IMG/VR virus record: IMGVR_UViG_3300032249_000542
Span: 1-64,000 of that record
DNA: 64,000 nucleotides
Source of the DNA: a virus
Direction: 5' to 3' (one strand)
Shown here: positions 1 to 64,000 of the stretch, in pieces
How positions within the stretch are numbered: position 1 is the first letter of the stretch
Layout of the letters: the number at the start of each line of letters is the position of its first letter
The notes under the pieces: generated by a model
What the model was told of the DNA's origin: nothing
Seen by the model: the letters and a program-made list of their open reading frames with translations, nothing else
Database searches by the model: none
Made by a program: the position numbers and the translations under genes

Positions 1-1
1 A

Positions 2-514
2 AATGGTACGAATTATATTAGTGTTCCTTACAATATTGCTTCAAATACTGTAACAGTTGAAGTGGTTGCTTCATTTAATCCAACATCATTTTGGGGAACT
101 ATTTGGAGTAATGAAATTTTTGATACTGGCGGGGGATACGTGGCATATGTGGATGGTTCAACAAATATAAGTTATGGTATCCCTTATGGTGAAACCCTAG
201 CAACCATAACTGCTAGTAATGCCATAAGACATTGGATTTTTGTTATTAATGGAACACAATCTAGTGTATTTTTAAATGGTTCACAAGTTGGAACAACTGA
301 TACTACAAGTAATCAAACACTCTTTGCGACAAATGATTTTTATTTTGGGGCAAGGCATAATAATGACGGTATAGGTTTTGGAGGAGATACAATGAACAAC
401 TCAGATTCCGCACTATATCCAGTTTTTTATCAGATGCGGGTGTATAACAAAGCATTGTCTGGTGCTGAGATAACTCAGAATTATAATGCAGTTAAAGGGA
501 CTTACGGAATATAA
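2..514 (+). CDS. LamG/concanavalin-like tail adhesin, 5'-truncated by window edge
   Basis: Probable receptor- or surface-binding virion protein. The frame is open from base 2, so the true start lies upstream. A GTG at 62 is internal and not a convincing start. The protein has the beta-rich Ser/Thr/Gly/Asn composition of a LamG jelly roll and ends with RVYNKALSGAEITQNYNAV, the typical last strand and helix of phage LamG domains. The next gene ends with the same motif, so the two look like tandem paralogues. The stop abuts the next ATG. The fold is clear by pattern, the ligand unknown. Confidence 0.7.
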   Translation, partial: NGTNYISVPYNIASNTVTVEVVASFNPTSFWGTIWSNEIFDTGGGYVAYVDGSTNISYGIPYGETLATITASNAIRHWIFVINGTQSSVFLNGSQVGTTDTTSNQTLFATNDFYFGARHNNDGIGFGGDTMNNSDSALYPVFYQMRVYNKALSGAEITQNYNAVKGTYGI

Positions 515-1222
515 ATGAGAATCGGCACAGGCATATCAATCGGCACAGGAATAGCAATAACAAAAAGCACAGCAGTGGTGACAACTGGTCTGCAATTATA
601 CTTAGATGCAGGTAATGCTTCTAGTTATTCAGGTTCAGGAACCACATGGACTGATTTAACTGTTAATGGTCGTAATGGTACATTAATTGGTGGACCAACT
701 TACAGTAGCGCAAATGGTGGTTCTATTGTTTTTGATGGAATTAATGATCTTGTCCAATGTACAGGTTCTCTCACAGTAACAGCAGCAACATTTGTAACTT
801 GGATAAGACGAAACGGAAATCAAGGCCAATATGATGGTATTTTGTTTTCCAGATCAACAAATACCACTGGAATGGATTTTCAGGTGTCCAATCAAATTGG
901 ATATACTTGGAACGATGCTGGTAATACTTATGGTTGGCAAAGTGGATTAATATTACCAAATTTGACATGGTGTATGATTGCGGTTTCTGTTACAAGCACA
1001 GCCGCAACAGCATATCTATGTCAAACAAGTGGAATTACCTCTGCCACTAATACCGTCAGTCATGCTAGTAGTCTTATAAACGACATAAAGATCGGTCAAG
1101 ATGAGTTTTCCACTAGATATTTTACTGGGAACATAGCCACCGCAATGATTTATAACATCGCATTAACAGCAGGACAAATTTCGCAAAATTTTGAGGCAGA
1201 CAGATCAAGGTTTGGAGTATAA
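515..1222 (+). CDS. LamG/concanavalin-like tail adhesin
   Basis: 235-aa probable virion adhesin. After a short glycine-rich start (RIGTGISIGTGIAI) comes GLQLYLDAGNASSYSGSGT, the opening of many phage LamG/laminin-G domains, then a beta-sandwich pattern. It ends IYNIALTAGQISQNFEADR, matching the end of the preceding gene. The start directly follows the upstream stop. Together with the upstream gene this is a tandem adhesin pair, a common place for host-range change. The ligand cannot be read from the sequence. Confidence 0.72.
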   Translation: MRIGTGISIGTGIAITKSTAVVTTGLQLYLDAGNASSYSGSGTTWTDLTVNGRNGTLIGGPTYSSANGGSIVFDGINDLVQCTGSLTVTAATFVTWIRRNGNQGQYDGILFSRSTNTTGMDFQVSNQIGYTWNDAGNTYGWQSGLILPNLTWCMIAVSVTSTAATAYLCQTSGITSATNTVSHASSLINDIKIGQDEFSTRYFTGNIATAMIYNIALTAGQISQNFEADRSRFGV

Positions 1223-1660
1223 ATGTTTTTATTGCACTTATTACCTGATGCATTTCTAATTTTCATAATTCATGCACTATTGGTCACTGGACTAATTGGC
1301 ATGGTGATAGGTTTTGTCGGCAGTAAAATACCATTCGTTGGCACATATGCACGAATGATTCAAATCGCATCAATCATTGCTTTCTGCATAGGACTATACT
1401 GGAAGGGTGGGTATAGTGTAGAAGCAGATTGGCGTGAACGTGTTGCAGAGATGGAAGCAAAGATAAAGATTGCAGAAGAAAAGTCTAAGGAAGCAAACGT
1501 AGTAATAGAAACAAAGTATAAAGATAGAGTTAAAAAGATTACTGAGACTAAAGAAGTTATCGTTGAAAAGATTAAGTTGAATGAAAAGATTATTGATGCA
1601 AAATGTGAACTTGATCCAGTAGTGATTAGCATTTTGAATGAGGCAGCGAAAAAACCATGA
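1223..1660 (+). CDS. i-spanin-like (Rz-type) inner-membrane protein with two N-terminal membrane segments
   Basis: 145 aa. Two hydrophobic segments (about residues 3-32 and 45-62) are followed by a Lys/Glu-rich coiled coil (about 72-125) and a C-terminal CELDPVVISILNEAA, typical of phage i-spanins. The stop overlaps the start of a small lipoprotein, the usual Rz/Rz1 arrangement. Spanins join the inner and outer membranes and fuse them in the last step of lysis. Ordinary i-spanins have one membrane segment. The extra one is unusual and could add a holin-like role, which is inference. Confidence 0.72.
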   Translation: MFLLHLLPDAFLIFIIHALLVTGLIGMVIGFVGSKIPFVGTYARMIQIASIIAFCIGLYWKGGYSVEADWRERVAEMEAKIKIAEEKSKEANVVIETKYKDRVKKITETKEVIVEKIKLNEKIIDAKCELDPVVISILNEAAKKP

Positions 1661-1917
1661 AGAAATTATTGATTCTTTTGCTGCTTGCAGGTTGCAGTAC
1701 AACTGTGCCAGTGGCACGTAAGTTTCCAGAAGTACCTGATGTACTGATGGCACCTTGCCCACCTCTGACGCAGATCAAAGAAGGTACAACTAAGTTAAGT
1801 GAGGTGATTACAGTTGTTACCGATAATTATTTTGAATATCACAAATGTAGTGATAAGAATGACTTATGGATGGAGTGGTTTAAAGCACAAAAAGAAATAT
1901 TCGATTCTGTAAAATAA
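1657..1917 (+). CDS. o-spanin (Rz1-type) outer-membrane lipoprotein
   Basis: 86 aa with a lipoprotein signal: MKKLLILLLLAGC ends in a lipobox (LAGC) with Cys13 as lipidation site. The mature part starts with a proline-containing stretch (VPDVLMAPCPP) as in many o-spanins. The ATG overlaps the i-spanin stop by four bases, implying translational coupling. The partner in the outer membrane should bind the i-spanin coiled coil across the periplasm. Both genes lie directly before the endolysin, completing a lysis cassette. Confidence 0.8.
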   Translation: MKKLLILLLLAGCSTTVPVARKFPEVPDVLMAPCPPLTQIKEGTTKLSEVITVVTDNYFEYHKCSDKNDLWMEWFKAQKEIFDSVK

Positions 1918-1929
1918 AAGGATTAACAA

Positions 1930-2544
1930 ATGGAACTGACAAAACAACAACTAAAAGAATTGCTTCCAAAAAATCCATACATTGACCAGTGGCATAATGC
2001 ACTAAGTCAATTGCTTCCGGATTATGAAATCAATACTCCACAAAGAATTGCAGCATTCATAGCACAATGTGCTCATGAGTCTGGCAACTTCATTTTTCTA
2101 TCAGAGAATCTAAACTACAAAGCAGAAAGTCTAGTTAAGATATTTGGTAAATACTTTAAAGACATTGATACTGCTAAAGCATACGAAAAGAAACCAGAAA
2201 AGATTGCAAACAAAATCTATGCTGACCGCATGGGTAATGGCAATGAAGCATCTGGTGATGGATACAAGTATCGTGGTCGTGGTCTAATTCAATTGACTGG
2301 TAAAACAAACTACACATGGTTTGCTGCATCACTAGAGATATCACCAGAAGAAGCAGCAGAGTACACTCAAACATTTGAAGGTGCTGCACAATCAGCATGT
2401 TGGTTCTGGGAAACCAATAAACTGAATCAATGGGCAGACAAAGGTGACATTGAAAAGATGACCAAGATCATCAATGGTGGCACAATTGGACTTGAAGATA
2501 GGAAGAAACATTATGCTCACGCACTTCATGTATTGGGAGTATAA
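1930..2544 (+). CDS. Endolysin, GH19 chitinase-like glycoside hydrolase
   Basis: 204 aa. Cleaves the glycan strand of peptidoglycan. GH19 features are visible: AHESGNF (residues 48-54, containing the expected catalytic Glu50), and the substrate-cleft segment around YADRMGNGN and YRGRGLIQLTGKTNY. There is no signal peptide, so export would need a holin. The length is normal for a single-domain GH19 phage endolysin without a cell-wall-binding domain. A purine-rich ribosome site (aaaaggatt) precedes the ATG. The stop overlaps the next start. Confidence 0.9.
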   Translation: MELTKQQLKELLPKNPYIDQWHNALSQLLPDYEINTPQRIAAFIAQCAHESGNFIFLSENLNYKAESLVKIFGKYFKDIDTAKAYEKKPEKIANKIYADRMGNGNEASGDGYKYRGRGLIQLTGKTNYTWFAASLEISPEEAAEYTQTFEGAAQSACWFWETNKLNQWADKGDIEKMTKIINGGTIGLEDRKKHYAHALHVLGV

Positions 2545-2774
2545 TGATGAGATATATACTACTTCTACTGTTACCACTCACACTTTTTGCTTGTCAGGAG
2601 CGTTATAGATATCCATGTCAAGACCCACATAATTGGGAAGATTTACAATGTCAGAAACCATATTGTACAGCAAATGGTACCTGTCCTGAAGATTTGAAAC
2701 ATTACATAAAAGATAAAGCTGGTAAGCCAATTGCACCAACGTCTGAAGCACCGAAAAAAGGAGACTGTAAATGA
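2544..2774 (+). CDS. Small cysteine-rich lipoprotein
   Basis: 76 aa with a lipoprotein signal (LLPLTLFAC, Cys17) and then YRYPCQDPHNWEDLQCQKPYC, a Cys-rich motif found again and again in small lipoproteins of marine T4-type phages. Function unknown. It may act in lysis or superinfection exclusion, judging only from its position next to the endolysin and its predicted outer-membrane anchor. Its first base overlaps the endolysin stop. Confidence 0.7.
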   Translation: MMRYILLLLLPLTLFACQERYRYPCQDPHNWEDLQCQKPYCTANGTCPEDLKHYIKDKAGKPIAPTSEAPKKGDCK

Positions 2775-3217
2775 TATTCACGCAAGAGAAATACACATCT
2801 GAGGAGTTAAATGCACGATTGAAGTTTTTCATCGGCATCATTCTAGGTCTTACTCTATTCGGAATTGTGTTTGTTGTATTGTATAGTTTGATTTTTGTTA
2901 CTCAACCGATGAACGGAATGAGTCCAGTGGATAATAAGTTCTTTGAATTGATTATTCCAGTTGCAACATTCTTGACTGGTACACTATCAGGTATCATGTT
3001 GGCAGGTGACGATAAAGATTTGAGAGCAAAAGCACTTGATGCTTCTGCTAGACCATACACACCTCCACCAGAACCACCTTCAGTTGCAAAAGCATCTGCA
3101 CCAGAATTTACACCATCATTTGATGTTCAAAGTGCATCGAATCCATTCGCATCACAAGTATCAACTGGATTCGGAGGCAAACCTGCACCAGTTCAACCAC
3201 CACATTCGGAGATTTAA
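2771..3217 (+). CDS. Two-span inner-membrane protein with proline-rich tail (holin candidate)
   Basis: 148 aa. Two clear membrane helices (about residues 19-43 and 57-75) are followed by a charged turn (GDDKDLRAKALDASARPY) and a Pro/Ser/Ala-rich tail. Small two-span proteins inside a lysis cassette are often holins, and no other obvious holin is seen nearby, so this is the best candidate together with the two-span spanin. No sequence motif proves it. It overlaps the upstream lipoprotein gene by four bases. Confidence 0.6.
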   Translation: MIFTQEKYTSEELNARLKFFIGIILGLTLFGIVFVVLYSLIFVTQPMNGMSPVDNKFFELIIPVATFLTGTLSGIMLAGDDKDLRAKALDASARPYTPPPEPPSVAKASAPEFTPSFDVQSASNPFASQVSTGFGGKPAPVQPPHSEI

Positions 3218-3394
3218 ATGAAAAAATTAATCGCATTGTCACTATTGGCTCTAACAACTACCGTATTTGCAGCAGAAGAAAAGAAAGTATGTGTTAAAGA
3301 GTTAGACAGCAAAACTAAGAAAGAGAAGGAAGTCTGTAAGACCATCAAGGTTCACAAAAAACTTGAAGGTACTAAGATCCCTGATAAGAAATAA
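3218..3394 (+). CDS. Small secreted Lys/Glu-rich protein
   Basis: 58 aa starting directly after the upstream stop. Residues 1-19 form a clear signal peptide (MKKLIALSLLALTTTVFAA) and the mature part is short, Lys-rich and holds two cysteines about 16 residues apart. It is likely periplasmic. I do not recognise a family. Its place in the lysis cluster is the only functional hint. Confidence 0.65.
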   Translation: MKKLIALSLLALTTTVFAAEEKKVCVKELDSKTKKEKEVCKTIKVHKKLEGTKIPDKK

Positions 3395-3395
3395 A

Positions 3396-3860
3396 ATGTA
3401 TCCAGATGACCAACAACTTGCCGATATTAAACTAAAGACAAGTCTATTAGAAAAAGATATTTTACAATCTGAAAAGGTTCTAAATAAACTCTCTGATTCA
3501 ATTCAAAAGATACAGGAATTGAATATTAATGTTATGCAGATGCTTACGATGCATGAATCTAAGCATGTGTATCATACGGAAGTTGAGGCTCAATTGAAAG
3601 ACGATTATAAAGAACTACACTCCCGCATCACTACCGTCAATCGTGAGTTACATGAACGAATAGATCAGGTAGAACGGCATATTACCGAGCGTATTGATGC
3701 ACTACGCTCGGATCTTGCTAACCACAGAAAAGAAGATACTGAGGAAAAAGGACTTGACTTTTTCGAGAAATGGAAGTATATTATAGTGTGTGGAGTATTA
3801 ATAGTAGGTTACATTGGCGGTCAACTTAATTCGGCACAAATACTAAGTCTGATAAAATAA
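3396..3860 (+). CDS. Coiled-coil protein with C-terminal membrane anchor
   Basis: 154 aa from the ATG at 3396, just after the upstream stop. A longer in-frame opening upstream overlaps the previous gene and is not preferred. Residues about 10-125 are heptad-rich coiled coil, then one membrane helix (WKYIIVCGVLIVGYIGG) and a short tail. The layout resembles XhlA-type membrane-associated lysis proteins, but that is only a resemblance. Last gene before the primase promoter. Confidence 0.6.
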   Translation: MYPDDQQLADIKLKTSLLEKDILQSEKVLNKLSDSIQKIQELNINVMQMLTMHESKHVYHTEVEAQLKDDYKELHSRITTVNRELHERIDQVERHITERIDALRSDLANHRKEDTEEKGLDFFEKWKYIIVCGVLIVGYIGGQLNSAQILSLIK

Positions 3861-3862
3861 GT

Positions 3863-3891
3863 TTGACTTTTGTTGCAGTATATTATATAAT
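3863..3891 (+). promoter_or_regulatory. Sigma70-type promoter for the primase gene, predicted leaderless
   Basis: TTGACT at 3863-3868, 17-bp spacer, TATAAT at 3886-3891. The predicted start point seven bases after the -10 box is base 3898, the A of the primase ATG. No ribosome-binding site is present. Confidence 0.75.
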
Positions 3892-3897
3892 GAGTGT

Positions 3898-4926
3898 ATG
3901 TTACATATTGATTCTAAGTACGTCCGTTTGATATCCAACCGTCTGCGTAATTTCAAGCAGAAGGATAACTATTTGTGGAACTTCTCTTGTCCTTACTGTG
4001 GTGACTCTCAGAAGAACAAGACGAAGGCACGTGGTTATGTTTTCCAAAAAGATGTAAACCTTTTATACCGCTGTCATAATTGTGGAGTGAGTACCAATGT
4101 TGGAAATCTGGTCAAACATGTGGACCCAACCCTACACAAAGAGTATACCCTTGAAAACTACAAGGAAGGTACTCTCTCTAATGCCAACAGCAGAAGTACC
4201 TCAGTCAACGTACCAACAGTCCGATTCGGAAAAGTACAAAAGAAAAGATCATTCGAACATGCAGAATGGATCAGCCAACTGCCGAGTGGACATTTCTGTT
4301 TAAGGTATGTTGAAACAAGAAAGATACCACTAAAGCATTATAACAAGTTTATGTTTACTGCCAACTATGAGAAATTCATTAAGGCAATAGTACCAGACAT
4401 AGACAAAGATATATCCAATGATGCTAGACTAGTAATCCCTTACTATAATGAATATGATGAATTGATTGCAATAACCGGTCGTGCATTACAAAATGCTGAT
4501 GATCGTTTGCGTTATGTTACTGTAAGAATGAATGATTCAACCACTAAGTTAATGTATGGTATGGATCGACTTGATAAAGATAAGAAAGTTTACATTGTAG
4601 AAGGACAGATAGATAGCTTATTCTTGCCAAATGCAATTGCATCTGGTGATAGTGCATTGGGTGCTACATCAAATTTATTTCAAGCAAAGAATAAAATTTT
4701 AGTATTCGATAATGAACCAAGAAATAAAGAGATTGTGAAGTTGATGCAAAATGCAATCACATCGGATCATAATATCGTCATATGGCCAGATAATGTTGTA
4801 GGAAAAGATATTAATGAAATGGTGATGCGTGGAATGGATCCACTACAGATTAAAGATATTATAGATAGTAATACCACTAACGGTTTGGCAGCACAGTTGA
4901 AGTTTAATTATTGGAAGAAGGTATGA
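3898..4926 (+). CDS. 61: DNA primase, T4 gp61-like
   Basis: 342 aa. Makes RNA primers for lagging-strand synthesis with the gp41 helicase. An N-terminal zinc-binding domain is visible as CPYC (31-34) and CHNC (59-62) with the conserved stretch GDSQKNKTKARGYVF between them. The TOPRIM-like part follows (RLVIPYYNEYDELIAITGRA, then KVYIVEGQIDSLFLPNA, then a KILVFDNEPRNKEI acidic strand). The length matches T4 gp61. The stop overlaps the thyX start (ATGA), so the two are translationally coupled. The mRNA is probably leaderless. Confidence 0.93.
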   Translation: MLHIDSKYVRLISNRLRNFKQKDNYLWNFSCPYCGDSQKNKTKARGYVFQKDVNLLYRCHNCGVSTNVGNLVKHVDPTLHKEYTLENYKEGTLSNANSRSTSVNVPTVRFGKVQKKRSFEHAEWISQLPSGHFCLRYVETRKIPLKHYNKFMFTANYEKFIKAIVPDIDKDISNDARLVIPYYNEYDELIAITGRALQNADDRLRYVTVRMNDSTTKLMYGMDRLDKDKKVYIVEGQIDSLFLPNAIASGDSALGATSNLFQAKNKILVFDNEPRNKEIVKLMQNAITSDHNIVIWPDNVVGKDINEMVMRGMDPLQIKDIIDSNTTNGLAAQLKFNYWKKV

Positions 4927-5585
4927 AAGTTGAATTAATTAGTTATTCGAAGCCTGCCGTACATATTGCAGATACTATGACAGACTTGGTTGCATATTGC
5001 GCCAGAGTATCAAATCCTGCAAATCAAAGTAACAAACAAACGAATGAAAAATTGATTCGTTACTTGGTAGACAATCAGCATTGGAGTCCACTAGAGATGG
5101 TCTCCGTGTGTTTGAGCATTGAAACTACCCGTGACATAGCACGACAGATTCTTAGGCATAGAAGTTTTTCATTCCAAGAGTTTAGTCAACGATATGCCGC
5201 AGTGGATTTTGGCACAGCAGGTGAGAATTGGGTAGAACGTGAAGCAAGATTACAAGATACACAGAATCGACAGAACTCTATTGATACTGAAGATGTTGGA
5301 TTACAAGAAACGTGGAAGACACAACAGAGTTATGTAACATATGCAGCAGAAAAAGCATATCGTTGGGCATTAGATAATGGTATCGCAAAAGAACAGGCAA
5401 GAACTGTTCTACCAGAGGGATTGACTGTATCCCACCTATACATGAATGGCACCTTAAGGTCTTGGGTTCACTACATACAACTTCGCTCTGCGAACGGCAC
5501 ACAAAAAGAACACATGGAAGTAGCAAAGGAATGCGGAAACGTAATCGCTGAAGTATTCCCTATGATTAAAGAATTTATAGCATAA
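4923..5585 (+). CDS. thyX: FAD-dependent thymidylate synthase ThyX
   Basis: 220 aa. Converts dUMP to dTMP using methylene-tetrahydrofolate and FAD/NADPH. The signature motif RHRSFSFQEFSQRY lies at about residues 78-91, and the C-terminal substrate region (ARTVLPEGLT, then LRSWVHYIQLR) is intact. The ATG at 4923 overlaps the primase stop and follows a GAAGAAGG ribosome site, which is better than an in-frame TTG at 4911. It works with the ribonucleotide reductase genes downstream to supply phage DNA precursors. Confidence 0.95.
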   Translation: MKVELISYSKPAVHIADTMTDLVAYCARVSNPANQSNKQTNEKLIRYLVDNQHWSPLEMVSVCLSIETTRDIARQILRHRSFSFQEFSQRYAAVDFGTAGENWVEREARLQDTQNRQNSIDTEDVGLQETWKTQQSYVTYAAEKAYRWALDNGIAKEQARTVLPEGLTVSHLYMNGTLRSWVHYIQLRSANGTQKEHMEVAKECGNVIAEVFPMIKEFIA

Positions 5586-5602
5586 TAATAACGGAGAAAT
5601 GA

Positions 5603-7399
5603 TTGAACACTATTCACGGAATAAATATAGATCCCACCAGAGATTCATTGTTTGATGAATTGGGGATCAAAAGACTTAAAGAATCGTACATGAAAGAGGA
5701 TGAAGTTAGTCCACAAGAAAGGTTTGCATATGTTTCAAAAGCTTTTGGCAGTAATGCTGAGCATGCTCAAAGGTTGTATGAGTACAGTAGTCGTCATTGG
5801 TTATCTTACTCTACTCCTATTCTTAGTTTTGGGCGCAGCAAGCGTGGGCTTCCTATCTCTTGTTTTCTACCTTATCTGGACGATTCCGCAGAGGGCTTGG
5901 TCAATACATTATCAGAAGTAAATTGGCTATCAATGTTGGGAGGAGGAGTTGGAATTGGATTGGGAATCCGTAGTTCTGATGATAAGTCTGTTGGCATCAT
6001 GCCTCATCTCCGCACGTATGATGCTTCTAGTCTCGCCTACAGACAGGGTAGCACTCGCCGTGGTTCTTATGCCGCTTATCTTAATATCAGCCATCCAGAT
6101 ATTCTCATTTTTCTTGAAATGAGAAAACCAACTGGTGACCAGAACATGCGTTGTTTGAATTTACACCATGGTATTAACATTACAGATGAATTCATGCATT
6201 TAATTGAAAAGTGTATGATTGATACAGAAGCAGATGATACATGGGAACTAAAAGATCCACACACCAATGAGGTGCGTGATAAAGTATCGGCACGTGAGTT
6301 ATGGCAAAGAATATTAGAAATTCGTATGCAGACTGGTGAACCATATCTACACTTTATTGACACAAGTAATAGTGCAATGCCAGAGTTTCAAAAGAAACTT
6401 GGACTAAGTATCAAACAATCTAATCTATGCTCTGAAATTATTCTACCAACTGATAAAGAAAGAACAGCAGTATGTTGCCTATCATCCGTGAATTTGGAGT
6501 ATTATGATGAGTGGAAAAACGATCCTCTATTTTTTGCTGATATTGCAGAAATGCTTGATAATGTACTTCAGTATTTCATTGATAATGCTCCTGCAGCAAT
6601 CGGACGAGCCAAGTATTCTGCCGAACGTGAACGCAGCATTGGAATTGGAGCGTTGGGATTTCATGCATATCTACAGGGAAGAAATATTGCGTGGGAATCC
6701 GCACTTGCTACGAGTGCAAATGTAAAAATATTTAAACATATTAGAGAAAAATTAAATGAAGCGAATACTAAACTCGGCACAGAACGAGGTGAGGCACCTG
6801 ATGCAGTTGGTACAGGAAACAGATTTAGCCATCTTATGGCCATTGCTCCTAATGCTAGTTCCTCTATTATCATGGGTAATACTTCTCCTAGTGTTGAGCC
6901 CTATAGAGCTAATGCATATAGACAAGATACTTTATCCGGCGCACACTTAAACAAGAATAAGTTTCTGGATAAAATTATCAAAGATAAATGTGATGCAGAT
7001 CCAAAACTAGATTATCAAGAAATTTGGTCATCTATCATTGCAAACGATGGTTCTGTACAGCATTTGGATATTCTTGACGAATGGTCTAAGGATGTATTCA
7101 AGACTGGTATGGAGATTGACCAACGATGGATTGTTGACCATGCAGCCAACAGACAACAATTCATTGACCAAGCACAATCGATTAACTTATTCTTTAGACC
7201 TGATGTGAATATCAAGTACCTACATGCAGTACACTATCAGGCATGGAAGCAAGGATTGAAAACATTATATTACTGCCGTAGTGAGAAACTTGCAAAGGCA
7301 GATAAAGTATCTAAGAAAATTGAACGCAATATCATACAAGAAATTGATTTAAAACAATTGGCTTTGGATGATGGAGTTTGCTTAGCATGTGAAGGTTGA
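5603..7399 (+). CDS. nrdA: Ribonucleoside-diphosphate reductase alpha subunit, class I, lacking the ATP cone
   Basis: 598 aa, about 160 residues shorter than E. coli NrdA. Reduces ribonucleoside diphosphates with NrdB. The start is TTG at 5603 after an acGGAG site; the nearby ATG at 5599 is in another frame and soon stops. The protein begins at the catalytic-domain region (DPTRDSLFDELG), so the N-terminal allosteric ATP-cone is absent. Active-site parts are visible: LPISCF near residue 87, NLCSEI, the CCLSSVNL cysteine, and a C-terminal redox pair in CLACEG. Missing the cone should remove dATP shut-off, as in many phage enzymes. Confidence 0.93.
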   Translation: MNTIHGINIDPTRDSLFDELGIKRLKESYMKEDEVSPQERFAYVSKAFGSNAEHAQRLYEYSSRHWLSYSTPILSFGRSKRGLPISCFLPYLDDSAEGLVNTLSEVNWLSMLGGGVGIGLGIRSSDDKSVGIMPHLRTYDASSLAYRQGSTRRGSYAAYLNISHPDILIFLEMRKPTGDQNMRCLNLHHGINITDEFMHLIEKCMIDTEADDTWELKDPHTNEVRDKVSARELWQRILEIRMQTGEPYLHFIDTSNSAMPEFQKKLGLSIKQSNLCSEIILPTDKERTAVCCLSSVNLEYYDEWKNDPLFFADIAEMLDNVLQYFIDNAPAAIGRAKYSAERERSIGIGALGFHAYLQGRNIAWESALATSANVKIFKHIREKLNEANTKLGTERGEAPDAVGTGNRFSHLMAIAPNASSSIIMGNTSPSVEPYRANAYRQDTLSGAHLNKNKFLDKIIKDKCDADPKLDYQEIWSSIIANDGSVQHLDILDEWSKDVFKTGMEIDQRWIVDHAANRQQFIDQAQSINLFFRPDVNIKYLHAVHYQAWKQGLKTLYYCRSEKLAKADKVSKKIERNIIQEIDLKQLALDDGVCLACEG

Positions 7400-7408
7400 T
7401 ACACCAAA

Positions 7409-8047
7409 ATGCCAACCATTGGTTTATTTGTTCAACATCCTAAATGCTCTGTTCAATCGTGCAATGGTATAATCAAAGCACTTGGATCTAATTACACTTA
7501 TAAATTATATACAAAACATGAAATCGAGGACGACTTTTTTAATTCTGTTGATATTGCTTGTTTTCCTGGAGGTGTCGGTGATAGTGATTCTTACGACACA
7601 TACTTTAGGTTTAATGGAAGTCTTATCACCGACTATATCAAACGAGGTGGCAGATATCTTGGTATTTGCATGGGTGCCTATTGGGCTGGGCCTCATTATT
7701 TTAATATACTGTACGGAGCACAACCAGTCCAGTATATTAAACGACCAAACACATGTACCAGAAAGTCCTACTCAAAAGCAATTGAATGTGACTGGAACGG
7801 CACACCAGACAGATTCTTCTTTTACGATGGACCTGCATTTGTCGGAAACCCAGAGTATTATGAGACAGTTGCCAGATACAAAAACGGAGACGCAGCAGCA
7901 ATTATCCAGGGACGTGTAGGATTGATTGGACCACACCTTGAAGCCGAAGAATATTGGTATAACAAACCATACTTACATCGTCATTGGAATCAAGGTAAGC
8001 ACCATGGATTATTTAAACAATTTGTTGACAAACTGATGGAGAAATGA
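7409..8047 (+). CDS. Class I glutamine-amidotransferase-like protein (biotin-ligase N-terminal domain type)
   Basis: 212 aa. The fold is suggested by FPGGVGDSDSY (oxyanion region) and GRYLGICMGAYWAG with the nucleophile-like Cys87, as in the BPL_N/GATase1-like family. GPHLEAEEYWY gives a possible His/Glu of the triad. No partner synthetase domain is present, so the reaction is unknown. It sits between nrdA and nrdB, an arrangement suggesting a link with nucleotide metabolism, though that is inference. Starts nine bases after the nrdA stop. Confidence 0.65.
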   Translation: MPTIGLFVQHPKCSVQSCNGIIKALGSNYTYKLYTKHEIEDDFFNSVDIACFPGGVGDSDSYDTYFRFNGSLITDYIKRGGRYLGICMGAYWAGPHYFNILYGAQPVQYIKRPNTCTRKSYSKAIECDWNGTPDRFFFYDGPAFVGNPEYYETVARYKNGDAAAIIQGRVGLIGPHLEAEEYWYNKPYLHRHWNQGKHHGLFKQFVDKLMEK

Positions 8048-8048
8048 T

Positions 8049-8201
8049 ATGATAGCAGAAATACCTTACATGCTTGTTTGGGGATTCTTCTCTGCGATGG
8101 GATGGATGACTGCCAATTGGACAGTTGAGAAAGTTTATCCTGATAAAGAGAAAGACAAACCAGCAATAGTACAACCTGAAAAAATAGAAAAGAAAGAATA
8201 A
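8049..8201 (+). CDS. Small single-span membrane protein
   Basis: 50 aa: a short hydrophobic helix (about residues 5-23, YMLVWGFFSAMGWMTANW) followed by a highly charged Lys/Glu tail. It starts one base after the upstream stop and ends flush against the next ATG, so it is clearly part of the operon. No family recognised. Confidence 0.6.
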   Translation: MIAEIPYMLVWGFFSAMGWMTANWTVEKVYPDKEKDKPAIVQPEKIEKKE

Positions 8202-8840
8202 ATGGCACACTTAGTTGCAAACCTACCACCTGTCCATTGTTATATCCGTAAAGAGTTTCTTTATGATTTTCAAAAAGGTCACGGAGAATATGAACCGTGT
8301 ATTTGGGTTTCAATCAAAAGTATTCGTGGACAAGCATTTAGAATAGAATCTTACTTACCAAACTATGGCGCAGTTTATGACAAACTACCTCTACATGCGT
8401 ATGTGTCACGCACAACAAATATTGAACCTGAGAAGTTTTTACCTTTAGATACACTACAAATTTGGGATTGTTTTAGTTATGATTTTTCTGTAATTCAAAA
8501 ATCATTCTTGAGAAATTTATCTGCCAAGTTTTATGCCAAAGACAAACAATTTTATCAAGGTAATTATTTGTTTACAGTAGACCACTCTGCTCCTGACTTA
8601 AATATTATAGACACAAGTTATGCAGAGTGGCCAGAGGACCACAAGAGTTTTAATTTTATAGAATTAGACAACGGTCAATATGCAGCACAACCAAACAATC
8701 GTTGCCTATTCTTGGATGCAGCAAGTAATCCAAAACAACTGAAGTTTCCTGATTTTAAAGTTTGCACTAAGAAGTATGTTGTTGAACAGAATCCAAAATG
8801 GGCATTAGGTGATACCACCACAGTAATGTACGAAAATTAA
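8202..8840 (+). CDS. Conserved phage protein of unknown function in the nrd operon
   Basis: 212 aa, soluble, rich in aromatic residues, no membrane segment or obvious catalytic motif. Contains EPCIWVSIKSIRGQAFRIES near the N-terminus. It lies between the amidotransferase-like gene and nrdB with no gap, so is co-expressed with the ribonucleotide reductase. I do not recognise a function. Confidence 0.6.
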   Translation: MAHLVANLPPVHCYIRKEFLYDFQKGHGEYEPCIWVSIKSIRGQAFRIESYLPNYGAVYDKLPLHAYVSRTTNIEPEKFLPLDTLQIWDCFSYDFSVIQKSFLRNLSAKFYAKDKQFYQGNYLFTVDHSAPDLNIIDTSYAEWPEDHKSFNFIELDNGQYAAQPNNRCLFLDAASNPKQLKFPDFKVCTKKYVVEQNPKWALGDTTTVMYEN

Positions 8841-8866
8841 CAATAACAACTATAAGAGTAAATCGA

Positions 8867-9859
8867 ATGACAAAAAAACAAAAAAGTAATTTGCAGGAAG
8901 AAAGAACATTCTTCAAACCATTCCATTATCCATTGGCATACGAAGCATGGTTGAAGCATGAACAATCACATTGGATGCATAGTGAAGTTCCAATGGCAGA
9001 AGATGTTAAAGACTGGAAGAATAAATTAACAGCAGAGCAAAAACAATTTCTTACACACATTTTTAGATTCTTTACACAAGGTGACATTGATGTTGCAGGT
9101 GGTTACGTAAACAACTATCTACCATACTTCCCACAACCAGAAGTGCGAATGATGTTACTTGGTTTTGCAGCAAGAGAAGCACTACATGTTGCAGCATACT
9201 CACACTTGATTGAAACACTTGGTCTACCAGATGTAATGTACAATCAATTTTTAGAATATGATGCAATGAGACAGAAACACGATTATGTGATTGATATTGC
9301 ACAACAAAACACAACAAAAGAAAACACAGCAAAGCATATCGCTGTATTCTCTGCGTTTACAGAAGGTATGCAGTTATTCAGTTCATTCATTATGTTATTA
9401 AACTTCCCACGCCAAGGATTGATGAAAGGTATGGGACAGATAGTAACATGGTCTATCGTTGATGAAACAATGCATACCGAATCGATGATTAGATTGTTCC
9501 GTACATATATTGAAGAAAACAAAGAAATATGGAATGACCAACTAAAATCAGATATCTACACCATTGCAGAGAAAATGGTTACATTGGAAGATCGTTTCAT
9601 TGATTTAGCATTTGAAATGGGTGAGATGCCAGGGTTAACTGCTGATGAAGTTAAAACATATATTCGTTACATTGCAGACCGTCGTTTGATTAGTCTTGGA
9701 TTGAAGGGTATCTTTAAAGTTAAAAAGAATCCATTGCCATGGGTAGAGGAGATGATTAATGCACCAACTCACACGAATTTCTTTGAGAATAGATCCACAG
9801 ATTACGCTAAGGGGGCGCTATCCGGAGATTGGGTGGACGTTTGGGGTAAAGCCGCTTAA
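8867..9859 (+). CDS. nrdB: Ribonucleoside-diphosphate reductase beta subunit
   Basis: 330 aa ferritin-like radical subunit. Metal-ligand motifs can be read: an Asp in FTQGDIDVAGGY (73 or 75), then REALHVAAYSHLIE with Glu104, His107 and the radical Tyr111 at the same spacing as Tyr122 of E. coli. The second helix pair has FTEGMQLF and DETMHTESM. The tyrosine is present, so a class Ia/b-type radical is expected rather than a Tyr-free variant. Partner of NrdA upstream. Length is normal. Confidence 0.94.
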   Translation: MTKKQKSNLQEERTFFKPFHYPLAYEAWLKHEQSHWMHSEVPMAEDVKDWKNKLTAEQKQFLTHIFRFFTQGDIDVAGGYVNNYLPYFPQPEVRMMLLGFAAREALHVAAYSHLIETLGLPDVMYNQFLEYDAMRQKHDYVIDIAQQNTTKENTAKHIAVFSAFTEGMQLFSSFIMLLNFPRQGLMKGMGQIVTWSIVDETMHTESMIRLFRTYIEENKEIWNDQLKSDIYTIAEKMVTLEDRFIDLAFEMGEMPGLTADEVKTYIRYIADRRLISLGLKGIFKVKKNPLPWVEEMINAPTHTNFFENRSTDYAKGALSGDWVDVWGKAA

Positions 9860-9883
9860 AACTTAAAAATAAGGAGACAAAAA

Positions 9884-10570
9884 ATGCAATGGGAGAACGA
9901 TTTAATAAAAGATATTAAGTATAATACAGATTGGGATGATAAGGATGGGGATCCAAGGATTCCATTTAAAGGTTGGGATGAAGTAACTGAAGCAGATAGA
10001 GAAGCATTGAAAGAAAGATTTTTACGAGTTTCTGAAAATTGTTCTGCTATACTTGAAATTGGAGTTAATAGAAATGGTGACGGTTCATTCACACAAGTAT
10101 TCTTAAAAAATAAGAAAAAAGAAACTATCTATATTGGAATAGATATAGGAGATAGGGACTACTTAATAAATGAAGAAGAAAATATTTTTATTATAAGAGC
10201 TGATAGTTCTAATTATGAAGAAAATATGAAAAAAATAAATGAATGTTTCGAAAAATCTGGAGTATCTAGAAAAGAATTTGATTTTATTTTTATTGATGGG
10301 TGGCATAGTATTAACCAATGTTTAAAGGATTGGGAATACACAAGTATTTTGGGTAAAAATGGAATAGTTGGGCTTCATGATACAGCATATCACCCTGGTC
10401 CAAAAGTATTCATAAGAAATTTAAATAAAGATAAATGGGTTGTTGAGGAAAATGCCATTCAAACTTCTGATGATTGGGGTATTGGATTTGCATGGAAAAA
10501 GGAAAACAATAATTGGTCTCCAGTTGAAGAAGGTTATGAATGGAAAATAGATCCTCCGAATATGCAATGA
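9884..10570 (+). CDS. Class I SAM-dependent methyltransferase
   Basis: 228 aa. Rossmann methyltransferase signs: motif I AILEIGVNRNGDGSFTQ, acidic ribose-binding residue in IYIGIDIGDRD, then FDFIFIDGWHSINQCLKDWE and IVGLHDTAYHPGPKVF, which match the Methyltransf_24 group (cephalosporin/macrocin O-methyltransferase-like). Those enzymes mostly modify small molecules or sugars, so a polysaccharide or glycan substrate fits the LpxH/GT4 genes downstream. A good AAGGAG site precedes the ATG. Substrate unknown. Confidence 0.78.
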   Translation: MQWENDLIKDIKYNTDWDDKDGDPRIPFKGWDEVTEADREALKERFLRVSENCSAILEIGVNRNGDGSFTQVFLKNKKKETIYIGIDIGDRDYLINEEENIFIIRADSSNYEENMKKINECFEKSGVSRKEFDFIFIDGWHSINQCLKDWEYTSILGKNGIVGLHDTAYHPGPKVFIRNLNKDKWVVEENAIQTSDDWGIGFAWKKENNNWSPVEEGYEWKIDPPNMQ

Positions 10571-10678
10571 CAATTGTGACAGTTGTATTTAAAAACCTAG
10601 TTTAGATAGATATATCATCTAATCAAACAAATCGGTCACAACGATATGGTGACTCTGGAACCGTAACCAGAAACTACA

Positions 10679-11509
10679 ATGGATAAAACCTACCGCAGTA
10701 TCTTTATTTCAGATGTCCACCTTGGTTCAAAAGACTGTAAGGCTGGACATCTAAATAATTTCCTCAAGCATAATTCATGTGAATCATTATATCTTATTGG
10801 CGATATAATCGATGCATGGAAAATCAAAGAAAACAAATGGCGTTGGAAGCAATCACATACAAATGTGGTACGCAACGTCCTTGGTCATGCTAAACGTGGC
10901 ACAAAGGTTGTTTATGTCCTAGGCAATCATGATGAATTCCTCAGACCATACCTGCACTATGGATTAGGATTTGGATTATTAGAAGTTACAAATCAATGTG
11001 AACACATTGGTGCAGATGGTAAAAGATATCTTATAACTCATGGTGATCTATTTGATGGTATCACAAGACTGGCACCATGGCTATCCATATTAGGAGATAA
11101 AGCATATGATTTCGTTCTTGCTCTCAACTCTAGATTCAATTGGCTCCGTCATCGACTTGGTTTTGGCTATTGGTCTCTTAGCCTTTATCTTAAACAACGT
11201 GTAAAACGTGCCATAGATTTTATGTTCCAGTTCGAAAAGAATCTTGCTGGCTACTGTAAGAAAAAAGGTTATGATGGTGTGATCTGTGGCCACATACACA
11301 AAGCAGAGATAAAAGAAATTGATGGTGTAGTTTATATGAATGATGGTGATTGGGTTGAATCATGTACGGCATTAGTTGAACATCATGATGGACGATGGGA
11401 AATAATCTCATGGACACGGGAGAACGATAATGTGGTTAATGATACTGATAGCAGTACACCTAAACGATCCAAGCGATCAACCAGCAAGAATGACGATGGA
11501 GTTTCCTGA
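10679..11509 (+). CDS. LpxH-like UDP-2,3-diacylglucosamine diphosphatase-type metallophosphoesterase
   Basis: 276 aa. Calcineurin-type metal-binding motifs in order: FISDVHLGS, LIGDIIDAW, VLGNHDE, ITHGDLFD and ICGHIHKAE. This is the set seen in LpxH-like enzymes and their relatives, which hydrolyse UDP-sugar lipids or related phosphoesters at the inner membrane. A Ser/Lys/Arg-rich tail follows. The GT4 glycosyltransferase is 75 bp downstream. This gene pair is common in bacterial chromosomes, suggesting joint capture from a host. Exact substrate uncertain. Confidence 0.8.
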   Translation: MDKTYRSIFISDVHLGSKDCKAGHLNNFLKHNSCESLYLIGDIIDAWKIKENKWRWKQSHTNVVRNVLGHAKRGTKVVYVLGNHDEFLRPYLHYGLGFGLLEVTNQCEHIGADGKRYLITHGDLFDGITRLAPWLSILGDKAYDFVLALNSRFNWLRHRLGFGYWSLSLYLKQRVKRAIDFMFQFEKNLAGYCKKKGYDGVICGHIHKAEIKEIDGVVYMNDGDWVESCTALVEHHDGRWEIISWTRENDNVVNDTDSSTPKRSKRSTSKNDDGVS

Positions 11510-11584
11510 CCAGCAATCTTGTGAACAGGCCAAATCTAGTTTATCATACTGGGTAAAATTTAAGAATTTTAAAATTGAGGCATT

Positions 11585-12580
11585 ATGTCAAAGAAAATCC
11601 TTGTAATAACAGACAATGTTCCAGATCAAATCAACGGTGTCGTGGTCACTTTCAAAAGCATGGAGGAACATGCTCTTTTGGATGGCTATACTATTGTATA
11701 CCTTACTCCCCTTCAGTTCTTACATTTTAGTTGCCCAGGCTACCCTGAAGTTAAACTTGCCATTCCCTGGAACGTGGGGAAGAAAATTGAGGAGATATCT
11801 CCAGATTATATACACATCGCCACGGAAGGTCCTCTTGGTTTGTGTGCTAGACTTTATCTTGACAAACGGGGCTATCGTTACAATACTTCTTATCATACTA
11901 AATTCCCTGAATTTCTAAAAGCAATCTATGGTATACCTATGCCAATGACATGGGGTTATCTACGTTGGTTCCATAAACATTCAGGTAAGTTGTTGGTCAA
12001 TACAAGATCAATGAAAAAAGAGTTGGAAGGTAAAGGATTCACAGGTCCAATGGTTACATGGACTAGAGGTGTGGATAGAAATAAACTAAGACAAACTAAA
12101 CAGTATGATTATAGTGAAAGACCTATCGTATTATACGTTGGTCGTGTATCAAAAGAAAAGAACCTAGATGCATTGTGCGTAATGCAGGACACCTACGATA
12201 TTGAAATTGTTGGTGATGGTCCATACAGAAAAAAACTACAAGAGAAATATCCTAAGGTTAAATTTTTAGGATATCAGCAAGGTTCAGAGTTAGCCAACAG
12301 TTATGCAAGGGCTGATGTATTTTGTTTTCCAAGCAAATCAGATACATTTGGTATTGTGATGATTGAAGCAATGAGTTTAGGAACACCAGTTGCAGCATAT
12401 CCAGTTGATGGTCCATTAGATGTGATTGATGAATTCACAGGACACATGGATAATAATCTACACAAAGCAATTATGGTTTGCTTAGAGATGGACCGTAAAC
12501 TAGTCAAACAAGCATCTGGCATATGGACATGGGAACAATGCTGGTCTATCTTTAAAAACAATCTTGTAGAGATTATCTAA
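11585..12580 (+). CDS. Family 4 (GT-B) glycosyltransferase
   Basis: 331 aa. GT-B fold: the N-terminal acceptor half begins KILVITDNVPDQINGVVVTF and the C-terminal donor half has LYVGRVSKEKNLDAL, IVGDGPYRKKL, VFCFPSKSDTFGIVMIEAM (EX7E-type motif) and GTPVAAYPVDGPLDVI. It resembles GT4 enzymes that glycosylate diacylglycerol or lipids (SQD2/mannosyltransferase-like). With the LpxH-like gene it could build or remodel a glycolipid or LPS part of the host surface. Inference from family and neighbour only. Confidence 0.85.
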   Translation: MSKKILVITDNVPDQINGVVVTFKSMEEHALLDGYTIVYLTPLQFLHFSCPGYPEVKLAIPWNVGKKIEEISPDYIHIATEGPLGLCARLYLDKRGYRYNTSYHTKFPEFLKAIYGIPMPMTWGYLRWFHKHSGKLLVNTRSMKKELEGKGFTGPMVTWTRGVDRNKLRQTKQYDYSERPIVLYVGRVSKEKNLDALCVMQDTYDIEIVGDGPYRKKLQEKYPKVKFLGYQQGSELANSYARADVFCFPSKSDTFGIVMIEAMSLGTPVAAYPVDGPLDVIDEFTGHMDNNLHKAIMVCLEMDRKLVKQASGIWTWEQCWSIFKNNLVEII

Positions 12581-12610
12581 ATAAATCATTCAAATTGAAA
12601 GAAAAAAATA

Positions 12611-13147
12611 ATGTCACATAACTCACAAATAGAATTTGTAAAGAGACTTAGAAACGAATTCCCTAAAAATTTCAATGAAATAAAAATGATGGAAGTTGGT
12701 AGTTTAGATATCAACGGAAGTATAAGGCATTTTTTTAATAACTGTGACTACGTTGGAGTTGATGTTGGCGAGGGTAAAGGTGTTGATTTAGTTTGTGGTG
12801 GACAAGAGGTAGACCATCCAGATGAAACATATGATACCATAGGTTCATGTAATTGCTTTGAACACAATCCTCATTGGGTAGAAACCTTTGCCAACATGTA
12901 TCGTATGGCAAAGAAAAATGCATTAGTCTTTATCTCAGTTCCAACTACAGGTAGAGCAGAACATGGTACTACAGCTGTATGTCCACAAGATAGTCCTTTG
13001 ACTATTGCCATTGGATGGGACTATTATAAGAATTTGACCGAACAAGATTTCCGTGAAAATTTCGATATAGATAATATGTTCAATTCGTATAAATTTCAGG
13101 TTGTTGATGATGACCATGATCTATTCTTTTACGGATTTAAAAAATAG
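12611..13147 (+). CDS. Class I SAM-dependent methyltransferase, small
   Basis: 178 aa. Motif I is KMMEVGSLDINGSIRHFF, followed by YVGVDVGEGKGVDLV and YDTIGSCNCFEHNP, a Methyltransf_11-like order. This VGSLDINGS form is common in sugar or polysaccharide methyltransferases. Together with the preceding GT4 and LpxH-like genes it suggests a glycan-modification block. Substrate not readable. Confidence 0.72.
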   Translation: MSHNSQIEFVKRLRNEFPKNFNEIKMMEVGSLDINGSIRHFFNNCDYVGVDVGEGKGVDLVCGGQEVDHPDETYDTIGSCNCFEHNPHWVETFANMYRMAKKNALVFISVPTTGRAEHGTTAVCPQDSPLTIAIGWDYYKNLTEQDFRENFDIDNMFNSYKFQVVDDDHDLFFYGFKK

Positions 13148-13156
13148 GAAAGTGTG

Positions 13157-13348
13157 ATGGATATAGATGATGAAGCCTTTAAGAAAACTGAGGCAGAAAC
13201 CGATGCAATACCAGAAGCTAAGGTTAGATACGACATTTGCAGGGAATGTGACAGATTATCCATTATAAGGCTATGTAAGGAATGTGGATGCTTTATGCCA
13301 CTAAAAGTTCGAATAAAATCAGTCACTTGCCCGCTTAAAAAATGGTAA
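13157..13348 (+). CDS. Small zinc-ribbon phage protein
   Basis: 63 aa. Four-cysteine zinc ribbon: CREC and CKECGC in RLCKECGCFMPLKVRI, followed by TCPLKKW at the C-terminus, a pattern repeatedly found in T4-type phages (DUF6171-like). The ATG at 13157 has an AGGAA site; the upstream GTG is less well spaced. Function unknown, perhaps nucleic-acid or protein binding. Confidence 0.7.
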   Translation: MDIDDEAFKKTEAETDAIPEAKVRYDICRECDRLSIIRLCKECGCFMPLKVRIKSVTCPLKKW

Positions 13349-13378
13349 TAAATAGTAATTTAAATTGAGAGGAAAAGT

Positions 13379-13825
13379 ATGAAAAAGTTATATACATTAG
13401 TAGGATTTTTGTTTCTTTGTTTGTTTTTACCAGCACAAGCAGCAAAAACACCAGAAGGTGTGACATATGATGCAGTTATTGTCCGTGTGAGTGATGGTGA
13501 CACCGTAGTTATTGCTGCACCATTCTTACCACCACCATTCAAACAAGAATTGGCTGTCCGTATCTATGGAGTTGACACACCAGAAAAAGGTCACCGTGCT
13601 CAATGTCCAAGTGAAGATCAACGTGGACAAGCAGCATCAGCATTCACTAAAAATGCAGTTAATAAATCAGTTAAACGTCAAGCAACACTTTACGGTTGGG
13701 ATAAGTTCGGTGGCCGTGTACTAGGTGATATTATACTTGATGGCCAGAGTTTACGTGCCATGTTAATTCAGAATGGCTTTGCTCGTGAATACTTTGGTGA
13801 GGCAAAACAATCTTGGTGTAACTAA
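13379..13825 (+). CDS. Secreted thermonuclease-type (SNase) nuclease
   Basis: 148 aa. Residues 1-21 are a signal peptide (LFLCLFLPAQA). The OB-fold nuclease follows: VSDGDTVVI, RIYGVDTPEKG (catalytic Arg/Glu region), GWDKFGGRVLGDI (second catalytic Arg) and LIQNGFAREYF. Acts on DNA or RNA with calcium. The export signal says it works in the periplasm, where it could degrade incoming or host DNA, an exclusion or scavenging role that is inferred. AGAGGAAAAG ribosome site. Confidence 0.87.
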   Translation: MKKLYTLVGFLFLCLFLPAQAAKTPEGVTYDAVIVRVSDGDTVVIAAPFLPPPFKQELAVRIYGVDTPEKGHRAQCPSEDQRGQAASAFTKNAVNKSVKRQATLYGWDKFGGRVLGDIILDGQSLRAMLIQNGFAREYFGEAKQSWCN

Positions 13826-13836
13826 GGAGAATTCAA

Positions 13837-13992
13837 TTGGTAAATGTAGACCATACCTGTGACGCATGTGGTTCAGCGTTTAGTATTCGTTATGAACCAG
13901 AGGATACTGAAACAGATCCATCACAATGTCCATTCTGTGGTGAATATATGCACATACCGGATGATGCATACGATGATGAGGAAGATGAATGA
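13837..13992 (+). CDS. Small zinc-ribbon protein
   Basis: 51 aa from a TTG start with an ideal AAGGAGA site six bases upstream. CDACG and CPFCG form one zinc ribbon, and the tail is very acidic (DDAYDDEEDE). Similar mini zinc ribbons are frequent in T4-type phages. The stop overlaps the next ATG (ATGA). Confidence 0.7.
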   Translation: MVNVDHTCDACGSAFSIRYEPEDTETDPSQCPFCGEYMHIPDDAYDDEEDE

Positions 13993-14396
13993 CATGGTAC
14001 TATGAACATGCTTTAGGCGAGTTCGAAGAATCCCACATTGGTGACAACGTGGGATTTGTTTACTGCATCACCAACAATATCACAGGACAGAAGTATATTG
14101 GCAAAAAGTTATTTACCAAGTCAAAGACCAAACAAGTAAAAGGTAAAAAGAAAAAGTCTAGGGTTTCATCTGACTGGATGGATTACTATGGTTCTAGTGA
14201 AGTATTGAAAGAGGAAGTAAAACAGAATGGACCAGAGAATTATACTAGGGAAATTCTGCATCTATGCAAAACCCGTAGTTGGATGTCATATCACGAAACC
14301 TACGAAATATTCTCCCGTCATGCCCTATTGAGCGAGCATTATTATAATGGATGGGTATCCTGTCGCATACGTAAAGATCACCTGAAAAAGACTTGA
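13989..14396 (+). CDS. GIY-YIG-like endonuclease
   Basis: 135 aa. GFVYCITNNITGQKYIGKKLF fits the N-terminal GIY-YIG strand pair (VY...YIG). A Lys-rich linker and DWMDYYGSS follow, then EILHLCKTRSWMSYHETYEIF with a plausible catalytic Glu. Matches a family common in T4-type phages, often called Seg-like homing endonuclease. No inserted intron is evident, so it could be a free-standing homing or host-DNA-degrading enzyme. Overlaps the upstream gene by four bases. Confidence 0.7.
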   Translation: MTWYYEHALGEFEESHIGDNVGFVYCITNNITGQKYIGKKLFTKSKTKQVKGKKKKSRVSSDWMDYYGSSEVLKEEVKQNGPENYTREILHLCKTRSWMSYHETYEIFSRHALLSEHYYNGWVSCRIRKDHLKKT

Positions 14397-14421
14397 CTTT
14401 TTGTGCATTGCATCATATAAT
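14393..14421 (+). promoter_or_regulatory. Sigma70-type early promoter
   Basis: TTGACT at 14393-14398, 17-bp spacer, TATAAT at 14416-14421, overlapping the stop of the upstream gene. Drives the first of the small-gene run. The leader carries a strong AGGAGGG site. Confidence 0.8.
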
Positions 14422-14449
14422 ATACTAAATAACAGTATAGGAGGGCGTA

Positions 14450-14596
14450 ATGCTAAAGAAAATTATAGACTGGTTCACAAGACCACAAATAACCGAAATA
14501 GAATACTATATTTCGTCACACAATCCAAAGAACACAGCGGATGTGGAGATGCTAATTAATGAATTTAACTACAAAAGGAAACTACAATGCTTTTAA
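14450..14596 (+). CDS. Small phage protein
   Basis: 48 aa following a near-perfect AGGAGGG ribosome site eight bases before the ATG. The sequence MLKKIIDWFTRP ... EIEYYISSHNPKNTADVE resembles short proteins of unknown role in T4-type cyanophages (a hydrophobic start and an SSHNP helix-capping motif). Overlaps the next gene by ten bases. Confidence 0.65.
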   Translation: MLKKIIDWFTRPQITEIEYYISSHNPKNTADVEMLINEFNYKRKLQCF

Positions 14597-14844
14597 ACAC
14601 ACCACAATTCCCTACATTTTACACATTTAATGATGTAGTGCGTAAATCAGAAAAAGCAGCAGTAAGGATGGTAGACTTACAAAAAGATATAAATGAGCTC
14701 ACTATTGCCTGTTTAGAGTCAATGACAGATGGATATTTAACTACATATACAAAGAAGATGTCCACCTTCAATACGAACATGGCTGAAGATGCAAAAAAAA
14801 TCATACAAACAGGTACGCAAAGTGTATCTGGAGATGCTAAGTAA
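14587..14844 (+). CDS. Small helical protein, possibly phasin-like
   Basis: 85 aa, all predicted helix, with FNDVVRKSEKAAVRMVDLQK and NTNMAEDAKKIIQTG. The spacing of Ala/Lys helices recalls phasin family proteins, but the match is weak and I treat it as unknown. It overlaps its upstream neighbour by ten bases and its downstream neighbour by eleven. Confidence 0.55.
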   Translation: MLLNTPQFPTFYTFNDVVRKSEKAAVRMVDLQKDINELTIACLESMTDGYLTTYTKKMSTFNTNMAEDAKKIIQTGTQSVSGDAK

Positions 14845-15043
14845 ATCGAAGTCTTGGTCACCCATCGCAAGAAATGGATGGGTGATTAAATTCTCAATAA
14901 TTGGTGATGATATCCTACTGATATTTTTCTCTCAATACACCGCACAAACCATTATCCGTTATTTTAACAATGAGGATGATGCTATTCATTTTATTAATTA
15001 TATGCTGGTCCGTGATTCCTCTATACTCTCTGATTTTGCCTAA
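14834..15043 (+). CDS. Small protein of unknown function
   Basis: 69 aa from the ATG at 14834, which overlaps the previous stop. A longer opening upstream lies inside the previous gene. Mixed alpha/beta with one basic start (MLSKSKSWSPIARNGW). No family recognised. Confidence 0.5.
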   Translation: MLSKSKSWSPIARNGWVIKFSIIGDDILLIFFSQYTAQTIIRYFNNEDDAIHFINYMLVRDSSILSDFA

Positions 15044-15056
15044 TTAACAACAATCC

Positions 15057-15119
15057 GTTGTATTTCTACAACAAATCCTATCATTACCGCTTGACATTAT
15101 GGCCCACTCCTGCCATAAT
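15057..15119 (+). promoter_or_regulatory. Early promoter with upstream palindrome; predicted leaderless start
   Basis: Palindrome GTTGTA-TTTC-TACAAC at 15057-15072 is followed by TTGACA at 15091-15096, a 17-bp spacer and CATAAT at 15114-15119. The predicted start point is 15126, the first base of the next ATG. Confidence 0.75.
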
Positions 15120-15125
15120 AGTAAC

Positions 15126-15440
15126 ATGATAAAGAAAAAACGAAATGACCGAAATTACGTTATCTATCTGGTAACTTGCCAAGATACTAACGATACCTAT
15201 ATTGGTGTCACAGTGGCAACAGGACGTGCCTTTTTGAAAAGTGTTAAAATACGCTGGCAAAAACACATGTCACGTGCCAAATGTGAAACAAAAAACTGGA
15301 ATCTTTGCAAATTCATAAGACGTAACAAAGATGCAACTTTCACATATGAAATCCTAGAGGTAGTCCGTGGTCGGAAAAATGCCTATGCGATAGAACGTGG
15401 TTACATTTATGACAATGAACCCACGTTGAATACGTTTTAA
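15126..15440 (+). CDS. GIY-YIG nuclease-domain protein
   Basis: 104 aa. NYVIYLVTCQDTNDTYIGVT is a good GIY-YIG strand pair, followed by KIRWQKHMSRA (basic helix with the conserved Arg region) and EILEVVRGRKNAYAIERGYI with a possible catalytic Glu. Small stand-alone GIY-YIG proteins in phages are homing or repair nucleases. The ATG at 15126 coincides with the predicted transcript start, so it should be read from a leaderless mRNA. The in-frame ATG at 15099 lies in the promoter. Confidence 0.72.
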   Translation: MIKKKRNDRNYVIYLVTCQDTNDTYIGVTVATGRAFLKSVKIRWQKHMSRAKCETKNWNLCKFIRRNKDATFTYEILEVVRGRKNAYAIERGYIYDNEPTLNTF

Positions 15441-15453
15441 CCGAATGTTCCGC

Positions 15454-15482
15454 TTGACATTAATAGCCCATCCCTGTATAAT
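15454..15482 (+). promoter_or_regulatory. Early promoter of the repeated type
   Basis: TTGACA at 15454-15459, 17-bp spacer, TATAAT at 15477-15482, followed by the shared leader GATTGTATTGAGTGAGAAAT and AAGGAG. Confidence 0.85.
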
Positions 15483-15514
15483 GATTGTATTGAGTGAGAA
15501 ATAAGGAGAAACAA

Positions 15515-15727
15515 ATGTCACAAGTTATTAGTTATGAAACAGCATTGGAAATGTATGATTCCATGCTGAATGAATGTAACCCAGTGGTTAAAATCGGTTA
15601 CATCGAATTTGACCCTGCTTATGCGTTGAAGGAATTAGATCCTATCGCATACAATGTAGGTTTTTCTGATTATTGCGCTGACTTAGAGTCGGACGATATC
15701 TTTATTGGAGATGAATATTATGTCTAA
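15515..15727 (+). CDS. Small phage protein
   Basis: 70 aa starting at the ATG at 15515 after the AAGGAG site; a GTG at 15494 lies in the common leader and is not used. Pattern YETALEMYDSMLNECNPVVKIG ... YALKELDPIAYNVGFSDY recurs in small phage proteins of unknown function. Highly acidic. First gene of an operon running to the 18.8 kb region. Confidence 0.65.
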   Translation: MSQVISYETALEMYDSMLNECNPVVKIGYIEFDPAYALKELDPIAYNVGFSDYCADLESDDIFIGDEYYV

Positions 15728-15986
15728 GCAAATGTTTGGTATGTCCGAGAGTGACATCCGTGAGCAGTATATTAATAGCCTCACCGCACGATTAAGCGGG
15801 TTGGAGATGGTAGTTGCTGGTATCCTTAGTGATTGTCAAGAGGAATTGGCTGCTGCTGATAAAAATGAATTTAGAGACCAAAATAGTTTCGAAGCAAAGC
15901 GCCGAGAGCGTATCCGTAAGCAATTAAACGTAGCCAAGTTCATTTTGTTTGAGATGATGGACGTTGAAAAAATAGATGAGCGTTAG
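15720..15986 (+). CDS. Small helical protein
   Basis: 88 aa from the ATG at 15720, overlapping the previous stop by eight bases with GGAGATG upstream as ribosome site. Mostly helix with a charged coiled-coil-like second half (FEAKRRERIRKQLNVAKFIL). Function unknown. Confidence 0.6.
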   Translation: MSKQMFGMSESDIREQYINSLTARLSGLEMVVAGILSDCQEELAAADKNEFRDQNSFEAKRRERIRKQLNVAKFILFEMMDVEKIDER

Positions 15987-15996
15987 GAGTAGTATA

Positions 15997-16377
15997 ATGG
16001 AAAAACTTTTGTGTAATCGAATTCGTACCCCCGATGGTACAATTCTAGAATCGATGCACCGTCATGACTATGTAACCTATACCGATGCAAACGGCAAGGA
16101 ATACATGGTCGATGGTGGTTTAGATTATCTCCGTCGGAATGTCCATGAGGATGCACCTTATGAGGAATTGTCGTTATATTGCAATTCTGACCATGAGGTT
16201 ATACGTGAATGCTTCAAGTGGGGAACACGTGGCAAAGATGGTAAACAACCACTAACATGGCTTGTGCTGAAAGATATGAAAACCGATCATATCGAAGCAA
16301 TACTTGAAACACAAACTGGATTGCGTGACCACATCCGTCAAGTTTTTATTAATGAATTAAATTTTAGAGGAAATTAA
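15997..16377 (+). CDS. Conserved phage protein of unknown function
   Basis: 126 aa from the ATG at 15997 with a TAGGAG site. Contains the stretches HDYVTYTDANGKEYMVDGG, DYLRRNVHEDAPYEEL and FKWGTRGKDGKQPL, which I recognise as conserved across many phages, although no function is assigned. Likely a small-molecule or protein-binding fold, unproven. Confidence 0.7.
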   Translation: MEKLLCNRIRTPDGTILESMHRHDYVTYTDANGKEYMVDGGLDYLRRNVHEDAPYEELSLYCNSDHEVIRECFKWGTRGKDGKQPLTWLVLKDMKTDHIEAILETQTGLRDHIRQVFINELNFRGN

Positions 16378-16378
16378 A

Positions 16379-16630
16379 ATGAGTGCATTTAAGGATATGT
16401 TGATTGACATTCAAGAATCAATCGAGCGTGGTACAATGACGTACCAACAAATTGCTAATATGTACGGCATTCCTGTTAAGGACGTTATGCTGATAGCCGA
16501 GGAATTGATGGATCAATTTGATGATTCACAATTTGACGATTCTATGGACGGTGATTTTGATTCGGCCATGGCAAGTGCAGGTATGGGTACTGACGAGGAC
16601 TATGGTTATTTTGGCATGGAGGACGAATAA
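16379..16630 (+). CDS. Small acidic protein with HTH-like segment
   Basis: 83 aa. MTYQQIANMYGIPVKDVMLIAEEL looks like a helix-turn-helix (about residues 20-43). The tail is strongly acidic with repeated QFDDS. Could be a small regulator or an inhibitor mimicking DNA. Inference only. TAGAGGAAA site upstream. Confidence 0.55.
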   Translation: MSAFKDMLIDIQESIERGTMTYQQIANMYGIPVKDVMLIAEELMDQFDDSQFDDSMDGDFDSAMASAGMGTDEDYGYFGMEDE

Positions 16631-16842
16631 TGTTTATTGCCAAACCTAACCTAAATAACACCATGGGAACAGCCGAGTTCCCTACTGAAAAGGAAGCCAT
16701 CGAGTATCTGGAGAAATATACAGGTATCGAGATGGACTTTGAGGTAGTGCGAAGAAAAGACAAAACGACCGGTAAGAGCAAGGTGATATCACGTACCTCG
16801 GACTGGTATTTACTAGGAAAATTAACCAAATCCAATGGATGA
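16630..16842 (+). CDS. Small protein of unknown function
   Basis: 70 aa. The middle VVRRKDKTTGKSKVISRTSDWYLLGKL suggests a small beta domain. Start overlaps the previous stop (TAATG), end overlaps the next start. No family recognised. Confidence 0.55.
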   Translation: MFIAKPNLNNTMGTAEFPTEKEAIEYLEKYTGIEMDFEVVRRKDKTTGKSKVISRTSDWYLLGKLTKSNG

Positions 16843-17098
16843 CAATCAAGACGACCTCAAGAAACAATTAGAGGCTCACAAACCTAAAAAGAAAAAACTT
16901 ACAGTACCAGAAGGATTCCTCGAGGAAGCAAAATCATACGAGGGTAAACTCATGGCTGTCAAGATTATAGCAGAGCGAGAGAAATCCAGAGTTCTTTTGA
17001 TGATTAAAAAGATGCTCGAACCTCAACCTGAACCACCGAAAAAACGTATTGAACCAACGCTAGAACCACTTAAACCCGTCACTAAAAAGAAAAAATAA
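16835..17098 (+). CDS. Lys/Pro-rich small protein
   Basis: 87 aa, highly basic at both ends (HKPKKKKLTVP and VTKKKK) with a Pro/Glu stretch (EPQPEPPKKRIEP). Probably disordered or nucleic-acid binding. Unknown function. Confidence 0.5.
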   Translation: MDDNQDDLKKQLEAHKPKKKKLTVPEGFLEEAKSYEGKLMAVKIIAEREKSRVLLMIKKMLEPQPEPPKKRIEPTLEPLKPVTKKKK

Positions 17099-17100
17099 TT

Positions 17101-17682
17101 ATGTTCATGTTTGACATTGAAACCCTGGGAGTCGATTCTAATGCTGTGATATTATCATTGGCATGTATCTACTTTGATCCCGATTCTAATCCAACCTACA
17201 AGGAATTGAAAGAATCCGCATTTTTCGTCAAATTGAACGCCAAGGATCAGGTAGAACGACTAGGACGGAAAATTGACCGTGATACCGTCGCTTGGTGGGC
17301 TAAGCAATGTGATAATGTAAAAATCAAGTCATTGAAACCGTCACCGAATGACGTACTACCAGAACGAGCGATTGGTATGCTACGTGAATGGGCTGACAGT
17401 AAAAACGACAAAAAATGCTACGTATGGGCTCGAGGTAACCTAGATGAACTATTATATCGTGCTCTAGAATTTCAGATTACTGGTAACCGTGATGATACGG
17501 TATTTGCGTATAATCGCTGGCGAGACGTCCGCACGGCCGTAGATTTTCTGACTGGTTCAAGCAATGGTTACTGTAAGGTTGACCATCCTGAATTTAATAG
17601 TGAAATTGACGTGACCAAGCATGATCCCGTTGATGATTGTGCTCTGGACATTATGATGCTAATTTATGGAGTGAAAAAATGA
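17101..17682 (+). CDS. DEDD-type 3'-5' exonuclease (DexA/RNase T-like)
   Basis: 193 aa. Exo I motif FMFDIETLGVDSNAVIL gives the DxE pair. CYVWARGNLDELLYRAL fits Exo II. KHDPVDDCALDIMML carries the His-x4-Asp of Exo III (DEDDh). The order and spacing match the phage exonuclease family that includes T4 DexA and Rv2179c-like nucleases. Role probably degradation of host or branched DNA or RNA. Located in the early small-gene operon, which fits an early host-takeover function. Confidence 0.82.
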   Translation: MFMFDIETLGVDSNAVILSLACIYFDPDSNPTYKELKESAFFVKLNAKDQVERLGRKIDRDTVAWWAKQCDNVKIKSLKPSPNDVLPERAIGMLREWADSKNDKKCYVWARGNLDELLYRALEFQITGNRDDTVFAYNRWRDVRTAVDFLTGSSNGYCKVDHPEFNSEIDVTKHDPVDDCALDIMMLIYGVKK

Positions 17683-17885
17683 AAAATGTATACGTGGTAA
17701 TAGAACACATACCGTATGAGGGTGATACGGTCATGCGAGTGTATGAAAACAAGGATGATGCTGAAGCTCATGCTAAGTATCTAGAGGAGTCCGAGACCTC
17801 AGGATATTTTGAGTATAAAGTGATGGAAGAAAAATTATGGGTTCACGTACCAGAATGGTCACTAGCCAATGATGACCATAGATGA
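17679..17885 (+). CDS. Small protein of unknown function
   Basis: 68 aa from the ATG at 17679 overlapping the exonuclease stop. NVYVVIEHIPYEGDTVMRVYENKDDAEAHAKYLEE has the beta-strand plus helix pattern of tiny phage proteins that follow a DAEAHA motif. No function known. Confidence 0.6.
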   Translation: MKNVYVVIEHIPYEGDTVMRVYENKDDAEAHAKYLEESETSGYFEYKVMEEKLWVHVPEWSLANDDHR

Positions 17886-18195
17886 TTACAAGTCCTTGAC
17901 GGACCCAACCTTTGTGAGACCGGTCAATTTTTATGTTGTCGCTGGTAATTATAACGAATACCTAGAGTATGCGAAAAACCATGCTGTAAAGTATCCAGAT
18001 GAAAAGAGACGGATATTATTTGTTCAAGACCAAGAGACTTTTCGTGGTACAGAAAATCCTGAGGGTATACTGATTGGTACATGGCGTAACCGATTAGATA
18101 TAGATCAAGTCCTATATGCTCTATACTTGGCCAAGAAAGATAAAGAAGAATCCAAGAAAATAAGAGACTTATTTAAGAGGATTAATTTGCCATGA
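17869..18195 (+). CDS. Small P-loop-less hypothetical protein
   Basis: 108 aa. Two ATG codons in a row at 17869, either possible. FYVVAGNYNEYLEYAKNHAVKYPDE followed by RILFVQDQETFRGTENPEGILIGTW looks like a Rossmann-like half domain and resembles phage proteins that annotate as unknown. Last third is charged helix. Confidence 0.6.
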   Translation: MMTIDDYKSLTDPTFVRPVNFYVVAGNYNEYLEYAKNHAVKYPDEKRRILFVQDQETFRGTENPEGILIGTWRNRLDIDQVLYALYLAKKDKEESKKIRDLFKRINLP

Positions 18196-18269
18196 ACGAA
18201 GTAATAATCTCCGGTATCATTACAGTTCTAATGATAGCCATTCTATTCTACGTCGGTCTAACCCTATGA
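18192..18269 (+). CDS. 25-residue membrane peptide
   Basis: MNEVIIS start, then one hydrophobic helix (IITVLMIAILFYVGL). Overlaps the upstream stop (ATGA) and the downstream start, which argues for a real coupled mini-gene rather than chance. Function unknown. Confidence 0.5.
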   Translation: MNEVIISGIITVLMIAILFYVGLTL

Positions 18270-18493
18270 GATCAATAATATTCCTAAGTAAAGAAAAAAT
18301 ACATTCGACCACTGGTAATGCATCTGGCTATAAGCATACATTCATAGCACCATTCCATCTTTCAATGGATGACCATTCATTACCTTTCAAGGAATTATCT
18401 AATAGAATGGCTATGGCATTACAGAGAAATAATATGTTACTTCAGCAATCAAACTGGGATGAAATGACTATCCTTTACACTAAGTTAAAATGA
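18266..18493 (+). CDS. Small protein of unknown function
   Basis: 75 aa, coupled to both neighbours by four-base overlaps. No motif recognised. HLSMDDHSLPFKELSNRMAM is the most distinctive segment. Confidence 0.5.
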   Translation: MRSIIFLSKEKIHSTTGNASGYKHTFIAPFHLSMDDHSLPFKELSNRMAMALQRNNMLLQQSNWDEMTILYTKLK

Positions 18494-18798
18494 CCGACAG
18501 ATATAAAGAAAAGACCTGTCCAAACTGTAATAAAACGCATAAAAAACGTGGTATATACTGTGGTCAATCCTGCGCTAATGCTATGCGTGATATATCCGAT
18601 GAAACAAAGAAAAAACACGCTCAGAATACAGTAGAATACTATAGAACACCAGAGGGAATTGCGAGTGCTAGACTTGCTTCCATTAGAATGACGACCGGTG
18701 ATAATATAACAGTCGAGGACTTTGCTATCGATATACCAGAATTCCGTGAGATCAACGAAGCAGACTATGGCCAATGGGATAAAGCAGAGGATTGGTAA
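18490..18798 (+). CDS. Small zinc-finger protein
   Basis: 102 aa. CPNCNKTHKKRGIYCGQSC gives a CxxC...CxxxC zinc site (residues about 10-28), as in the N-terminal fingers of some phage homing-type endonucleases, but no nuclease domain follows, so it may be a remnant or a DNA-binding regulator. The C-terminal half is acidic (EINEADYGQWDKAEDW). Last gene before a non-coding gap. Confidence 0.55.
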   Translation: MTDRYKEKTCPNCNKTHKKRGIYCGQSCANAMRDISDETKKKHAQNTVEYYRTPEGIASARLASIRMTTGDNITVEDFAIDIPEFREINEADYGQWDKAEDW

Positions 18799-19012
18799 GC
18801 TGTAGTAACTGAAGCGGTCGGGCTGCTGTCCAAATTGCCTCAAATGCGAATGATTCTCATTTACTAAATGGACTAGGGGGAACGACGGATTATTACTAGT
18901 TTGGCAAGTGACCCAGGGTGTTTCCATTATATTATGTCAAGCGATTTGCGGTGACGACCCAGGATGTTGCGGAAATACAACGAATCTTTTTCATTTTTCT
19001 TCCATTTAGTGG
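18799..19012 (+). other. Non-coding stretch with an imperfect 15-18 bp repeat
   Basis: About 210 bases without a good ORF. It holds GTGACCCAGGGTGTT (18908-18922) and GTGACGACCCAGGATGTT (18951-18968), an imperfect direct repeat, just before the next early promoter. May be the 3' region of a transcript or a small RNA; nothing certain. Confidence 0.4.
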
Positions 19013-19041
19013 TTGACATAAAGGCCCACTTTGGATATAAT
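19013..19041 (+). promoter_or_regulatory. Early promoter of the repeated type
   Basis: TTGACA at 19013-19018, 17-bp spacer, TATAAT at 19036-19041, followed by the shared leader with TATTGAGTGAGAAATAAGGA. A partial GTTG/CAAC inverted repeat lies at 18966-18981. Confidence 0.82.
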
Positions 19042-19074
19042 GTTTATATTGAGTGAGAAATAAGGAGTGCCGAA

Positions 19075-19218
19075 ATGTTAACCAATACTGATAGAATTGT
19101 GACAATGATGCTGGCGGATGTTGCCATAAGTGACATTGCTGTCCGACTTGCCATTACTGAAACAGAAGTTGTCGAAGTAATAAGAGAAACCCTAAAAGAA
19201 TTAATTCTTGGTGAATAA
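19075..19218 (+). CDS. Small HTH-like protein
   Basis: 47 aa after AAGGAG. TMMLADVAISDIAVRLAITETEVVEVIRETL reads as two helices plus recognition helix, possible mini helix-turn-helix. Unknown target. Confidence 0.5.
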   Translation: MLTNTDRIVTMMLADVAISDIAVRLAITETEVVEVIRETLKELILGE

Positions 19219-19219
19219 A

Positions 19220-19306
19220 ATGGAAACTATTGAAATTGTGTTTTTATTGGCAACTATTGTCGGTGCGGTATATATTTTGATGGACGCTCTATTTGACCGC
19301 AACTAA
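19220..19306 (+). CDS. 28-residue membrane peptide
   Basis: One hydrophobic helix (IVFLLATIVGAVYILMD) with a charged end (FDRN). Starts one base after the previous stop. Function unknown. Confidence 0.45.
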   Translation: METIEIVFLLATIVGAVYILMDALFDRN

Positions 19307-19310
19307 ACGC

Positions 19311-19339
19311 TTGACATAAAGCGGACCTTTTGATATAAT
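19311..19339 (+). promoter_or_regulatory. Early promoter of the repeated type
   Basis: TTGACA at 19311-19316, 17-bp spacer containing TAAAGCGGACC, TATAAT at 19334-19339, leader GATTGTGTTGAATAAATGAT then AAGGAG. Confidence 0.85.
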
Positions 19340-19372
19340 GATTGTGTTGAATAAATGATTAAGGAGAAACAA

Positions 19373-19669
19373 ATGGCTAAGACCAATTCTTTTGCAGCTA
19401 CCCAACTGAAGCAAGCTCGTGCTGAGATTAAAATGCTTCAGATCCGTGTTAAAAATCTAATGTGGGATGTCAAACAGGAAAGGGAAGCGGCACGTAATGA
19501 GCGTGTTTCCATCCGTGCAACTAAGCTGGCAGAGACCGAAGCAAAGCGTGCCGAACGTATTGCCAAGTTGGAAGCTAAGTTAGCTGCAATGAAAGCACCA
19601 AAGGTAGGGATCGCTGCCAAAAAGGCAAGTCGTAAACCTTCCAAAGTTACCGTTACCAAGGTGGCATAA
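19373..19669 (+). CDS. Basic coiled-coil protein
   Basis: 98 aa from the ATG at 19373 after AAGGAG. Long Ala/Lys/Arg/Glu coiled coil (residues about 8-72) and a basic KKASRKPSKVTVTKVA tail that could bind nucleic acid. It recalls histone-like or scaffold peptides, but no family is recognised. Confidence 0.6.
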   Translation: MAKTNSFAATQLKQARAEIKMLQIRVKNLMWDVKQEREAARNERVSIRATKLAETEAKRAERIAKLEAKLAAMKAPKVGIAAKKASRKPSKVTVTKVA

Positions 19670-19830
19670 TGATTAGCGCTGCGGAAGCATTCCTTTATGA
19701 TATCGATTATTTGATTAACGACCAAGGCGAGTCCGTAGAGCGTACCGCCTTCATCATGGGATGCTCCGAAGCAATGGTGCTAGACGGCATCCAGATCCTG
19801 CGAGATGCCTTCAGCGAGACCGTACAGTAG
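19669..19830 (+). CDS. Small helical protein
   Basis: 53 aa, overlapping the previous stop (TAATG). MISAAEAFLYDIDYLINDQG ... GCSEAMVLDGIQIL could form a three-helix HTH-like unit. The DNA after its stop (19831-20031) is richer in G and C than its surroundings and carries several GTGGCCA words, which may mark a transferred patch. Confidence 0.5.
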   Translation: MISAAEAFLYDIDYLINDQGESVERTAFIMGCSEAMVLDGIQILRDAFSETVQ

Positions 19831-20031
19831 CAACACCCAGGGCAATGGCCGCACCGCACCAGTGGCCATCACTAGCCCCCCAAAAGACAGTCCACAAGAT
19901 ACTATCCGGTGGCCACTAAAGCCCGATAAGAATCTAAGGTGGCCAACGAATACGAATTCCCGTTTTACCATAGAGAATCGACCAAGAATTTTTTTTCTAG
20001 TAAAAATCACATAATACTAAGGACTACCAGA

Positions 20032-20307
20032 ATGTCACAGAATACCACAGAGTTTACCATTGAGCGTTATACTATTGACCTCCGTCGTAAAGATGGTCTC
20101 CGTCTAATTGATAAGATGGACTACCTTCCCTCCACTATGGAGCATCTGGATCGTGCCGTGAGTCTCATGGAAGATGACGGTTATATCATTAATTACTTTC
20201 CTACCTACACTACAGAAAAGAACCTCTTGACCGGTGAGTTATATCAAGAGCGTACCGACACACCTAGTTTCTGTTCCCCTTCATCCGAATCATTCTGGAG
20301 CATGTAA
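20032..20307 (+). CDS. Small protein of unknown function
   Basis: 91 aa from the ATG at 20032 with AAGGAC upstream. Longer in-frame opening to 19939 lacks a site. Sequence EFTIERYTIDLRRKDGLRL and EHLDRAVSLMEDDGYIINYFP suggests a small alpha/beta fold. No family known. Confidence 0.55.
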   Translation: MSQNTTEFTIERYTIDLRRKDGLRLIDKMDYLPSTMEHLDRAVSLMEDDGYIINYFPTYTTEKNLLTGELYQERTDTPSFCSPSSESFWSM

Positions 20308-20516
20308 TGAACAAACGAATCCAAGAACTAGCAGAACAGGCTGGGATTACTCTCCCTGCTGATACTGAATACAATGGTCACATATACCGTAACGCATTGG
20401 AAAAGTTTGCCAATTTGATTATTGATATCTGTAGAAATATTGCCGAAGATGGTTTCCATGAAGAAATAGACGGTCAGGAAATTAATGATAAAATAGCACG
20501 ATACTTTAAAGGGTAA
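20307..20516 (+). CDS. Member of a small phage paralogue family (RIQELAEQAG type)
   Basis: 69 aa. Opens with RIQELAEQAGI and has EKFANLIIDICRNIAEDG. The same plan (RIQxLAxxAG ... FAxxIxxEC) recurs in the genes at 21107 and 22359, so three diverged copies lie within 2.3 kb. This short family is common in phages of Gram-negative bacteria, with unknown function. Overlaps the previous stop. Confidence 0.65.
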   Translation: MNKRIQELAEQAGITLPADTEYNGHIYRNALEKFANLIIDICRNIAEDGFHEEIDGQEINDKIARYFKG

Positions 20517-20517
20517 T

Positions 20518-20817
20518 ATGAATGACCGAATTCGAATGGTGGTTCAACCTACAATAGACTGGATACACGATGATTTTAAATCTAATTCTTTTCGTTTTTG
20601 CGTTGAGTTGTTTGCTTGGTCCATTAGTTTGGGATGTGCTATCACTATGGCAATGACAGTCCCAAACCCTCCTTTACTCCAAATGTATCCTGCTTGGATT
20701 CTTGGTTGCGCTATGTACGCTTGGGCTAGTTATTCTAGAAAATCTTTTGGTATGTTGGTTAATTATATGCTGTTAGTAACCATTGACAGTATAGGTTTAT
20801 ACAGATTGCTTGCATAG
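20518..20817 (+). CDS. Three-span membrane protein
   Basis: 99 aa with three likely helices (about residues 29-47, 56-71, 78-97). Begins just after the previous stop. Similar small membrane proteins of unknown role occur in marine myoviruses. Ends SIGLYRLLA. Confidence 0.6.
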   Translation: MNDRIRMVVQPTIDWIHDDFKSNSFRFCVELFAWSISLGCAITMAMTVPNPPLLQMYPAWILGCAMYAWASYSRKSFGMLVNYMLLVTIDSIGLYRLLA

Positions 20818-20826
20818 GAGAATTAT

Positions 20827-21057
20827 ATGAAACAGAATATAGTTGATGTTTTCCCTGGAATCCAGATATTTGATAAAGAACCAGTTGTCGTAAAAAATCC
20901 TTTCTCGGGCGTCGGTTTCACATTAAGCCCCGAGGAGGTCGCCGTATACGACTATCTAAAAGGGTGTGAGATGTTAGGTGATTATACTGGTGTGCAAAAA
21001 GGTGTCGATTGGTTCATTGAGAATAACTGTGCGGCATACATGGCTCTGTTGGATTGA
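20827..21057 (+). CDS. Conserved small phage protein
   Basis: 76 aa after an AGGAG site. NPFSGVGFTLSPEEVAVYDYLKG ... GVQKGVDWFIENNCAAYM matches a short family shared widely among phages (NPFSGxxxxLxPEExAVYD ... KGxDWFxxNN). Function unknown. Its 3' end contains the next promoter. Confidence 0.7.
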   Translation: MKQNIVDVFPGIQIFDKEPVVVKNPFSGVGFTLSPEEVAVYDYLKGCEMLGDYTGVQKGVDWFIENNCAAYMALLD

Positions 21058-21082
21058 CAATAAAGCGGAATTCTGTTATACT
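21054..21082 (+). promoter_or_regulatory. Early promoter
   Basis: TTGACA at 21054-21059 inside the previous stop region, 17-bp spacer with AATAAAGCGGAA, TATACT at 21077-21082. An AAAGGA site precedes the next gene. Confidence 0.75.
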
Positions 21083-21106
21083 TATTCACATAAAGGATAA
21101 CGATGA

Positions 21107-21349
21107 ATGAATAATGAACGAATACAACAATTAGCAGATCGTGCTGGTATCGAGTGGGATGACAAATATCATTACTTTGTAAGTGCTGCAACTATGCGAC
21201 TATTCGCACAATCCGTAGCACAAGAATGTGCTGATATCGCATTACGTGAAAGCCATGATCCATATGAATGTATCATGAAACACTTTGGTCTGGAAACGGC
21301 TAACTCCACATTTAGAAGTCGGTCTACGTATTTTGGAAACAATCCGTGA
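21107..21349 (+). CDS. Small phage paralogue family member (RIQQLADRAG type)
   Basis: 80 aa. NERIQQLADRAGIEWDD ... FAQSVAQECADIALRESHDPYECIMKHFG, the same design as the 20307 and 22359 genes. Unknown function; repeated copies suggest dosage or target diversification. Confidence 0.65.
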   Translation: MNNERIQQLADRAGIEWDDKYHYFVSAATMRLFAQSVAQECADIALRESHDPYECIMKHFGLETANSTFRSRSTYFGNNP

Positions 21350-21501
21350 ATGATGATTTAGTTTATCGATTGAGAAAGCGTGCCGAGATTCGTAGGCAGA
21401 TACCTGGACGTAAGTCTGTGGAAGAAGGTACACCAGATAGAATCGCTGACTTGTTGGAAGAAGCAGCAAATGAGATTGAGAGGTTACGTAATGGTAACTA
21501 A
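21346..21501 (+). CDS. Small phage protein (RIADLLEEAANEIERL type)
   Basis: 51 aa from a GTG that overlaps the previous TGA (GTGA). Carries DRIADLLEEAANEIERLR, a common tiny phage peptide motif of unknown role, after a basic segment (YRLRKRAEIRRQI). Confidence 0.6.
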   Translation: MNDDLVYRLRKRAEIRRQIPGRKSVEEGTPDRIADLLEEAANEIERLRNGN

Positions 21502-21781
21502 ATCCGTAGTATATTTTAAAGAAGAACAAAAGTTTGGAAGTGGCCTGTGTGTGGTTAACCATGACTTTCCTGGCCATAGAGAGCAAGTGTATTATGCACC
21601 ATTCACATTAAGTGAAGCAGATACTATCTACATAGAGAATATTGGTCCGGTAAACAAAGAATTAAGAAAACAATTAAAAGCCCGTATGAAAGAAGCAATA
21701 ACCATTAAAGGATATACTTTCCATACGGTGCATTGGAATTCTCAATTAGTCCTGTATTTTAAAAGGAATCCAAATGGATGA
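21491..21781 (+). CDS. Small protein of unknown function
   Basis: 96 aa from the ATG at 21491 overlapping the previous gene by eleven bases. Aromatic, beta-rich first half (SVVYFKEEQKFGSGLCVVNH) then a helix. No family recognised. Confidence 0.55.
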   Translation: MVTKSVVYFKEEQKFGSGLCVVNHDFPGHREQVYYAPFTLSEADTIYIENIGPVNKELRKQLKARMKEAITIKGYTFHTVHWNSQLVLYFKRNPNG

Positions 21782-21977
21782 AAAAGAAAAGATGGAAGTG
21801 TATTATGCATGGCGTAATGCAGAATCATATCAATTGCCTATGACAGAGGAAGGTATGAAACTGGCAGATGCCCGATACTACGGTTTCCGTAAAGGTTGGG
21901 CATATGCGAAGTTCTTTGCCGAACATGGTCATACTGATATGAAAGAACATAACGAAAGGTATGATGATGAGTCCTGA
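21774..21977 (+). CDS. Small phage protein
   Basis: 67 aa. EVYYAWRNAESYQLPMTEEGMKLAD ... YGFRKGWAYAKFFAE. This Tyr-rich pattern with GFRKGW is seen in small phage proteins. Overlaps both neighbours. Confidence 0.55.
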   Translation: MDEKEKMEVYYAWRNAESYQLPMTEEGMKLADARYYGFRKGWAYAKFFAEHGHTDMKEHNERYDDES

Positions 21978-22362
21978 ACTAGAAAAAAAACTGGTTGACA
22001 AATACCCTAAACTGTTTTCGTCTAAACAGTTTTTTGGCTTTGAGTGTGGAGACGGGTGGTACGATATACTCGACTATCTGTGCGGAGCAATATCGGAGTA
22101 TACCTATTTAGATGTTATGTCTAAATCACCCTATGATTCCAATGAGATATACGTTGACCAAGTAAAAGAAAAGTTTGGTCAGTTGCGTTTCTACTTGTCG
22201 AAGGAAGATGATGTTATGCATGGCATGGTATCGATGGCAGAATACATGTCGGCTCACACCTGTGAAATATGTGGTAATCGTGGTAAGACCCGTGATGGTT
22301 CGTGGTTGGTAACTCTGTGCGATAAACACGATGAAGCACGAATCGGAAAGATGGTAGAATGA
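21961..22362 (+). CDS. Conserved protein with a C-terminal zinc motif
   Basis: 133 aa; three ATGs in a row at 21961, the last may be used. YPKLFSSKQFFGFECGDGWYDILDYLC and VKEKFGQLRFYLS are conserved in a phage/bacterial family of unknown function, and TCEICGNRGKTRDGSWLVTLC supplies four cysteines for zinc. Overlaps both neighbours by coupling junctions. Confidence 0.7.
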   Translation: MMMSPELEKKLVDKYPKLFSSKQFFGFECGDGWYDILDYLCGAISEYTYLDVMSKSPYDSNEIYVDQVKEKFGQLRFYLSKEDDVMHGMVSMAEYMSAHTCEICGNRGKTRDGSWLVTLCDKHDEARIGKMVE

Positions 22363-22613
22363 ACATTCGATGGCGTGAGATAGCAGTAACCTGTTGGGAT
22401 GAACGAATGGATGGTCTACACTTTGACCAAGAAAAATTCGCCAAGTTGATTATTCAGGAATGTGCTGACTTGTATACACATGATGATGTAATGGCTCCTG
22501 TAGGACAAAGTGCATGGGGTGAAGCGTATCAGGATGGATGGATTGAAGGTACCAAGGCTTATCGAGAAACTATGTTAGAACATTTTGGGATAAAAGATGA
22601 CAGAAATATTTGA
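22359..22613 (+). CDS. Small phage paralogue family member
   Basis: 84 aa, third copy of the family of 20307 and 21107: EKFAKLIIQECADLYTHDD ... AYRETMLEHFGI. Has an extra central insertion. Overlaps the previous stop (ATGA). Confidence 0.62.
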   Translation: MNIRWREIAVTCWDERMDGLHFDQEKFAKLIIQECADLYTHDDVMAPVGQSAWGEAYQDGWIEGTKAYRETMLEHFGIKDDRNI

Positions 22614-22851
22614 TTGGAAAGAAAGAGGATCAACATACTATTACTACGTTGTGAAAACTGGTAAAATTGTTGGTACAGTATCAAAATTAATGTCAAATGA
22701 AATTTGGATAGGACTAGTCTACACCGGAAAATACACATTTACTCTGGATGACGAATGCCATTTAGGTCAATACATTGATGTGAGCTTTGCAAAGGAAGCA
22801 GTTATGCATTTTTGGGATATTCAGAACCGTACATTATTGGAAAATCGATGA
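22597..22851 (+). CDS. Small beta-rich protein
   Basis: 84 aa. WKERGSTYYYYVVKTGKIVGTV ... HLGQYIDVSFAKEAVMHFWD, likely small beta-sheet plus helix. Unknown. Overlaps the previous gene by seventeen bases. Confidence 0.55.
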   Translation: MTEIFDWKERGSTYYYYVVKTGKIVGTVSKLMSNEIWIGLVYTGKYTFTLDDECHLGQYIDVSFAKEAVMHFWDIQNRTLLENR

Positions 22852-22925
22852 TTTATTTTTATGTTTTCACCGGTGTCTTTTTTTCTTTACCATATATACT
22901 TAAATTATGTCTCTACTTAATATAA
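22848..22925 (+). CDS. 25-residue hydrophobic peptide
   Basis: MIYFYVFTGVFFSLPYILKL, one hydrophobic helix, overlapping the upstream stop (ATGA) and the downstream gene by nineteen bases. Plausible but short. Confidence 0.35.
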   Translation: MIYFYVFTGVFFSLPYILKLCLYLI

Positions 22926-23071
22926 TAATCTTTGGTTTCTTTACAGTTTGGTGTTGGAATGCCTCTGTAAAGGCATTTGATGAAGGACGTACTGGTTGGG
23001 GATGGTTTTCTTTAATTGTTTCAGCCTTTAATGGAGCGTCTTTTGTTTTTGAACTTGGAAAAATAACGTGA
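22907..23071 (+). CDS. Two-span membrane protein
   Basis: 54 aa: two helices (residues about 3-20 and 32-48) separated by KAFDEGRTGWGW. Starts within the preceding peptide gene and its stop overlaps a GTG start. Function unknown. Confidence 0.5.
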   Translation: MSLLNIIIFGFFTVWCWNASVKAFDEGRTGWGWFSLIVSAFNGASFVFELGKIT

Positions 23072-23175
23072 CACTAGGTGAATTATTACTTTTTTTCATT
23101 GTTTTTGGAATCGTTGGGTTTATTGCAGCTAAAATTTGGCTCAAATACCTCGATGAGGAACTAGATCAACAATAA
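23068..23175 (+). CDS. 35-residue membrane peptide
   Basis: GTG start overlapping the previous stop. Hydrophobic helix ELLLFFIVFGIVGFIAAKIW then an acidic tail. Part of a run of four tiny membrane genes here. Function unknown. Confidence 0.45.
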   Translation: MTLGELLLFFIVFGIVGFIAAKIWLKYLDEELDQQ

Positions 23176-23177
23176 AA

Positions 23178-23432
23178 ATGAAAGACCTACTAAAATACCT
23201 TCCTCAGATCCTCGAATTTATTCCGGATTTGATGAAAAACCTCAAGGGTATCGTCATACTCTTTTTTGTTTTGGGAATTTTAGGCGGACTTGGGTATCTT
23301 GGGTACATTTTTGTGATGAATTACAAGGATCCTTACAAATGTGTGAGCAATCAGCTTTACAAACAGGTTTCAATGGACTCCGATGTGTATCTTTTTGTAG
23401 GTGATTATTGCGTTGACGGAAAATCGGAGTAA
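23178..23432 (+). CDS. Single-span membrane protein
   Basis: 84 aa. Amphipathic start (DLLKYLPQILEFIPDLMKNL), one strong helix (GIVILFFVLGILGGLGYLGY), and an outer part with two cysteines (YKCVSNQ, DYCVDG). Starts two bases after the previous stop. Function unknown. Confidence 0.55.
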   Translation: MKDLLKYLPQILEFIPDLMKNLKGIVILFFVLGILGGLGYLGYIFVMNYKDPYKCVSNQLYKQVSMDSDVYLFVGDYCVDGKSE

Positions 23433-23446
23433 TTTTTTATTTTTAA

Positions 23447-23497
23447 GTGTTGTAAAAATACAACACGCTTGACATAAAGGTCGTTTTTAGATATAAT
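23447..23497 (+). promoter_or_regulatory. Early promoter with 8-bp-arm palindrome
   Basis: Palindrome GTGTTGTA-AAAA-TACAACAC (23447-23466), then TTGACA at 23469-23474, 17-bp spacer and TATAAT at 23492-23497. Predicted start point 23504. Confidence 0.82.
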
Positions 23498-23530
23498 ATG
23501 AAACTTGACCATATATCTAAATATTATATT

Positions 23531-23680
23531 ATGAAAACGACAACAAAACCACGCAACCTAGTTGCCAAAGATTTAACATCGGGAAAATACAATTGCCGTC
23601 GTCACCGTACGGGCAAGGACTATATTCGCTCGATGGAAAAAAACAAAACTTTTAAGGAAATGCGACAATATGCAATCTAA
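23531..23680 (+). CDS. Small basic protein
   Basis: 49 aa. The in-frame ATG at 23498 touches the -10 box and cannot be in the transcript, so the start is taken as 23531, which has no clear ribosome site. Very basic (KTTTKPRNLVAKDLTSGKYN, RRHRTGKD). Possibly nucleic-acid binding; unknown. Confidence 0.5.
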   Translation: MKTTTKPRNLVAKDLTSGKYNCRRHRTGKDYIRSMEKNKTFKEMRQYAI

Positions 23681-24062
23681 TGCTCCGAGGGAGTATGATG
23701 GCTTTTATTTTCTACCTCATTACGAGGGTGAGGATGAAGGTCTAAGGTTTGATTTTTTTCGATTTAGTGATGAATACGCAAATGGCGTAAAAAAGGACCA
23801 TTGTGAAATGGGTGATATGTACCACATTGTTTTTATAACACAAGATGATGAGGGTGATCCTGTTTTTGATGAAAATTTTGATGCCATTTTCGTTGACCCA
23901 GTGGAATATGTGAATAATTTGTTGGGTGCTGACCTTTTCGGTTGTGTTATAAGAAAAACCGATAAATCTGAAAGATGGTTAGAAAAATACTTGACAAGAA
24001 TCAAAGAATCGAGTAAACTGAGAAACATTAAGAGTGACATTCAATCTATTGCGGATAATTAA
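23670..24062 (+). CDS. Acidic protein of unknown function
   Basis: 130 aa. DGFYFLPHYEGEDEGLRFDFFRFSDEYANG and MYHIVFITQDDEGDPVFDE. Mixed fold, acidic first half. Overlaps the previous stop by eleven bases. No family known. Confidence 0.55.
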   Translation: MQSNAPREYDGFYFLPHYEGEDEGLRFDFFRFSDEYANGVKKDHCEMGDMYHIVFITQDDEGDPVFDENFDAIFVDPVEYVNNLLGADLFGCVIRKTDKSERWLEKYLTRIKESSKLRNIKSDIQSIADN

Positions 24063-24064
24063 TT

Positions 24065-24346
24065 ATGGAAAATTTTGATTTTAGTACAGAAGCAACCAAA
24101 GAATTTATTTGGGACAAATTAAACGAAGGTGTCATCTCGGTATTGTTTACGAAAAAAGATGGTACTGAGCGTTTGATGAAATGTACCTTACATGAGGACT
24201 ACGTTCCAGAACTTAAAGGTACAAAACCAATAAATCCAGATGTAATTGCGGTTTATGATGTTGAAGCATTGGGCTGGCGGTCATTCCGTTGGGATTCTAT
24301 TAAAAATGTTACTATCAAGGTGAAGTATGAACCACAAACAGTTTGA
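24065..24346 (+). CDS. WYL_2 (DUF2693)-type SH3-like small protein
   Basis: 93 aa. LFTKKDGTERLMKCTLHEDYVP followed by PDVIAVYDVEALGWRSFRWDSIKNV is the classical pattern of PF10902, an Sm/SH3-like beta barrel found in phages and plasmids. May bind nucleic acid or a partner protein. Starts two bases after the previous stop. Confidence 0.75.
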   Translation: MENFDFSTEATKEFIWDKLNEGVISVLFTKKDGTERLMKCTLHEDYVPELKGTKPINPDVIAVYDVEALGWRSFRWDSIKNVTIKVKYEPQTV

Positions 24347-24596
24347 TTTAGAGCAAGGCATTTTAAATTGCTGGAATATTTGCGAGGATATGAAAATCAT
24401 CGCTGAGAATGTTTTAGAAGCAAAAACTGTTGACCGTGATAAACTAGCTAATATATTGATTGGTTTGTCGGACTTGTATCAATTAAAGTTTGAGAAAACT
24501 TTTAGTGATTTTGAGGAAACAAGTAAATATTACTATGACCAAAGAAAAAAATTACAAGAAGTAATAGGCAATATCGAAGATCGCCACGTTTTTTAA
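24327..24596 (+). CDS. Small helical protein
   Basis: 89 aa, overlapping the previous gene by twenty bases. All-helical (WNICEDMKIIAENVLEAKTV, YYYDQRKKLQEVIGNIED). Last protein gene before the RNA island. Function unknown. Confidence 0.5.
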   Translation: MNHKQFDLEQGILNCWNICEDMKIIAENVLEAKTVDRDKLANILIGLSDLYQLKFEKTFSDFEETSKYYYDQRKKLQEVIGNIEDRHVF

Positions 24597-24606
24597 TAAA
24601 AAGTTT

Positions 24607-24614
24607 TATAAATA
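24607..24614 (+). promoter_or_regulatory. T4-type late promoter candidate
   Basis: TATAAATA, the gp55-type late -10 element of T4 phages. The predicted start lies about six bases downstream at 24620, where a short leader ORF begins. Confidence 0.45.
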
Positions 24615-24619
24615 AAAGT

Positions 24620-24718
24620 ATGAACAAAATCCTCTCTACAATTAGTAAGCAACATACCCCGATGACGAATTGGTCAGAGGGCTATTGCGCTCGCAGTTTT
24701 GATGGGGGTTTTGTATAG
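24620..24718 (+). CDS. Candidate 32-residue leader peptide of the RNA island
   Basis: MNKILSTISKQHTPMTNW and on to a TAG at 24716-24718. The stop falls inside the 5' arm of an inverted repeat that can exclude a downstream terminator. No ribosome site, so it would have to be leaderless. Could be chance. Confidence 0.3.
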   Translation: MNKILSTISKQHTPMTNWSEGYCARSFDGGFV

Positions 24719-24780
24719 TAGGCTAATGTAATCTTATAGTCTCTATACAAAACCCGAATCTAACCAGTTCGGGTTTTTTG
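24706..24780 (+). terminator. Attenuator-like pair of alternative hairpins with terminator before the tRNA array
   Basis: Terminator: AACCCGAA (24751-24758), nine-base loop, TTCGGGTT (24768-24775), then a T run. An alternative 13-bp perfect stem pairs GGGTTTTGTATAG (24706-24718) with CTATACAAAACCC (24743-24755), which uses five bases of the terminator's 5' arm, so both stems cannot form fully. Confidence 0.7.
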
Positions 24781-24785
24781 TTTTT

Positions 24786-24873
24786 GGAAGTGTGGCTGAG
24801 TGGTTTAAGGCAGCGGTCTTGAAAACCGTCGTATCGAAAGGTACCGTGAGTTCGAATCCCACCACTTCCGCCA
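24786..24873 (+). tRNA. tRNA-Ser(UGA)
   Basis: Acceptor GGAAGTG/CACTTCC, anticodon TGA in a CGGTCT-TGA-AAACCG context, long type II variable arm, T loop TTCGAAT, encoded CCA. Confidence 0.95.
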
Positions 24874-24878
24874 GTAAT

Positions 24879-24970
24879 GGAAATATGGCTGAGAGGCTTA
24901 AGGCAGCGGTTTGCTAAACCGTCGATCATGTTAAAATGGTCCGTTGGTTCGAATCCAACTATTTCCGCCA
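24879..24970 (+). tRNA. tRNA-Ser(GCU)
   Basis: Acceptor GGAAATA/TATTTCC, anticodon GCT, long variable arm, T loop TTCGAAT, encoded CCA. Only five bases after the first Ser tRNA. Confidence 0.95.
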
Positions 24971-24975
24971 GTTAT

Positions 24976-25053
24976 GGTTAGGTGGCTGAGTGGTCCAAAG
25001 CAGCAGTCTGCAAAACTGTAAAACCGTCGGTTCAAATCCGACCCTAACCTCCA
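24976..25053 (+). tRNA. tRNA-Cys(GCA)
   Basis: Acceptor GGTTAGG/CCTAACC, anticodon GCA, discriminator U, encoded CCA. Confidence 0.93.
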
Positions 25054-25111
25054 TTATTAAAATGGAAACATGTTGTCAAAATGATACTGTTGTATTTACG
25101 CAACAAACTAA

Positions 25112-25162
25112 TTGTTGACATATAGCGGGTCTTTTGATATAATAGATTTTGTTGAGTTGATA
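25112..25162 (+). promoter_or_regulatory. First of two identical promoters in the RNA island
   Basis: TTGACA 25115-25120, 17-bp spacer (TATAGCGGGTCTTTTGA), TATAAT 25138-25143. The 51-bp segment is repeated exactly 101 bp downstream. An imperfect GTTGTA/CAAC inverted repeat lies at 25089-25104. Confidence 0.85.
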
Positions 25163-25178
25163 GAGAAAAAGAAAAAAG

Positions 25179-25263
25179 TGTTGTTTTTATACAACAAACT
25201 AATTGAAATAAGTTGTTGACATATAGCGGGTCTTTTGATATAATAGATTTTGTTGAGTTGATA
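25179..25263 (+). promoter_or_regulatory. Second identical promoter with palindrome, upstream of ncRNA copy A
   Basis: Palindrome TGTTGT-TTTTAT-ACAACA (25179-25196), then TTGACA 25216-25221, 17-bp spacer, TATAAT 25239-25244. The 51-bp repeat copy is 25213-25263. Predicted start 25251. Confidence 0.85.
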
Positions 25264-25273
25264 AAGAAAAAAA

Positions 25274-25436
25274 ACAGACAAGTGCGGTCTGTCTCTGTAA
25301 AGAGTTAAGCAAGGGTTTGGTGCAGTAATGACTTCGGCACCATGTAATAGTCAGTTCCTTGTTAGCATTAGATCAGATGGTAGGCAACTACCCAATGGTT
25401 GTAGGTGACGATGGGCTTTATAGGAACCTTCAAGAT
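25274..25436 (+). ncRNA. Structured ncRNA, copy A of a two-copy family
   Basis: Stems: ACAGAC/GTCTGT; CTCT-GTAA-AGAG with a GNRA-type loop; TTAAGCAAGG with CCTTGTTA enclosing TGGTGC/GCACCA; hairpin GGTAG-GCAA-CTACC; then a 23-nt block (25393-25415) and TATAGGAACCTTCA (25419-25432), both identical in copy B. No ORF. Placed straight after a strong promoter and inside the tRNA array. It matches no RNA family I can name. Confidence 0.75.
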
Positions 25437-25446
25437 TTTAAAAAAA

Positions 25447-25640
25447 ACGGAAATGAGCAATCCGTCTCTGAAAAGAGTTTAACAAGGGTGTGGTGCGTTA
25501 ATACTGCTTCGGCATCACGTAATAGCGATCCTTGTTAATGTTCGAGATCAAACGGCATAGGAAATACTACACAAGTTTGTGTAGTACGTAGCTATGACAA
25601 TGGTTGTAGGTGACGATGGGATTCTATAGGAACCTTCAGA
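25447..25640 (+). ncRNA. Structured ncRNA, copy B
   Basis: Same architecture as copy A with changed but still pairing stems: ACGGA/TCCGT; CTCT-GAAA-AGAG; TTAACAAGG/CCTTGTTAA; TGGTGC/GCATCA; and a longer hairpin TACTACACAA/TTGTGTAGTA (25565-25586) where A has GGTAG/CTACC. Keeps the 23-nt block (25598-25620) and TATAGGAACCTTCA (25625-25638). A third tail-like piece, CAGGAACCCTCAAGAATTTA, lies just before tRNA-Glu. Confidence 0.75.
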
Positions 25641-25688
25641 TTATTATCGGTTGTGGGTATACGGGTACAGGAACCCTCAAGAATTTAT

Positions 25689-25763
25689 GCACCGTTCGTC
25701 TATCGGTTAGGACCCCGCCCTTTCACGGCGGTAAGAGGAGTTCGATTCTCCTACGGTGTACCA
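25689..25763 (+). tRNA. tRNA-Glu(UUC)
   Basis: Acceptor GCACCGT/ACGGTGT, anticodon TTC within CCGCCCT-TTC-ACGGCGG, T loop TTCGATT, encoded CCA. Confidence 0.95.
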
Positions 25764-25819
25764 GTTTATTTTTTAGGAGAGTCCATTATGGACAGCGATA
25801 AGAGTATTAACAAAACGAA

Positions 25820-25895
25820 GGAGCTATAGTCAAACGGTTAAGACAGCGGACTTTTAATCCGTCAGGTCAGGGTTCGAATCCCTGTGGCTCCACCA
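25820..25895 (+). tRNA. tRNA-Lys(UUU)
   Basis: Acceptor GGAGCTA/TGGCTCC, anticodon TTT, T loop TTCGAAT, encoded CCA. The CCA is also the start of a long inverted repeat. Confidence 0.95.
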
Positions 25896-26002
25896 TAGTA
25901 AAGCATATTTCAGGTTGGACTATTTCTAGAATAGTTATTTGGGTCGGTAGATGGGATTTGATGCCTAATCGAGACTAAGATACGGAGTATGCTTTACTAT
26001 GG
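25893..26002 (+). ncRNA. Inter-tRNA stem-loop RNA closed by a 15-bp perfect stem
   Basis: CCATAGTAAAGCATA (25893-25907) pairs with TATGCTTTACTATGG (25988-26002). Inside is a further hairpin ACTATT/AATAGT. The stem begins in the CCA of tRNA-Lys and ends six bases before tRNA-Gln. Confidence 0.6.
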
Positions 26003-26008
26003 TTCAGA

Positions 26009-26082
26009 TGGGAATTGGTGAAATGGTATCACACCGGATTTTGATTCCGAGGTTGTAAGTTCGATCCTTACATTCCCTGCCA
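26009..26082 (+). tRNA. tRNA-Gln(UUG)
   Basis: Acceptor TGGGAAT/ATTCCCT with an unpaired first position (U1-U72), anticodon TTG in CGGA-TT-TTG-AT-TCCG, T loop TTCGATC, discriminator G, encoded CCA. Confidence 0.92.
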
Positions 26083-26088
26083 TCTATA

Positions 26089-26460
26089 ATTAGACGGTAT
26101 GTTTGAGTTCTGCAAACTCCTAGAGTTAATTGTGGTTGACTTGCATACCGTGACAATCTAATGAGTTCATCCAGTATGAATAGTTAGGCATTAGTTTTTA
26201 CTTGAGTTATGGCAAGTGGTCCATAAACAGGAGTGTAACCTGATAGGCATAGAAAATAAATGCTTAACGTGATGAGCCAGTTTTGACCGTGGGCTTTAGG
26301 CAAGAAACACATAAGAAAACGGCAGGCGCTAAACAAGATTACAATCGCCTAGGTAATCAAGAATATGGTTCCAAAGTGTTCATGGACGCACGTATGCCTG
26401 TCACGCATAAAGAAGGGGATCGTTACCCCTTGGGACCGCCAAAGTATTTTTAACTGATGG
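26089..26460 (+). ncRNA. Long structured non-coding region with H-type pseudoknot
   Basis: About 370 bases without a convincing ORF. Stems: ATTAGA/TCTAAT with CGGTATG/CATACCG enclosing GAGTT-CTGCA-AACTC (26089-26162). An interleaved pair AGGCG (26324-26328)/CGCCT (26346-26350) and GATTAC (26337-26342)/GTAATC (26353-26358) forms an H-type pseudoknot. Then TATGC/GCATA (26393-26409) and AAGGGG/CCCCTT (26413-26431). Does not show RNase P, tmRNA or intron signatures. Confidence 0.6.
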
Positions 26461-26467
26461 AGATAAA

Positions 26468-26656
26468 ATGAGTAAAGTTTACTTAGGTCGTTTTAATCAG
26501 TATAAAGTTGGCACTAGAATTGCCACTGGTATGAAAGAAGCAAAGTTTTATCAACGTGGTTATATGTTGATGAGCGGTAAAGAATATAAGATTGAAAAAT
26601 TAAACAAGATTGTCCGAGTGTGGCACGATATTGATGAAGGTTTTATTGTAGTATAA
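26468..26656 (+). CDS. Small protein encoded within the tRNA array
   Basis: 62 aa with a GGAG site seven bases before the ATG. Basic and Tyr-rich (SKVYLGRFNQYKVGTRIATG, KEYKIEKLNKIVRVWHDID). Probably a small beta barrel. No family recognised. Confidence 0.6.
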   Translation: MSKVYLGRFNQYKVGTRIATGMKEAKFYQRGYMLMSGKEYKIEKLNKIVRVWHDIDEGFIVV

Positions 26657-26664
26657 AATTCTAT

Positions 26665-26740
26665 TCCGAGATAGCTCAGCGGTAGTAGCAGTTGACTGTT
26701 AATCAATTGGTCGTAGGTTCGATCCCTACTCTCGGAGCCA
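26665..26740 (+). tRNA. tRNA-Asn(GUU)
   Basis: Acceptor TCCGAGA/TCTCGGA, anticodon GTT in TTGACT-GTT-AATCAA, discriminator G, encoded CCA. Confidence 0.95.
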
Positions 26741-26748
26741 GTTTCAAT

Positions 26749-26833
26749 GGAGATGCGGCGCAGTTGGAGAGGCGCGGCTGACTGTAAATCAGTTCTTTCG
26801 GGTGAGTAGGTTCGAATCTTACCATCTCCACCA
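26749..26833 (+). tRNA. tRNA-Tyr(GUA)
   Basis: Acceptor GGAGATG/CATCTCC, anticodon GTA in CTGACT-GTA-AATCAG, long type II variable arm (85 nt total), encoded CCA. Confidence 0.95.
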
Positions 26834-26835
26834 AT

Positions 26836-26910
26836 GGTGTCTATAGTGTAGTGGAAGCATTGCTCTCTGTGAAAGAGTAGGTACGGGGTCGGTACCCGTT
26901 AGACACCCCA
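26836..26910 (+). tRNA. tRNA-His(GUG)
   Basis: Has the extra G-1 opposite C73 (GGTGTCTA/TAGACACC), anticodon GTG, encoded CCA. Starts two bases after tRNA-Tyr. Confidence 0.93.
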
Positions 26911-26913
26911 AGG

Positions 26914-26970
26914 TTAAGTTTACAATGGCAGCATTTTAAGTTTACAATGGTAGCGTTTTAAGTTTACAAT
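26914..26970 (+). repeat. 22-bp tandem repeat, about 2.6 copies
   Basis: TTAAGTTTACAAT recurs at 26914, 26936 and 26958 with intervening GGCAGCATT and GGTAGCGTT, filling the spacer between tRNA-His and tRNA-Arg. Confidence 0.85.
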
Positions 26971-27045
26971 CGGTCTTTAGTAAAATGGATATTACGGTTG
27001 GCTACGAACCAGCAAGTGGGAGTTCGATTCTCTCAGGACCGGCCA
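26971..27045 (+). tRNA. tRNA-Arg(ACG)
   Basis: Acceptor CGGTCTT/AGGACCG, anticodon ACG in GTTGG-CTACGAA-CCAGC, T loop TTCGATT, encoded CCA. Decoding CGY/CGA would need A34 deamination by host TadA. Confidence 0.92.
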
Positions 27046-27112
27046 TAATGAAATACATTTCGATGCTGTTCCGCGGCAGCGACCAAAAAGAGAGAAGTGT
27101 ATTTCATTATGG
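27043..27112 (+). ncRNA. Inter-tRNA stem-loop closed by a 15-bp perfect stem
   Basis: CCATAATGAAATACA (27043-27057) pairs with TGTATTTCATTATGG (27098-27112), enclosing GCTG/GGCAGC-type inner hairpin around TTCCGC. It spans from the CCA of tRNA-Arg to the first GG of tRNA-Met, the same design as 25893-26002. Confidence 0.6.
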
Positions 27113-27185
27113 TAATGTAGCACAGCGGTAGTGCAGCTCCTTCATACGGAGTTGGTCGGGAGTTCGAATCTCTCCATTACCACCA
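27111..27185 (+). tRNA. tRNA-Met(CAU), elongator type
   Basis: Acceptor GGTAATG/CATTACC, anticodon CAT in CTCCTT-CAT-ACGGAG, discriminator A, encoded CCA. Confidence 0.9.
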
Positions 27186-27187
27186 AT

Positions 27188-27263
27188 GCCGATTTAGCTC
27201 ATCAGGTAGAGCAGTTGATTTGTAATCATCAGGTGGTGGGTTCGAGTCCTGCAATCGGCACCA
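27188..27263 (+). tRNA. tRNA-Thr(UGU)
   Basis: Acceptor GCCGATT/AATCGGC, anticodon TGT in TTGATT-TGT-AATCAT, T loop TTCGAGT, encoded CCA. Confidence 0.95.
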
Positions 27264-27271
27264 GAATTTAT

Positions 27272-27348
<77 letters not shown>

Positions 27349-27356
27349 GTATTAAT

Positions 27357-27432
27357 GGGGGTGTAGCTCAGCTGGGAGAGCGGTTGCTTTGCAAGCAATA
27401 GGTAGCGGGTTCGAGTCCTGTCACCTCCACCA
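27357..27432 (+). tRNA. tRNA-Ala(UGC)
   Basis: Acceptor GGGGGTG/CACCTCC, anticodon TGC in TTGCTT-TGC-AAGCAA, encoded CCA. Confidence 0.95.
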
Positions 27433-27434
27433 AT

Positions 27435-27509
27435 GCCGATTTAGCTCAGTGGTAGAGCACCGTCTTGATAAGGCGGGGGTCCTTGGATCGTTCCCAAGAA
27501 TCGGTACCA
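27435..27509 (+). tRNA. tRNA-Ile(GAU) with unusual T loop
   Basis: Acceptor GCCGATT/AATCGGT, anticodon GAT in CGTCTT-GAT-AAGGCG, encoded CCA. The T loop reads ATCGTTC between CTTGG and CCAAG: the usual U54-A58 pair appears swapped to A54-U58 while U55 and C56 are kept. Confidence 0.88.
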
Positions 27510-27516
27510 GTTTTAT

Positions 27517-27592
27517 TGCGGGTTAGGGAAGTGGTCATCCCGTTAGGCTCATAACCTGAAGATCGTTGGTTCGAATCCATCACCCGCAACCA
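27517..27592 (+). tRNA. tRNA-Met(CAU), initiator-like
   Basis: Acceptor TGCGGGT/ACCCGCA, anticodon CAT within AGGCT-CAT-AACCT, 3' end CCCGCAACCA as in bacterial fMet tRNA. The first pair is U1-A72 and the three G-C pairs of the anticodon stem are not kept, so initiator function is uncertain. Confidence 0.88.
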
Positions 27593-27605
27593 ACAAAGGT
27601 GAACT

Positions 27606-28076
27606 ATGAAAAAAGTTATTGACATTGACGAAGTAAAAGAGTATATTAGTCATTGTGGTCCAGATACTAAGATTTATCTTGGTGCGGACTCTGAACGATT
27701 TCAGATAGGTAAAGAATGGTTCGCCGATTATATTTTAGTTGTCGTTATACATATTGATGGATGCCATGGTTGTAAAATCTTTGGTTCTGTTGAGCGTGAG
27801 CGAGACTATGAGGTAAAGAAAAGTAAACCACGTATGCGTTTAATGAACGAGGTTTATAAAGTTGCTGACTTGTATTTGAAAATGGCAGATATACTTGAGG
27901 ATTTTGAAGTCGAGGTTCACCTTGATATCAACCCAAGTGAGATGCATGGTTCAAGTTGCGTTATTAATGAAGCGATAGGTTACATTCGTGGTATGTGTAA
28001 TGTTATACCACTTGTAAAACCAAAAGCATTCGCAGCAAGTTATGCAGCAGATAGATATAAAAGTTTTGCAGGTTAA
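27606..28076 (+). CDS. RNase H-like fold protein (DUF458 type)
   Basis: 156 aa inserted in the tRNA array. IYLGADSERFQIGKEWFADYILVVVIHIDG and FGSVERERDYE...KPRMRLMNEVYKVADLYLK, then VEVHLDINPSEMHGSSCVI, match the PF04308 RNase H-like family seen in T4-type phages and Firmicutes. The Asp/Glu residues could form a nuclease site; a role in tRNA or replication RNA processing is conceivable but inferred. AAAGGTGA site upstream. Confidence 0.7.
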   Translation: MKKVIDIDEVKEYISHCGPDTKIYLGADSERFQIGKEWFADYILVVVIHIDGCHGCKIFGSVERERDYEVKKSKPRMRLMNEVYKVADLYLKMADILEDFEVEVHLDINPSEMHGSSCVINEAIGYIRGMCNVIPLVKPKAFAASYAADRYKSFAG

Positions 28077-28077
28077 T

Positions 28078-28153
28078 GCGGGAATAGCTCAGTTGGTAGA
28101 GCGTGTGCTTGCCAAGCATAAGGTCGAGAGTTCGAGTCTCTTTTTCCGCTCCA
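28078..28153 (+). tRNA. tRNA-Gly(GCC)
   Basis: Acceptor GCGGGAA/TTTCCGC, anticodon GCC in GTGCTT-GCC-AAGCAT, discriminator U, encoded CCA. Confidence 0.95.
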
Positions 28154-28157
28154 GTAT

Positions 28158-28231
28158 TACGGTGTGGCGTAGTGGCAGCGCAGGAGTCTCCAAAACTCTT
28201 AGTGGGGGTTCGATTCCCTCCACCGTAGCCA
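28158..28231 (+). tRNA. tRNA-Trp(CCA)
   Basis: Acceptor TACGGTG/CACCGTA, anticodon CCA in GAGTCT-CCA-AAACTC, discriminator G, encoded CCA. Confidence 0.93.
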
Positions 28232-28239
28232 AGTTTAAT

Positions 28240-28313
28240 GCGGGATTAGTTTAATGGTAAAACGAAAGCCTTCCAAGCTCTAGTCATCAGTTCGATTCTG
28301 ATATCCCGCTCCA
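28240..28313 (+). tRNA. tRNA-Gly(UCC)
   Basis: Acceptor GCGGGAT/ATCCCGC, anticodon TCC in AGC-CTTCCAA-GCT, T loop TTCGATT, encoded CCA. Confidence 0.93.
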
Positions 28314-28321
28314 AGTTTTAT

Positions 28322-28396
28322 GCACCGTTAGCTCAGCGGTAGAGCAACTCCCTTACAAGGAGAAGGTCTGCGGTTCGATCCCGTGACGGTGTACCA
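28322..28396 (+). tRNA. tRNA-Val(UAC)
   Basis: Acceptor GCACCGT/ACGGTGT, anticodon TAC in CTCCCT-TAC-AAGGAG, encoded CCA. Same acceptor sequence as tRNA-Glu of this array. Confidence 0.95.
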
Positions 28397-28397
28397 T

Positions 28398-28473
28398 GCT
28401 ACTTTAGCTGATGTGGTCATAGCGGCGGTTTGAAGAACCGTTGAACGTGGTTCGATTCCACGAGGTAGCACCA
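28398..28473 (+). tRNA. tRNA-Phe(GAA)
   Basis: Acceptor GCTACTT/AGGTAGC, anticodon GAA in CGGTTT-GAA-GAACCG, encoded CCA. Confidence 0.95.
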
Positions 28474-28479
28474 AGTTAT

Positions 28480-28556
28480 GCGCTGGTGACGGAACTGGTA
28501 TACGTGTTGGTCTTAGAAACCAAATTTTAGGAGTTCGACTCTCCTCTGGCGCACCA
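28480..28556 (+). tRNA. tRNA-Leu(UAG) with a short variable arm
   Basis: Acceptor start GCGCTGG and Leu-type D arm GACGGAACTGGTATACGT, anticodon TAG in TTGGT-CTTAGAA-ACCAA, encoded CCA. Only 77 nt: the long variable arm normal for Leu tRNAs is replaced by about seven bases (ATTTTAG). Confidence 0.88.
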
Positions 28557-28557
28557 T

Positions 28558-28634
28558 GGGCCTTAAGCATAAGTGGTATAGGCAACCGACTCATAATCGG
28601 TAGACAGTTGGTTCGAATCCAACAAGGCCCACCA
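28558..28634 (+). tRNA. tRNA-Ile2(CAU), lysidine type
   Basis: Acceptor GGGCCTT/AAGGCCC, anticodon arm CCGACT-CAT-AATCGG as in bacterial tRNA-Ile(CAU), discriminator A, encoded CCA. Decoding AUA would need host TilS. Confidence 0.82.
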
Positions 28635-28636
28635 AT

Positions 28637-28711
28637 CTGGCGTTAGTTCAATGGATAGAACAGTAGCCTTCTAAGCTATAAATGCAGGTTCGATTCCTGC
28701 ACGCCGGACCA
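28637..28711 (+). tRNA. tRNA-Arg(UCU)
   Basis: Acceptor CTGGCGT/ACGCCGG, anticodon TCT in TAGCCT-TCT-AAGCTA, encoded CCA. Last tRNA of the array; decodes AGA/AGG, frequent in this AT-rich genome. Confidence 0.95.
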
Positions 28712-28728
28712 GATTAATGATTATCACT

Positions 28729-28752
28729 AGGGTTTTGAATATACCCTTTTGT
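28729..28752 (+). terminator. Possible terminator after the tRNA array
   Basis: AGGGT (28729-28733) with ACCCT (28743-28747) followed by a short T run. Weak stem. Confidence 0.4.
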
Positions 28753-28787
28753 TAAATAGTGAAGCAGTACCAACCAAGGAGAAACTT

Positions 28788-28862
28788 ATGAAATGGACTA
28801 CCCCCTCAGCACAAGATATGCGTTTTGGTTTTGAAATCACAATGTATATTGCAAATCGCTAA
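28788..28862 (+). CDS. pqqA: PqqA, precursor peptide of pyrroloquinoline quinone
   Basis: 24 aa, the normal PqqA length. Starts MKWTTPSAQDM and ends FGFEITMYIANR, matching the consensus of bacterial PqqA, with the Glu16 and Tyr20 pair (ExxxY) that PqqE cross-links and PqqF, B, C and D convert to PQQ. An excellent AAGGAG site lies eight bases before the ATG, and a terminator hairpin follows directly. No pqqB, C, D or E is seen near, so the host must supply those enzymes. The peptide would feed host PQQ synthesis during infection, which is inference; the identity is strong. Confidence 0.9.
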   Translation: MKWTTPSAQDMRFGFEITMYIANR

Positions 28863-28866
28863 AAAG

Positions 28867-28887
28867 AAAGGACCTTAGGGTCCTTTT
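28867..28887. terminator. Bidirectional terminator
   Basis: AAAGGACC (28867-28874), loop TTAG, GGTCCTTT (28879-28886) with A runs and T runs on the two sides. Separates pqqA from the convergent minus-strand genes and overlaps the stop of the first of these. Confidence 0.8.
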
Positions 28888-29060
28888 GCATTTGTTCTTG
28901 TTGGTTTAATTCTAATTTCAGAATCATCCTTTACACTACTGATGGCGTGTTCAATCCTTCTAGCTAAACTTTCATCCGTAGTCACTAGGATCAAACTATT
29001 TCCTTTTTTAGTTCTCACGTAATAATGTTTTTCGTTATCAAATTCTTCAACGTATAGCAT
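28875..29060 (-). CDS. Small protein of unknown function
   Basis: 61 aa, minus strand. YVE... DNEKHYYVRTKKGNSLILVTTDESLARRIEHAISS suggests a small alpha/beta fold. Its stop lies in the loop of the terminator. Downstream of, and co-transcribed with, the 29066 gene. Confidence 0.55.
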   Translation of the reverse strand: MLYVEEFDNEKHYYVRTKKGNSLILVTTDESLARRIEHAISSVKDDSEIRIKPTRTNAKGP

Positions 29061-29065
29061 TTACT

Positions 29066-29848
29066 TTAATCCTTATACCCCGGGATTTCACAATCAACCC
29101 ATTTTAGATTATTATATTTTTCGTACAACCAACCACCTTTAGGAAGTAAGCATCGACCTAACTCTGGTGAATGCTCTATCCGCACTTGAACGACTGCCCA
29201 AACTAACCAAACAAAATAGATTATAAAAATTGTAGCAATTCCGTATTTCCATGCTTCACACTTAATTTTATTAATTCGCTTTATTTTTCGTATTGCAGCT
29301 TCTCTTTCATTTTGCATTTTAATACGAATGGCAATACTTTGTTCCTCTTGAATCTTTACCATCATCTTTTCGACTTTAGTATACAAATCACCTAACTCAG
29401 GAGGACTCTGATACACCATAATCTCACGGAGTTCTGCTTGCATTGATTGGAGTTTAGATTGCATCAAAACTCTTTGTAATGCACGTTTCCCTACACTATG
29501 CGGACCTTCATAAACTTCATAAGCATGCCTTTCTTCCTCTTGGAAGATTGCCATACAAGTTGCCATGTTCTCAAAGTAAGCACCTAGGTTTTCGCCAATA
29601 ATTGTATAGATATCATCAGGTTGTTTTTTGCTTAGTTCAATTACCCGATTTTTTTCTTGGATGTACTGATTATGTTCAGCAACGGTAGGAGGGCGATCTT
29701 TATGGGCGGAATGAAACTGGGACTCAAGGTCACCTAAAATTCCTTTTACGTCACTTGCCGCAGACGCAATTTCTTTGTATAATTTACATCCTTGTTTGAC
29801 GGCAGCAACAGCACCATTCGCCAATGCAAAGAGGGTAATCGGATCCAT
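29066..29848 (-). CDS. Coiled-coil membrane protein conserved in marine T4-type phages
   Basis: 260 aa on the minus strand. MDPITLFALANGAVAAVKQGC, then long charged helices (about 25-205), one membrane helix (about 206-226, IATIFIIYFVWLVWAVVQV) and a C-terminal exterior part with two cysteines. The pattern is one I recognise from marine myoviruses. Function unknown, often virion-associated. Divergently transcribed from the 29970 gene across a large inverted repeat. Confidence 0.65.
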   Translation of the reverse strand: MDPITLFALANGAVAAVKQGCKLYKEIASAASDVKGILGDLESQFHSAHKDRPPTVAEHNQYIQEKNRVIELSKKQPDDIYTIIGENLGAYFENMATCMAIFQEEERHAYEVYEGPHSVGKRALQRVLMQSKLQSMQAELREIMVYQSPPELGDLYTKVEKMMVKIQEEQSIAIRIKMQNEREAAIRKIKRINKIKCEAWKYGIATIFIIYFVWLVWAVVQVRIEHSPELGRCLLPKGGWLYEKYNNLKWVDCEIPGYKD

Positions 29849-29852
29849 TTAT

Positions 29853-29905
29853 GTTTACCGTTATTTTGTTGTAAATAGGCAACATAATAAACCATAACGG
29901 TAAAC
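29853..29905. promoter_or_regulatory. 12-bp inverted repeat in a divergent intergenic region
   Basis: GTTTACCGTTAT (29853-29864) and ATAACGGTAAAC (29894-29905) are perfect partners. An inner GTTG/CAAC pair extends the cruciform. It sits between two divergent genes, seven bases before the TTGACA of the next promoter. Confidence 0.7.
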
Positions 29906-29912
29906 AATACAC

Positions 29913-29941
29913 TTGACACACCTACATATTTATGATACTAT
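29913..29941 (+). promoter_or_regulatory. Sigma70-type promoter
   Basis: TTGACA at 29913-29918, 17-bp spacer, TACTAT at 29936-29941. Predicted start near 29948. Confidence 0.65.
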
Positions 29942-29969
29942 AACACATAATGTAAATTTAGGAAAAGGT

Positions 29970-31034
29970 ATGATTAAAACTCGCACAATTATCCAAGAAC
30001 CAGACGTTAAAGGTATAAGTCTAGACCAGACTACTTTATCGGCAACTTTGAACTGGTACAATCAAAACAAGGACTCTAAAGATTCCCAAAAGTATGCGTC
30101 CGACTATCTGAAGAAAAAGCATAAGATTAGTGCTGATTCGGTATTGAAGTATCGAGGTACTACGTTTGGGTACGTTTGTCGTATTTTGACAAATGGTGGG
30201 ATTCTATCTGACAAGGATCAATCGTGGTTTGATTCTGAACTGGAGAGTTTAAAATCTGACCTGAAGAAAGTAAAAGAAGAAGTACCTGTCGAAAAAACGA
30301 ATGTGATTAACATTCAGGACAGGATTCGTGAAAAGGCAAAAGAGTACATTGGTGAAATGGAAGGTCAGATTGATGATTTGATTATCTCCAACTTTTCTTC
30401 AAATGTTTCACCGTACGGTATAATGCATACAATGGAAGTAAAAGGTGCATACACAAAGTTTATCGTTGACCACTTCAAAACTCGCCGTGCAGAATTTGAT
30501 GAGGTATTGAATACAAAGGACAATGAATTAAAAGAAGCATATTCAAACTTTACAAAACCTAATCTAAAGAAATTGATTGCTTATTGTGACCAAGTTATTC
30601 TTGATTGTGGAAAACTTTCTAGCACAGCAGTTAAATCACGTAAGCCACGTAAACGTAAGGTAAAGAGTGCGACCGAATTAACTGCAAAGATGAATTACTG
30701 TAAAGAATTCGCAGAGTTAAAACTTACGTCAATTAAACCTACTGATATTATTGGAACCTTACAACTATGGGTGTACAATACCAAAACTAAAAAGTTAGGT
30801 GTGTATAATGCAGAAGATGCCGGAGGTCTATCGGTAAAAGGTAGTTCTATTCAAAACTTTTCGGAAACTAAATCTGTACAAAAAACTTTACGCAAACCTG
30901 CGGTAACTTTACCTGAAGTATTAAAAGGCGGTAAAGTTGTGTTGCGTAATATACTAACCGACATTCGTGCTGTTGAATCAGCCTTGACAGGACGAATAAA
31001 TAATGATACTATATTACTTCGTTCTGTAAAATAA
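29970..31034 (+). CDS. Conserved T4-type phage protein of unknown function
   Basis: 354 aa from the ATG at 29970 with AGGAAAAGG ribosome site; an earlier TTG at 29913 lies in the promoter. Helical, Lys-rich, with KFIVDHFKTRRAEFDEVLN and a basic linker SRKPRKRKVKS at about 220-235, then a beta-rich end. Directly upstream of the RNase H gene. May be nucleic-acid binding by charge. No family known. Confidence 0.65.
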   Translation: MIKTRTIIQEPDVKGISLDQTTLSATLNWYNQNKDSKDSQKYASDYLKKKHKISADSVLKYRGTTFGYVCRILTNGGILSDKDQSWFDSELESLKSDLKKVKEEVPVEKTNVINIQDRIREKAKEYIGEMEGQIDDLIISNFSSNVSPYGIMHTMEVKGAYTKFIVDHFKTRRAEFDEVLNTKDNELKEAYSNFTKPNLKKLIAYCDQVILDCGKLSSTAVKSRKPRKRKVKSATELTAKMNYCKEFAELKLTSIKPTDIIGTLQLWVYNTKTKKLGVYNAEDAGGLSVKGSSIQNFSETKSVQKTLRKPAVTLPEVLKGGKVVLRNILTDIRAVESALTGRINNDTILLRSVK

Positions 31035-31046
31035 ATTGGAAAAATA

Positions 31047-31895
31047 ATGATTATCTTTGACTACAATCAGGTTGCCATTTCAAACTTGATGGAACAAATC
31101 GGTTCATCCAAAGCACCGGTTGAAGAAAATTTGGTACGCCACATGATATTGAATACTATGCGTACCTATATCAAACGATTTAAAGAATCTCACGGACCAG
31201 AGGTAGTCATTGCATGTGACAATCGTAAATACTGGCGCCGTGAAATATTTCCACACTACAAAGCATCACGTAAGAAAAACCGTGATGCATCTGGACATGA
31301 TTGGAATTCTATCTTTGAGTGTTTACACAAAATCAAAGAAGAACTAAAAGAATATTCTCCTTACAAGGTAATTGATGTTGATGGAGCAGAAGCTGATGAT
31401 GTTATAGCATCGTTGGTTCTGAAGTATTCTCCGCATGGTAAGATCATGATTCTATCTTCCGATAAAGACTTTGCACAATTGCAAAAGTATCCTAACGTGG
31501 AACAGTTCTCACCAATCCTAAAAAGATATATCAAAGAACCACTACCTTCGGTTCAGTTAAAACAAATGATTATCCGTGGTGACAAAGGTGACGGTGTTCC
31601 TAACATTCTAACCAAGGATGATGTGTTTGTTGTTGGTGGTCGTCAGAAACCAATCACCGAAGCAAAGATAATTAATTGGTTGAATCAAGATCCCACCGAA
31701 TTTTGTAATGAAGAAATGCTTCGCAACTATTCTAGAAATGAATCGTTGATTGACTTAACAAAAATACCACAAACAATCGTGTCAGAAATACTAGATAAAT
31801 ACGAGAGTACACAAGCTAAAACAAAAAGTGTATTCATGAATTACATGATTGCAAATAAACTAAAAAATCTCATTGAGGTTTTGGATGAATTTTAA
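31047..31895 (+). CDS. rnh: RNase H / 5'-3' flap exonuclease, T4 Rnh-like
   Basis: 282 aa. Removes RNA primers and flaps on the lagging strand. FEN-type motifs are visible: IFDYNQVAISN at the start, ACDNRKYWRREIFPHYKASRK, the acidic centre VDGAEADDVIASLV, and ILSSDKDFAQLQ, then a helix-hairpin-helix around RGDKGDGVPNI. Same order and length as T4 RNase H (305 aa). Confidence 0.93.
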   Translation: MIIFDYNQVAISNLMEQIGSSKAPVEENLVRHMILNTMRTYIKRFKESHGPEVVIACDNRKYWRREIFPHYKASRKKNRDASGHDWNSIFECLHKIKEELKEYSPYKVIDVDGAEADDVIASLVLKYSPHGKIMILSSDKDFAQLQKYPNVEQFSPILKRYIKEPLPSVQLKQMIIRGDKGDGVPNILTKDDVFVVGGRQKPITEAKIINWLNQDPTEFCNEEMLRNYSRNESLIDLTKIPQTIVSEILDKYESTQAKTKSVFMNYMIANKLKNLIEVLDEF

Positions 31896-31907
31896 CATAG
31901 GAAAATT

Positions 31908-32342
31908 ATGAACCAAGGTAGATTATACTTCGAAATATTCGAGGAGTTTGAGAAAGCATCGGGAAAGAATAAAATTGAGGTTCTGCGTAAGTATGAATCT
32001 AAAGCTTTTAAGAACTTCCTTTGTTGCGCTATGTCACCCAGTATCACTTTTGACATTAAAGAAATTCCAGTATTCAGACCTGCTGTAGAACCTGCTGGGT
32101 TAAACTTTGTTTACATCGAACAAGAAATGACACAGGTCTACAAGTACATCACAAATCACCCAGCAAAACCCGTTGGTATTACATTAAAAAAACAAATGGA
32201 ATTATTGGTGGTTACATTAGAATCTTTGCATAAAGATGAAGCAGAATTATTTGCTAACATGTTTAGAAAATCATTAAAGGTACGTGGATTAAATGCAAAG
32301 ATTGTGAAAGAAGCATTTCCGGATCTTCCATTAGAGGTGTAA
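31908..32342 (+). CDS. DUF6433-type conserved phage protein
   Basis: 144 aa. YFEIFEEFEKASGKNKIEVLRKYESKAFKNFL at the start and ITLKKQMELLVVTLESLHKDEAELF are typical of a small helical family kept next to RNase H in T4-type phages. Role unknown, perhaps linked to replication. Confidence 0.72.
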   Translation: MNQGRLYFEIFEEFEKASGKNKIEVLRKYESKAFKNFLCCAMSPSITFDIKEIPVFRPAVEPAGLNFVYIEQEMTQVYKYITNHPAKPVGITLKKQMELLVVTLESLHKDEAELFANMFRKSLKVRGLNAKIVKEAFPDLPLEV

Positions 32343-32343
32343 C

Positions 32344-32514
32344 ATGAGTAAAGGTTCAAAGCCTAGACCTATTGAAATACCAAGGGATGATTTTGAAAAA
32401 AACTGGGACACTATATTTGAAAAGGTGACTAATGAAGGTAGCTGTGGTAACGCCAACTGTAGGTGCAAAACAACTGGAACAATGTGTCCAAAGTGTTCAG
32501 AACCAAACGTATAA
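32344..32514 (+). CDS. Small conserved protein with an extended C-terminus
   Basis: 56 aa. MSKGSKPRPIEIPRDDFEKNWDTIF is a small motif common in T4-type phages, usually ending soon after. Here the frame runs 83 bases into the downstream glycosyltransferase gene, giving a Cys-rich end (CGNANCRCK, CPKC). This looks like loss of an older stop at a recombination junction. Confidence 0.62.
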   Translation: MSKGSKPRPIEIPRDDFEKNWDTIFEKVTNEGSCGNANCRCKTTGTMCPKCSEPNV

Positions 32515-33175
32515 AAATTTAACTCATTATGTATTTGTTGATGGAAAGCAATTTAATAAAAGCGTGGATGAGCTTACAACGGGACTTCCAAATATTCAGC
32601 GTGTTTATTTGGAAGAAAACGTCGGTAAAGGTTGGTATGGTCATCGTGTATACGCTGCATCTTCTTTCTTGGTTAACGCTGATGTCATATGTTACCTTGA
32701 TGAGGACAATTGGTTTGATATACATCATGTTGAGGACTTGGTCAGCGTTCTTGAAAAGGGCAATGATTGGGCTTATTCGTTAAGGAAAATTTATGATAAA
32801 GATGGTGAGTTCGTTTGTAATGATGAATGTGAATCGCTTGGTAAATGGCCTATCTACTTTGATGATAGAGCCTTTCATATCGATACTAGCAGTTTCGCTG
32901 TTCGCCGTAATGTTGCAGTCCAAATAGGACATGCATGGTATGGGCAATGGGGTGCGGATCGTCAATTCTTTAATGCTATCAAACAACACTTTCCTAAGTT
33001 TGATTGTACGAGGAAACATTCAATGTGTTATCGTTTAGATGGTAACGAGAATTCTGTAACAAAAGAATTCTTCATTGAAGGCAACAAAGCAAATCATCAA
33101 AAATATAATTCACAATTACCCTGGTTACAAGAACCTAAGGGTGAACTGATTGGTCCTGGGATAACATTAATATGA
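32432..33175 (+). CDS. Family 2 glycosyltransferase (GT-A)
   Basis: 247 aa. KVAVVTPTVGAKQLEQCVQSV opens the nucleotide-binding half; VICYLDEDNWFDIHHVEDL carries the DxD-type DED motif. The sequence AYSLRKIYDKDGEFV and later AFHIDTSSFAVRR look like the acceptor side. A sugar from a nucleotide donor would go to a phage or host glycan. Coupled to GalE by a four-base overlap. Confidence 0.82.
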   Translation: MKVAVVTPTVGAKQLEQCVQSVQNQTYKNLTHYVFVDGKQFNKSVDELTTGLPNIQRVYLEENVGKGWYGHRVYAASSFLVNADVICYLDEDNWFDIHHVEDLVSVLEKGNDWAYSLRKIYDKDGEFVCNDECESLGKWPIYFDDRAFHIDTSSFAVRRNVAVQIGHAWYGQWGADRQFFNAIKQHFPKFDCTRKHSMCYRLDGNENSVTKEFFIEGNKANHQKYNSQLPWLQEPKGELIGPGITLI

Positions 33176-34116
33176 AAACAGCATTGATTACTGGTGTATC
33201 GGGTTATCTCGGTTCGCACGTTGCAAAAGAATTGAAGAAGGCAGGATGGAAAGTTATTGGGTTAGATATAGTTCATACAATTAATCCTTACATCGATATT
33301 TTTTACTTGTGTAATATATCGGATGCTGTCTCGCTAGATGAATTGTTCAGTAGGGTAAAAATCGACACAGTTTTTCACTTTGCAGGATTGATTGAAGTTG
33401 GTAGTTCAGTTAAAAATCCTGCTGGGTATTGGAAAACAAATGCCGGTGGAACAATCAATCTTTTAGATATTATGAAACGTCATAAAGTAGAAAATATTCT
33501 TTATTCATCTACTGCTGGGTTGTATGAAACAAATAGTATTTTGCTTAATGAAGAATGTCCTCTCAATCCAGACAACAATCCATACGCAGGAAGTAAGTAT
33601 GTAGCAGAAATTGCGATTAAACAGTCGGGATTGAATTATCAGATTTTTAGATACTTCAATTTAGCAGGTGCTGATCCTGACGGTGAGTTTGGTGAGAATC
33701 ATTTTCCTGAAACACACTTGATTCCACGAATCTTTGAAAATCTAAATAACTTCACAATTTATGGCAATGACTATGATACAGTAGATGGCACTTGTGTTAG
33801 GGATTATGTTCACGTATCCGATGTTGCCGAAGCACATGTATTGGCTGCAAACAATTTAAATAACCTCACAATCAATCTAGGTACCGGAGTAGGATACTCG
33901 GTAAAAGAGATAGTCAACTTGGTAGAATTTGTAACGGGTAACAGAGTTAATTTCACTTTCGGTGAAAGACGAGGTGGTGACCCATCACAACTAGTTGCCG
34001 ATATCACTCTTGCCAAAGAGTGCTTGCACTACCGTCCCAAACATAGTATAGTTTCTATTATTGACACAGCATATAAATGGCATTCACAAAATGAAAAAAG
34101 AACCGATACAGTTTGA
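33172..34116 (+). CDS. galE: UDP-glucose 4-epimerase-type NAD-dependent epimerase
   Basis: 314 aa short-chain extended dehydrogenase. LITGVSGYLGSH is the NAD fingerprint, YSSTAGLYE and Tyr138-x3-Lys142 (YAGSK) are the active site, then GTCVRDYVHVSDVAEAH and RRGGDPSQLVAD, characteristic of GalE. Makes UDP-galactose or related sugar. Paired with the GT2 enzyme, supplying its donor. The gene extends into the clpP start by 26 bases. Confidence 0.88.
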   Translation: MKTALITGVSGYLGSHVAKELKKAGWKVIGLDIVHTINPYIDIFYLCNISDAVSLDELFSRVKIDTVFHFAGLIEVGSSVKNPAGYWKTNAGGTINLLDIMKRHKVENILYSSTAGLYETNSILLNEECPLNPDNNPYAGSKYVAEIAIKQSGLNYQIFRYFNLAGADPDGEFGENHFPETHLIPRIFENLNNFTIYGNDYDTVDGTCVRDYVHVSDVAEAHVLAANNLNNLTINLGTGVGYSVKEIVNLVEFVTGNRVNFTFGERRGGDPSQLVADITLAKECLHYRPKHSIVSIIDTAYKWHSQNEKRTDTV

Positions 34117-34615
34117 ATCTAATCACTTCCTTACTGGTGATATTAATAACGAAAATATAGAATCTGCAATGAAGTGGGTAGTCGATGCAAATGAAAAAAA
34201 AGTTCCAAGTATAATATCATTATATATTAATTCAGATGGTGGTGATCTGGCAGGTGCTTTTGCATTAATTGACGTTATGCGTGTATCCGCAGTTCCCGTT
34301 TCAACTATTGGTATTGGGAATATAATGAGTTCTGCTTTTATGATATTTGCTTCTGGAACAAAAGGACATCGTGCAATATCAAAAAACACTAGCATAATGA
34401 TGCACCAATTTCATCATGACTTTGGTGGCAAGTATCATGACATAAAAGCATTCTCACAAGAATTTGATCGTATTAATCAAAGAATGCTTAATACGCTTAT
34501 TGATTGTAGTGGTATGTCAGAAGATGATGTAAGGAAGTATCTACTTGGACCAACTGATTCTTGGATTGATGCGTATCAGTTGAAAGAGTATGGAATTGCT
34601 GACTATATTTTTTAA
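34091..34615 (+). CDS. clpP: ClpP-like serine protease
   Basis: 174 aa from the ATG at 34091; an upstream in-frame start at 34061 is less likely. S14 features: SLYINSDGGDLAGAFALID, IMSSAFMIFASGTKGHR with the nucleophile Ser80/81, SIMMHQF with His105 and TDSWIDAYQLKEYGIAD with Asp156. No ClpX is near; it may use a host ATPase or act in prohead maturation. Overlaps galE. Confidence 0.85.
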   Translation: MKKEPIQFESNHFLTGDINNENIESAMKWVVDANEKKVPSIISLYINSDGGDLAGAFALIDVMRVSAVPVSTIGIGNIMSSAFMIFASGTKGHRAISKNTSIMMHQFHHDFGGKYHDIKAFSQEFDRINQRMLNTLIDCSGMSEDDVRKYLLGPTDSWIDAYQLKEYGIADYIF

Positions 34616-34633
34616 GGGGAGTTAAATAGTCAA

Positions 34634-34798
34634 ATGTTAGCGGGCGGAAGTAAATACCAGAAACCGGTCAAGACGAAATTCAAAAAGAATCTAGACCGTG
34701 AAGTTTTAAAATCAGAAAAGAAACGTCACCACGATAAAACTTTATATCGCTTGGCCAAAGAGGAAAAGGAAGAACATGTTACATTCGACAAATCGTAA
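34634..34798 (+). CDS. Small basic protein
   Basis: 54 aa, Lys/Arg-rich (KPVKTKFKKNLDREVLKSEKK, RHHDKTLYRLAKEEK). Likely disordered or nucleic-acid binding. Overlaps the next gene by 23 bases. Confidence 0.5.
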   Translation: MLAGGSKYQKPVKTKFKKNLDREVLKSEKKRHHDKTLYRLAKEEKEEHVTFDKS

Positions 34799-34952
34799 GG
34801 AAGCAATTGTTTCTGAATTAGTTGATTTGGAAGGTAAGATTGCTGATGCACAAAATAATCGATATGACCTCAAAAAAGAATTGGCAGAAATTCGCCGTAA
34901 GGAAATTGAGGAATCGATGAATGAAAATACCCAACAGTTACTAAAAGGTTAA
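34776..34952 (+). CDS. Small coiled-coil protein
   Basis: 58 aa. Charged helix throughout (AIVSELVDLEGKIADAQNNR, YDLKKELAEIRRKEIEES). Overlaps the previous gene. Unknown function. Confidence 0.5.
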   Translation: MLHSTNRKEAIVSELVDLEGKIADAQNNRYDLKKELAEIRRKEIEESMNENTQQLLKG

Positions 34953-34960
34953 CATTTAGT

Positions 34961-35013
34961 CCTGTTGTTTTTATACAACAGGGCTTGACATAATACCTAT
35001 TTTTTGTTATGAT
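34961..35013 (+). promoter_or_regulatory. Early promoter with palindrome; predicted leaderless
   Basis: CCTGTTGT/ACAACAGG arms (34961-34982), then TTGACA 34985-34990, 17-bp spacer, TATGAT 35008-35013. Predicted start 35020, the first base of the next ATG. Confidence 0.78.
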
Positions 35014-35019
35014 TGTAGA

Positions 35020-35430
35020 ATGAAAACTATTCCTACAGTCGGTTCGGAAGTAGAGGTTACTGTCCGTTATCCAAATTATAATTACTTTACTAGTAATTGT
35101 CAACCTTTTAACGACACCACATACAAGGGTGTCGTTGTCAAAAATGCAAAATGGATTGCACAGGATTGCTTTTGTGTCAAAACTGACAACAAAGTTTATC
35201 CTTTGTCAATTATCACTTTGTCAAAAGTTCATGATATCAAAATACTAAAAGGCGATGTTGCCAAAATAAGAAAATTCAAGGTACTCGGTACCAAGGGTCA
35301 TACTTATTTGATAACATTGTCAAATGGACACTATTCCTGTCATTGTATTGGTTTCCAATATCACAACAAATGCAAACACATAACAAAAGTGCAAGATGTT
35401 GTAGAAAAACAACAAAACTCTACCGCTTGA
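35020..35430 (+). CDS. SWIM zinc-finger protein
   Basis: 136 aa. The C-terminal CHCIGFQYHNKCKH (CxC...CxH) is a SWIM zinc finger at about residues 110-124, which binds DNA or protein. The first part is a beta-rich domain. Starts on the predicted transcript start with no ribosome site, so it is likely leaderless. Its 3' end holds the next palindrome. Confidence 0.72.
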   Translation: MKTIPTVGSEVEVTVRYPNYNYFTSNCQPFNDTTYKGVVVKNAKWIAQDCFCVKTDNKVYPLSIITLSKVHDIKILKGDVAKIRKFKVLGTKGHTYLITLSNGHYSCHCIGFQYHNKCKHITKVQDVVEKQQNSTA

Positions 35431-35455
35431 CATAAAGCGGGTAACCCTGTATAAT
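35397..35455 (+). promoter_or_regulatory. Early promoter of the repeated type with palindrome
   Basis: TGTTGT/ACAACA arms (35397-35414), TTGACA 35427-35432 followed by TAAAGCGGGT, 17-bp spacer, TATAAT 35450-35455, leader TATTGAGTTAAGTATTAAGGAG. Confidence 0.85.
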
Positions 35456-35488
35456 GATTATATTGAGTTAAGTATTAAGGAGTTTCAA

Positions 35489-35803
35489 ATGATGTTAGTT
35501 ATCCACACCCAGTACCGTGAGAACTACGGTACACCTTCCGATCCTTTCTGGAAAATGAAAGGTGGCTATAGTCACAAGATTTTAAACGTACCAGTTTATA
35601 ATCAAACTGGCAATTATCGTCAAATAGCAGAATTCGCTGCTTCTAAATTATGTTGCAATAATGAAATGGCTATTGAGAGCATGGAATATTGGTCACTAGA
35701 ACCAGATACCTATCTGTCCGAGTTTGAGCGTAGCCAACTTGAGTATGACGGTAAAATTTTATTTCCCGAATCAACCTTAGAATATTCTAACCTAGGAGGC
35801 TAA
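35489..35803 (+). CDS. Conserved small phage protein
   Basis: 104 aa; two ATGs in a row at 35489 with AAGGAG upstream. LVIHTQYRENYGTPSDPFWKMKGG is a recognisable opening of a phage family (HTQYRENYG). Function unknown. Confidence 0.65.
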   Translation: MMLVIHTQYRENYGTPSDPFWKMKGGYSHKILNVPVYNQTGNYRQIAEFAASKLCCNNEMAIESMEYWSLEPDTYLSEFERSQLEYDGKILFPESTLEYSNLGG

Positions 35804-35804
35804 C

Positions 35805-36005
35805 ATGCCTTTTATTATCGAACAAATACAACCGCCACCATCTGTAGGTTCTGATAATTCCTCAGATCCTATGATGGCTTATTTGTTTTTGTTATTTCTT
35901 GTTTTTTATTTTTTTCGTGGTTTAATCGTAGGTTTGATTTTTATGTCACTTCGGTTAACCCTATTAGCTATTTTTGGTTTTGCTACTTATAAATTATTCC
36001 TATGA
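35805..36005 (+). CDS. Small membrane protein
   Basis: 66 aa with two likely helices (about residues 23-40 and 41-63). Pro-rich start (IQPPPSVG). Overlaps the next ATG (ATGA). Function unknown. Confidence 0.55.
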   Translation: MPFIIEQIQPPPSVGSDNSSDPMMAYLFLLFLVFYFFRGLIVGLIFMSLRLTLLAIFGFATYKLFL

Positions 36006-36346
36006 TAATCTACACAAATCAAAGCTCTAAAAAACGCAAGCCCAATGCAAAGCAGCGAGAATTGCAAAAGGACTGGAATGACTTGATGGCCAAGTGGTCC
36101 GTCACTTCTACCGTTAAGGAGCGCAAGGTAAAACCTTTGAAGTCCTACAGTTTGCAAATTCCTGCTGAGCGTAATCCTCGCAATTTACCGTCGGTTGATT
36201 CTGGCGTAGGTAATGCAACAAAACCTATCGAGGGTAAACGATACACAGGCGATAAAATGTTAGGTATCGGTACTTTGCACAAGTCTAATGCTGTTCCTAT
36301 TTTTACCGATCAAGAAGCAAAAGACCAAGCCAATATGCGACGGTAA
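36002..36346 (+). CDS. Conserved small phage protein
   Basis: 114 aa. Contains KRKPNAKQRELQKDWNDLMA, SVDSGVGNATKP, IEGKRYTGDKMLGIGTLHKSNA and FTDQEAKDQANMRR, a block pattern widely shared among phages of Gram-negative hosts. Function unknown. Confidence 0.72.
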   Translation: MIIYTNQSSKKRKPNAKQRELQKDWNDLMAKWSVTSTVKERKVKPLKSYSLQIPAERNPRNLPSVDSGVGNATKPIEGKRYTGDKMLGIGTLHKSNAVPIFTDQEAKDQANMRR

Positions 36347-36363
36347 ATGTTGCCAAAAAAGAA

Positions 36364-36413
36364 TGTTGTATTTTTACAACACGCTTGACATAATTGCCGA
36401 CTTTTGATATAAT
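36364..36413 (+). promoter_or_regulatory. Early promoter of the repeated type with palindrome
   Basis: TGTTGTA-TTTT-TACAACA (36364-36381), TTGACA 36385-36390, 17-bp spacer, TATAAT 36408-36413, leader GATTGTATTGAGTGAGAAAT. Confidence 0.87.
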
Positions 36414-36445
36414 GATTGTATTGAGTGAGAAATAAAGGACTTATT

Positions 36446-37195
36446 ATGAAATTACTATCTACTGGTAACCCCAAGACCCTTAAAGGTTTGGCAACAGGTT
36501 ACAATACCTACATTTTACACCTTGCACCTGCAAACCTTTCGGGTTTTGAGACTTGTCCAAAACGCACCGAAGGTTGTACTGCTGCTTGCTTGAATACAGC
36601 AGGTCGTGGCGGTATGTTCAAAAAAGGTGAAACAACCAATGTGATCCAAAAGGCACGAATTCGTAAAACCCGCATGTTCTTTGAGGACCGTGTTTCCTTT
36701 ATGAATTTGTTGGTCAAAGATATTGAGTTAGCAATTAAACAATCTGCTAAACTTAATTTAACTCCTGTATTCCGTTTGAACGGTACCTCCGATATCGCTT
36801 TCGAAAAATACGAGGTTCTCCGTAACGGTCAATCATACACAAATATTTTCTTTGCTTTCCCAGAAGTGATTTTTTACGATTACACCAAAATCCTTGGTCG
36901 TAAAATAAGTTTCATTCCTAACTATTCGTTGACATTCTCTGCTGCTGACGGCAATGATGCTGACGTACAAAAAGCAATAGCACAAGGTTACAATGTTGCT
37001 ACAGTTTTCGGTTTAAAGAAAACAGAAGCAATGCCTGAAACTTATCTTGGTCGTCCAGTATTTAACGGTGACGAATCCGACTTGCGTTTCCTAGATCCTA
37101 AAGGTGTTGTTGTTGGTTTGTATGCAAAAGGTCGTGCGAAAAAAGACACTTCAGGTTTTGTGAAATTTCCTACAATTATGTTGAAGGCTGCTTAA
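36446..37195 (+). CDS. GP88-type phage protein
   Basis: 249 aa from the ATG at 36446 after AAAGGAC. LAPANLSGFETCPKRTEGC, CLNTAGRGGMF and NVIQKARIRKTRMFFED match the phage gene product 88 family (PF17338), whose cysteines may bind metal. The later part has RLNGTSDIAFEKY and VVVGLYAKGRAKKD. Function unknown. First gene of the operon behind the repeated promoter. Confidence 0.75.
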   Translation: MKLLSTGNPKTLKGLATGYNTYILHLAPANLSGFETCPKRTEGCTAACLNTAGRGGMFKKGETTNVIQKARIRKTRMFFEDRVSFMNLLVKDIELAIKQSAKLNLTPVFRLNGTSDIAFEKYEVLRNGQSYTNIFFAFPEVIFYDYTKILGRKISFIPNYSLTFSAADGNDADVQKAIAQGYNVATVFGLKKTEAMPETYLGRPVFNGDESDLRFLDPKGVVVGLYAKGRAKKDTSGFVKFPTIMLKAA

Positions 37196-37196
37196 C

Positions 37197-37346
37197 ATGT
37201 TAATTGATTTTACCGATGATGAATTAGATTTAATTTATGATTGTTTGAGTGAACGGAGTAAATTCTCAGATGATGAAAATGAATCAGAATTGATTGATAG
37301 TATTCAAGATAAAATGTGGAAGGCATCAAAAAATGCAGAATCTTAA
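37197..37346 (+). CDS. Small acidic protein
   Basis: 49 aa, strongly acidic (FTDDELDLIYDCLSER, SDDENESELIDSIQDK). Starts one base after the previous stop. Function unknown. Confidence 0.5.
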   Translation: MLIDFTDDELDLIYDCLSERSKFSDDENESELIDSIQDKMWKASKNAES

Positions 37347-37551
37347 TTTGCTCGACTTTAAATCACCCCCAGAGTTTGCTTCTATATTCAAGCATATCCC
37401 AATTGAGAAATATACACCTGAAACAAAAAAACTAATTCGTGAAATTGTTGGTCGTAAGGTGTATTTTAAATTCCGTGGTCCTCGGTATTACAAAGACCAT
37501 TGTCTTAAACGTCATGCGGTAAAGTTTGACGTTTACCCAAGGAACTATTGA
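37333..37551 (+). CDS. Small protein of unknown function
   Basis: 72 aa from the ATG at 37333, overlapping the previous gene by fourteen bases. Basic C-terminal half (KVYFKFRGPRYYKDHCLKRH). A promoter-like TTGACA at 37569 lies after it. Confidence 0.55.
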   Translation: MQNLNLLDFKSPPEFASIFKHIPIEKYTPETKKLIREIVGRKVYFKFRGPRYYKDHCLKRHAVKFDVYPRNY

Positions 37552-37568
37552 TTCTTACCAATAATACC

Positions 37569-37597
37569 TTGACAAATAACCTGAAGTATGTTACATT
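37569..37597 (+). promoter_or_regulatory. Possible promoter
   Basis: TTGACA 37569-37574, 17-bp spacer, TACATT 37592-37597. A perfect TATAAT is five bases further but would make the spacer 22. Confidence 0.4.
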
Positions 37598-37628
37598 ATA
37601 ATCTCACTAACTGAATGGAGTTTTAATT

Positions 37629-38066
37629 ATGGCTTATGTTAAACGTGATCCTTCTTGGGAAACTAAACGTAAAGATGCTCGGCGCCACGAGCTTATTCTG
37701 CAAGTCCTAGTAAATGGTGGTGTTGTTACTAAGGATGAAATTGAGCAGACCACACAATACGAAGCAATGTATCGTTTGTCTGCTGTTATGTGGTGGTTAA
37801 AACGTCACGGTGCTGTTATCCGTGTTCACAAAGATGGTCGTAAGGTTGTAGGTTACGAATTGATGAATGTTGCAGATATGACCAAGATGCTTGATGCCCG
37901 TGGTCTCGCAGCAATACCAATCAAAGGTAAGGCCAAGACCAAAACTAAAGCTGTTGCAAAATCTAAGCCTGTTGTTTCAATGAACGAATTGAAAGCAGAG
38001 GCTACTGAAATTACAGCACCTGTTGTTCAACCTGAAGTTCTCGAAGTGACAGAAATTACCGAATGA
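37629..38066 (+). CDS. Winged-helix-like DNA-binding protein
   Basis: 145 aa. First 75 residues form a helix-turn-helix/wing pattern (RRHELILQVLVNGGVVTKDE, EAMYRLSAVMWWLKRHGAVI, VHKDGRKVVGYEL), then an Ala/Lys/Thr-rich tail (KAKTKTKAVAKSKPV). Likely a small transcription regulator. Overlaps the next start by four bases. Confidence 0.6.
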   Translation: MAYVKRDPSWETKRKDARRHELILQVLVNGGVVTKDEIEQTTQYEAMYRLSAVMWWLKRHGAVIRVHKDGRKVVGYELMNVADMTKMLDARGLAAIPIKGKAKTKTKAVAKSKPVVSMNELKAEATEITAPVVQPEVLEVTEITE

Positions 38067-38779
38067 AGCGTCTCCTGCCCTTAGCGGCTTTTCTACTTTC
38101 TAGTGCCCATGCAACAACGGGTACTGGAGAGTATTTTTATGGACCAGACACATCCGAAAATATTGCTTGTCAAGTTGCGGAAGACTTTGCACGTACCGAT
38201 GCGATAAGAAATTTTCTTGGAGAGACTTTCGAATCCTCTACAAGTGAGCAATGTTTTAATACCGAATGTTTTCTTTCACAAGACACCAGTAGCAGTATCA
38301 TTGGTTCTATAAAGAAGGTCAATAAAAAGGAAGTGACAAAATCTACTGCCGATGGTAAAATGATTTGTACAGTTACCTTGGATGCTGACGTTGAAAAACT
38401 TGAGAATGATATTTACTTCAATGTTTGGACTGAACAACCAACTTTCCGTCATGGTGACGAAGTGAATTTTTATGCCATGACAAATAGGGCAGGGATGATA
38501 ACTGTTTTCAATTACTACGATAAAAAGTTTAATAAAATCTTGACCAAAAAGGTTACTGACTTTAAAGATGAATTTCCTATCCTAGGTAAGAATCAAGTTA
38601 TGGTTGCACAAGTACCTAAAGATAAGAAGGTATCGAACGAAAGGTTGGTATTCATCTTTACGGAACTTGACACAGAAACAAAATCGGTGTATACTGATTA
38701 TGAAATGCAGAAATTTTTAAAGACTCTGCCGATTACTAAACGGCGAATCATTTACAAAGTTGCACAAATCGTGAGGTGA
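38063..38779 (+). CDS. Secreted LPP20/DUF4384-like protein
   Basis: 238 aa with signal peptide (MKRLLPLAAFLLSSAHA). N-terminal part: CQVAEDFARTDAIRNFLG, Ala-rich helix like LPP20/FlgT-type domains. C-terminal half, FNVWTEQPTFRHGDEVNFYAMTNRAGMITVF, matches the DUF4384 beta sandwich (PF14326) found in bacterial outer-membrane proteins. Together with the two lipoproteins downstream it looks like a cassette from a bacterial chromosome. Role at the envelope unknown. Confidence 0.65.
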   Translation: MKRLLPLAAFLLSSAHATTGTGEYFYGPDTSENIACQVAEDFARTDAIRNFLGETFESSTSEQCFNTECFLSQDTSSSIIGSIKKVNKKEVTKSTADGKMICTVTLDADVEKLENDIYFNVWTEQPTFRHGDEVNFYAMTNRAGMITVFNYYDKKFNKILTKKVTDFKDEFPILGKNQVMVAQVPKDKKVSNERLVFIFTELDTETKSVYTDYEMQKFLKTLPITKRRIIYKVAQIVR

Positions 38780-38781
38780 TT

Positions 38782-38907
38782 ATGAAATATATTATGTTAA
38801 TATTATGTACCCTTATTACAGCATGTGGTACAGTTGGTGGCGCATTACAAGGCGCTAGTGAGGACCTTAACAAGGCCGGTGGTTATATTCGTGAAGCGGG
38901 GAAATAA
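38782..38907 (+). CDS. Entericidin-like small lipoprotein
   Basis: 41 aa. Lipobox LITAC (Cys15), then GTVGGALQGASEDLNKAGG, matching entericidin (EcnA/EcnB) lipoproteins in length and in the ACGTVxG...DxxxAG pattern. Entericidins are a toxin/antidote pair of bacterial outer membranes. It ends flush with the next gene. Function in the phage is unknown. Confidence 0.72.
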   Translation: MKYIMLILCTLITACGTVGGALQGASEDLNKAGGYIREAGK

Positions 38908-39513
38908 ATGAAAAAGTTACTATTGATTCCAATCGTGCTTGCAATGACAGCATGTAGTACAGGTGGTGTTAAGTATAGTTCGGGTGTAGAAATTAAAGGT
39001 CCTGAGTTTGGTGGCGGTAGTCAGCAAGCCGAAGTAAAGTATCCAGATTGGTTTACAGCGCAACCTGAGAAAGGTGATGATGCTCTTTATGGTGTTTCTT
39101 CGGAATACTCTAAAGATTTTCAGTTTGCTGTTGACAAAGCGATGCTGTCTGCCAAACGTGAATTGGCAACCAACTTTTCGTCACATATCGAATCGATGAT
39201 GAAAGATTATGTTGCCGAAATCGGTGAAGCAGATCAATCTACCATTCAAGAAATTAACCGTACAACTAAACTGGTTGTGAGTCGTGTAAATCTAATCGGT
39301 GTGCAACGTACTGGTTACAAAGTAGTGCATGAGAAAGATGGTTATCGTGCATTTGTCAAACTCCGTTATGCAGCTGACCAATCTAACAAACTGTTGGTAT
39401 CTGAAATCAGAAAGAATAGAAAACTAAATGCTAAACTCGAATCTTCAAAAGCTTTCCGAGAGTTGGAACAAAGTATTGATGCTATTAACGAAGGCAAGCC
39501 AGTGGGTAACTAA
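38908..39513 (+). CDS. LPP20-family lipoprotein
   Basis: 201 aa. Lipobox LAMTAC (Cys16). PDWFTAQPEKGDDALYGVSSEYSKDFQFAVDKAML, AKRELATNF and a Lys-rich helix end fit the LPP20 family (PF02169). Third gene of the lipoprotein cassette. Outer-membrane protein, perhaps blocking superinfection or changing cell-surface assembly. Inference. Confidence 0.75.
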   Translation: MKKLLLIPIVLAMTACSTGGVKYSSGVEIKGPEFGGGSQQAEVKYPDWFTAQPEKGDDALYGVSSEYSKDFQFAVDKAMLSAKRELATNFSSHIESMMKDYVAEIGEADQSTIQEINRTTKLVVSRVNLIGVQRTGYKVVHEKDGYRAFVKLRYAADQSNKLLVSEIRKNRKLNAKLESSKAFRELEQSIDAINEGKPVGN

Positions 39514-39664
39514 TCTTATCACCGGCATATCAGAAAAAGATAAATGGTTCTGGTATAAACTGTGGTTGGTGATTATGATACTTGCTCTTGCCGCAGGTGC
39601 TAAAGGTCTGTTCCAAATGATTGGTTTATTTTATGTGATGTATCATGTTACGAAACTTTCTTAA
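39479..39664 (+). CDS. Two-span membrane protein
   Basis: 61 aa from the ATG at 39479 (an earlier ATG at 39428 would overlap the lipoprotein gene by 86 bases). Two helices around WYKLWLVIMILALAAGAK and GLFQMIGLFYVMYHV. Function unknown. Confidence 0.5.
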   Translation: MLLTKASQWVTNLITGISEKDKWFWYKLWLVIMILALAAGAKGLFQMIGLFYVMYHVTKLS

Positions 39665-39833
39665 ATATTGTAAGTACAGCGGGTTGTCAATTACAATCCT
39701 CTGTAACTTTTTTCATTGGGGTATAATTCCTCGATACTATACAGTTAATGATGAATGGGATACGTACAAAACGCATCGATTCTCTTTTCTGTTTATTGGT
39801 ATTTCTTTTTGGATTGACAACGGAGATTGGTAA
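39645..39833 (+). CDS. Small membrane-associated protein
   Basis: 62 aa overlapping the preceding gene by twenty bases. Aromatic-rich (CNFFHWGIIPRYY, RFSFLFIGISFWIDNGDW). Unknown function. Confidence 0.45.
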   Translation: MLRNFLKYCKYSGLSITILCNFFHWGIIPRYYTVNDEWDTYKTHRFSFLFIGISFWIDNGDW

Positions 39834-40156
39834 TGAAATATTATGATGAAATGATGGCGTTGGAAACTAAGTTGATTGAAATGGAAACCGCACTTGCAGG
39901 GTTTCGTGGTTTTGTTAATGGTGCTGTGCAATTAGATCAGGAATGTTTGCAAAATGCGCTTTACTTTTTCGATGAATCCCTGCATAATATACATGGTGCT
40001 TGCAATTCTAAGTGGACTGAATTGTGGTCAGCAATAGGAAGTGATGTTACCCCTACTCTGCAACCAGTTCTTCCAGGAGGAGGTGGTGGTGGACATGACT
40101 ATGGTGCCGTTGGTATGGAAAAGAAACGTAGAGTTACCGATAAAACTTTAGACTAA
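39833..40156 (+). CDS. Small protein with Gly-rich linker
   Basis: 107 aa. Helical part (ALETKLIEMETALAGFRGFV, CLQNALYFFDESLHNIHGAC), then Pro-Gly-rich PVLPGGGGGGHDYGAVG and basic end KKRRVTDKTLD. Overlaps the next start (TAATG). Unknown. Confidence 0.55.
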   Translation: MKYYDEMMALETKLIEMETALAGFRGFVNGAVQLDQECLQNALYFFDESLHNIHGACNSKWTELWSAIGSDVTPTLQPVLPGGGGGGHDYGAVGMEKKRRVTDKTLD

Positions 40157-40725
40157 TGAATATTTTTTACCTAGATCATGATGTACGAAAATGTGCAGAA
40201 ATGCATAACGACAAACATTGCGTAAAGATGATTCTCGAATATGCTCAACTTCTCTCTACTACTCATCGTATTCTTGATGGTGTTCTTTCTATTGGTGTCA
40301 GTCCATCTGGCAGGAAGAAAACTGTATATGTGCTTGCCGATCAGCGTGATACCATTCTTTACTCTGCTACTCACGTTAATCATCCGTCTGCTGTATGGGT
40401 AAGACAGTCAGATAAGAACTATGATTGGCTATTTGCTTTGTTTCAAGCATTGATGGACGAATATACATATCGTTATGGTAAAATACATGCGTGTTCAAAA
40501 TTAGAAATTGGACTTGCTCGAATACCCGAGAATATTCCACAAGCACCATTTACTGAACCAACACCTGCAATGCCCGATACTTGCAAAGTGAAAAATGATT
40601 CGATTTCTTCATATCGAAACTACTATATAATGAATAAGACGCATCTAGCAAACTGGAAAAATCGTCCTATCCCTGAATGGTACAATGACAATACTCCGAG
40701 AATCTACGAACCTCAAGCATCGTGA
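40156..40725 (+). CDS. Conserved phage protein (Pyr_excise-like)
   Basis: 189 aa. MNIFYLDHDVRKCAEMHNDKH and MILEYAQLLSTTHRI open it, then THVNHPSAVWVRQSDKNYDWL. Homologues in T4-type phages are often named pyrimidine dimer DNA glycosylase-like. The N-terminal His/Asp pattern is conserved, but the catalytic amine of T4 endonuclease V is not evident, so repair activity is unproven. Confidence 0.6.
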   Translation: MNIFYLDHDVRKCAEMHNDKHCVKMILEYAQLLSTTHRILDGVLSIGVSPSGRKKTVYVLADQRDTILYSATHVNHPSAVWVRQSDKNYDWLFALFQALMDEYTYRYGKIHACSKLEIGLARIPENIPQAPFTEPTPAMPDTCKVKNDSISSYRNYYIMNKTHLANWKNRPIPEWYNDNTPRIYEPQAS

Positions 40726-41227
40726 AGTAGAGCAAACTAAGTTTGTTCAATATCTTTTGAGTGGAAACATAGTCGAGAAGGATTATGTTTCCTTTCTTTT
40801 TGAATTCCGAACAATCTATGAAGTTATAGAACGATTAAATCATAAGTATGGATATCTGGAAGGATTAGAAGGAATCGAACGTGCTGAATCAATACATGAT
40901 GACTTGTTTGAATTAAACGATAGTTATTTCAGACCATTACTACCTTCTACAATAAAATATCTAGACCGTTTGAATGAATTGTCTGAAGATGAATCAAAGA
41001 GAAATTTATTATTTGCCCATGTATATGTTCGACACATGGGAGACCTTTATGGAGGAAAATTAATTGCTCGCCTTATCCCTGGTTCTGGTCGCATGTATCA
41101 GTTTGATGATCGTCCTAGATTAATCAAATCATTTAATGAAAAACTTACAATGGATTTAGCTGATGAAGCGAATCTAGCATTTGATTATTACATATCAATA
41201 TTTGACGAACTATATGCCAACTTATAA
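40685..41227 (+). CDS. Heme oxygenase
   Basis: 180 aa. Opens heme to biliverdin, iron and CO. LRESTNLKHREVEQTKFVQYL carries the proximal heme ligand His12; HVYVRHMGDLYGGKLIARLIPGSG holds the GDLxGG motif (about 119-124) over the distal heme face; the end LADEANLAFDYYISIFDEL is typical. The start overlaps the previous gene by 41 bases. Cyanophages use such enzymes for bilin pigments. No bilin reductase is seen here, so iron release from heme is a likely alternative role, which is inference. Confidence 0.85.
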   Translation: MTILRESTNLKHREVEQTKFVQYLLSGNIVEKDYVSFLFEFRTIYEVIERLNHKYGYLEGLEGIERAESIHDDLFELNDSYFRPLLPSTIKYLDRLNELSEDESKRNLLFAHVYVRHMGDLYGGKLIARLIPGSGRMYQFDDRPRLIKSFNEKLTMDLADEANLAFDYYISIFDELYANL

Positions 41228-41519
41228 TTTTTATGATTCTGAATTAGATGAAGAATTTGAAATGTTCATGAAGATATCTGAACGTGAAGAATATCTAAAA
41301 GAGAATCCACACATCAAACCGGTCGTATCAGCACCATCATTAATTTCTGGTACAACTGTCATTAATAAAGTTCCTGAAGGGTTTAAAGAAGTTCTATCTA
41401 GGGTTGCCGAAGCACATCCAGAAAGTGCAGTCGCTGATCGTTATGGGAAAAGATCAATCAAGAATATAAGAACTAAAAATATTGTCAATCGTCATTACGA
41501 AAAAGCAAAAAAGAATTGA
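41214..41519 (+). CDS. Conserved T4-type phage protein (PTYxF...EEF type)
   Basis: 101 aa from the ATG at 41214 that overlaps the heme oxygenase stop. PTYNFYDSELDEEFEMFMKISEREE, NPHIKPVVSAPSLISGT and LSRVAEAHPESAVADRYGK match a family common in cyanophages, whose first part resembles an FmdB-type zinc ribbon lacking its cysteines. Function unknown. Confidence 0.72.
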   Translation: MPTYNFYDSELDEEFEMFMKISEREEYLKENPHIKPVVSAPSLISGTTVINKVPEGFKEVLSRVAEAHPESAVADRYGKRSIKNIRTKNIVNRHYEKAKKN

Positions 41520-41565
41520 GTAGTATTATATAATGCTAACCTGCTGTTGTATATAAGGAGCATTT

Positions 41566-42327
41566 ATGGCACGTAAAGCGGCACTAAAACAGGTTTACAG
41601 TAGTGAAGAATCGTTGGACTTTTCAAAACCAACTAATCGTTTGAAGTTAAGATTAGATGATATGAAAACATTCCAACCACTAACTGAGAACCAGAATAAA
41701 TTTTTTCAAGCATATAAACAAGGAGATTACTTTATAGCATTACATGGTGTTGCTGGAACAGGTAAAACATTTTCAGCATTATATAAAGCCATCGAAGAAG
41801 TGTTGGATAAAAGTAACAATTTTGAGAAAATTATTGTCGTGCGCTCCGCAGTACAATCAAGGGAAATAGGTCATCTACCTGGTAGCGTAGATGAGAAGAT
41901 GGAAATCTATCAGCAACCATATCGTCAAATATGCGAAACACTTTTTGGTCGCAAAGATGCATGGGATAGATTAGAAGAACAAGGTCACATTGAATTCATT
42001 TCAACATCATTCATTCGTGGTATGTCATTTGACAATGCAATTATTATTGTTGACGAAATGCAGAATATGACCTTTGAAGAAATTGATACGGTAATGACTA
42101 GGGTAGGTAATCAATCAAAGATTATCTGGTGTGGTGATTACAGACAGACTGATTTGAACAAAAAGAAAAACGATGTCTCAGGTTTATTGAAATTCTTTGA
42201 TATTGCATACCACATGGATGCATTCACTAGAATCGAATTTACACCAGATGATATTGTCCGTTCAAGTTTGGTCAAAGACTATATTTTAGCAAAATTGAAG
42301 TTTGAGGATCTTTCAGAAAAGACATAA
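41566..42327 (+). CDS. phoH: PhoH-like ATPase
   Basis: 253 aa P-loop protein. Walker A GVAGTGKT at 61-68, VVRSAVQSREIGHLPG sensor region, Walker B IIIVDEMQN and GDYRQTDLNKK. Length matches phage PhoH. Found in many marine phages and long used as a marker gene; its role in RNA metabolism or phosphate stress is not settled. Ends TAATG over the next start. Confidence 0.93.
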   Translation: MARKAALKQVYSSEESLDFSKPTNRLKLRLDDMKTFQPLTENQNKFFQAYKQGDYFIALHGVAGTGKTFSALYKAIEEVLDKSNNFEKIIVVRSAVQSREIGHLPGSVDEKMEIYQQPYRQICETLFGRKDAWDRLEEQGHIEFISTSFIRGMSFDNAIIIVDEMQNMTFEEIDTVMTRVGNQSKIIWCGDYRQTDLNKKKNDVSGLLKFFDIAYHMDAFTRIEFTPDDIVRSSLVKDYILAKLKFEDLSEKT

Positions 42328-43010
42328 TGAAAATATTTAATCATGTTACTGTAGACGGTTTAGGATATAAACTTAAACAGATTAATGAATCAACGGGTAG
42401 ACGGTATCAAACACCAGAAGGAAACCTCTACCCGTCAATAACTACAGTTTTAAGTAGTTATAATAAACAAGGGTTGATGGAATGGCGTGCTAGAGTTGGT
42501 GCTGAAGAAGCGAACAGGATATCAACCAAGGCATCCAATCGTGGAACTAAGGTACATGATACAATAGAAAAATATCTATTGAATGATTTGAGTGACATGA
42601 AACTCAATTCATTGATGCCTGACATAAAAGAAATGTTCATCAAGATTCGTCCTTACTTGGATAAACACGTTGGGATGATTTATGGAATAGAACAACCTTT
42701 GTATAGTGATGCATTGAAAATTTCTGGTACATGTGATTGCATTGGCGAATGGGATGGTGTGTTATCTATCATCGATTGGAAAACATCAAATTATCAGAAA
42801 GAAGAAAGTTATATCGGAAACTATTTTATGCAAACTTCGGCGTATGCTGAAATGTTTGAAGAAAGAACAGGTATATCGATTAATCAAGTGGTAGTTGCAA
42901 TAGCGGTAGAGAATGAGGAACCTCAGATATTCATAAAGAAAAAGAATGATTATCTAGAGGAATTGAAACGGTACATTGATAAATATCACTTGACTAATCA
43001 AGCAAGTTGA
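42327..43010 (+). CDS. PD-(D/E)XK exonuclease (RecB-like)
   Basis: 227 aa. NLYPSITTVLSSYNKQGLMEWRARVG, RGTKVHDTIEKYL, then the catalytic core ISGTCDCIGEWDGVLSIIDWKTS (D...DWK) and QTSAYAEMFEE. Typical of cyanophage PD-(D/E)XK nucleases that sit next to phoH. Function in DNA degradation or recombination. A promoter for the tmRNA region begins inside its stop. Confidence 0.88.
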   Translation: MKIFNHVTVDGLGYKLKQINESTGRRYQTPEGNLYPSITTVLSSYNKQGLMEWRARVGAEEANRISTKASNRGTKVHDTIEKYLLNDLSDMKLNSLMPDIKEMFIKIRPYLDKHVGMIYGIEQPLYSDALKISGTCDCIGEWDGVLSIIDWKTSNYQKEESYIGNYFMQTSAYAEMFEERTGISINQVVVAIAVENEEPQIFIKKKNDYLEELKRYIDKYHLTNQAS

Positions 43011-43018
43011 TATATAAT
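42990..43018 (+). promoter_or_regulatory. Sigma70-type promoter for the tmRNA region
   Basis: TTGACT 42990-42995, 17-bp spacer, TATAAT 43013-43018, overlapping the end of the nuclease gene. A GGAG site then precedes the 43041 gene. Confidence 0.8.
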
Positions 43019-43040
43019 ATGAGTCTAATTGGAGATTATT

Positions 43041-43169
43041 ATGAATGAAGAAAAGAAAGAACGTGACTATAGCAAGATGACCAAGGGCGATTACTATTGG
43101 GATAAGTTTATGAGTGTTATGTGGTTATTATTCATTGTCTCAATCGTCTCTGGTGGCTTCTATAGGTAA
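43041..43169 (+). CDS. Small single-span membrane protein
   Basis: 42 aa. Charged start (NEEKKERDYSKMTKGDYYW), one helix (VMWLLFIVSIVSGGF). GGAG site seven bases upstream. It is the first gene of the transcript that carries the tmRNA acceptor piece. Function unknown. Confidence 0.55.
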   Translation: MNEEKKERDYSKMTKGDYYWDKFMSVMWLLFIVSIVSGGFYR

Positions 43170-43174
43170 AGAAT

Positions 43175-43237
43175 TGTTGTAACCCCTTCAAAGCGAAGGC
43201 ATGTTGGACGAGGGTTCGATTCCCTCCATCTCCACCA
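43175..43237 (+). ncRNA. ssrA: tmRNA acceptor piece (3' part) of a circularly permuted two-piece tmRNA
   Basis: Holds a T arm GAGGG-TTCGATT-CCCTC (43210-43226), acceptor 3' strand CATCTCC (43227-43233), A73 and CCA ending at 43237. It has no 5' acceptor strand of its own; this lies 28 bases downstream as GGGGATG, the only partner that completes the acceptor stem. The 5' boundary is approximate. AACCCC near 43181 can pair with GGGGTT of the coding piece. Confidence 0.85.
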
Positions 43238-43265
43238 GAAGCATATTGTGTAGTGTGTTTCTGAT

Positions 43266-43436
43266 GGGGATGACCTGGTTTCGACAGCGTGAGATAGTGG
43301 AGACGGCAACACGGTAGGCGATGACCGTTAATCAAGCAAAACTACAAATGCAAATGACGCATTTTATGGTGAAGATCGCCTAGCAGCGTAACTCACTTGG
43401 GGTTTCGGGAGTGTCCTTATTAACCAATCACTCCCA
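43266..43436 (+). ncRNA. ssrA: tmRNA coding piece (5' part) with proteolysis tag
   Basis: Begins GGGGATGACCTGGTTTCGACA, the classic tmRNA 5' end. The tag ORF (43350-43391) reads ANDAFYGEDRLAA and stops with TAA; AND at the start and LAA at the end are standard. Downstream GGGGTT can pair with the acceptor piece, and GGGAGTG/CACTCCC closes the 3' end. Lies after its own acceptor piece, i.e. permuted. Role: rescue of stalled ribosomes and tagging of partial proteins. Ends approximate. Confidence 0.87.
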
Positions 43437-43452
43437 CCAAATTCTATATATT

Positions 43453-44136
43453 ATGAAAATCTATAAATCAAATTATCGTAATCATTGGGTTTCTCCATAC
43501 GTTATACTGGAGAAGGTTTTCTTTTGGCGTGAAATTGATTACGATGAACCACTTATCAAAAAACTTTCCGATTTTCTCGATCCGTTTTCCGTAGCATGGC
43601 TAAAGTTTCTTGACTTTGTACATCCACGTATCAACTATGTGAAGATTGACCGTTATGATACATGGTCAATGGATTCTACATTAGCTGATATCATTCTACC
43701 GATGCTGAAGCAGATGAAAGCAACAAAGCATGGTTCACCAACGGTTGATGATGATGATTTGCCAGAAGAACTGCGTGTTGTTGCACACAAAGATTGGTCG
43801 CAACAACTTGCATTTGAATTTGATGACCATGAACAATACGAAAAGGATTCGTGGGATTTGCAACATCGTCGTTGGGAATGGGTTCTCGATGAGATGATTT
43901 TTGCCTTTGAACACTATGTTGATGATACATGGGAAGAAGCATTCCGTTCAGGTGAACATGATATGATACATGTGCCATGCGAATGGTATGAAGATGGCAG
44001 ACCCAAACTTTACTCAATTGAAAAAGGACCGAACGATACCTACGTATGCGACTATGAAGGTATGAATAAAGTATACAAACGAATGGAGAATGGATTCTGT
44101 TTGTTTGGTAAGTATTACAGAGGACTGTGGGACTAA
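43453..44136 (+). CDS. Conserved T4-type phage protein of unknown function
   Basis: 227 aa from the ATG at 43453 (longer opening upstream lies in the tmRNA). NHWVSPYVILEKVFFWREID, INYVKIDRYDTWSMDSTLAD, ILPMLKQMKATKHGSP and WEWVLDEMIFAFEHYVDD are conserved among many tailed phages. No function is assigned. Aromatic and acidic. Confidence 0.75.
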   Translation: MKIYKSNYRNHWVSPYVILEKVFFWREIDYDEPLIKKLSDFLDPFSVAWLKFLDFVHPRINYVKIDRYDTWSMDSTLADIILPMLKQMKATKHGSPTVDDDDLPEELRVVAHKDWSQQLAFEFDDHEQYEKDSWDLQHRRWEWVLDEMIFAFEHYVDDTWEEAFRSGEHDMIHVPCEWYEDGRPKLYSIEKGPNDTYVCDYEGMNKVYKRMENGFCLFGKYYRGLWD

Positions 44137-44206
44137 GTAAAAAAATGACTAAATAAGATACTGGCATCACACACAAACCGCCAGTATTACACACACAGGA
44201 GTAACT

Positions 44207-44479
44207 ATGAGTAACTTGACACCGTTCGAGATTCGTCTTGAATTATTGAAAATGGCAAGAGATATGCTTTCCGAAGATTATCACGGAAAGTGTCAACAAG
44301 TAAGCAGCGATTGGTCAGTTAAAGTCGATACTGCTAAAATAAACGGCGGTCAGATTCCAGACCATCCCGTGTTCCCACCATACCCCCCAGAAGCAGATAT
44401 CATCGCAAAGGCACAAGCCTTGAATGGTTTCGTTTCTAACATTTCAGTAGATAAACCCAAAGCAAAATCATCTACCTGA
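44207..44479 (+). CDS. Small conserved phage protein
   Basis: 90 aa. NLTPFEIRLELLKMARDMLSED is a family opening in T4-type phages; the end is Pro-rich (PDHPVFPPYPPEADII). GGAG site upstream. A UUCG hairpin (44487-44506) follows. Function unknown. Confidence 0.65.
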   Translation: MSNLTPFEIRLELLKMARDMLSEDYHGKCQQVSSDWSVKVDTAKINGGQIPDHPVFPPYPPEADIIAKAQALNGFVSNISVDKPKAKSST

Positions 44480-44486
44480 CGGGACC

Positions 44487-44506
44487 AGAGGTGCTTCGGC
44501 GCCTCT
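44487..44506 (+). other. UUCG-loop RNA hairpin
   Basis: AGAGGTGC-TTCG-GCGCCTCT, an extra-stable hairpin between two genes without a T run. Probably an mRNA stability or processing element. Confidence 0.65.
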
Positions 44507-44526
44507 CTAACTAACAAGGAGAAATA

Positions 44527-45105
44527 ATGCGAAATCAATTCGTATCCAACTTTTTTGTATTAAGCATAGTTGTAATTGTATTGACTATGATATCAATGGT
44601 GGAATTAAATTCCCATCCAATGAGAAATGCATCTGTGGCCGGTGCAAACATTAAACTTTATAATTTAACGCAAGACGCACGACATGAAATTGCTTGCCTT
44701 GCAGAAAACATTTATTTTGAGGCAGCACACGAACCTGAAGAAGGTCAAATCGCTGTCGCATTTGTTACCATGAATAGAGTTAATAGTGGTAAATTCGCTA
44801 ACTCAATTTGTGGTGTAGTAAAACAGAAGATAGGTAGTACATGTCAATTTTCTTGGTGGTGCGAAAGTAAACCTTACGCTATGTCAACCTCTAATGCATT
44901 GACAAAAACTAACAATTCGTTGTATAATAGAATTGTAGATTTATCAGTTAATTTTTATTTGAATCATGACCAAATGAAAGATCCATCGAGAGGAGCTTTG
45001 TACTATCATGCAGATTATGTCAACCCTGGCTGGAAACTACCAAAGAATACGCAAATTGGTAGACACATTTTTTACGGAGAAAGAGATGGTAAAAGACGCA
45101 CCTAA
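44527..45105 (+). CDS. Membrane-anchored SleB/CwlJ-type cell-wall hydrolase
   Basis: 192 aa. One N-terminal membrane helix (about residues 8-26) then the Hydrolase_2 domain: EIACLAENIYFEAAHEPEEGQ, VAFVTMNRVNSGKFANSICGVV and CQFSWWCESKPYAM, and GALYYHADYVNPGW. The catalytic Glu of the ENIYFEA motif is present. Cleaves peptidoglycan; probably acts in late infection alongside the GH19 endolysin. Overlaps the next gene. Confidence 0.88.
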   Translation: MRNQFVSNFFVLSIVVIVLTMISMVELNSHPMRNASVAGANIKLYNLTQDARHEIACLAENIYFEAAHEPEEGQIAVAFVTMNRVNSGKFANSICGVVKQKIGSTCQFSWWCESKPYAMSTSNALTKTNNSLYNRIVDLSVNFYLNHDQMKDPSRGALYYHADYVNPGWKLPKNTQIGRHIFYGERDGKRRT

Positions 45106-45364
45106 ACCTAAGACAGACACTAGTGGTCATATTAGGCAAAACACTATTTTAACTGTGAGTTTAACCTTGGTTTTACTTGCTTTTATTTTTGCAATAGTGT
45201 ATTATAAGTCTATGGATAGAAGATTGATGGCAGCAAATATTGAGGCAGCAATTGCAAAGAATATTGACCCGTTAGCGGTTCGTTGTTCATATGCAAACGG
45301 TGATGATAATATTTGTGTAGCCTATGCAATTTCTAACAAGTCAATTGACGCACCAAAACGATAA
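45086..45364 (+). CDS. Single-span membrane protein
   Basis: 92 aa from the ATG at 45086 with GGAG upstream, overlapping the hydrolase gene by twenty bases. One helix (TILTVSLTLVLLAFIFAIVYY) and an outer part with two cysteines (CSYANGDDNICVAY). May be a partner of the hydrolase. Function unknown. Confidence 0.6.
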   Translation: MVKDAPKPKTDTSGHIRQNTILTVSLTLVLLAFIFAIVYYKSMDRRLMAANIEAAIAKNIDPLAVRCSYANGDDNICVAYAISNKSIDAPKR

Positions 45365-45379
45365 AAGGAGAACTACATT

Positions 45380-45652
45380 ATGGCAGTAACTCAAATGAGT
45401 GTAAACAAATTGAGCAATCCTGCGGATCGTGATAAACTTTTGAAAGTGATCCGCACTTGTTCTGATTCTATGGCAAGAATGGATGCAGAGAAGGATTTGA
45501 TTCGTGAGGAAATTGCAGAGATTTCCAAAACGCTTGAAATACCAAAGAAGTTGGTAAGTAGGATGGTTAAAGTTTACCATAAACAAAACTATGATGAAGA
45601 AGTAACAACCCATGAACAATTTGAACAACTTTATGAAACGGTGGTGAAATAA
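45380..45652 (+). CDS. dsbA: DsbA, double-stranded DNA-binding protein, T4-like
   Basis: 90 aa, T4 DsbA length. SKTLEIPKKLVSRMVKVYHKQNYDEE followed by FEQLYETVVK matches the T4 protein's FNRLLALYHKDN...ELYDTV end. DsbA binds late-gene DNA in T4. Located next to gp33, as in T4 where both belong to the late transcription set. Overlaps the next start. Confidence 0.82.
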   Translation: MAVTQMSVNKLSNPADRDKLLKVIRTCSDSMARMDAEKDLIREEIAEISKTLEIPKKLVSRMVKVYHKQNYDEEVTTHEQFEQLYETVVK

Positions 45653-46188
45653 TGAATACAATAGGCAGATATCAAGATGATGAACGTGGTCAGTATAATT
45701 TTAATTTTAGTGACAATGATGGTAAGCATATAAGTGTATCTTTTCGTGCTGAACCTGACTGGGATTTAAATGTAGTCTTTCAAGAGTTTCGAAACTTTTT
45801 GATTGCATCAGGTCATGATGTTGAAGGTGAAGTTGGTGAAATACATGCGTATGATGAATCAGATGAAGATGATAATTCAATGGAACAAAGTTGGGAAGAT
45901 GATTCTGATGAAGATCACGTAATTACACAAGCACAATCGGCAGATATATTTTCGATGGATCATTTGCCCAACAACGGATGGCCGTTCGGTGGTTTGACTA
46001 CATCACCACTACCTGCACTTAGTTCGCAATCATTTAATCAATTTCCAACAATGGCACCATTGACCTCACAACAAGTTCAATCGTGGAGTTTATCATCCGA
46101 TCAAATTCAAGCATTGACTACTGCTGATCTTTCAATGTGGCGAGTTGATGCTCCTGGGACAATCGGTGGAGCAAAGGTTACTTTCTAA
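45652..46188 (+). CDS. Acidic protein with Ser/Pro-rich tail
   Basis: 178 aa. First part EFRNFLIASGHDVEGEVGEI, then a long acidic stretch (SDEDDNSMEQSWEDDSDEDH) and a low-complexity Ser/Gln/Pro/Leu tail with repeated SxQxxxxxS units. Lies between dsbA and gp33. Not recognised as a T4 gene; could be a regulator. Confidence 0.55.
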   Translation: MNTIGRYQDDERGQYNFNFSDNDGKHISVSFRAEPDWDLNVVFQEFRNFLIASGHDVEGEVGEIHAYDESDEDDNSMEQSWEDDSDEDHVITQAQSADIFSMDHLPNNGWPFGGLTTSPLPALSSQSFNQFPTMAPLTSQQVQSWSLSSDQIQALTTADLSMWRVDAPGTIGGAKVTF

Positions 46189-46190
46189 CA

Positions 46191-46412
46191 ATGCCCACTA
46201 AAGATGAGATGATGAAGTTTGCACGCTCGATAGATGAGATAGTTTCTAAAACAGACTATAACTATATTGAAGCAATTGTAGAACATTGCAAAGTTACTGG
46301 CATGGAGATTGAGGTTGCTGCTACATTAGTCAATCAAAATCTTAAAGCTAAAATAGAAAACAATGCAATGGACTTAAACTTGTTACCTAAATCTAATAGA
46401 CTTCCAATATGA
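46191..46412 (+). CDS. 33: gp33-like late transcription co-activator
   Basis: 73 aa, shorter than T4 gp33 (112). TDYNYIEAIVEHCKVTGMEIE and AKIENNAMDLNLLPKSNRLP align with the T4 gp33 MSYLEATTAF...IQSEAIDENLLRPS region. gp33 links RNA polymerase to the gp45 sliding clamp for late transcription. Starts two bases after the previous stop and couples to gp59. Confidence 0.8.
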   Translation: MPTKDEMMKFARSIDEIVSKTDYNYIEAIVEHCKVTGMEIEVAATLVNQNLKAKIENNAMDLNLLPKSNRLPI

Positions 46413-47002
46413 CAGGGTATGAAACATTCGCTCTCTTTCATCCACTAAAATTACACTTTACAACAGACTATGATTATTTCAAGTACAATGGAAAGTGTAA
46501 TATTAGTATGGATGCTTTTGAGAGACGAAAAGACAAATATCATTTCTACAAATTGTCACGTAAGTATACCAACGATGAAGAATTAAAGTGGTTTCTTATT
46601 GCCAATCTTGTAGAAAACGATAAACTGTGGGTTGGTGATTTGTTAGGTGATGGTGCGGATCAAAACTTTAAGAGAAGGCAAAAAACCCTACAGTCATTGA
46701 CATACACATTTGAAAATGACTGTAGGAACATCTTTGATGGAGTTGAAAATCCAAACGAATTACTTAGATGCAAGAATGGTGAATATCCACCTCTGCTTAC
46801 AAAGTATTTGCATAGGGATGTACAGATCGAAACAATTTGTATCCTTTCTAGAATACTTGGTCTGACAGATATCTGGAATTCCTGTATTGCTGAAAACATT
46901 CGTTGGCCAACTTTACGAAATACATTTTTAAAATATACACCGTTTCTTCCACAAGATATTACACCTTTTAAGTTAAAACTAAAAATCATAATAAATGAAT
47001 AA
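46409..47002 (+). CDS. 59: gp59 helicase loader
   Basis: 197 aa. YETFALFHPLKLHFTTDYDYFKYNGK is the T4 gp59 start, followed by FYKLSRKYTNDEELKWFLIANLV and NELLRCKNGEYPPLLTKYLHRD. Loads gp41 helicase onto gp32-coated forks and recombination intermediates. Length close to T4 (217). Overlaps the previous stop and next start. Confidence 0.92.
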   Translation: MTGYETFALFHPLKLHFTTDYDYFKYNGKCNISMDAFERRKDKYHFYKLSRKYTNDEELKWFLIANLVENDKLWVGDLLGDGADQNFKRRQKTLQSLTYTFENDCRNIFDGVENPNELLRCKNGEYPPLLTKYLHRDVQIETICILSRILGLTDIWNSCIAENIRWPTLRNTFLKYTPFLPQDITPFKLKLKIIINE

Positions 47003-47864
47003 ACTACTTCTCATTCTTGCGATTGTATCAATGGGTGCGTTAGCTAAAGAATCTGAACCATCCGTTTTACATTTCGATTCTACTGAAAATAGAATGGAGT
47101 ATAATCAAAACATTAGCAAGGTAAGATCACTAGCAAGTCTTACTAAACTAATGACTGCTATGGTTTCTTTGGACTATGACTCAAATATGCTACGTGAGGT
47201 TGAGTTAAAACCATTGGCGAGTACAAAACTCCCAAAACGTAATTATTCACGAAGTGAACTTTTCCATGCAATGTTGATCCGTAGTGACAATGGTGCAGCA
47301 GAAACGATTGCTTCTGATTACCCAGGTGGTCGTGCTAAATTCATTGCAGCTATGAATAACAAGGCAAAGGAAATGGGTTTAACAAGTACGTATTTCAAAG
47401 ACCCTTCTGGTTTGAGTGCAAGTAATGTGAGTACGGCTCTTGATGTTATGGATATGGTTACTGCTGCATCAACCTATGCAATCATTCGTGAAACTAGTGT
47501 AAAGAAACAGGCAATAATTGAAATGCAGTATAAAAAGAAGGTGCGTACCATTGCATTGAAAAATACTAACCATGCACTATTGTTTGAATTTGATAATGTG
47601 ATTACAAGCAAGACTGGATATACTGTACCTGCAGGTTGGTGTGTTGCAATGATGGTAGAACGATTAGAGAAAGCACCAGAACCCGACAAAGATATCATTG
47701 GTCGCCTTATAGATTTCTACAACGGTAAACCAACTATAGAATCAGGTAAAGGTGTTATTCATCGCCACGTAATTGTGGTAATGGGTGCTAAAAATCCAAA
47801 GGATCGTATTGACAAAGTGAAGGATATCATGTACAATGAGATATTGGATAACGAACTACCATGA
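46995..47864 (+). CDS. Secreted serine D-Ala-D-Ala carboxypeptidase (S11)
   Basis: 289 aa with an N-terminal signal (LLLILAIVSMGALA). Penicillin-binding-type active site complete: SLTK (Ser48-Lys51), RSDNG (97-99) and SKTGYT (Lys206-Gly208). Trims D-Ala from stem peptides in the periplasm, which loosens or protects the wall. Much shorter than cellular PBP5 and without its C-terminal anchor. Unusual in T4-type phages, likely of host origin. Couples to gp59 upstream. Confidence 0.87.
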   Translation: MNKLLLILAIVSMGALAKESEPSVLHFDSTENRMEYNQNISKVRSLASLTKLMTAMVSLDYDSNMLREVELKPLASTKLPKRNYSRSELFHAMLIRSDNGAAETIASDYPGGRAKFIAAMNNKAKEMGLTSTYFKDPSGLSASNVSTALDVMDMVTAASTYAIIRETSVKKQAIIEMQYKKKVRTIALKNTNHALLFEFDNVITSKTGYTVPAGWCVAMMVERLEKAPEPDKDIIGRLIDFYNGKPTIESGKGVIHRHVIVVMGAKNPKDRIDKVKDIMYNEILDNELP

Positions 47865-47960
47865 AGTACATTTACAAGGTGACTATATACTAGTATATAA
47901 TGCATACTGTGAATAAGATGTTATACAAAACTATACAACGCAAATACGAAAGGAAATACA

Positions 47961-48860
47961 ATGTCAGACTTTTCTCAATTCAAACGCAATCGTAATTCTC
48001 TAGAGAAACTTACGAAAGCGATTCAAGATACTAATCAACCAGCAGAAAGTGGATCAAAAGAAGATACACGTTTCTGGCAACCTGAAGTAGATAAAGCAGG
48101 AAACGGAATGGCAATCATTCGTTTTCTCCCAGGTTCTTCTATTGACGGTGACGATGCACTTCCATGGGTTCGTGTATTCAATCACGGCTTCCAAGGACCA
48201 GGTGGTTGGTATATCGAAAACTCCCTAACGACACTTGGACAAAAAGATCCAGTCTCAGAATACAATTCTACTCTATGGAATTCGGGTATTGAAGCGAATA
48301 AAGAAATCGCACGTAAACAGAAACGCCGTTTAACTTATATCTCCAACATTCTTGTTGTTTCAGATCCGAAGCATCCAGAGAACGAAGGTCAGATCAAGTT
48401 ATACAAGTATGGTAAGAAAATATTTGATAAGATTAATGAAACTATGAATCCAGAGTTTCCGGATGAGAAGCCAGTTAATCCATTTGACTTCTGGGAAGGT
48501 GCTAACTTCAAACTAAAGATTCGTCAAGTAGAAGGTTATCGCAACTACGACAAATCAGAGTTTGAATCTCCTGCACCTTTGTTTGATGGTGATGATGATA
48601 AACTTGAAGCATTGTGGAAAAAAGAATACTCACTCAAAGAGTTCTTAGAACCAAAACACTTCAAGTCTTATGATGTACTAAAAGCAAAACTTGATAAGGT
48701 ATTGGGTTTTGATGGTGAATCACCTATTGCCAAAACTAAGGCAGAAGATGCTAAGTTGAAAACATATGATGATGACGTACAAGAAATAATGTCAAAGAAA
48801 TTGCCCGCACTTGATGAGGATGATGAATTGAACTATTTCAAATCACTAGCAAACGATTAA
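47961..48860 (+). CDS. 32: gp32 single-strand DNA-binding protein
   Basis: 299 aa. Opens with SDFSQFKRNRNSLEKLTKAI (LAST-like cooperativity motif), has FLPGSSIDGDDALPWVRVFNHGF, then DPKHPENEGQIKLYKYGKKI and PFDFWEGANFKLKI. Acidic tail ends KLPALDEDDELNYF. It lacks every Cys of the T4 zinc finger, as in marine relatives. Coats single-strand DNA in replication and recombination. A strong terminator follows. Confidence 0.94.
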   Translation: MSDFSQFKRNRNSLEKLTKAIQDTNQPAESGSKEDTRFWQPEVDKAGNGMAIIRFLPGSSIDGDDALPWVRVFNHGFQGPGGWYIENSLTTLGQKDPVSEYNSTLWNSGIEANKEIARKQKRRLTYISNILVVSDPKHPENEGQIKLYKYGKKIFDKINETMNPEFPDEKPVNPFDFWEGANFKLKIRQVEGYRNYDKSEFESPAPLFDGDDDKLEALWKKEYSLKEFLEPKHFKSYDVLKAKLDKVLGFDGESPIAKTKAEDAKLKTYDDDVQEIMSKKLPALDEDDELNYFKSLAND

Positions 48861-48865
48861 TCGTT

Positions 48866-48891
48866 AATCCCCGCTTCGGCGGGGATTTTTT
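48866..48891. terminator. Bidirectional rho-independent terminator
   Basis: AATCCCCGC-TTCG-GCGGGGATT with a T run, two bases before the convergent tape-measure stop. Confidence 0.92.
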
Positions 48892-48892
48892 A

Positions 48893-51139
48893 CTAATTAG
48901 AACCACGGGCTACTCTGCGTAGTCCTTCCTCAGTAGCTATTAAGTCATAATTATATACAGTATCACTAATAACCCTATCTCCACTATTTCCATTCTTTTG
49001 TGACGATTTTGTAGAAGCGTCTGCTAACTGGAATAAAGAAGTTGATAGGTCACCGAACATATCACCAAACATAGAAAGGATCAATTCTGTTTCAGACATC
49101 TTTTCATACTTGTTTAATCCAGGTTGATTTTTTGGTGTTGTATTTTCTTGACTAGGAGCACTTTTTGAATTGCTAGCAAGTTGTTGTGAGGATCCCACTT
49201 TCTTTCCACCTTCTCCAACTCCAGAAGGCTCAGCACCATATGCAGTTTCCCATGATGCAAATTTCATAGCTCCAGGATTATTCATTCTATTAGGTAATGA
49301 CCCTGGTTTGAAGAATCCTTCTTGTCTAGCTTGTTCATTCAACAACGCAACTTTCTGTGCTTCCGATAAATCACTAAATTTAGTTGATGCGATTGAAACT
49401 CCTATAGCTTTTTCAAGTCCTTTTCCATAATTTTCAGTTGCATCAGGTGCCCAAGATTTAAGAGCTTCTGCAATAGTCTTTTTTGAATAAAATGGTTTTT
49501 CCCAAAGAGCTCTTTGAGCTTTAAACCCAGCTTCAGCTGATGGAAATTTAGCAAATTGATCCGAACCTTTTCCTTTTCCATCATCACTTGAGGTCAATTC
49601 CGAAACCGTAGATTTACTTGATTCAAAATTATCTGCATAGACTTTTTTGAAATCAAATCTTTCTAGATTTTTCATTTCTTTTTGTGGATCCAACATACGT
49701 AAAACTCTTTCATCCCGACTCATCAAATCTCTAATTCTACCTATAGTTAAACCTTCATATTTTCCGTCTTTTATGTTTTTTTCTATTTCTGCAGGAGTTC
49801 CCTCTCCTCTTAGAGAAGCATATTCTATCCACCACCTTCTGGTGTCAGGAAGATTTAAATTTAATGGAGCATCATCTCCTCTCTCTGTATTTAATTGAAT
49901 AATTCCCGCACCTTTTTCGATCTGAGATTCTAGTTGCTTTATTGCTCCTTCTTTTCCTTCATATTTTTTTTCATATCTTTTTGCTTCATCCTTGTCCCTA
50001 GATGTGGTTAACCCCGCATATGCTTTTGCAGCACCTGCACCTAAAGCTGCTCCAAGTAATGATCCTACTCCTGCTATCGGTGATCCAATAACTGCACCTA
50101 AAGCAGCACCAATCAATACATATATTGTATCTTTATTTTGATCCATCCATAGTCTTGTATATCCCATTATATCTTTACCAACCGCAATCATTACATCACC
50201 TAATGTTTTTGCTGCAGCCAATCCATGTGCTAGAATGGTATTGAAAGTACCTTTAATATTTTTTTCTATAGAACTAGTTGTTTCTTCTAATGATTTGGAC
50301 GCTTTATTTAAGTTTGTAGTGAAAAAAGTTGTATTGAATGTCTCATCTAATTTTCTGGCAAATCCAGTCATAAAAGTTTCACCTTCTTTTATACCAAAAA
50401 ATTCCTTTAAACTTTTGCTAATTCCATCAAATGCATCACCAAATACTGAGTAAAGATCAGTACCAATTTTTTTAAAATTAATACTTTTAGCTAAACTATA
50501 AATAACATATCCTCCAGCTATTAATCCTATTATTCCTGGTAAACCAAAACCAGTCATTGCAGTTAATCCACTTAAAAATGCACCACCAATACTGCCAATA
50601 GTTCCAATTAGTCCAGAAATTATAGCTCCACCAAGTCCAAGAACTCCTCCCCCAATTGATCCTAACGTATCTGTAATTCCACCAAACATTCCAGATTTTG
50701 CTGCTGGACCACTAGTTGATGGAGCTATAGATGGATTAGGTTCTGGTGTTAAAGACTTACCATAATTTTCTCGGGTCTTTGGTTTTAGTCCTTGTTTCTT
50801 TGCCATCATCTGAATATTCTGCCTCATGATATTCATGTCTTTTGCAATAATAGGTAAGAACATAGAATTCCTAGCCATTATTCTAGAACTTGCAGCTTGT
50901 GCTGTAGCAGACTTAGATTGTATTGAAGGACCTTTTGGGCCAGCATATTTGTAAGATTTTCCAAATTGCTTTTCTAAAATAGCTCCTAATATTCCAGATT
51001 TAGGAAGCATATTTCTTACGTCACGTTTTTCTTTTTGCGACTCAGAAATTGCTGTACCTAAGCTGGATATTGCTCCTTTACCGGAGTTCAATTCTTGACG
51101 AAATATAGTTTCAAATCTTGATGTTGGTCTTTTAGCCAT
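48893..51139 (-). CDS. Tape measure protein (gp29-like)
   Basis: 748 aa. Long helical N-terminal part, hydrophobic Gly-rich blocks typical of tape measures (FGGITDTLGSIGGGVLGLGG, GLPGIIGLIAGGYVIYSLA, VLIGAALGAVIGSPIAGVG) and charged helices. Sets tail length. Placed directly behind the gp26 frameshift pair, as expected for chaperone-then-tape-measure order. The C-terminal end (TEEGLRRVARGSN) may bind the baseplate hub. Confidence 0.75.
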   Translation of the reverse strand: MAKRPTSRFETIFRQELNSGKGAISSLGTAISESQKEKRDVRNMLPKSGILGAILEKQFGKSYKYAGPKGPSIQSKSATAQAASSRIMARNSMFLPIIAKDMNIMRQNIQMMAKKQGLKPKTRENYGKSLTPEPNPSIAPSTSGPAAKSGMFGGITDTLGSIGGGVLGLGGAIISGLIGTIGSIGGAFLSGLTAMTGFGLPGIIGLIAGGYVIYSLAKSINFKKIGTDLYSVFGDAFDGISKSLKEFFGIKEGETFMTGFARKLDETFNTTFFTTNLNKASKSLEETTSSIEKNIKGTFNTILAHGLAAAKTLGDVMIAVGKDIMGYTRLWMDQNKDTIYVLIGAALGAVIGSPIAGVGSLLGAALGAGAAKAYAGLTTSRDKDEAKRYEKKYEGKEGAIKQLESQIEKGAGIIQLNTERGDDAPLNLNLPDTRRWWIEYASLRGEGTPAEIEKNIKDGKYEGLTIGRIRDLMSRDERVLRMLDPQKEMKNLERFDFKKVYADNFESSKSTVSELTSSDDGKGKGSDQFAKFPSAEAGFKAQRALWEKPFYSKKTIAEALKSWAPDATENYGKGLEKAIGVSIASTKFSDLSEAQKVALLNEQARQEGFFKPGSLPNRMNNPGAMKFASWETAYGAEPSGVGEGGKKVGSSQQLASNSKSAPSQENTTPKNQPGLNKYEKMSETELILSMFGDMFGDLSTSLFQLADASTKSSQKNGNSGDRVISDTVYNYDLIATEEGLRRVARGSN

Positions 51140-51335
51140 TATCGCTTTCTGTTATTTTTTTCTGCTTCCATTTTTTGTTTTTCTGCTTCTAAGAAATTAA
51201 CCAATAAAGTTAAGTATATTTCTCTTTCCCACGGAATCATATTTTCCAATTCTGTTAAACTATATTTGTGATGCTGCATTAATGAAAAGTTAGTTTGGTA
51301 GTAATTGGAAAGATTATCATGAGAAAGAGTTAACC
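51139..51335 (-). CDS. Frameshift extension of gp26 (GT-like tail assembly chaperone part)
   Basis: About 64 aa in the -1 frame after TTTTTTC (complement of 51336-51342). Contains NYYQTNFSLMQHHKYSLTEL and ENMIPWEREIYLTLL, then a Lys-rich helix. No ATG, GTG or TTG lies before ATG at the MQHHK codon, so the NYYQTNF part is only made by -1 shifting from gp26. Precedes tape measure; its stop overlaps that start. Confidence 0.65.
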
Positions 51336-52067
51336 GAAAAAACTTTGTACACCTTCTAAATTTATCTTTTCTTCAAATCCACACTTAGAACAATTAAAAT
51401 CTAATTCTTTTGATATTTTAGGCATAGTATCAAAGAACGCTTTTATTTTTTCCAAGTGTTGCTGTTGCATACTATCAATAAATTCATTTATTTCATCTTT
51501 TTCTAAATCTTTTACATAGTAGATATTATCTTTATCAAAAATATAGTCTATACATTTAATAATAAGTTCAAAAAGAATTTCTTCCTCATTCTTTCCTTGA
51601 AACTTTTGCATAATTTCAAAGCTAGGGTACTTCATAACAATACCTAAATTATCAGTTATCATTATTTTGTTAGTGTGTTCTTCACCAAATTTTGGATTAA
51701 TCTCAAGTACGTTAATATCAAATTTTTGTGAACCTGGGCAAATATTTTGATTTCCTTCAGGGTCAATAGATAAAACATTGTTACATTTATATGTAACATT
51801 TACCACTTCTCCTACTGACCTTGCACGAAGGTTTAGAAATAAAAACTCCAAATCAAATACAGGTAATGCATCAATATCTAATTCTGAAATTAGGCAATTT
51901 TTTAATGCCTGTTTGATTGAACTGATTACTTCCTCTATTTCCGATGACTGTGATGCCATCAAAAGTAATTTTTGTTCCTTTACTAGGAATGGTCTAAATT
52001 TTACTATTTGATTATTCGATGGTAATGTTGCTTCATAAATCGGCACATCAATTTTTGGTAAAGCCAT
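51330..52067 (-). CDS. 26: gp26-like baseplate hub/tail assembly protein
   Basis: 245 aa, minus strand. LPKIDVPIYEATLPSNNQIVKFRPFLVKEQK is the T4_baseplate (PF12322) start; DLEFLFLNLRARSVGEVVNV and a C-terminal zinc pair (CSKCGFEE) follow. Three codons before the stop lies a slippery TTTTTTC. Role: hub assembly or tail chaperone. AAGGAG site upstream. Confidence 0.87.
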   Translation of the reverse strand: MALPKIDVPIYEATLPSNNQIVKFRPFLVKEQKLLLMASQSSEIEEVISSIKQALKNCLISELDIDALPVFDLEFLFLNLRARSVGEVVNVTYKCNNVLSIDPEGNQNICPGSQKFDINVLEINPKFGEEHTNKIMITDNLGIVMKYPSFEIMQKFQGKNEEEILFELIIKCIDYIFDKDNIYYVKDLEKDEINEFIDSMQQQHLEKIKAFFDTMPKISKELDFNCSKCGFEEKINLEGVQSFFG

Positions 52068-52083
52068 AAAAACTCCTTAATAA

Positions 52084-52863
52084 TTATCTATTAAATAAAC
52101 CAGTAAACGCATTTTGTACTTCTCCGATAGCTCTTGCTCCCAGAACTCCACCTACAGCTGCAGCGATTTCATTGCCATCATATTTTCCGTCATATATTGT
52201 TCTATATTTGTGATATGAAAACTGAACTGTTAATCTATGTAGGTTATCATCTGACCAAGAAAGTTGTTGTGATGATATACCAATAGGATATGCATCCATT
52301 AATTCTACGGAATATATTTGTTTTACGAAATCATCGTATTGAATTATTTTTAGTTGGGTCATGTATCCAGACCCACTTTCACCTTTTGCAAATCTAAAAT
52401 TATTTGTTTTTGGTGATCTTATTGATTCTAACCAAGCATCAAATAGTTTTCTCTCACTAAATTCATTATTACAAATGAAGGTTAAAGATATATCATTATA
52501 TACCGTTTGATTTGGAACCTTAAATGTTGGACCATATGTTTTTACGTCAGTTGTAGAATAAGACTTTCCTGGAATTTCTGTTGCTTCACATTGTAATGCT
52601 AACCATCTTGTTGCATCATTTCTCCAACTGAAACTTTGATCTGCTCCTCTTTTTTTATCGTCTCCAAATGGTGCGGTAGATTCACCTCGTGCTATTGAAC
52701 CTATAACTTCATTTGGAAAATTCAATAAATTTGAAAGAAAGTTATCCTCAAATCTTTTACTAAGATATAGTGGAATTGGAATTATAACTTGAAAACGACT
52801 AGACTTTGCCGGACCACCTTTTGCCTTAATGTTGGCAAGAAATAGATTTGGTGAAAATGACAT
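52084..52863 (-). CDS. Tail-tube-type protein (gp54/gp19-like)
   Basis: 259 aa. SSRFQVIIPIPLYLSKRF, CEATEIPGKSYSTTDVKTYG, FICNNEFSERKLFDAW and VELMDAYPIGISSQQLSWSD show the T4 gp19/gp54 tail-tube fold (PF06841-like). Placed with hub genes, so gp54 (tube initiator) is preferred over the main tube. Sits between the 52863 gene and gp26. Overlaps its upstream neighbour. Confidence 0.75.
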   Translation of the reverse strand: MSFSPNLFLANIKAKGGPAKSSRFQVIIPIPLYLSKRFEDNFLSNLLNFPNEVIGSIARGESTAPFGDDKKRGADQSFSWRNDATRWLALQCEATEIPGKSYSTTDVKTYGPTFKVPNQTVYNDISLTFICNNEFSERKLFDAWLESIRSPKTNNFRFAKGESGSGYMTQLKIIQYDDFVKQIYSVELMDAYPIGISSQQLSWSDDNLHRLTVQFSYHKYRTIYDGKYDGNEIAAAVGGVLGARAIGEVQNAFTGLFNR

Positions 52864-53441
52864 TAGAATTTTTCCTCTGATTCTGCGAATACTTGATTTT
52901 TAGATGCCTTTGCAAAGTTCTCCATTGGTAACAATGCAGCAATATCCCATTCGTTTGCATCGATTTGTACGAATTTGGATTGAATGTGTTTATACAAATA
53001 TTTCTTTAGACAAGGAGTGTGTTCGTATATTCTTGAAGTGTTTTTAAGGTAATGGTAATTTACTCTTAATCTGGTACTTGCATCATAACGGTTGTTCGTA
53101 TTTGTTTCACTCAACTTGTCTAAAAATATTAATCTTTGTCTCGGACGAATGTAATGCAGATTCAATCCAAGGAACCCATCGCCATGTTCTTCAATAGGTA
53201 TGACTAAAGGAAACTTGTCATAGTATTTCATAAACTCTTTAGTCTTTGGATCGTAGTAATAGAAATACATATTACCTACAATTGAACTATCCCTCAGTCT
53301 AGGTTTATCTTCCATCAGTCTAGTCCTTGACGGATTTAGACTTTTGACTTTAGATTGTAACCACGCACGAGCTTTTTCAGTACGAGGTGCCAATCCCTCA
53401 TTTCTTAAAGACTTTTCTATTCGATTTATTAAGTATGCCAT
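52863..53441 (-). CDS. Conserved T4-type morphogenesis-region protein
   Basis: 192 aa. YLINRIEKSLRNEGLAPRTEKARAWLQSKV, YFYYYDPKTKEFMKYYDKFP, DGFLGLNLHYIRPRQRL and DEWDIAALLPMENF. I recognise the family from marine T4-type phages, always near gp4, but its function is not established. Confidence 0.72.
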   Translation of the reverse strand: MAYLINRIEKSLRNEGLAPRTEKARAWLQSKVKSLNPSRTRLMEDKPRLRDSSIVGNMYFYYYDPKTKEFMKYYDKFPLVIPIEEHGDGFLGLNLHYIRPRQRLIFLDKLSETNTNNRYDASTRLRVNYHYLKNTSRIYEHTPCLKKYLYKHIQSKFVQIDANEWDIAALLPMENFAKASKNQVFAESEEKF

Positions 53442-53453
53442 TGTCTATTTATC

Positions 53454-53885
53454 TCACAAACCAAGGTGTTTCTCAGTTATGATTTTAAATTCCCACCCAT
53501 TGTCTTTGCAGAATTCAATAGCCGCTTTCCACTTGGATTGGTTGACAATGTAAGTCATAGATTCCTGAATGTACTTTTTAGTCTGCCGTTTCTGCTCAGG
53601 TTTCTTGGTTTGAATCTCAGGTTTGACTTCAATCACATACGTCATAACGGTACCATCTTTGCGTTTCATCTTTGCCACAAAGTCTGGGAAATAACGATGT
53701 TTCTTATTGTCAATTGGATTGTAGTATGGTATAATAAGCTCTTCGGACGCCCACCAGATTACCTCCGGATGGTCGTCTAGATACTTCATTACACGTAGTT
53801 CCCACAGAGAACGGTAAATGACATTATTTGCATTTCCGTTGTATTTTGTAGGGTTCTTGGGTTTAAATGTTCCTTTGTATGACAT
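53454..53885 (-). CDS. 4: gp4-like head completion protein (nuclease fold)
   Basis: 143 aa. SYKGTFKPKNPTKYNGNANN, IYRSLWELRVMKYLDDHPEV, YFPDFVAKMK (PD), VIEVKPEIQ (ExK) and VNQSKWKAAIEFCKDNGWEF align with T4 gp4/gp50 and TnsA-like nucleases. Needed to finish heads before tail joining. The catalytic D and E-x-K are present. First gene of the minus-strand block. Confidence 0.9.
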   Translation of the reverse strand: MSYKGTFKPKNPTKYNGNANNVIYRSLWELRVMKYLDDHPEVIWWASEELIIPYYNPIDNKKHRYFPDFVAKMKRKDGTVMTYVIEVKPEIQTKKPEQKRQTKKYIQESMTYIVNQSKWKAAIEFCKDNGWEFKIITEKHLGL

Positions 53886-53890
53886 AAATA
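53883..53890 (+). promoter_or_regulatory. Possible T4-type late promoter before the baseplate operon
   Basis: CATAAATA with following CTAT, close to late -10 sequences, 30 bases before gene 48. Confidence 0.4.
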
Positions 53891-53919
53891 CTATCTAGTT
53901 AATCTCTCAAGGCAACCCT

Positions 53920-55305
53920 ATGCAATTCAATTTTTTTGACGTACAATATAATACAGAGGAAATCACTAAACCTATTCCCTCTAGTATTAATAACGACAGA
54001 TTTAATACTAGACGTTATCCCATAGATTTAGGAAATGTAGATAAAGGACATTACGTTTTCTTTACTATCTATCAGCAGATTAGATCCTCATCTGCAACAA
54101 GAACTCCGTTGGCACATATGGAACGTGGGCAAGTTGGAAATCAAACAGCAACCACTAGACAAGTTTTGTCAAAAGAAGGAGTGGTTAATACAGGAACAGT
54201 AGTGGGATATGGGCAAGAAATAGTTGAAGGTGTGGTTAATACAATTTGGTCTGGAGCACAAAACTTTGCATCTAAGCCAGAATTTGCGGAACTTGTAAAA
54301 AGAAATAAAGCTGCATTTACGGCAGTATCAGATACAGTAAATTCCGGAGTCAATGCATTTAAATCGACTACACGAATTGAATCTGTAACTGGTGAAAACT
54401 TGTTTAATCAAGTTGAATTGATAAAAGATGCTATTGCTTTGTATATGCCAGACACCCTAGCATTTTCAAGCAGTCAAAACTATTCGGATGTATCTATGTC
54501 TGATATTGGATTAGGATTGGTTGGAGTTTCTGCTTTAAATAGTTTAAAGTCTGGTGGACTAACAAAAGAAAATATAGCAAAAACTATTGGTGGAAATATC
54601 AGTCCGTTTTTATATGCCGGATTAAAAAAACAATTAGGATCAGCTGGAACTAATTTGTTTACGGCATTTACTGGTCAAGTAATGAATCCTCAACTTGAAC
54701 TGTTATACACAAGTCCAAGTTTTAGAGAATTTAGTTTTGATTTTGCATTTTATCCAAGAAGTCAAAAAGAAGCAAGAGATGTGTTTGACATTATAGAGTT
54801 ATTCAGATTCCACTCTGCACCAGAAATAAAAACTGGAGAAGCCGGTTTCTTTCTATATCCTCCATCACTTTTTGATGTTGAGTTTAGATATGGATCCACA
54901 GAAAACGTAAACTTACCAAAATTATCTAGTTGCGTATTGACTAGGGTGGATGTTGACTATGCACCAAATGGATTTGCTGCGTATGAGACTGGAGAACCTC
55001 GTGAAACAAAATTAACTTCCGAGTTAGGTGGAACAGGTACTCCTGTTGCAACAAGAATGACTCTACACTTTAAAGAAACTATTGTTCAATCTAAACATAC
55101 AATTCTTTATCAAAATCAAAATAAAACATTTAAAACAAGTGGAGATAATTCTGTTTCTGTAACTGCTCCAGTAAAAGTTACAGAATCTAGTGCATCCGTA
55201 CCACAAGCTAAATCTACTGCGGAAATGGGTGCAGTTCCTGTAGTGGAATTAATTGTAGATGGAAGACAACCACCAGTGCAGATATATCCTCCTGGGGCAA
55301 TTTAA
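53920..55305 (+). CDS. 48: gp48-like baseplate tail-tube cap
   Basis: 461 aa. DNDRFNTRRYPIDLGNVDKGHYVFFTIYQQIRSS at the start, MNPQLELLYTSPSFREFSFDFAFYPRSQKEARDVF in the tube-fold part and YPPSLFDVEFRYGS, as in marine T4-type gp48. Caps the baseplate and starts the tail tube together with gp54. Ends with PVQIYPPG. Confidence 0.85.
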   Translation: MQFNFFDVQYNTEEITKPIPSSINNDRFNTRRYPIDLGNVDKGHYVFFTIYQQIRSSSATRTPLAHMERGQVGNQTATTRQVLSKEGVVNTGTVVGYGQEIVEGVVNTIWSGAQNFASKPEFAELVKRNKAAFTAVSDTVNSGVNAFKSTTRIESVTGENLFNQVELIKDAIALYMPDTLAFSSSQNYSDVSMSDIGLGLVGVSALNSLKSGGLTKENIAKTIGGNISPFLYAGLKKQLGSAGTNLFTAFTGQVMNPQLELLYTSPSFREFSFDFAFYPRSQKEARDVFDIIELFRFHSAPEIKTGEAGFFLYPPSLFDVEFRYGSTENVNLPKLSSCVLTRVDVDYAPNGFAAYETGEPRETKLTSELGGTGTPVATRMTLHFKETIVQSKHTILYQNQNKTFKTSGDNSVSVTAPVKVTESSASVPQAKSTAEMGAVPVVELIVDGRQPPVQIYPPGAI

Positions 55306-55306
55306 A

Positions 55307-55945
55307 ATGTCAAAATACTTTTCTTATTTTCCAACAACTTTATACAAATCTTCCGATAGTGGAAATGATTTAAATTTAGTTACGAACTTAATGACACGAT
55401 TCAAAATGCAAGAATCGTTAAAAACTAATAGTGCAGCCTATACTACATACTCTATTAAAGATGGTGACACTCCTGAAATCTTAGCTTATAAATTTTATGG
55501 AGATGTTGAGTATCATTGGGTAATTCTCACATATAATAATTTACTGGACCCACAATTTAATTGGCCTCTTGAAGAAAGAACATTAAATAGATACATAAAT
55601 TCAAAATATGAATCACTAGCTGATACTGCGAATAACGAAACTGGATTAATTTGGTCAAGGTCAAATATTCACTCTTATTATAAAGAGTTGACAACAGTTA
55701 CATCCAAGAATTTTTCACATACTCAAATTATTCAAATTGATGCACCAACATATGCAAATACTGTTACCGCAACAAGCACTATAACTTTAACTAGTGGTGA
55801 TTCTGTGACAAAATCTGTTGTGAAAGGTTCTAAAACATATTTTCAATATGAGTATGGTGTGAATGAAAGTTTAAGAACGATAAAATTGTTAAAACCCGAA
55901 TTTATATTTGCGCTAAGAGATGAATTACGTAGAACATTATCATAA
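55307..55945 (+). CDS. 53: gp53-like baseplate wedge protein
   Basis: 212 aa from the ATG at 55307, just after the gp48 stop. YFSYFPTTLYKS, then TTYSIKDGDTPEILAYKFYGDVEYHWVILTYNNLLDPQFNWPL, the LysM-like gp53 core. A C-terminal half lies past the wedge core. Joins wedges to the hub. TAATG overlap with the next gene. Confidence 0.9.
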   Translation: MSKYFSYFPTTLYKSSDSGNDLNLVTNLMTRFKMQESLKTNSAAYTTYSIKDGDTPEILAYKFYGDVEYHWVILTYNNLLDPQFNWPLEERTLNRYINSKYESLADTANNETGLIWSRSNIHSYYKELTTVTSKNFSHTQIIQIDAPTYANTVTATSTITLTSGDSVTKSVVKGSKTYFQYEYGVNESLRTIKLLKPEFIFALRDELRRTLS

Positions 55946-57309
55946 TGGATAATATTAATCAAAGTACAGATTTTAGGATAGTTAAGTTATCCATCGTTGC
56001 ATCAAATGGATATGGAAAAGACTATGACTTGCGAAATGTTTTTATAGAATTAAACATATACGATACCGTATTGTTTTCTTCAGTATCAGGTAATATCATT
56101 ATTAATGATGCAGCTGGATTAATAAACGATTTAAGTTTAGATGGATCTGAAGTTTTACTAGTAAGAATTGGAAAATCTGAAAACGATATTACATACACTA
56201 ATAAATTCAGAATATATAAAATAGGAAACAGGCAACCATTATCTGCAACAAGTGAAGCATACTCTTTACATTTTGTTAGTGATGAATATATTTTATCTGC
56301 ACAAAGAAAAATAAGTCAATCTTATGTTGGAACGTATTCAAATATAGCAATAGCTATTATGAAAGATAAACTTCTATTGAAACCGGAAACAATTTCTGCT
56401 ACACCTTCAATCGGAATAAAAAATGTTGTCGTTCCAAATCTATCGCCGATAGAGTCATTAGAGTGGTTGTCGAGACGAGCTGTTGACAATGACTCGGTCC
56501 CAAACTTCTTGTTCTTTGAAAATAAAACTGGATACAATTTTGTTTCTTTGTCTGATATGATTAGGTCTAGTGAAGTTGCTAGAATAAATATTGACCCTAA
56601 AAATTTAGGTAAGACATTTTTTGAAAAAAAGAATGAGACAGAACTAGGAAATGAATTTTTAGGTGCTAGAGAATTTAAAACTACATCACAATTTGATTTT
56701 TTAAAATCAGTTAAATCTGGTTCATATGCTGGAACATTTTTAGGATTTGATCCCATTACTAGGTCATTTGATAAACAGAAATTCAGTTATTCATCATACC
56801 ATGGAAAGAATCCAGTATACCAAAGTAAAGTACCAAATCTTCCTTTAGTTTATGATACCGAAGGAAAGTTGAATATTGAAAATTATGAATCAAGAAAAAT
56901 AATGTATCCATTTGCATTGTATAGATCAAATAGTGAATACATTAAAAAAAATGGTGGTGCTTTTGAGAAAAATATTGAAGATAATCCACACGAATATATG
57001 TTACAACGTCCAGCAATCCTAAGGTCATTTTTTAATAAAACAGTAAAGTTAGTTATGCCTGGTAATTTCAATTTATCTGCTGGATATAATGTATTAATAA
57101 AAGTTCCAGATAGAGGTGTTGTTTATGGAGAAGAAAATAGAGATGATAGTCTTTATGGTAGATATACAATCATATCCACAAGACATAAAATAACATTCAG
57201 TAAACATGAAACTATATTTGAAGCATGTACAGATTCCACAAATAATGTGTCATTCAAATTACCATCAACCGCTCAAAATCAAGCGTTGAGTAGTACATTT
57301 ACAATTTAG
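55945..57309 (+). CDS. 27: gp27-like baseplate hub protein
   Basis: 454 aa. NVFIELNIYDTVLFSSVSGNIII and RIYKIGNRQPLSATSEAYSLHFVSDEYIL, then ESLEWLSRRAVDNDSVPNFLFFENKTGY are the tube-domain pattern of phage hub proteins (gp27/VgrG N-terminal). Forms the trimeric hub holding gp5. Length as T4 gp27 (391) plus an extension. Confidence 0.85.
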   Translation: MDNINQSTDFRIVKLSIVASNGYGKDYDLRNVFIELNIYDTVLFSSVSGNIIINDAAGLINDLSLDGSEVLLVRIGKSENDITYTNKFRIYKIGNRQPLSATSEAYSLHFVSDEYILSAQRKISQSYVGTYSNIAIAIMKDKLLLKPETISATPSIGIKNVVVPNLSPIESLEWLSRRAVDNDSVPNFLFFENKTGYNFVSLSDMIRSSEVARINIDPKNLGKTFFEKKNETELGNEFLGAREFKTTSQFDFLKSVKSGSYAGTFLGFDPITRSFDKQKFSYSSYHGKNPVYQSKVPNLPLVYDTEGKLNIENYESRKIMYPFALYRSNSEYIKKNGGAFEKNIEDNPHEYMLQRPAILRSFFNKTVKLVMPGNFNLSAGYNVLIKVPDRGVVYGEENRDDSLYGRYTIISTRHKITFSKHETIFEACTDSTNNVSFKLPSTAQNQALSSTFTI

Positions 57310-57317
57310 GACTAGTA

Positions 57318-59342
57318 ATGACTGATAATCAATTTGCAGGATTAAATGGATTTGTTTGGTGGGTCGGTGTTGTTGAGGACCGTCAAGATCCATTAAAACT
57401 TGGTAGATGTAAAGTAAGAATTTTTGGATGGCACTCAGAGGATATACAAAAAGTACCGACAGATTTACTTCCTTGGTCTCAAGCAATGATGCCGTTGAAT
57501 AACGCAAATCCTTATACTCCAAAAGAATCGGATGTTGTTGTTGGATTTTTTCTTGACGGCGATAATGCACAAACTCCAGTAATGATGGGTGTGCTTCCAG
57601 GGATTCCTTTAAACAAAGCAAATCCACAACAAGGTTTTAATGATACTAGAACAAATAAACAACTTGTAGTTGCTCCTGCAAAACCAAATCAAGAAAAAAA
57701 TTCATATCCTAGAAACTTAGATGAACCGACTACATCTAGGCTTGCAAGAAATGAAAATCCTACGCAAATAGATTTATTGAATCAATTAGTGTCAAAAGGA
57801 AACAAATATTTTGTCGCAAAACCTCCATCATATAATGCAAGATATCCTTATAACAATGCAATAGAAACTGAATCTGGACATGCATTTGAATTAGATGATA
57901 CACCAGAATATGAACGAATCAATATAATGCATCGTGGTGGTTCACATCTTGAGTTTAGACCAGAAGGATCGGTTCAACAAAAGATAATGAATAACAGTAC
58001 CCGAATGATTGAAGGCGATGAAACAGTTCATATTAAAGGAAATAAATTAGTTTACATTGACGGTGATTTAACTTACATAGTTGGCGGAAGTGTGACGTAC
58101 CAAGTTGAAAAAGATTTTTCTGTATCTGCAAAAAATGTCACATTCAACGCTAGAGGAAGTTTTTCAGCTGATGCTAAAGTATCAGCTTCATTGAGTGGAG
58201 TAGTTTCTAGCTCTTTAGGTGGATTGACTTCTATAATTACTTCGGTTGATGGAGTTAAAACAGATGTAACTGGAATGGCATCTCTTGATGCTAGTTCGTT
58301 TGGTAAAGCAACATTTGGTGGAAGTGCGACTGTAATTAATGGTGGTACGATTGCTCTAGTAAATATACCTGGCTCCGCTGAAGAAAGTTCAGCATCTAAA
58401 TCTGAACCACCAGCAGTGGGATCACCACTCACTAATCCAACAGTAGCTCCAAATATTACTGAGACAGCAACAGAATCAATAGACAATGCCATAGCCACTT
58501 ATGGTGTTCCAGATCCAAAAGTTTCAGATATTATAGGAACATCTGTATCAAACAAATCATATCTAGATGGTGTCCTCTATGGACCAACAAGTTATAATTG
58601 GACAAATCCAGTATCAATATCACAAAGTATGAGTGCTGTGAATCCAAGCTTTGCTGATTCACTAATAAAAGATTTGGGAAGAGGGCAAGTAGCACTAACT
58701 GATTGGATAAAGGGATTGCCGGAAGATTTGTATAATAAATCTGGATTGATAGAATTGGAAAAAGGATATGATAATGCTATCGCATTAAACAAGACAGCAA
58801 TCAGTTCTGGAAAACTTTCTGATTATGGAAAAGCTGGAAAAGCCTCAGTTGATTTGCTTGCAACAGGTGCTAAAGTTGGAGTTAATATATCAGGATTTAA
58901 CAAAGATGTTATTAATGCTTCACAGTTTGTAAAAGATAGTTGTTTGATAAAAACAGGTAAACAGTTTGCAAAAGACCTTGCACAACCATTAATTGATGCC
59001 GGAGATAAACTTAAAGAAGATTTAAAAGCAATGGATGATAATATTAAAGATTTGGATCCTAATCTAAAAGAAAGATTATCCGAACTAAGAAAATCTATTG
59101 ATAGTTTTGATGAAAAAGCATTGGATGAATTTATTAATGCTAATCATAAAGATGCAGCATGTCAACGATGTGCGAATGAAGCTTATACAAAACTTAGGAT
59201 ACAGGGAGTTGATAGAAAAACAGTATCCGAAGGAGTATCAAATTGTTTGTATAGGGAATATTCTGAATTTAAGAAAACATATGCTTCTAAGATACCTATT
59301 ACAGATAAAACCGCAGCTGATAATTTAAATAATTCTTGTTAG
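57318..59342 (+). CDS. 5: gp5-like central spike protein without lysozyme domain
   Basis: 674 aa. OB fold at about 10-95 (VWWVGVVEDRQDPLKLGRCKVRIFGWH), then a triple-beta-helix region (IMHRGGSHLEFRPEGSVQQKI, GDETVHIKGNKLVYIDGDLTYIVGG). The T4 lysozyme domain between them is missing. A 300-residue helical C-terminal extension follows, with CQRCANEAYTKLRI and C-terminal Cys residues, unlike T4. The PAAR tip gene follows. Confidence 0.85.
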   Translation: MTDNQFAGLNGFVWWVGVVEDRQDPLKLGRCKVRIFGWHSEDIQKVPTDLLPWSQAMMPLNNANPYTPKESDVVVGFFLDGDNAQTPVMMGVLPGIPLNKANPQQGFNDTRTNKQLVVAPAKPNQEKNSYPRNLDEPTTSRLARNENPTQIDLLNQLVSKGNKYFVAKPPSYNARYPYNNAIETESGHAFELDDTPEYERINIMHRGGSHLEFRPEGSVQQKIMNNSTRMIEGDETVHIKGNKLVYIDGDLTYIVGGSVTYQVEKDFSVSAKNVTFNARGSFSADAKVSASLSGVVSSSLGGLTSIITSVDGVKTDVTGMASLDASSFGKATFGGSATVINGGTIALVNIPGSAEESSASKSEPPAVGSPLTNPTVAPNITETATESIDNAIATYGVPDPKVSDIIGTSVSNKSYLDGVLYGPTSYNWTNPVSISQSMSAVNPSFADSLIKDLGRGQVALTDWIKGLPEDLYNKSGLIELEKGYDNAIALNKTAISSGKLSDYGKAGKASVDLLATGAKVGVNISGFNKDVINASQFVKDSCLIKTGKQFAKDLAQPLIDAGDKLKEDLKAMDDNIKDLDPNLKERLSELRKSIDSFDEKALDEFINANHKDAACQRCANEAYTKLRIQGVDRKTVSEGVSNCLYREYSEFKKTYASKIPITDKTAADNLNNSC

Positions 59343-59349
59343 GATAGAA

Positions 59350-59655
59350 ATGCCTGGTTTTTTAGCTAAACAATTAGACGTAGTTTCAGATAGAGGATTC
59401 ATCGTTGGAGGTGGCTGGCCACTTGTAACTATTAACGGAATCAACGCAGCAAAACCTGGAGATTTAGTTGCTCCTCATGCATGTTGCGGAGCTCCTGGAT
59501 GTGAGATACATTGTAAAGCCATAATGACAGGTTTACTGAAAGCTGGGCAGATAACAATAAATGGATTACCCGTTGTTATACAAGGTGATTTAGCTACTTG
59601 TGCGGAACCAGTAAATAGACAAACAATACCTAGCGCAGTTTTTATTGGGCCATAA
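59350..59655 (+). CDS. PAAR-type spike tip protein
   Basis: 101 aa. PGDLVAPHACCGAPGCEIHCKAI gives the Cys/His metal-binding tip, and PLVTINGINAAKPGD, INGLPVVIQGDLATCAEPV are PAAR strands. Sharpens the spike that pierces the outer membrane. Starts seven bases after the gp5 stop. Confidence 0.9.
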   Translation: MPGFLAKQLDVVSDRGFIVGGGWPLVTINGINAAKPGDLVAPHACCGAPGCEIHCKAIMTGLLKAGQITINGLPVVIQGDLATCAEPVNRQTIPSAVFIGP

Positions 59656-59657
59656 TC

Positions 59658-60452
59658 ATGGGAACATTATTCGATTCTTTACAATTAAATTTTGATACAA
59701 CTAAGTTTGGTAACGCATTAGATCCAAGAGGGACTTTGCAAAGGGACATAATTCTGAGTTCTCCTCCTTTGACTAAATGGCAGTATGATGCTGTTGCTAC
59801 AAATAATGTGGATAGAACAACTTATTTAAAAAATCCACTGGCAAATGTAGTTAATAACATCATCTCAACTGCAAACACACTTTATATAACAACAAATACA
59901 TATGCATACTTACCTAATGCAAACAGTTCTGTTTATAATTTAGAAATTGCAGCTAATAATTTTTTTAGGCATTCTCAAAGAATATCCGGATTAGAAGTTT
60001 CCACTAATAGTGCTTTACCTGATTTCTTTTCAGCAACAAGTTACGGTAGAAGTGTGTTTCCAATTTTTAGTAAATTTGAGGGTGTATCGAACAACAGTCC
60101 TATTTTAGGAAGTATGACAAGTCTGTTTGTAGAATCCGATCTATTAACTTATTCCGTAAGTTTGGAAGCTGCAAAAATAGAATTACAAAATAGTTTAGTT
60201 TCCTCAGGATTTCCAACAGTTACATATTCTTCAAATTTATCTTCAATTAGAATATCTGAAATATGTAACTTAATAAATTCTGCTGCATCATTTATGAATA
60301 CCAGAAGAACACATGATGTGAATTTCTTTGGAAGATTATTGCAGGTATCAAATAATTATATGGAGATTTCTCGTTATTCTGGATTTGCCGATATTGAGGC
60401 TCATTTAATTAGTAATTACATTGGTACAGACACTTTAAAAAATAACCTATAA
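59658..60452 (+). CDS. Virion structural protein of unknown role
   Basis: 264 aa, Asn/Ser/Thr-rich, in the baseplate operon between PAAR and gp25. DVNFFGRLLQVSNNYMEIS and HLISNYIGTDTLKNNL at the end. Comparable genes lie here in marine T4-type phages. No fold recognised. Confidence 0.65.
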   Translation: MGTLFDSLQLNFDTTKFGNALDPRGTLQRDIILSSPPLTKWQYDAVATNNVDRTTYLKNPLANVVNNIISTANTLYITTNTYAYLPNANSSVYNLEIAANNFFRHSQRISGLEVSTNSALPDFFSATSYGRSVFPIFSKFEGVSNNSPILGSMTSLFVESDLLTYSVSLEAAKIELQNSLVSSGFPTVTYSSNLSSIRISEICNLINSAASFMNTRRTHDVNFFGRLLQVSNNYMEISRYSGFADIEAHLISNYIGTDTLKNNL

Positions 60453-60455
60453 ATA
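60448..60455 (+). promoter_or_regulatory. T4-type late promoter candidate before gene 25
   Basis: Exact TATAAATA, twelve bases before the gp25 ATG, at the end of the preceding gene. Confidence 0.6.
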
Positions 60456-60459
60456 GAAG

Positions 60460-60864
60460 ATGGCAACCACATTTACAAACGTAACAAGACAATACAGAGA
60501 CTTGGATTTGAATTTTAATATTCATCCAGTCCGTAAAGACATCAATAAAACTGTTGGTGATATGGCGGTTATTAACTCCATCAAGAATTTGATTTCCACA
60601 AACAATTATGAGAGATTATTTAATCCTACGTTTGGTGGAAATATCAGAGCACTATTGTTTGAAAATATGGATCCTGTGACTGCTCTTAGGATGGAAAAAG
60701 AAATAACTAAAATGGTTGAGAATTATGAACCTCGTGTAATTCTTAGTTCAATAACTATTGTTCCTCAATATGAAAACAATGCGTATGATGTCAAGATTAA
60801 GTTTCGTATTGTTAATCGTCCAGAACCGATACAAATTACATTTCAATTAGAGCGACTACGATAA
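60460..60864 (+). CDS. 25: gp25-like baseplate wedge protein
   Basis: 134 aa. DLNFNIHPVRKDINKTVGD, AVINSIKNLISTNNYERLFNP, FGGNIRALLFENMDPVTALRME and EPRVILSSITIVP are the GPW/gp25 family. Wedge protein that links to the sheath start. TAATG overlap with gp6. Confidence 0.94.
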   Translation: MATTFTNVTRQYRDLDLNFNIHPVRKDINKTVGDMAVINSIKNLISTNNYERLFNPTFGGNIRALLFENMDPVTALRMEKEITKMVENYEPRVILSSITIVPQYENNAYDVKIKFRIVNRPEPIQITFQLERLR

Positions 60865-62918
60865 TGGCAGACCGTTTACAAATAACAGACCTTGATTTTG
60901 ATACAATCAAGAATAATCTAAAAACATTTTTAACTCAACAATCTGAGTTTCAAGATTATGACTTTGAAGGTTCTGGATTAAGTATTCTTTTGGATGTTCT
61001 AGCGTACAATACGCACTACAATGCATACTATCTAAACATGGTAGCAAATGAAGCATTCATGGATACAGCTTTACTTAGGGATTCTGTAGTATCCCATGCG
61101 AAAGCATTAGGTTATATTCCTTATTCAAGATCACCTGCGGTAGCGAACGTAAATGTTCAAGTTATCGTTAATTCAAATGATACTGTTCAATCCTTGTCTA
61201 TTCCAAAAGGATTTAATTTCCAGTCAAATCTAATTGACAATAAATCATACACATTCAATGTAATTGACCCAATAACAGTATCGAGAACAGGTGATTCCTT
61301 TTATTTTGATAATGTTGATTTGTATGAAGGTGTTCTAATTTCTTTTGGTTCAACATACGATTCAACATCAAATCCTTTTTCAATATTTACTATACCAGAT
61401 ACAAATATTGATACAACAACATTAAAAGTTACTGTTCAATCATCGGCAGGAAATACTGCACTAGAAACATATTCTCTTGCAAGTGATATTTTAAATGTAG
61501 ATGCAACCTCTGCTGTTTACTTTCTACAAGAAGGTAGAAACCAACAATACCAAATATATTTTGGTGATGGAAAAATCGGAAAAGCAATATCAGATGGTTC
61601 TATTGTAACTGTTGAATATTTGATTACCAATGGAGCAGAAGCAGATAAAGCAAATGGATTTATTCCATTAACTGATATTAGTGGGTATGCAAATATTATA
61701 GTTACAGTAAATTCAGTTGCATCAGGAAGTTCAGAAAGGGAGTCTGTCGATAGCATCAAGTACTCCGCCCCATTACAGTTTGCCACACAAAATAGACTAG
61801 TTACTTATAAAGATTATGAATCTTATATTAAGAAAAATTACCCTAGTGTGGACTCTGTTTCCGTATGGGGAAGTGAGGATGACATTCCACCATCATATGG
61901 AAAAGTTATCCTATCACTTAAACCAAAGGAAAATTATTACATTTCTGAATTAGAGAAACAACGAATCATAGATGAAATCATCAAACCTAAATCTATAATT
62001 GCGATTCAAACTGAGATTCGTGATCCAGAATATTTATATCTGTTGGTAAATAATTACGTCAAGTATGATAAACGTAAAACAACAGATACCGAACAACAAA
62101 TAAAAAATAAAATTAGAAATGCAATTCTAAACTATCGTGAATTGAATCTGAATAGGTTCGGCGGACGTTTTGTTCTATCTAAACTACAAGATGCTGTGGA
62201 TAGCACGAACACAACTGCAATTATTGGTTCCGAAACTGTAGTTCGTGTTCAAAAAAGATTTGAACCAGAAATAGGTGTATTGAGAAACTATAAGTTAAAC
62301 TTTAATGTACCGTTACATAGAGGAACATTGACTAACAGATTAACTTCTACAGAATTTGATGTGTTTGATTCACAAGGAGTTTTAAGAACTGTTACCTATG
62401 AAGAATCAGCAGAAACATATACTGGTGTTGAAGATATTCAAGTTGTAAATCCTGGAGTTAATTACACATCTCCTCCAACAGTAACAATTACTGGTGATGG
62501 AAATGGAGCTACCGCAGTTGCAACTATCGTCAATCAAAGAGTAGAAAAAATTACTATTACTAATAGTGGTTTTGGTTATACCCGTGCTGTTGTGACACTT
62601 TCGGGCGGTGGTGGAAGTAGTGCTACAGCTGTTGCAATTGTTACTGCAAGAACTGGATTTTTAAGAACAGTTTATTATGATGCAGATGCACAGAAACAAA
62701 TTGTTAGCTCATCAGCCGGAAGAATTAATTACGAAACAGGTGAAATTACTTTATCTGATGTAGATATTCAAACAATATATTCTTCTGATAGTTTTATGAG
62801 AGTAACAATTGAATCTGATAAAGGTATTGTTGAAACAAACAGAAACACTATATTGGAAATAGATGTGAACGATTCTTCTTCTATAACGGTAGACCTATCT
62901 GAAATAAGTGCGAAGTAA
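60864..62918 (+). CDS. 6: gp6-like baseplate wedge protein
   Basis: 684 aa. GSGLSILLDVLAYNTHYNAYYLNMVANEAFMDTALLRDSV is the gp6/J-type start, RNQQYQIYFGDGKIGKAI follows, and YKDYESYIKKNYPSVDSVSVWGSEDD. An insertion near 520-590 with repeated GxxYTxPPTV-like units may be a carbohydrate-binding-like module. Overlaps gp25 and the next gene by one base. Confidence 0.92.
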   Translation: MADRLQITDLDFDTIKNNLKTFLTQQSEFQDYDFEGSGLSILLDVLAYNTHYNAYYLNMVANEAFMDTALLRDSVVSHAKALGYIPYSRSPAVANVNVQVIVNSNDTVQSLSIPKGFNFQSNLIDNKSYTFNVIDPITVSRTGDSFYFDNVDLYEGVLISFGSTYDSTSNPFSIFTIPDTNIDTTTLKVTVQSSAGNTALETYSLASDILNVDATSAVYFLQEGRNQQYQIYFGDGKIGKAISDGSIVTVEYLITNGAEADKANGFIPLTDISGYANIIVTVNSVASGSSERESVDSIKYSAPLQFATQNRLVTYKDYESYIKKNYPSVDSVSVWGSEDDIPPSYGKVILSLKPKENYYISELEKQRIIDEIIKPKSIIAIQTEIRDPEYLYLLVNNYVKYDKRKTTDTEQQIKNKIRNAILNYRELNLNRFGGRFVLSKLQDAVDSTNTTAIIGSETVVRVQKRFEPEIGVLRNYKLNFNVPLHRGTLTNRLTSTEFDVFDSQGVLRTVTYEESAETYTGVEDIQVVNPGVNYTSPPTVTITGDGNGATAVATIVNQRVEKITITNSGFGYTRAVVTLSGGGGSSATAVAIVTARTGFLRTVYYDADAQKQIVSSSAGRINYETGEITLSDVDIQTIYSSDSFMRVTIESDKGIVETNRNTILEIDVNDSSSITVDLSEISAK

Positions 62919-64000
62919 TGACTAGTTTAAAAATATCAAATTTAGTTCGCAATCAAGTTCCTGAATTTGTTCGTGAGCAACATCCTAAATTTGTTTCTTT
63001 CCTAGAAGCTTATTATGAGTTTTTGGAAACGCAACAAGGAACACAGAAAAATGATTTAATCAATCAGGCAAAGTCTTTACGATATTTGTCGGATGTTGAT
63101 TCTTCATTGGATACGTTTGAAAATAATTTCTATGAAAAGTTTGCATCTTTACTTCCTAGAGATGCTGCGGTACGTAAAGATATTCTTTTCAAAAATCTGA
63201 CAAATCTTTATTTGTCAAAAGGCAGTAGTTCATCATATAAACTTTTGTTTAGAATGTTGTTTGGTGAAGAACTTGAAATCATTGAACCAAAGAATGAAGT
63301 CCTTCGTGCATCTGCAAGCACGTGGTCAGTTGAAAATTCATTACGTGTAGACCCAGATACATTGTATTTACTACACAGCGGTAATGGAACTACTAAAACT
63401 TTTTTATTACCTAGTGCCTCATTTACAGTAAAATCTGTTTTAATTAATGGTGTTGAAACTACGGCGTATCTTGTAAATCAATATTCTAAAAGAATTATAT
63501 TCAATACCGCCCCTAGCAATGGTTCAACAATAAAGATTTTCTTTAATAATTTTGATTACTCTCTTTTAGTAAATCGTAAAATTGAAGGTAAGACTTCAAG
63601 AGCTTCCGGTATTACAGAACGATTTGCGGTCAGTCTTGTTTCAAATAGAAACATTGAGGATTTGTACATAAACTCAAAAACTGTTATAGGATCGTTTTCT
63701 AATGGTGAATTTTGTGTAACAGATATTATTGTAGACGGAAATTTATTAAACATAGAATTTTTAACATCTTCATCATTGCGTACTATTATTATTAATGAAG
63801 GTGGATCGAATTATTCAAACGGAGATTTGGTAATTGTATCTGGTGGTGGTGCAGATCAAGAAGCTGTCGCAGTTATTGAAGAAGTTTTTTCTGGCTTCAT
63901 TGATACGATTAGAGTAAATAAACCAGGAGCAGGATTTACAGTTGGTGGAATCATTGATGCAATAGACCCACCTCTTATCGTAAACGGTTCTATTGCAACG
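62918..64000 (+). CDS. gp7-like baseplate wedge/structural protein, cut by window end
   Basis: At least 361 aa, frame open to the end. SLKISNLVRNQVPEFVREQHPKFVSFLEAYYEFLE and DILFKNLTNLYLSKGSSSSYKLLFRMLFGEELEI are the opening of marine T4-type baseplate wedge proteins. Later SGGGADQEAVAVI and GGSNYSNGD repeat the gp6-like insert pattern. Overlaps the gp6 stop by one base. Confidence 0.75.
   Translation, partial: MTSLKISNLVRNQVPEFVREQHPKFVSFLEAYYEFLETQQGTQKNDLINQAKSLRYLSDVDSSLDTFENNFYEKFASLLPRDAAVRKDILFKNLTNLYLSKGSSSSYKLLFRMLFGEELEIIEPKNEVLRASASTWSVENSLRVDPDTLYLLHSGNGTTKTFLLPSASFTVKSVLINGVETTAYLVNQYSKRIIFNTAPSNGSTIKIFFNNFDYSLLVNRKIEGKTSRASGITERFAVSLVSNRNIEDLYINSKTVIGSFSNGEFCVTDIIVDGNLLNIEFLTSSSLRTIIINEGGSNYSNGDLVIVSGGGADQEAVAVIEEVFSGFIDTIRVNKPGAGFTVGGIIDAIDPPLIVNGSIAT

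Follow-up and report, generated by a model that had tools for sequence, protein, structure and literature searches.

Results

Organisation of the pqqA locus

The window, by which we mean the whole 64,000-nucleotide stretch analysed, comprises positions 1 to 64,000 of IMG/VR record IMGVR_UViG_3300032249_000542 (169,777 bases; G000). The terminase of this record shares 53% identity with terminases of T4-like cyanophages and 52% with that of pelagiphage HTVC008M; the list of open reading frames (ORFs) also includes recognisable tail and replication genes. We read the record as a genuine T4-like phage genome with a homologue of a host metabolic gene. Features of the window, with the evidence for each, were assigned as follows.

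24786-28711, + strand: array of 25 tRNA genes, directly 5' of pqqA (ARAGORN, Rfam)
28753-28759, + strand: TAAATAG, candidate late promoter element of the T4 type (hexamer enrichment and conservation)
28776-28782, + strand: Shine-Dalgarno sequence AAGGAGA (sequence)
28788-28862, + strand: pqqA, encoding the 24-residue PQQ precursor peptide MKWTTPSAQDMRFGFEITMYIANR (sequence; PF08042; TIGR02107)
28866-28887, + strand: hairpin terminator GAAAGGACC-TTAG-GGTCCTTTT, 3' of the pqqA stop codon (fold; folding z-score -3.1)
34061-34615, + strand: Clp protease-like protein (PF00574, E 3e-29), adjoining a sugar epimerase at 33172-34116
40685-41227, + strand: heme oxygenase (PF01126, E 1e-18)
43126-43482, + strand: permuted (two-piece) tmRNA (ARAGORN), of the betaproteobacterial type (RF01850 match at 43126-43439)

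Besides the Clp protease and heme oxygenase, genes for an RNase H-like protein, a T4-type RNase H, GP88 and PhoH are among the neighbours of pqqA in the window. The tRNA array covers nearly all amino acids. Heme oxygenase genes are known from cyanophages, and the one found here lies in a phage with no evident cyanobacterial host. The tag predicted by ARAGORN for the tmRNA is odd (ANDAFYGEDRLAA); permuted tmRNAs were also seen on four other pqqA contigs (L035, L051, L052 and L079). Elsewhere in the record, an ORF at G000:C1:128329-128958 was judged by eye to encode a peptide deformylase-like protein.

Identity of the peptide

The ORF at 28788-28862 (+ strand) consists of 24 codons followed by a TAA stop. 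When the whole record was searched, this ORF was the only PqqA match. It scored 37.4 bits against PF08042 (E 8.2e-10; cut-off 21.1), spanning profile positions 1-19, and 38.4 bits against the equivalog model TIGR02107 (E 7.6e-10; cut-off 20), spanning positions 1-21; both alignments cover the full length of the profile. None of 14 control genomes gave a PF08042 match. The Glu-x-x-x-Tyr pair that is joined by PqqE is present in the translation as E16 (28833-28835) and Y20 (28845-28847). Each element of the identity proposed in the sequence-only reading thus holds: a phage-encoded PqqA, which passes the curated cut-offs of both models named for checking it, the ExxxY pair, and a 24-codon gene with a good ribosome site, AAGGAGA, placed 5 bases ahead of the ATG. 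From its sequence, the identity of the ORF as a true pqqA is confirmed.

Expression signals

Of the hexamers found 5' of ORFs in this phage, TAAATA is the most enriched (25 ORFs, z 9.8); many of its sites precede structural genes. At pqqA, TAAATAG lies 35 bases 5' of the start codon within a block, TTAAATAGNGNAGCAGTAC, that is kept in the related contigs L017 and L047; about 0.03 such sites would be expected by chance per 60 bases. No sigma-70-type promoter site was found 5' of the gene. The TAAATAG element hints at late, T4-type transcription of pqqA.

Search for other pqq genes

To look for the remaining pathway, a model search of whole records was made for PqqE, and PqqB, C and D were looked for beside the loci. 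PqqE did not exceed the cut-off in any of 39 viral pqqA records, the phage record included; only weak radical-SAM matches, far below the cut-off, were obtained, as compared with 524 bits in a control bacterium. Local tblastn searches with PqqB, C, D and E found pqqBCDE beside viral pqqA in none of about 240 listed loci except one (L133), and the same procedure placed pqqB next to pqqA in 77 of 104 bacterial loci. The exception, CAKLQF020000010.1 (“Acinetobacter phage MD-2021a”), was rejected as a pqq-encoding phage, being a mislabelled bacterial contig with a full pqqABCDE operon. No pqqB, C, D or E was seen among the ORFs listed around the window gene. The earlier statement that the window lacks pqqBCDE is therefore borne out by the ORFs surrounding the gene and by the absence of PqqE from the whole record: the gene is a lone pqqA and not part of a pqqABCDE operon. 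PQQ-dependent dehydrogenases, methanol or other, were likewise absent from all 39 viral records, that of the window among them.

Viral copies in IMG/VR

A DNA pattern built on the C-terminal half of PqqA matched at least 120 IMG/VR stretches, and every site listed, the window loci included, proved to be a short PqqA ORF, either whole or as a truncated end. To avoid circularity, a second scan used a pattern from W3 to F15 only, leaving E16 and Y20 free, and again at least 120 stretches were matched. Among the matches listed, for viral loci of both scans, ExxxY was kept at 199 of 199 W3-F15-pattern sites. In a wider viral set it was present in 228 of 228 copies listed, every one of which ended 22 codons after the tryptophan. 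Nearly all of the viral copies listed have a ribosome site and many have a hairpin terminator. Values of pN/pS for the pooled set were set aside because the search pattern had fixed part of the peptide. Recalculation on codons free of the pattern gave 0.20 for the C-terminal half (pS 0.85) and 0.28 for the N-terminal half (pS 0.52). The phage peptide is under strong purifying constraint, with synonymous change near saturation.

Forty-six of the 228 viral copies are identical to host peptides. At the seventh position from the tryptophan (residue 9 of the window peptide), glutamine occurs in 45 of 228 viral copies but was never seen among 164 bacterial copies, which in this respect differ from the window peptide. 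As far as the sampling of hosts allows, this glutamine form suggests long residence in phages. Distribution among relatives is patchy: of 20 phage contigs chosen by terminase, most of them fragments, none exceeded the PF08042 cut-off, and the sole sub-threshold match was weak and covered profile positions 1-13. One viral contig of 364 kb (L050, IMGVR_UViG_3300042350_002797) has a lone pqqA adjoining a tRNA array.

Published phage genomes

INPHARED (50,697 records) was searched with the window peptide as query. Twelve records matched, of which two belong to the bacterial contig set labelled “Acinetobacter phage” and ten are genuine phages. Nine of these are Methylophilales/Methylophilaceae phage records, namely Melnitz (four strains), Venkman, P19250A, MEP301, MEP401 and MEP402, a tally that does not include MEP431-434, Venkman EXVC038S, MG-MTP1 or RSA-MFP1, all of which are listed in the taxonomy. 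The tenth is the environmental podovirus ctXG6705, from a spring. Queries with two further PqqA types, as in Methylobacterium and Klebsiella, added no phage from INPHARED.

Like the window, the Methylophilales phages Melnitz, Venkman, P19250A, MEP301, MEP401 and MEP402 have a lone pqqA ORF with ExxxY kept, and PqqE was found in none of five such records tested. Melnitz, whose host is a cultured methylotroph, also shares with the window peptide the MKW start and a glutamine ahead of [DE]M. The C-termini of the Methylophilales phage peptides are VTMYVMNK, VTMYVLNK or VTMYIMTR, as opposed to ITMYIANR in the window. Venkman and MEP301, when compared over a 6-kb stretch, have about 140 bases in common at the pqqA site and otherwise do not match, as would be expected of a small moving cassette.

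None of the six phage regions examined has a PqqA label at the pqqA site; at most there is an overlapping “hypothetical protein”, which in Melnitz and ctXG6705 is on the other strand. Publications describing Melnitz, Venkman, MEP301 and MEP401/402 make no mention of pqq genes. Phage pqqA has probably been missed because ORFs of 23-25 codons are not called.

Bacterial copies and the host

PqqA was found in 76-78 of 399 genomes of the order Burkholderiales. Small genomes of 1.3 Mb (about 36% GC at the loci), which from their size we infer to be OM43/Methylopumilus-like, have two to three dispersed pqqA copies that match the phage type WTTPAATEMRFGFEVTMYVMNK exactly; neither pqqB nor pqqC was found beside the copies examined in them. 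Other genomes of the order have up to eight copies. At three bacterial loci (L365, L367 and L374), two or three pqqA genes lie in tandem within 1 kb. A 3.0-Mb metagenome-assembled genome titled Candidatus Methylopumilus (L158/G033) was not used as a methylotroph; the sample of its family consists mostly of 2-6-Mb genomes, and it is probably misnamed. The window-type sequence RFGFEITMYIANR is common in Burkholderiales. Chromosomal pqqA of Comamonadaceae, Oxalobacteraceae and Limnobacter share it with the window peptide, at an overall identity of at most 88%; unlike the lone window gene, Burkholderiales chromosomal copies mostly lie ahead of pqqB.

The host of the window phage is probably a freshwater betaproteobacterium, and the betaproteobacterial type of the tmRNA points to that host class. 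Closer assignment by either tmRNA or peptide was rejected. Among the 399 genomes, the closest tmRNAs, in 1.9-2.3-Mb genomes of one family, reach a best identity of only 77% over 155 bases, and no PqqA was found in those genomes. Peptide type was not accepted as proof, since Melnitz, which has an OM43 host, lacks the VTMYVMNK type that the small methylotroph-like genomes have. A T4-like phage can therefore differ from its host in peptide type, and RFGFEITMYIANR was not used to infer the host of the window phage.

Discussion

Proposed mechanism

We assign a probability of roughly 0.7 to the reading that the window gene is a true pqqA by which the phage would supply extra substrate peptide, from which host PqqBCDE would make PQQ. 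During infection the phage would produce additional PqqA, perhaps late; host PqqD and PqqE would bind it and cross-link E16 to Y20, and the remaining host enzymes would convert the cross-linked peptide into PQQ. PQQ would then be more abundant in infected cells. PQQ-dependent dehydrogenases, and hence respiration, might stay active despite the shut-off of host genes, to the benefit of the phage. Methanol dehydrogenase, which the sequence-only reading gave as an example, may be among the enzymes served by the window gene.

Substrate feeding is the best-supported mechanism because the residues targeted by PqqE are invariant, the gene stands alone, and hosts themselves multiply pqqA alone. One PqqA is consumed for each PQQ, and the pathway enzymes are reused, which makes the substrate the component that it would pay to supply. 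Methylophilaceae have 3-12 pqqA genes but a single pqqBCDE set (PMC4109929), which indicates that such hosts already raise substrate supply by itself. Their extra copies resemble the window gene in being precursor genes with no additional pqqBCDE (PMC4109929), and differ from it in that they are chromosomal, within the host, rather than on a phage. In one methylotroph strain with five pqqA copies, expression differs among them (PMC9851590). Addition of PqqA alone to a cell-free Gluconobacter extract gave 70-80% conversion to PQQ, in work cited in PMC9851590. The peptide is not always limiting, since pqqAB raised PQQ in Acetobacter by 29%, as against eightfold with pqqABCDE (PMC7936290).

Alternative explanations

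The substrate-feeding reading assumes a dosage effect, and the same gene might instead stand in for host PqqA lost to genome degradation or silencing, so that PQQ would be maintained and not raised above normal. We consider this unlikely, though it is the strongest of the alternatives. T4-like phages shut off host transcription, and this, together with the possible late promoter element and the consumption of one peptide per PQQ, would suit replacement; sequence alone does not separate it from the dosage reading. It is improbable that the peptide is a decoy that occupies PqqD and PqqE, either lowering host PQQ or diverting the radical SAM enzyme. Outside the core, phage copies do differ from the majority of host copies sampled, as the glutamine counts show, yet loss of the glutamate or the tyrosine would be expected of a decoy. 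Both are kept in all viral copies listed, which makes a decoy unlikely, and the 46 phage copies identical to host peptides also argue against it.

Very little weight is given to the idea of a functionless, neutral passenger gained with the tRNA array or from a host. The gene does follow the last of 25 arrayed tRNA genes, a kind of site at which foreign genes collect in phages, and it is patchy among terminase relatives, but pN/pS is 0.2-0.3 with synonymous sites near-saturated. Moreover, almost every copy has a ribosome site and many have a hairpin terminator, which speaks against a passenger, as does the occurrence of lone pqqA in several unrelated phage groups with differing neighbourhoods. 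That a chance short ORF merely resembles PqqA, as might be supposed for a peptide of only 24 residues, is refuted: the match has an E value of 8e-10 over a full profile in a whole-record search, it passes the curated cut-offs of two models, and hundreds of conserved copies exist in other phage contigs. The match is more than chance because the peptide is kept across independent phage contigs and none of the 20 contigs chosen by terminase exceeds the cut-off.

Novelty and significance

The sequence-only reading had interpreted the gene as an unusual auxiliary metabolic gene that feeds only the substrate peptide to a host possessing the enzymes. Its PqqA identity stands and its mechanism is the best supported of those considered; “unusual” does not hold, as a report of pqqA in a phage dates from 2020 (PMC7678222) and the gene is widespread in phages. 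The Lake Baikal phage population VP_266 (Coutinho et al. 2020, PMC7678222) is T4-like and is reported to have pqqA together with methanol dehydrogenase; its pqqA was suggested to help a methylotroph oxidise methanol by the PQQ-dependent route, and a peptide deformylase was also reported. By description, it is like the window phage a freshwater T4-like phage encoding PqqA, and it differs in its reported methanol dehydrogenase, which the window record lacks. pqqA has also been listed among viral genes of a reservoir sediment (PMC13188868).

The distribution seen here comprises ten published phage genomes and at least some two hundred contigs from several lineages, one of them a 364-kb record, and the remaining pathway genes are nearly always missing. 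In the literature searched, we found no report of phage pqqA on this scale. With somewhat less assurance than for the mechanism, we consider lone pqqA likely to be a general, long-resident cargo in phages of PQQ-dependent betaproteobacteria, in T4-like, siphovirus-like and podovirus lineages. If so, phages that infect these hosts would have in common a need for substrate supply of a peptide-derived cofactor and would possess PqqA lineages of their own, such as the glutamine form. Short-peptide cargo genes of this kind escape phage annotation. Melnitz, Venkman, MEP301 and P19250A, which carry pqqA, were isolated on cultured hosts, and the proposal is therefore directly testable; the OM43 culture medium as published supplies PQQ at 1 nM. 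Because synthesis of PQQ uses up a peptide, a phage gene of 75 bases could drive an entire cofactor pathway. If this holds, phages that infect abundant aquatic methylotrophs and related bacteria would tune quinoprotein dehydrogenases during infection, which would bear on the turnover of C1 compounds in lakes and seas.
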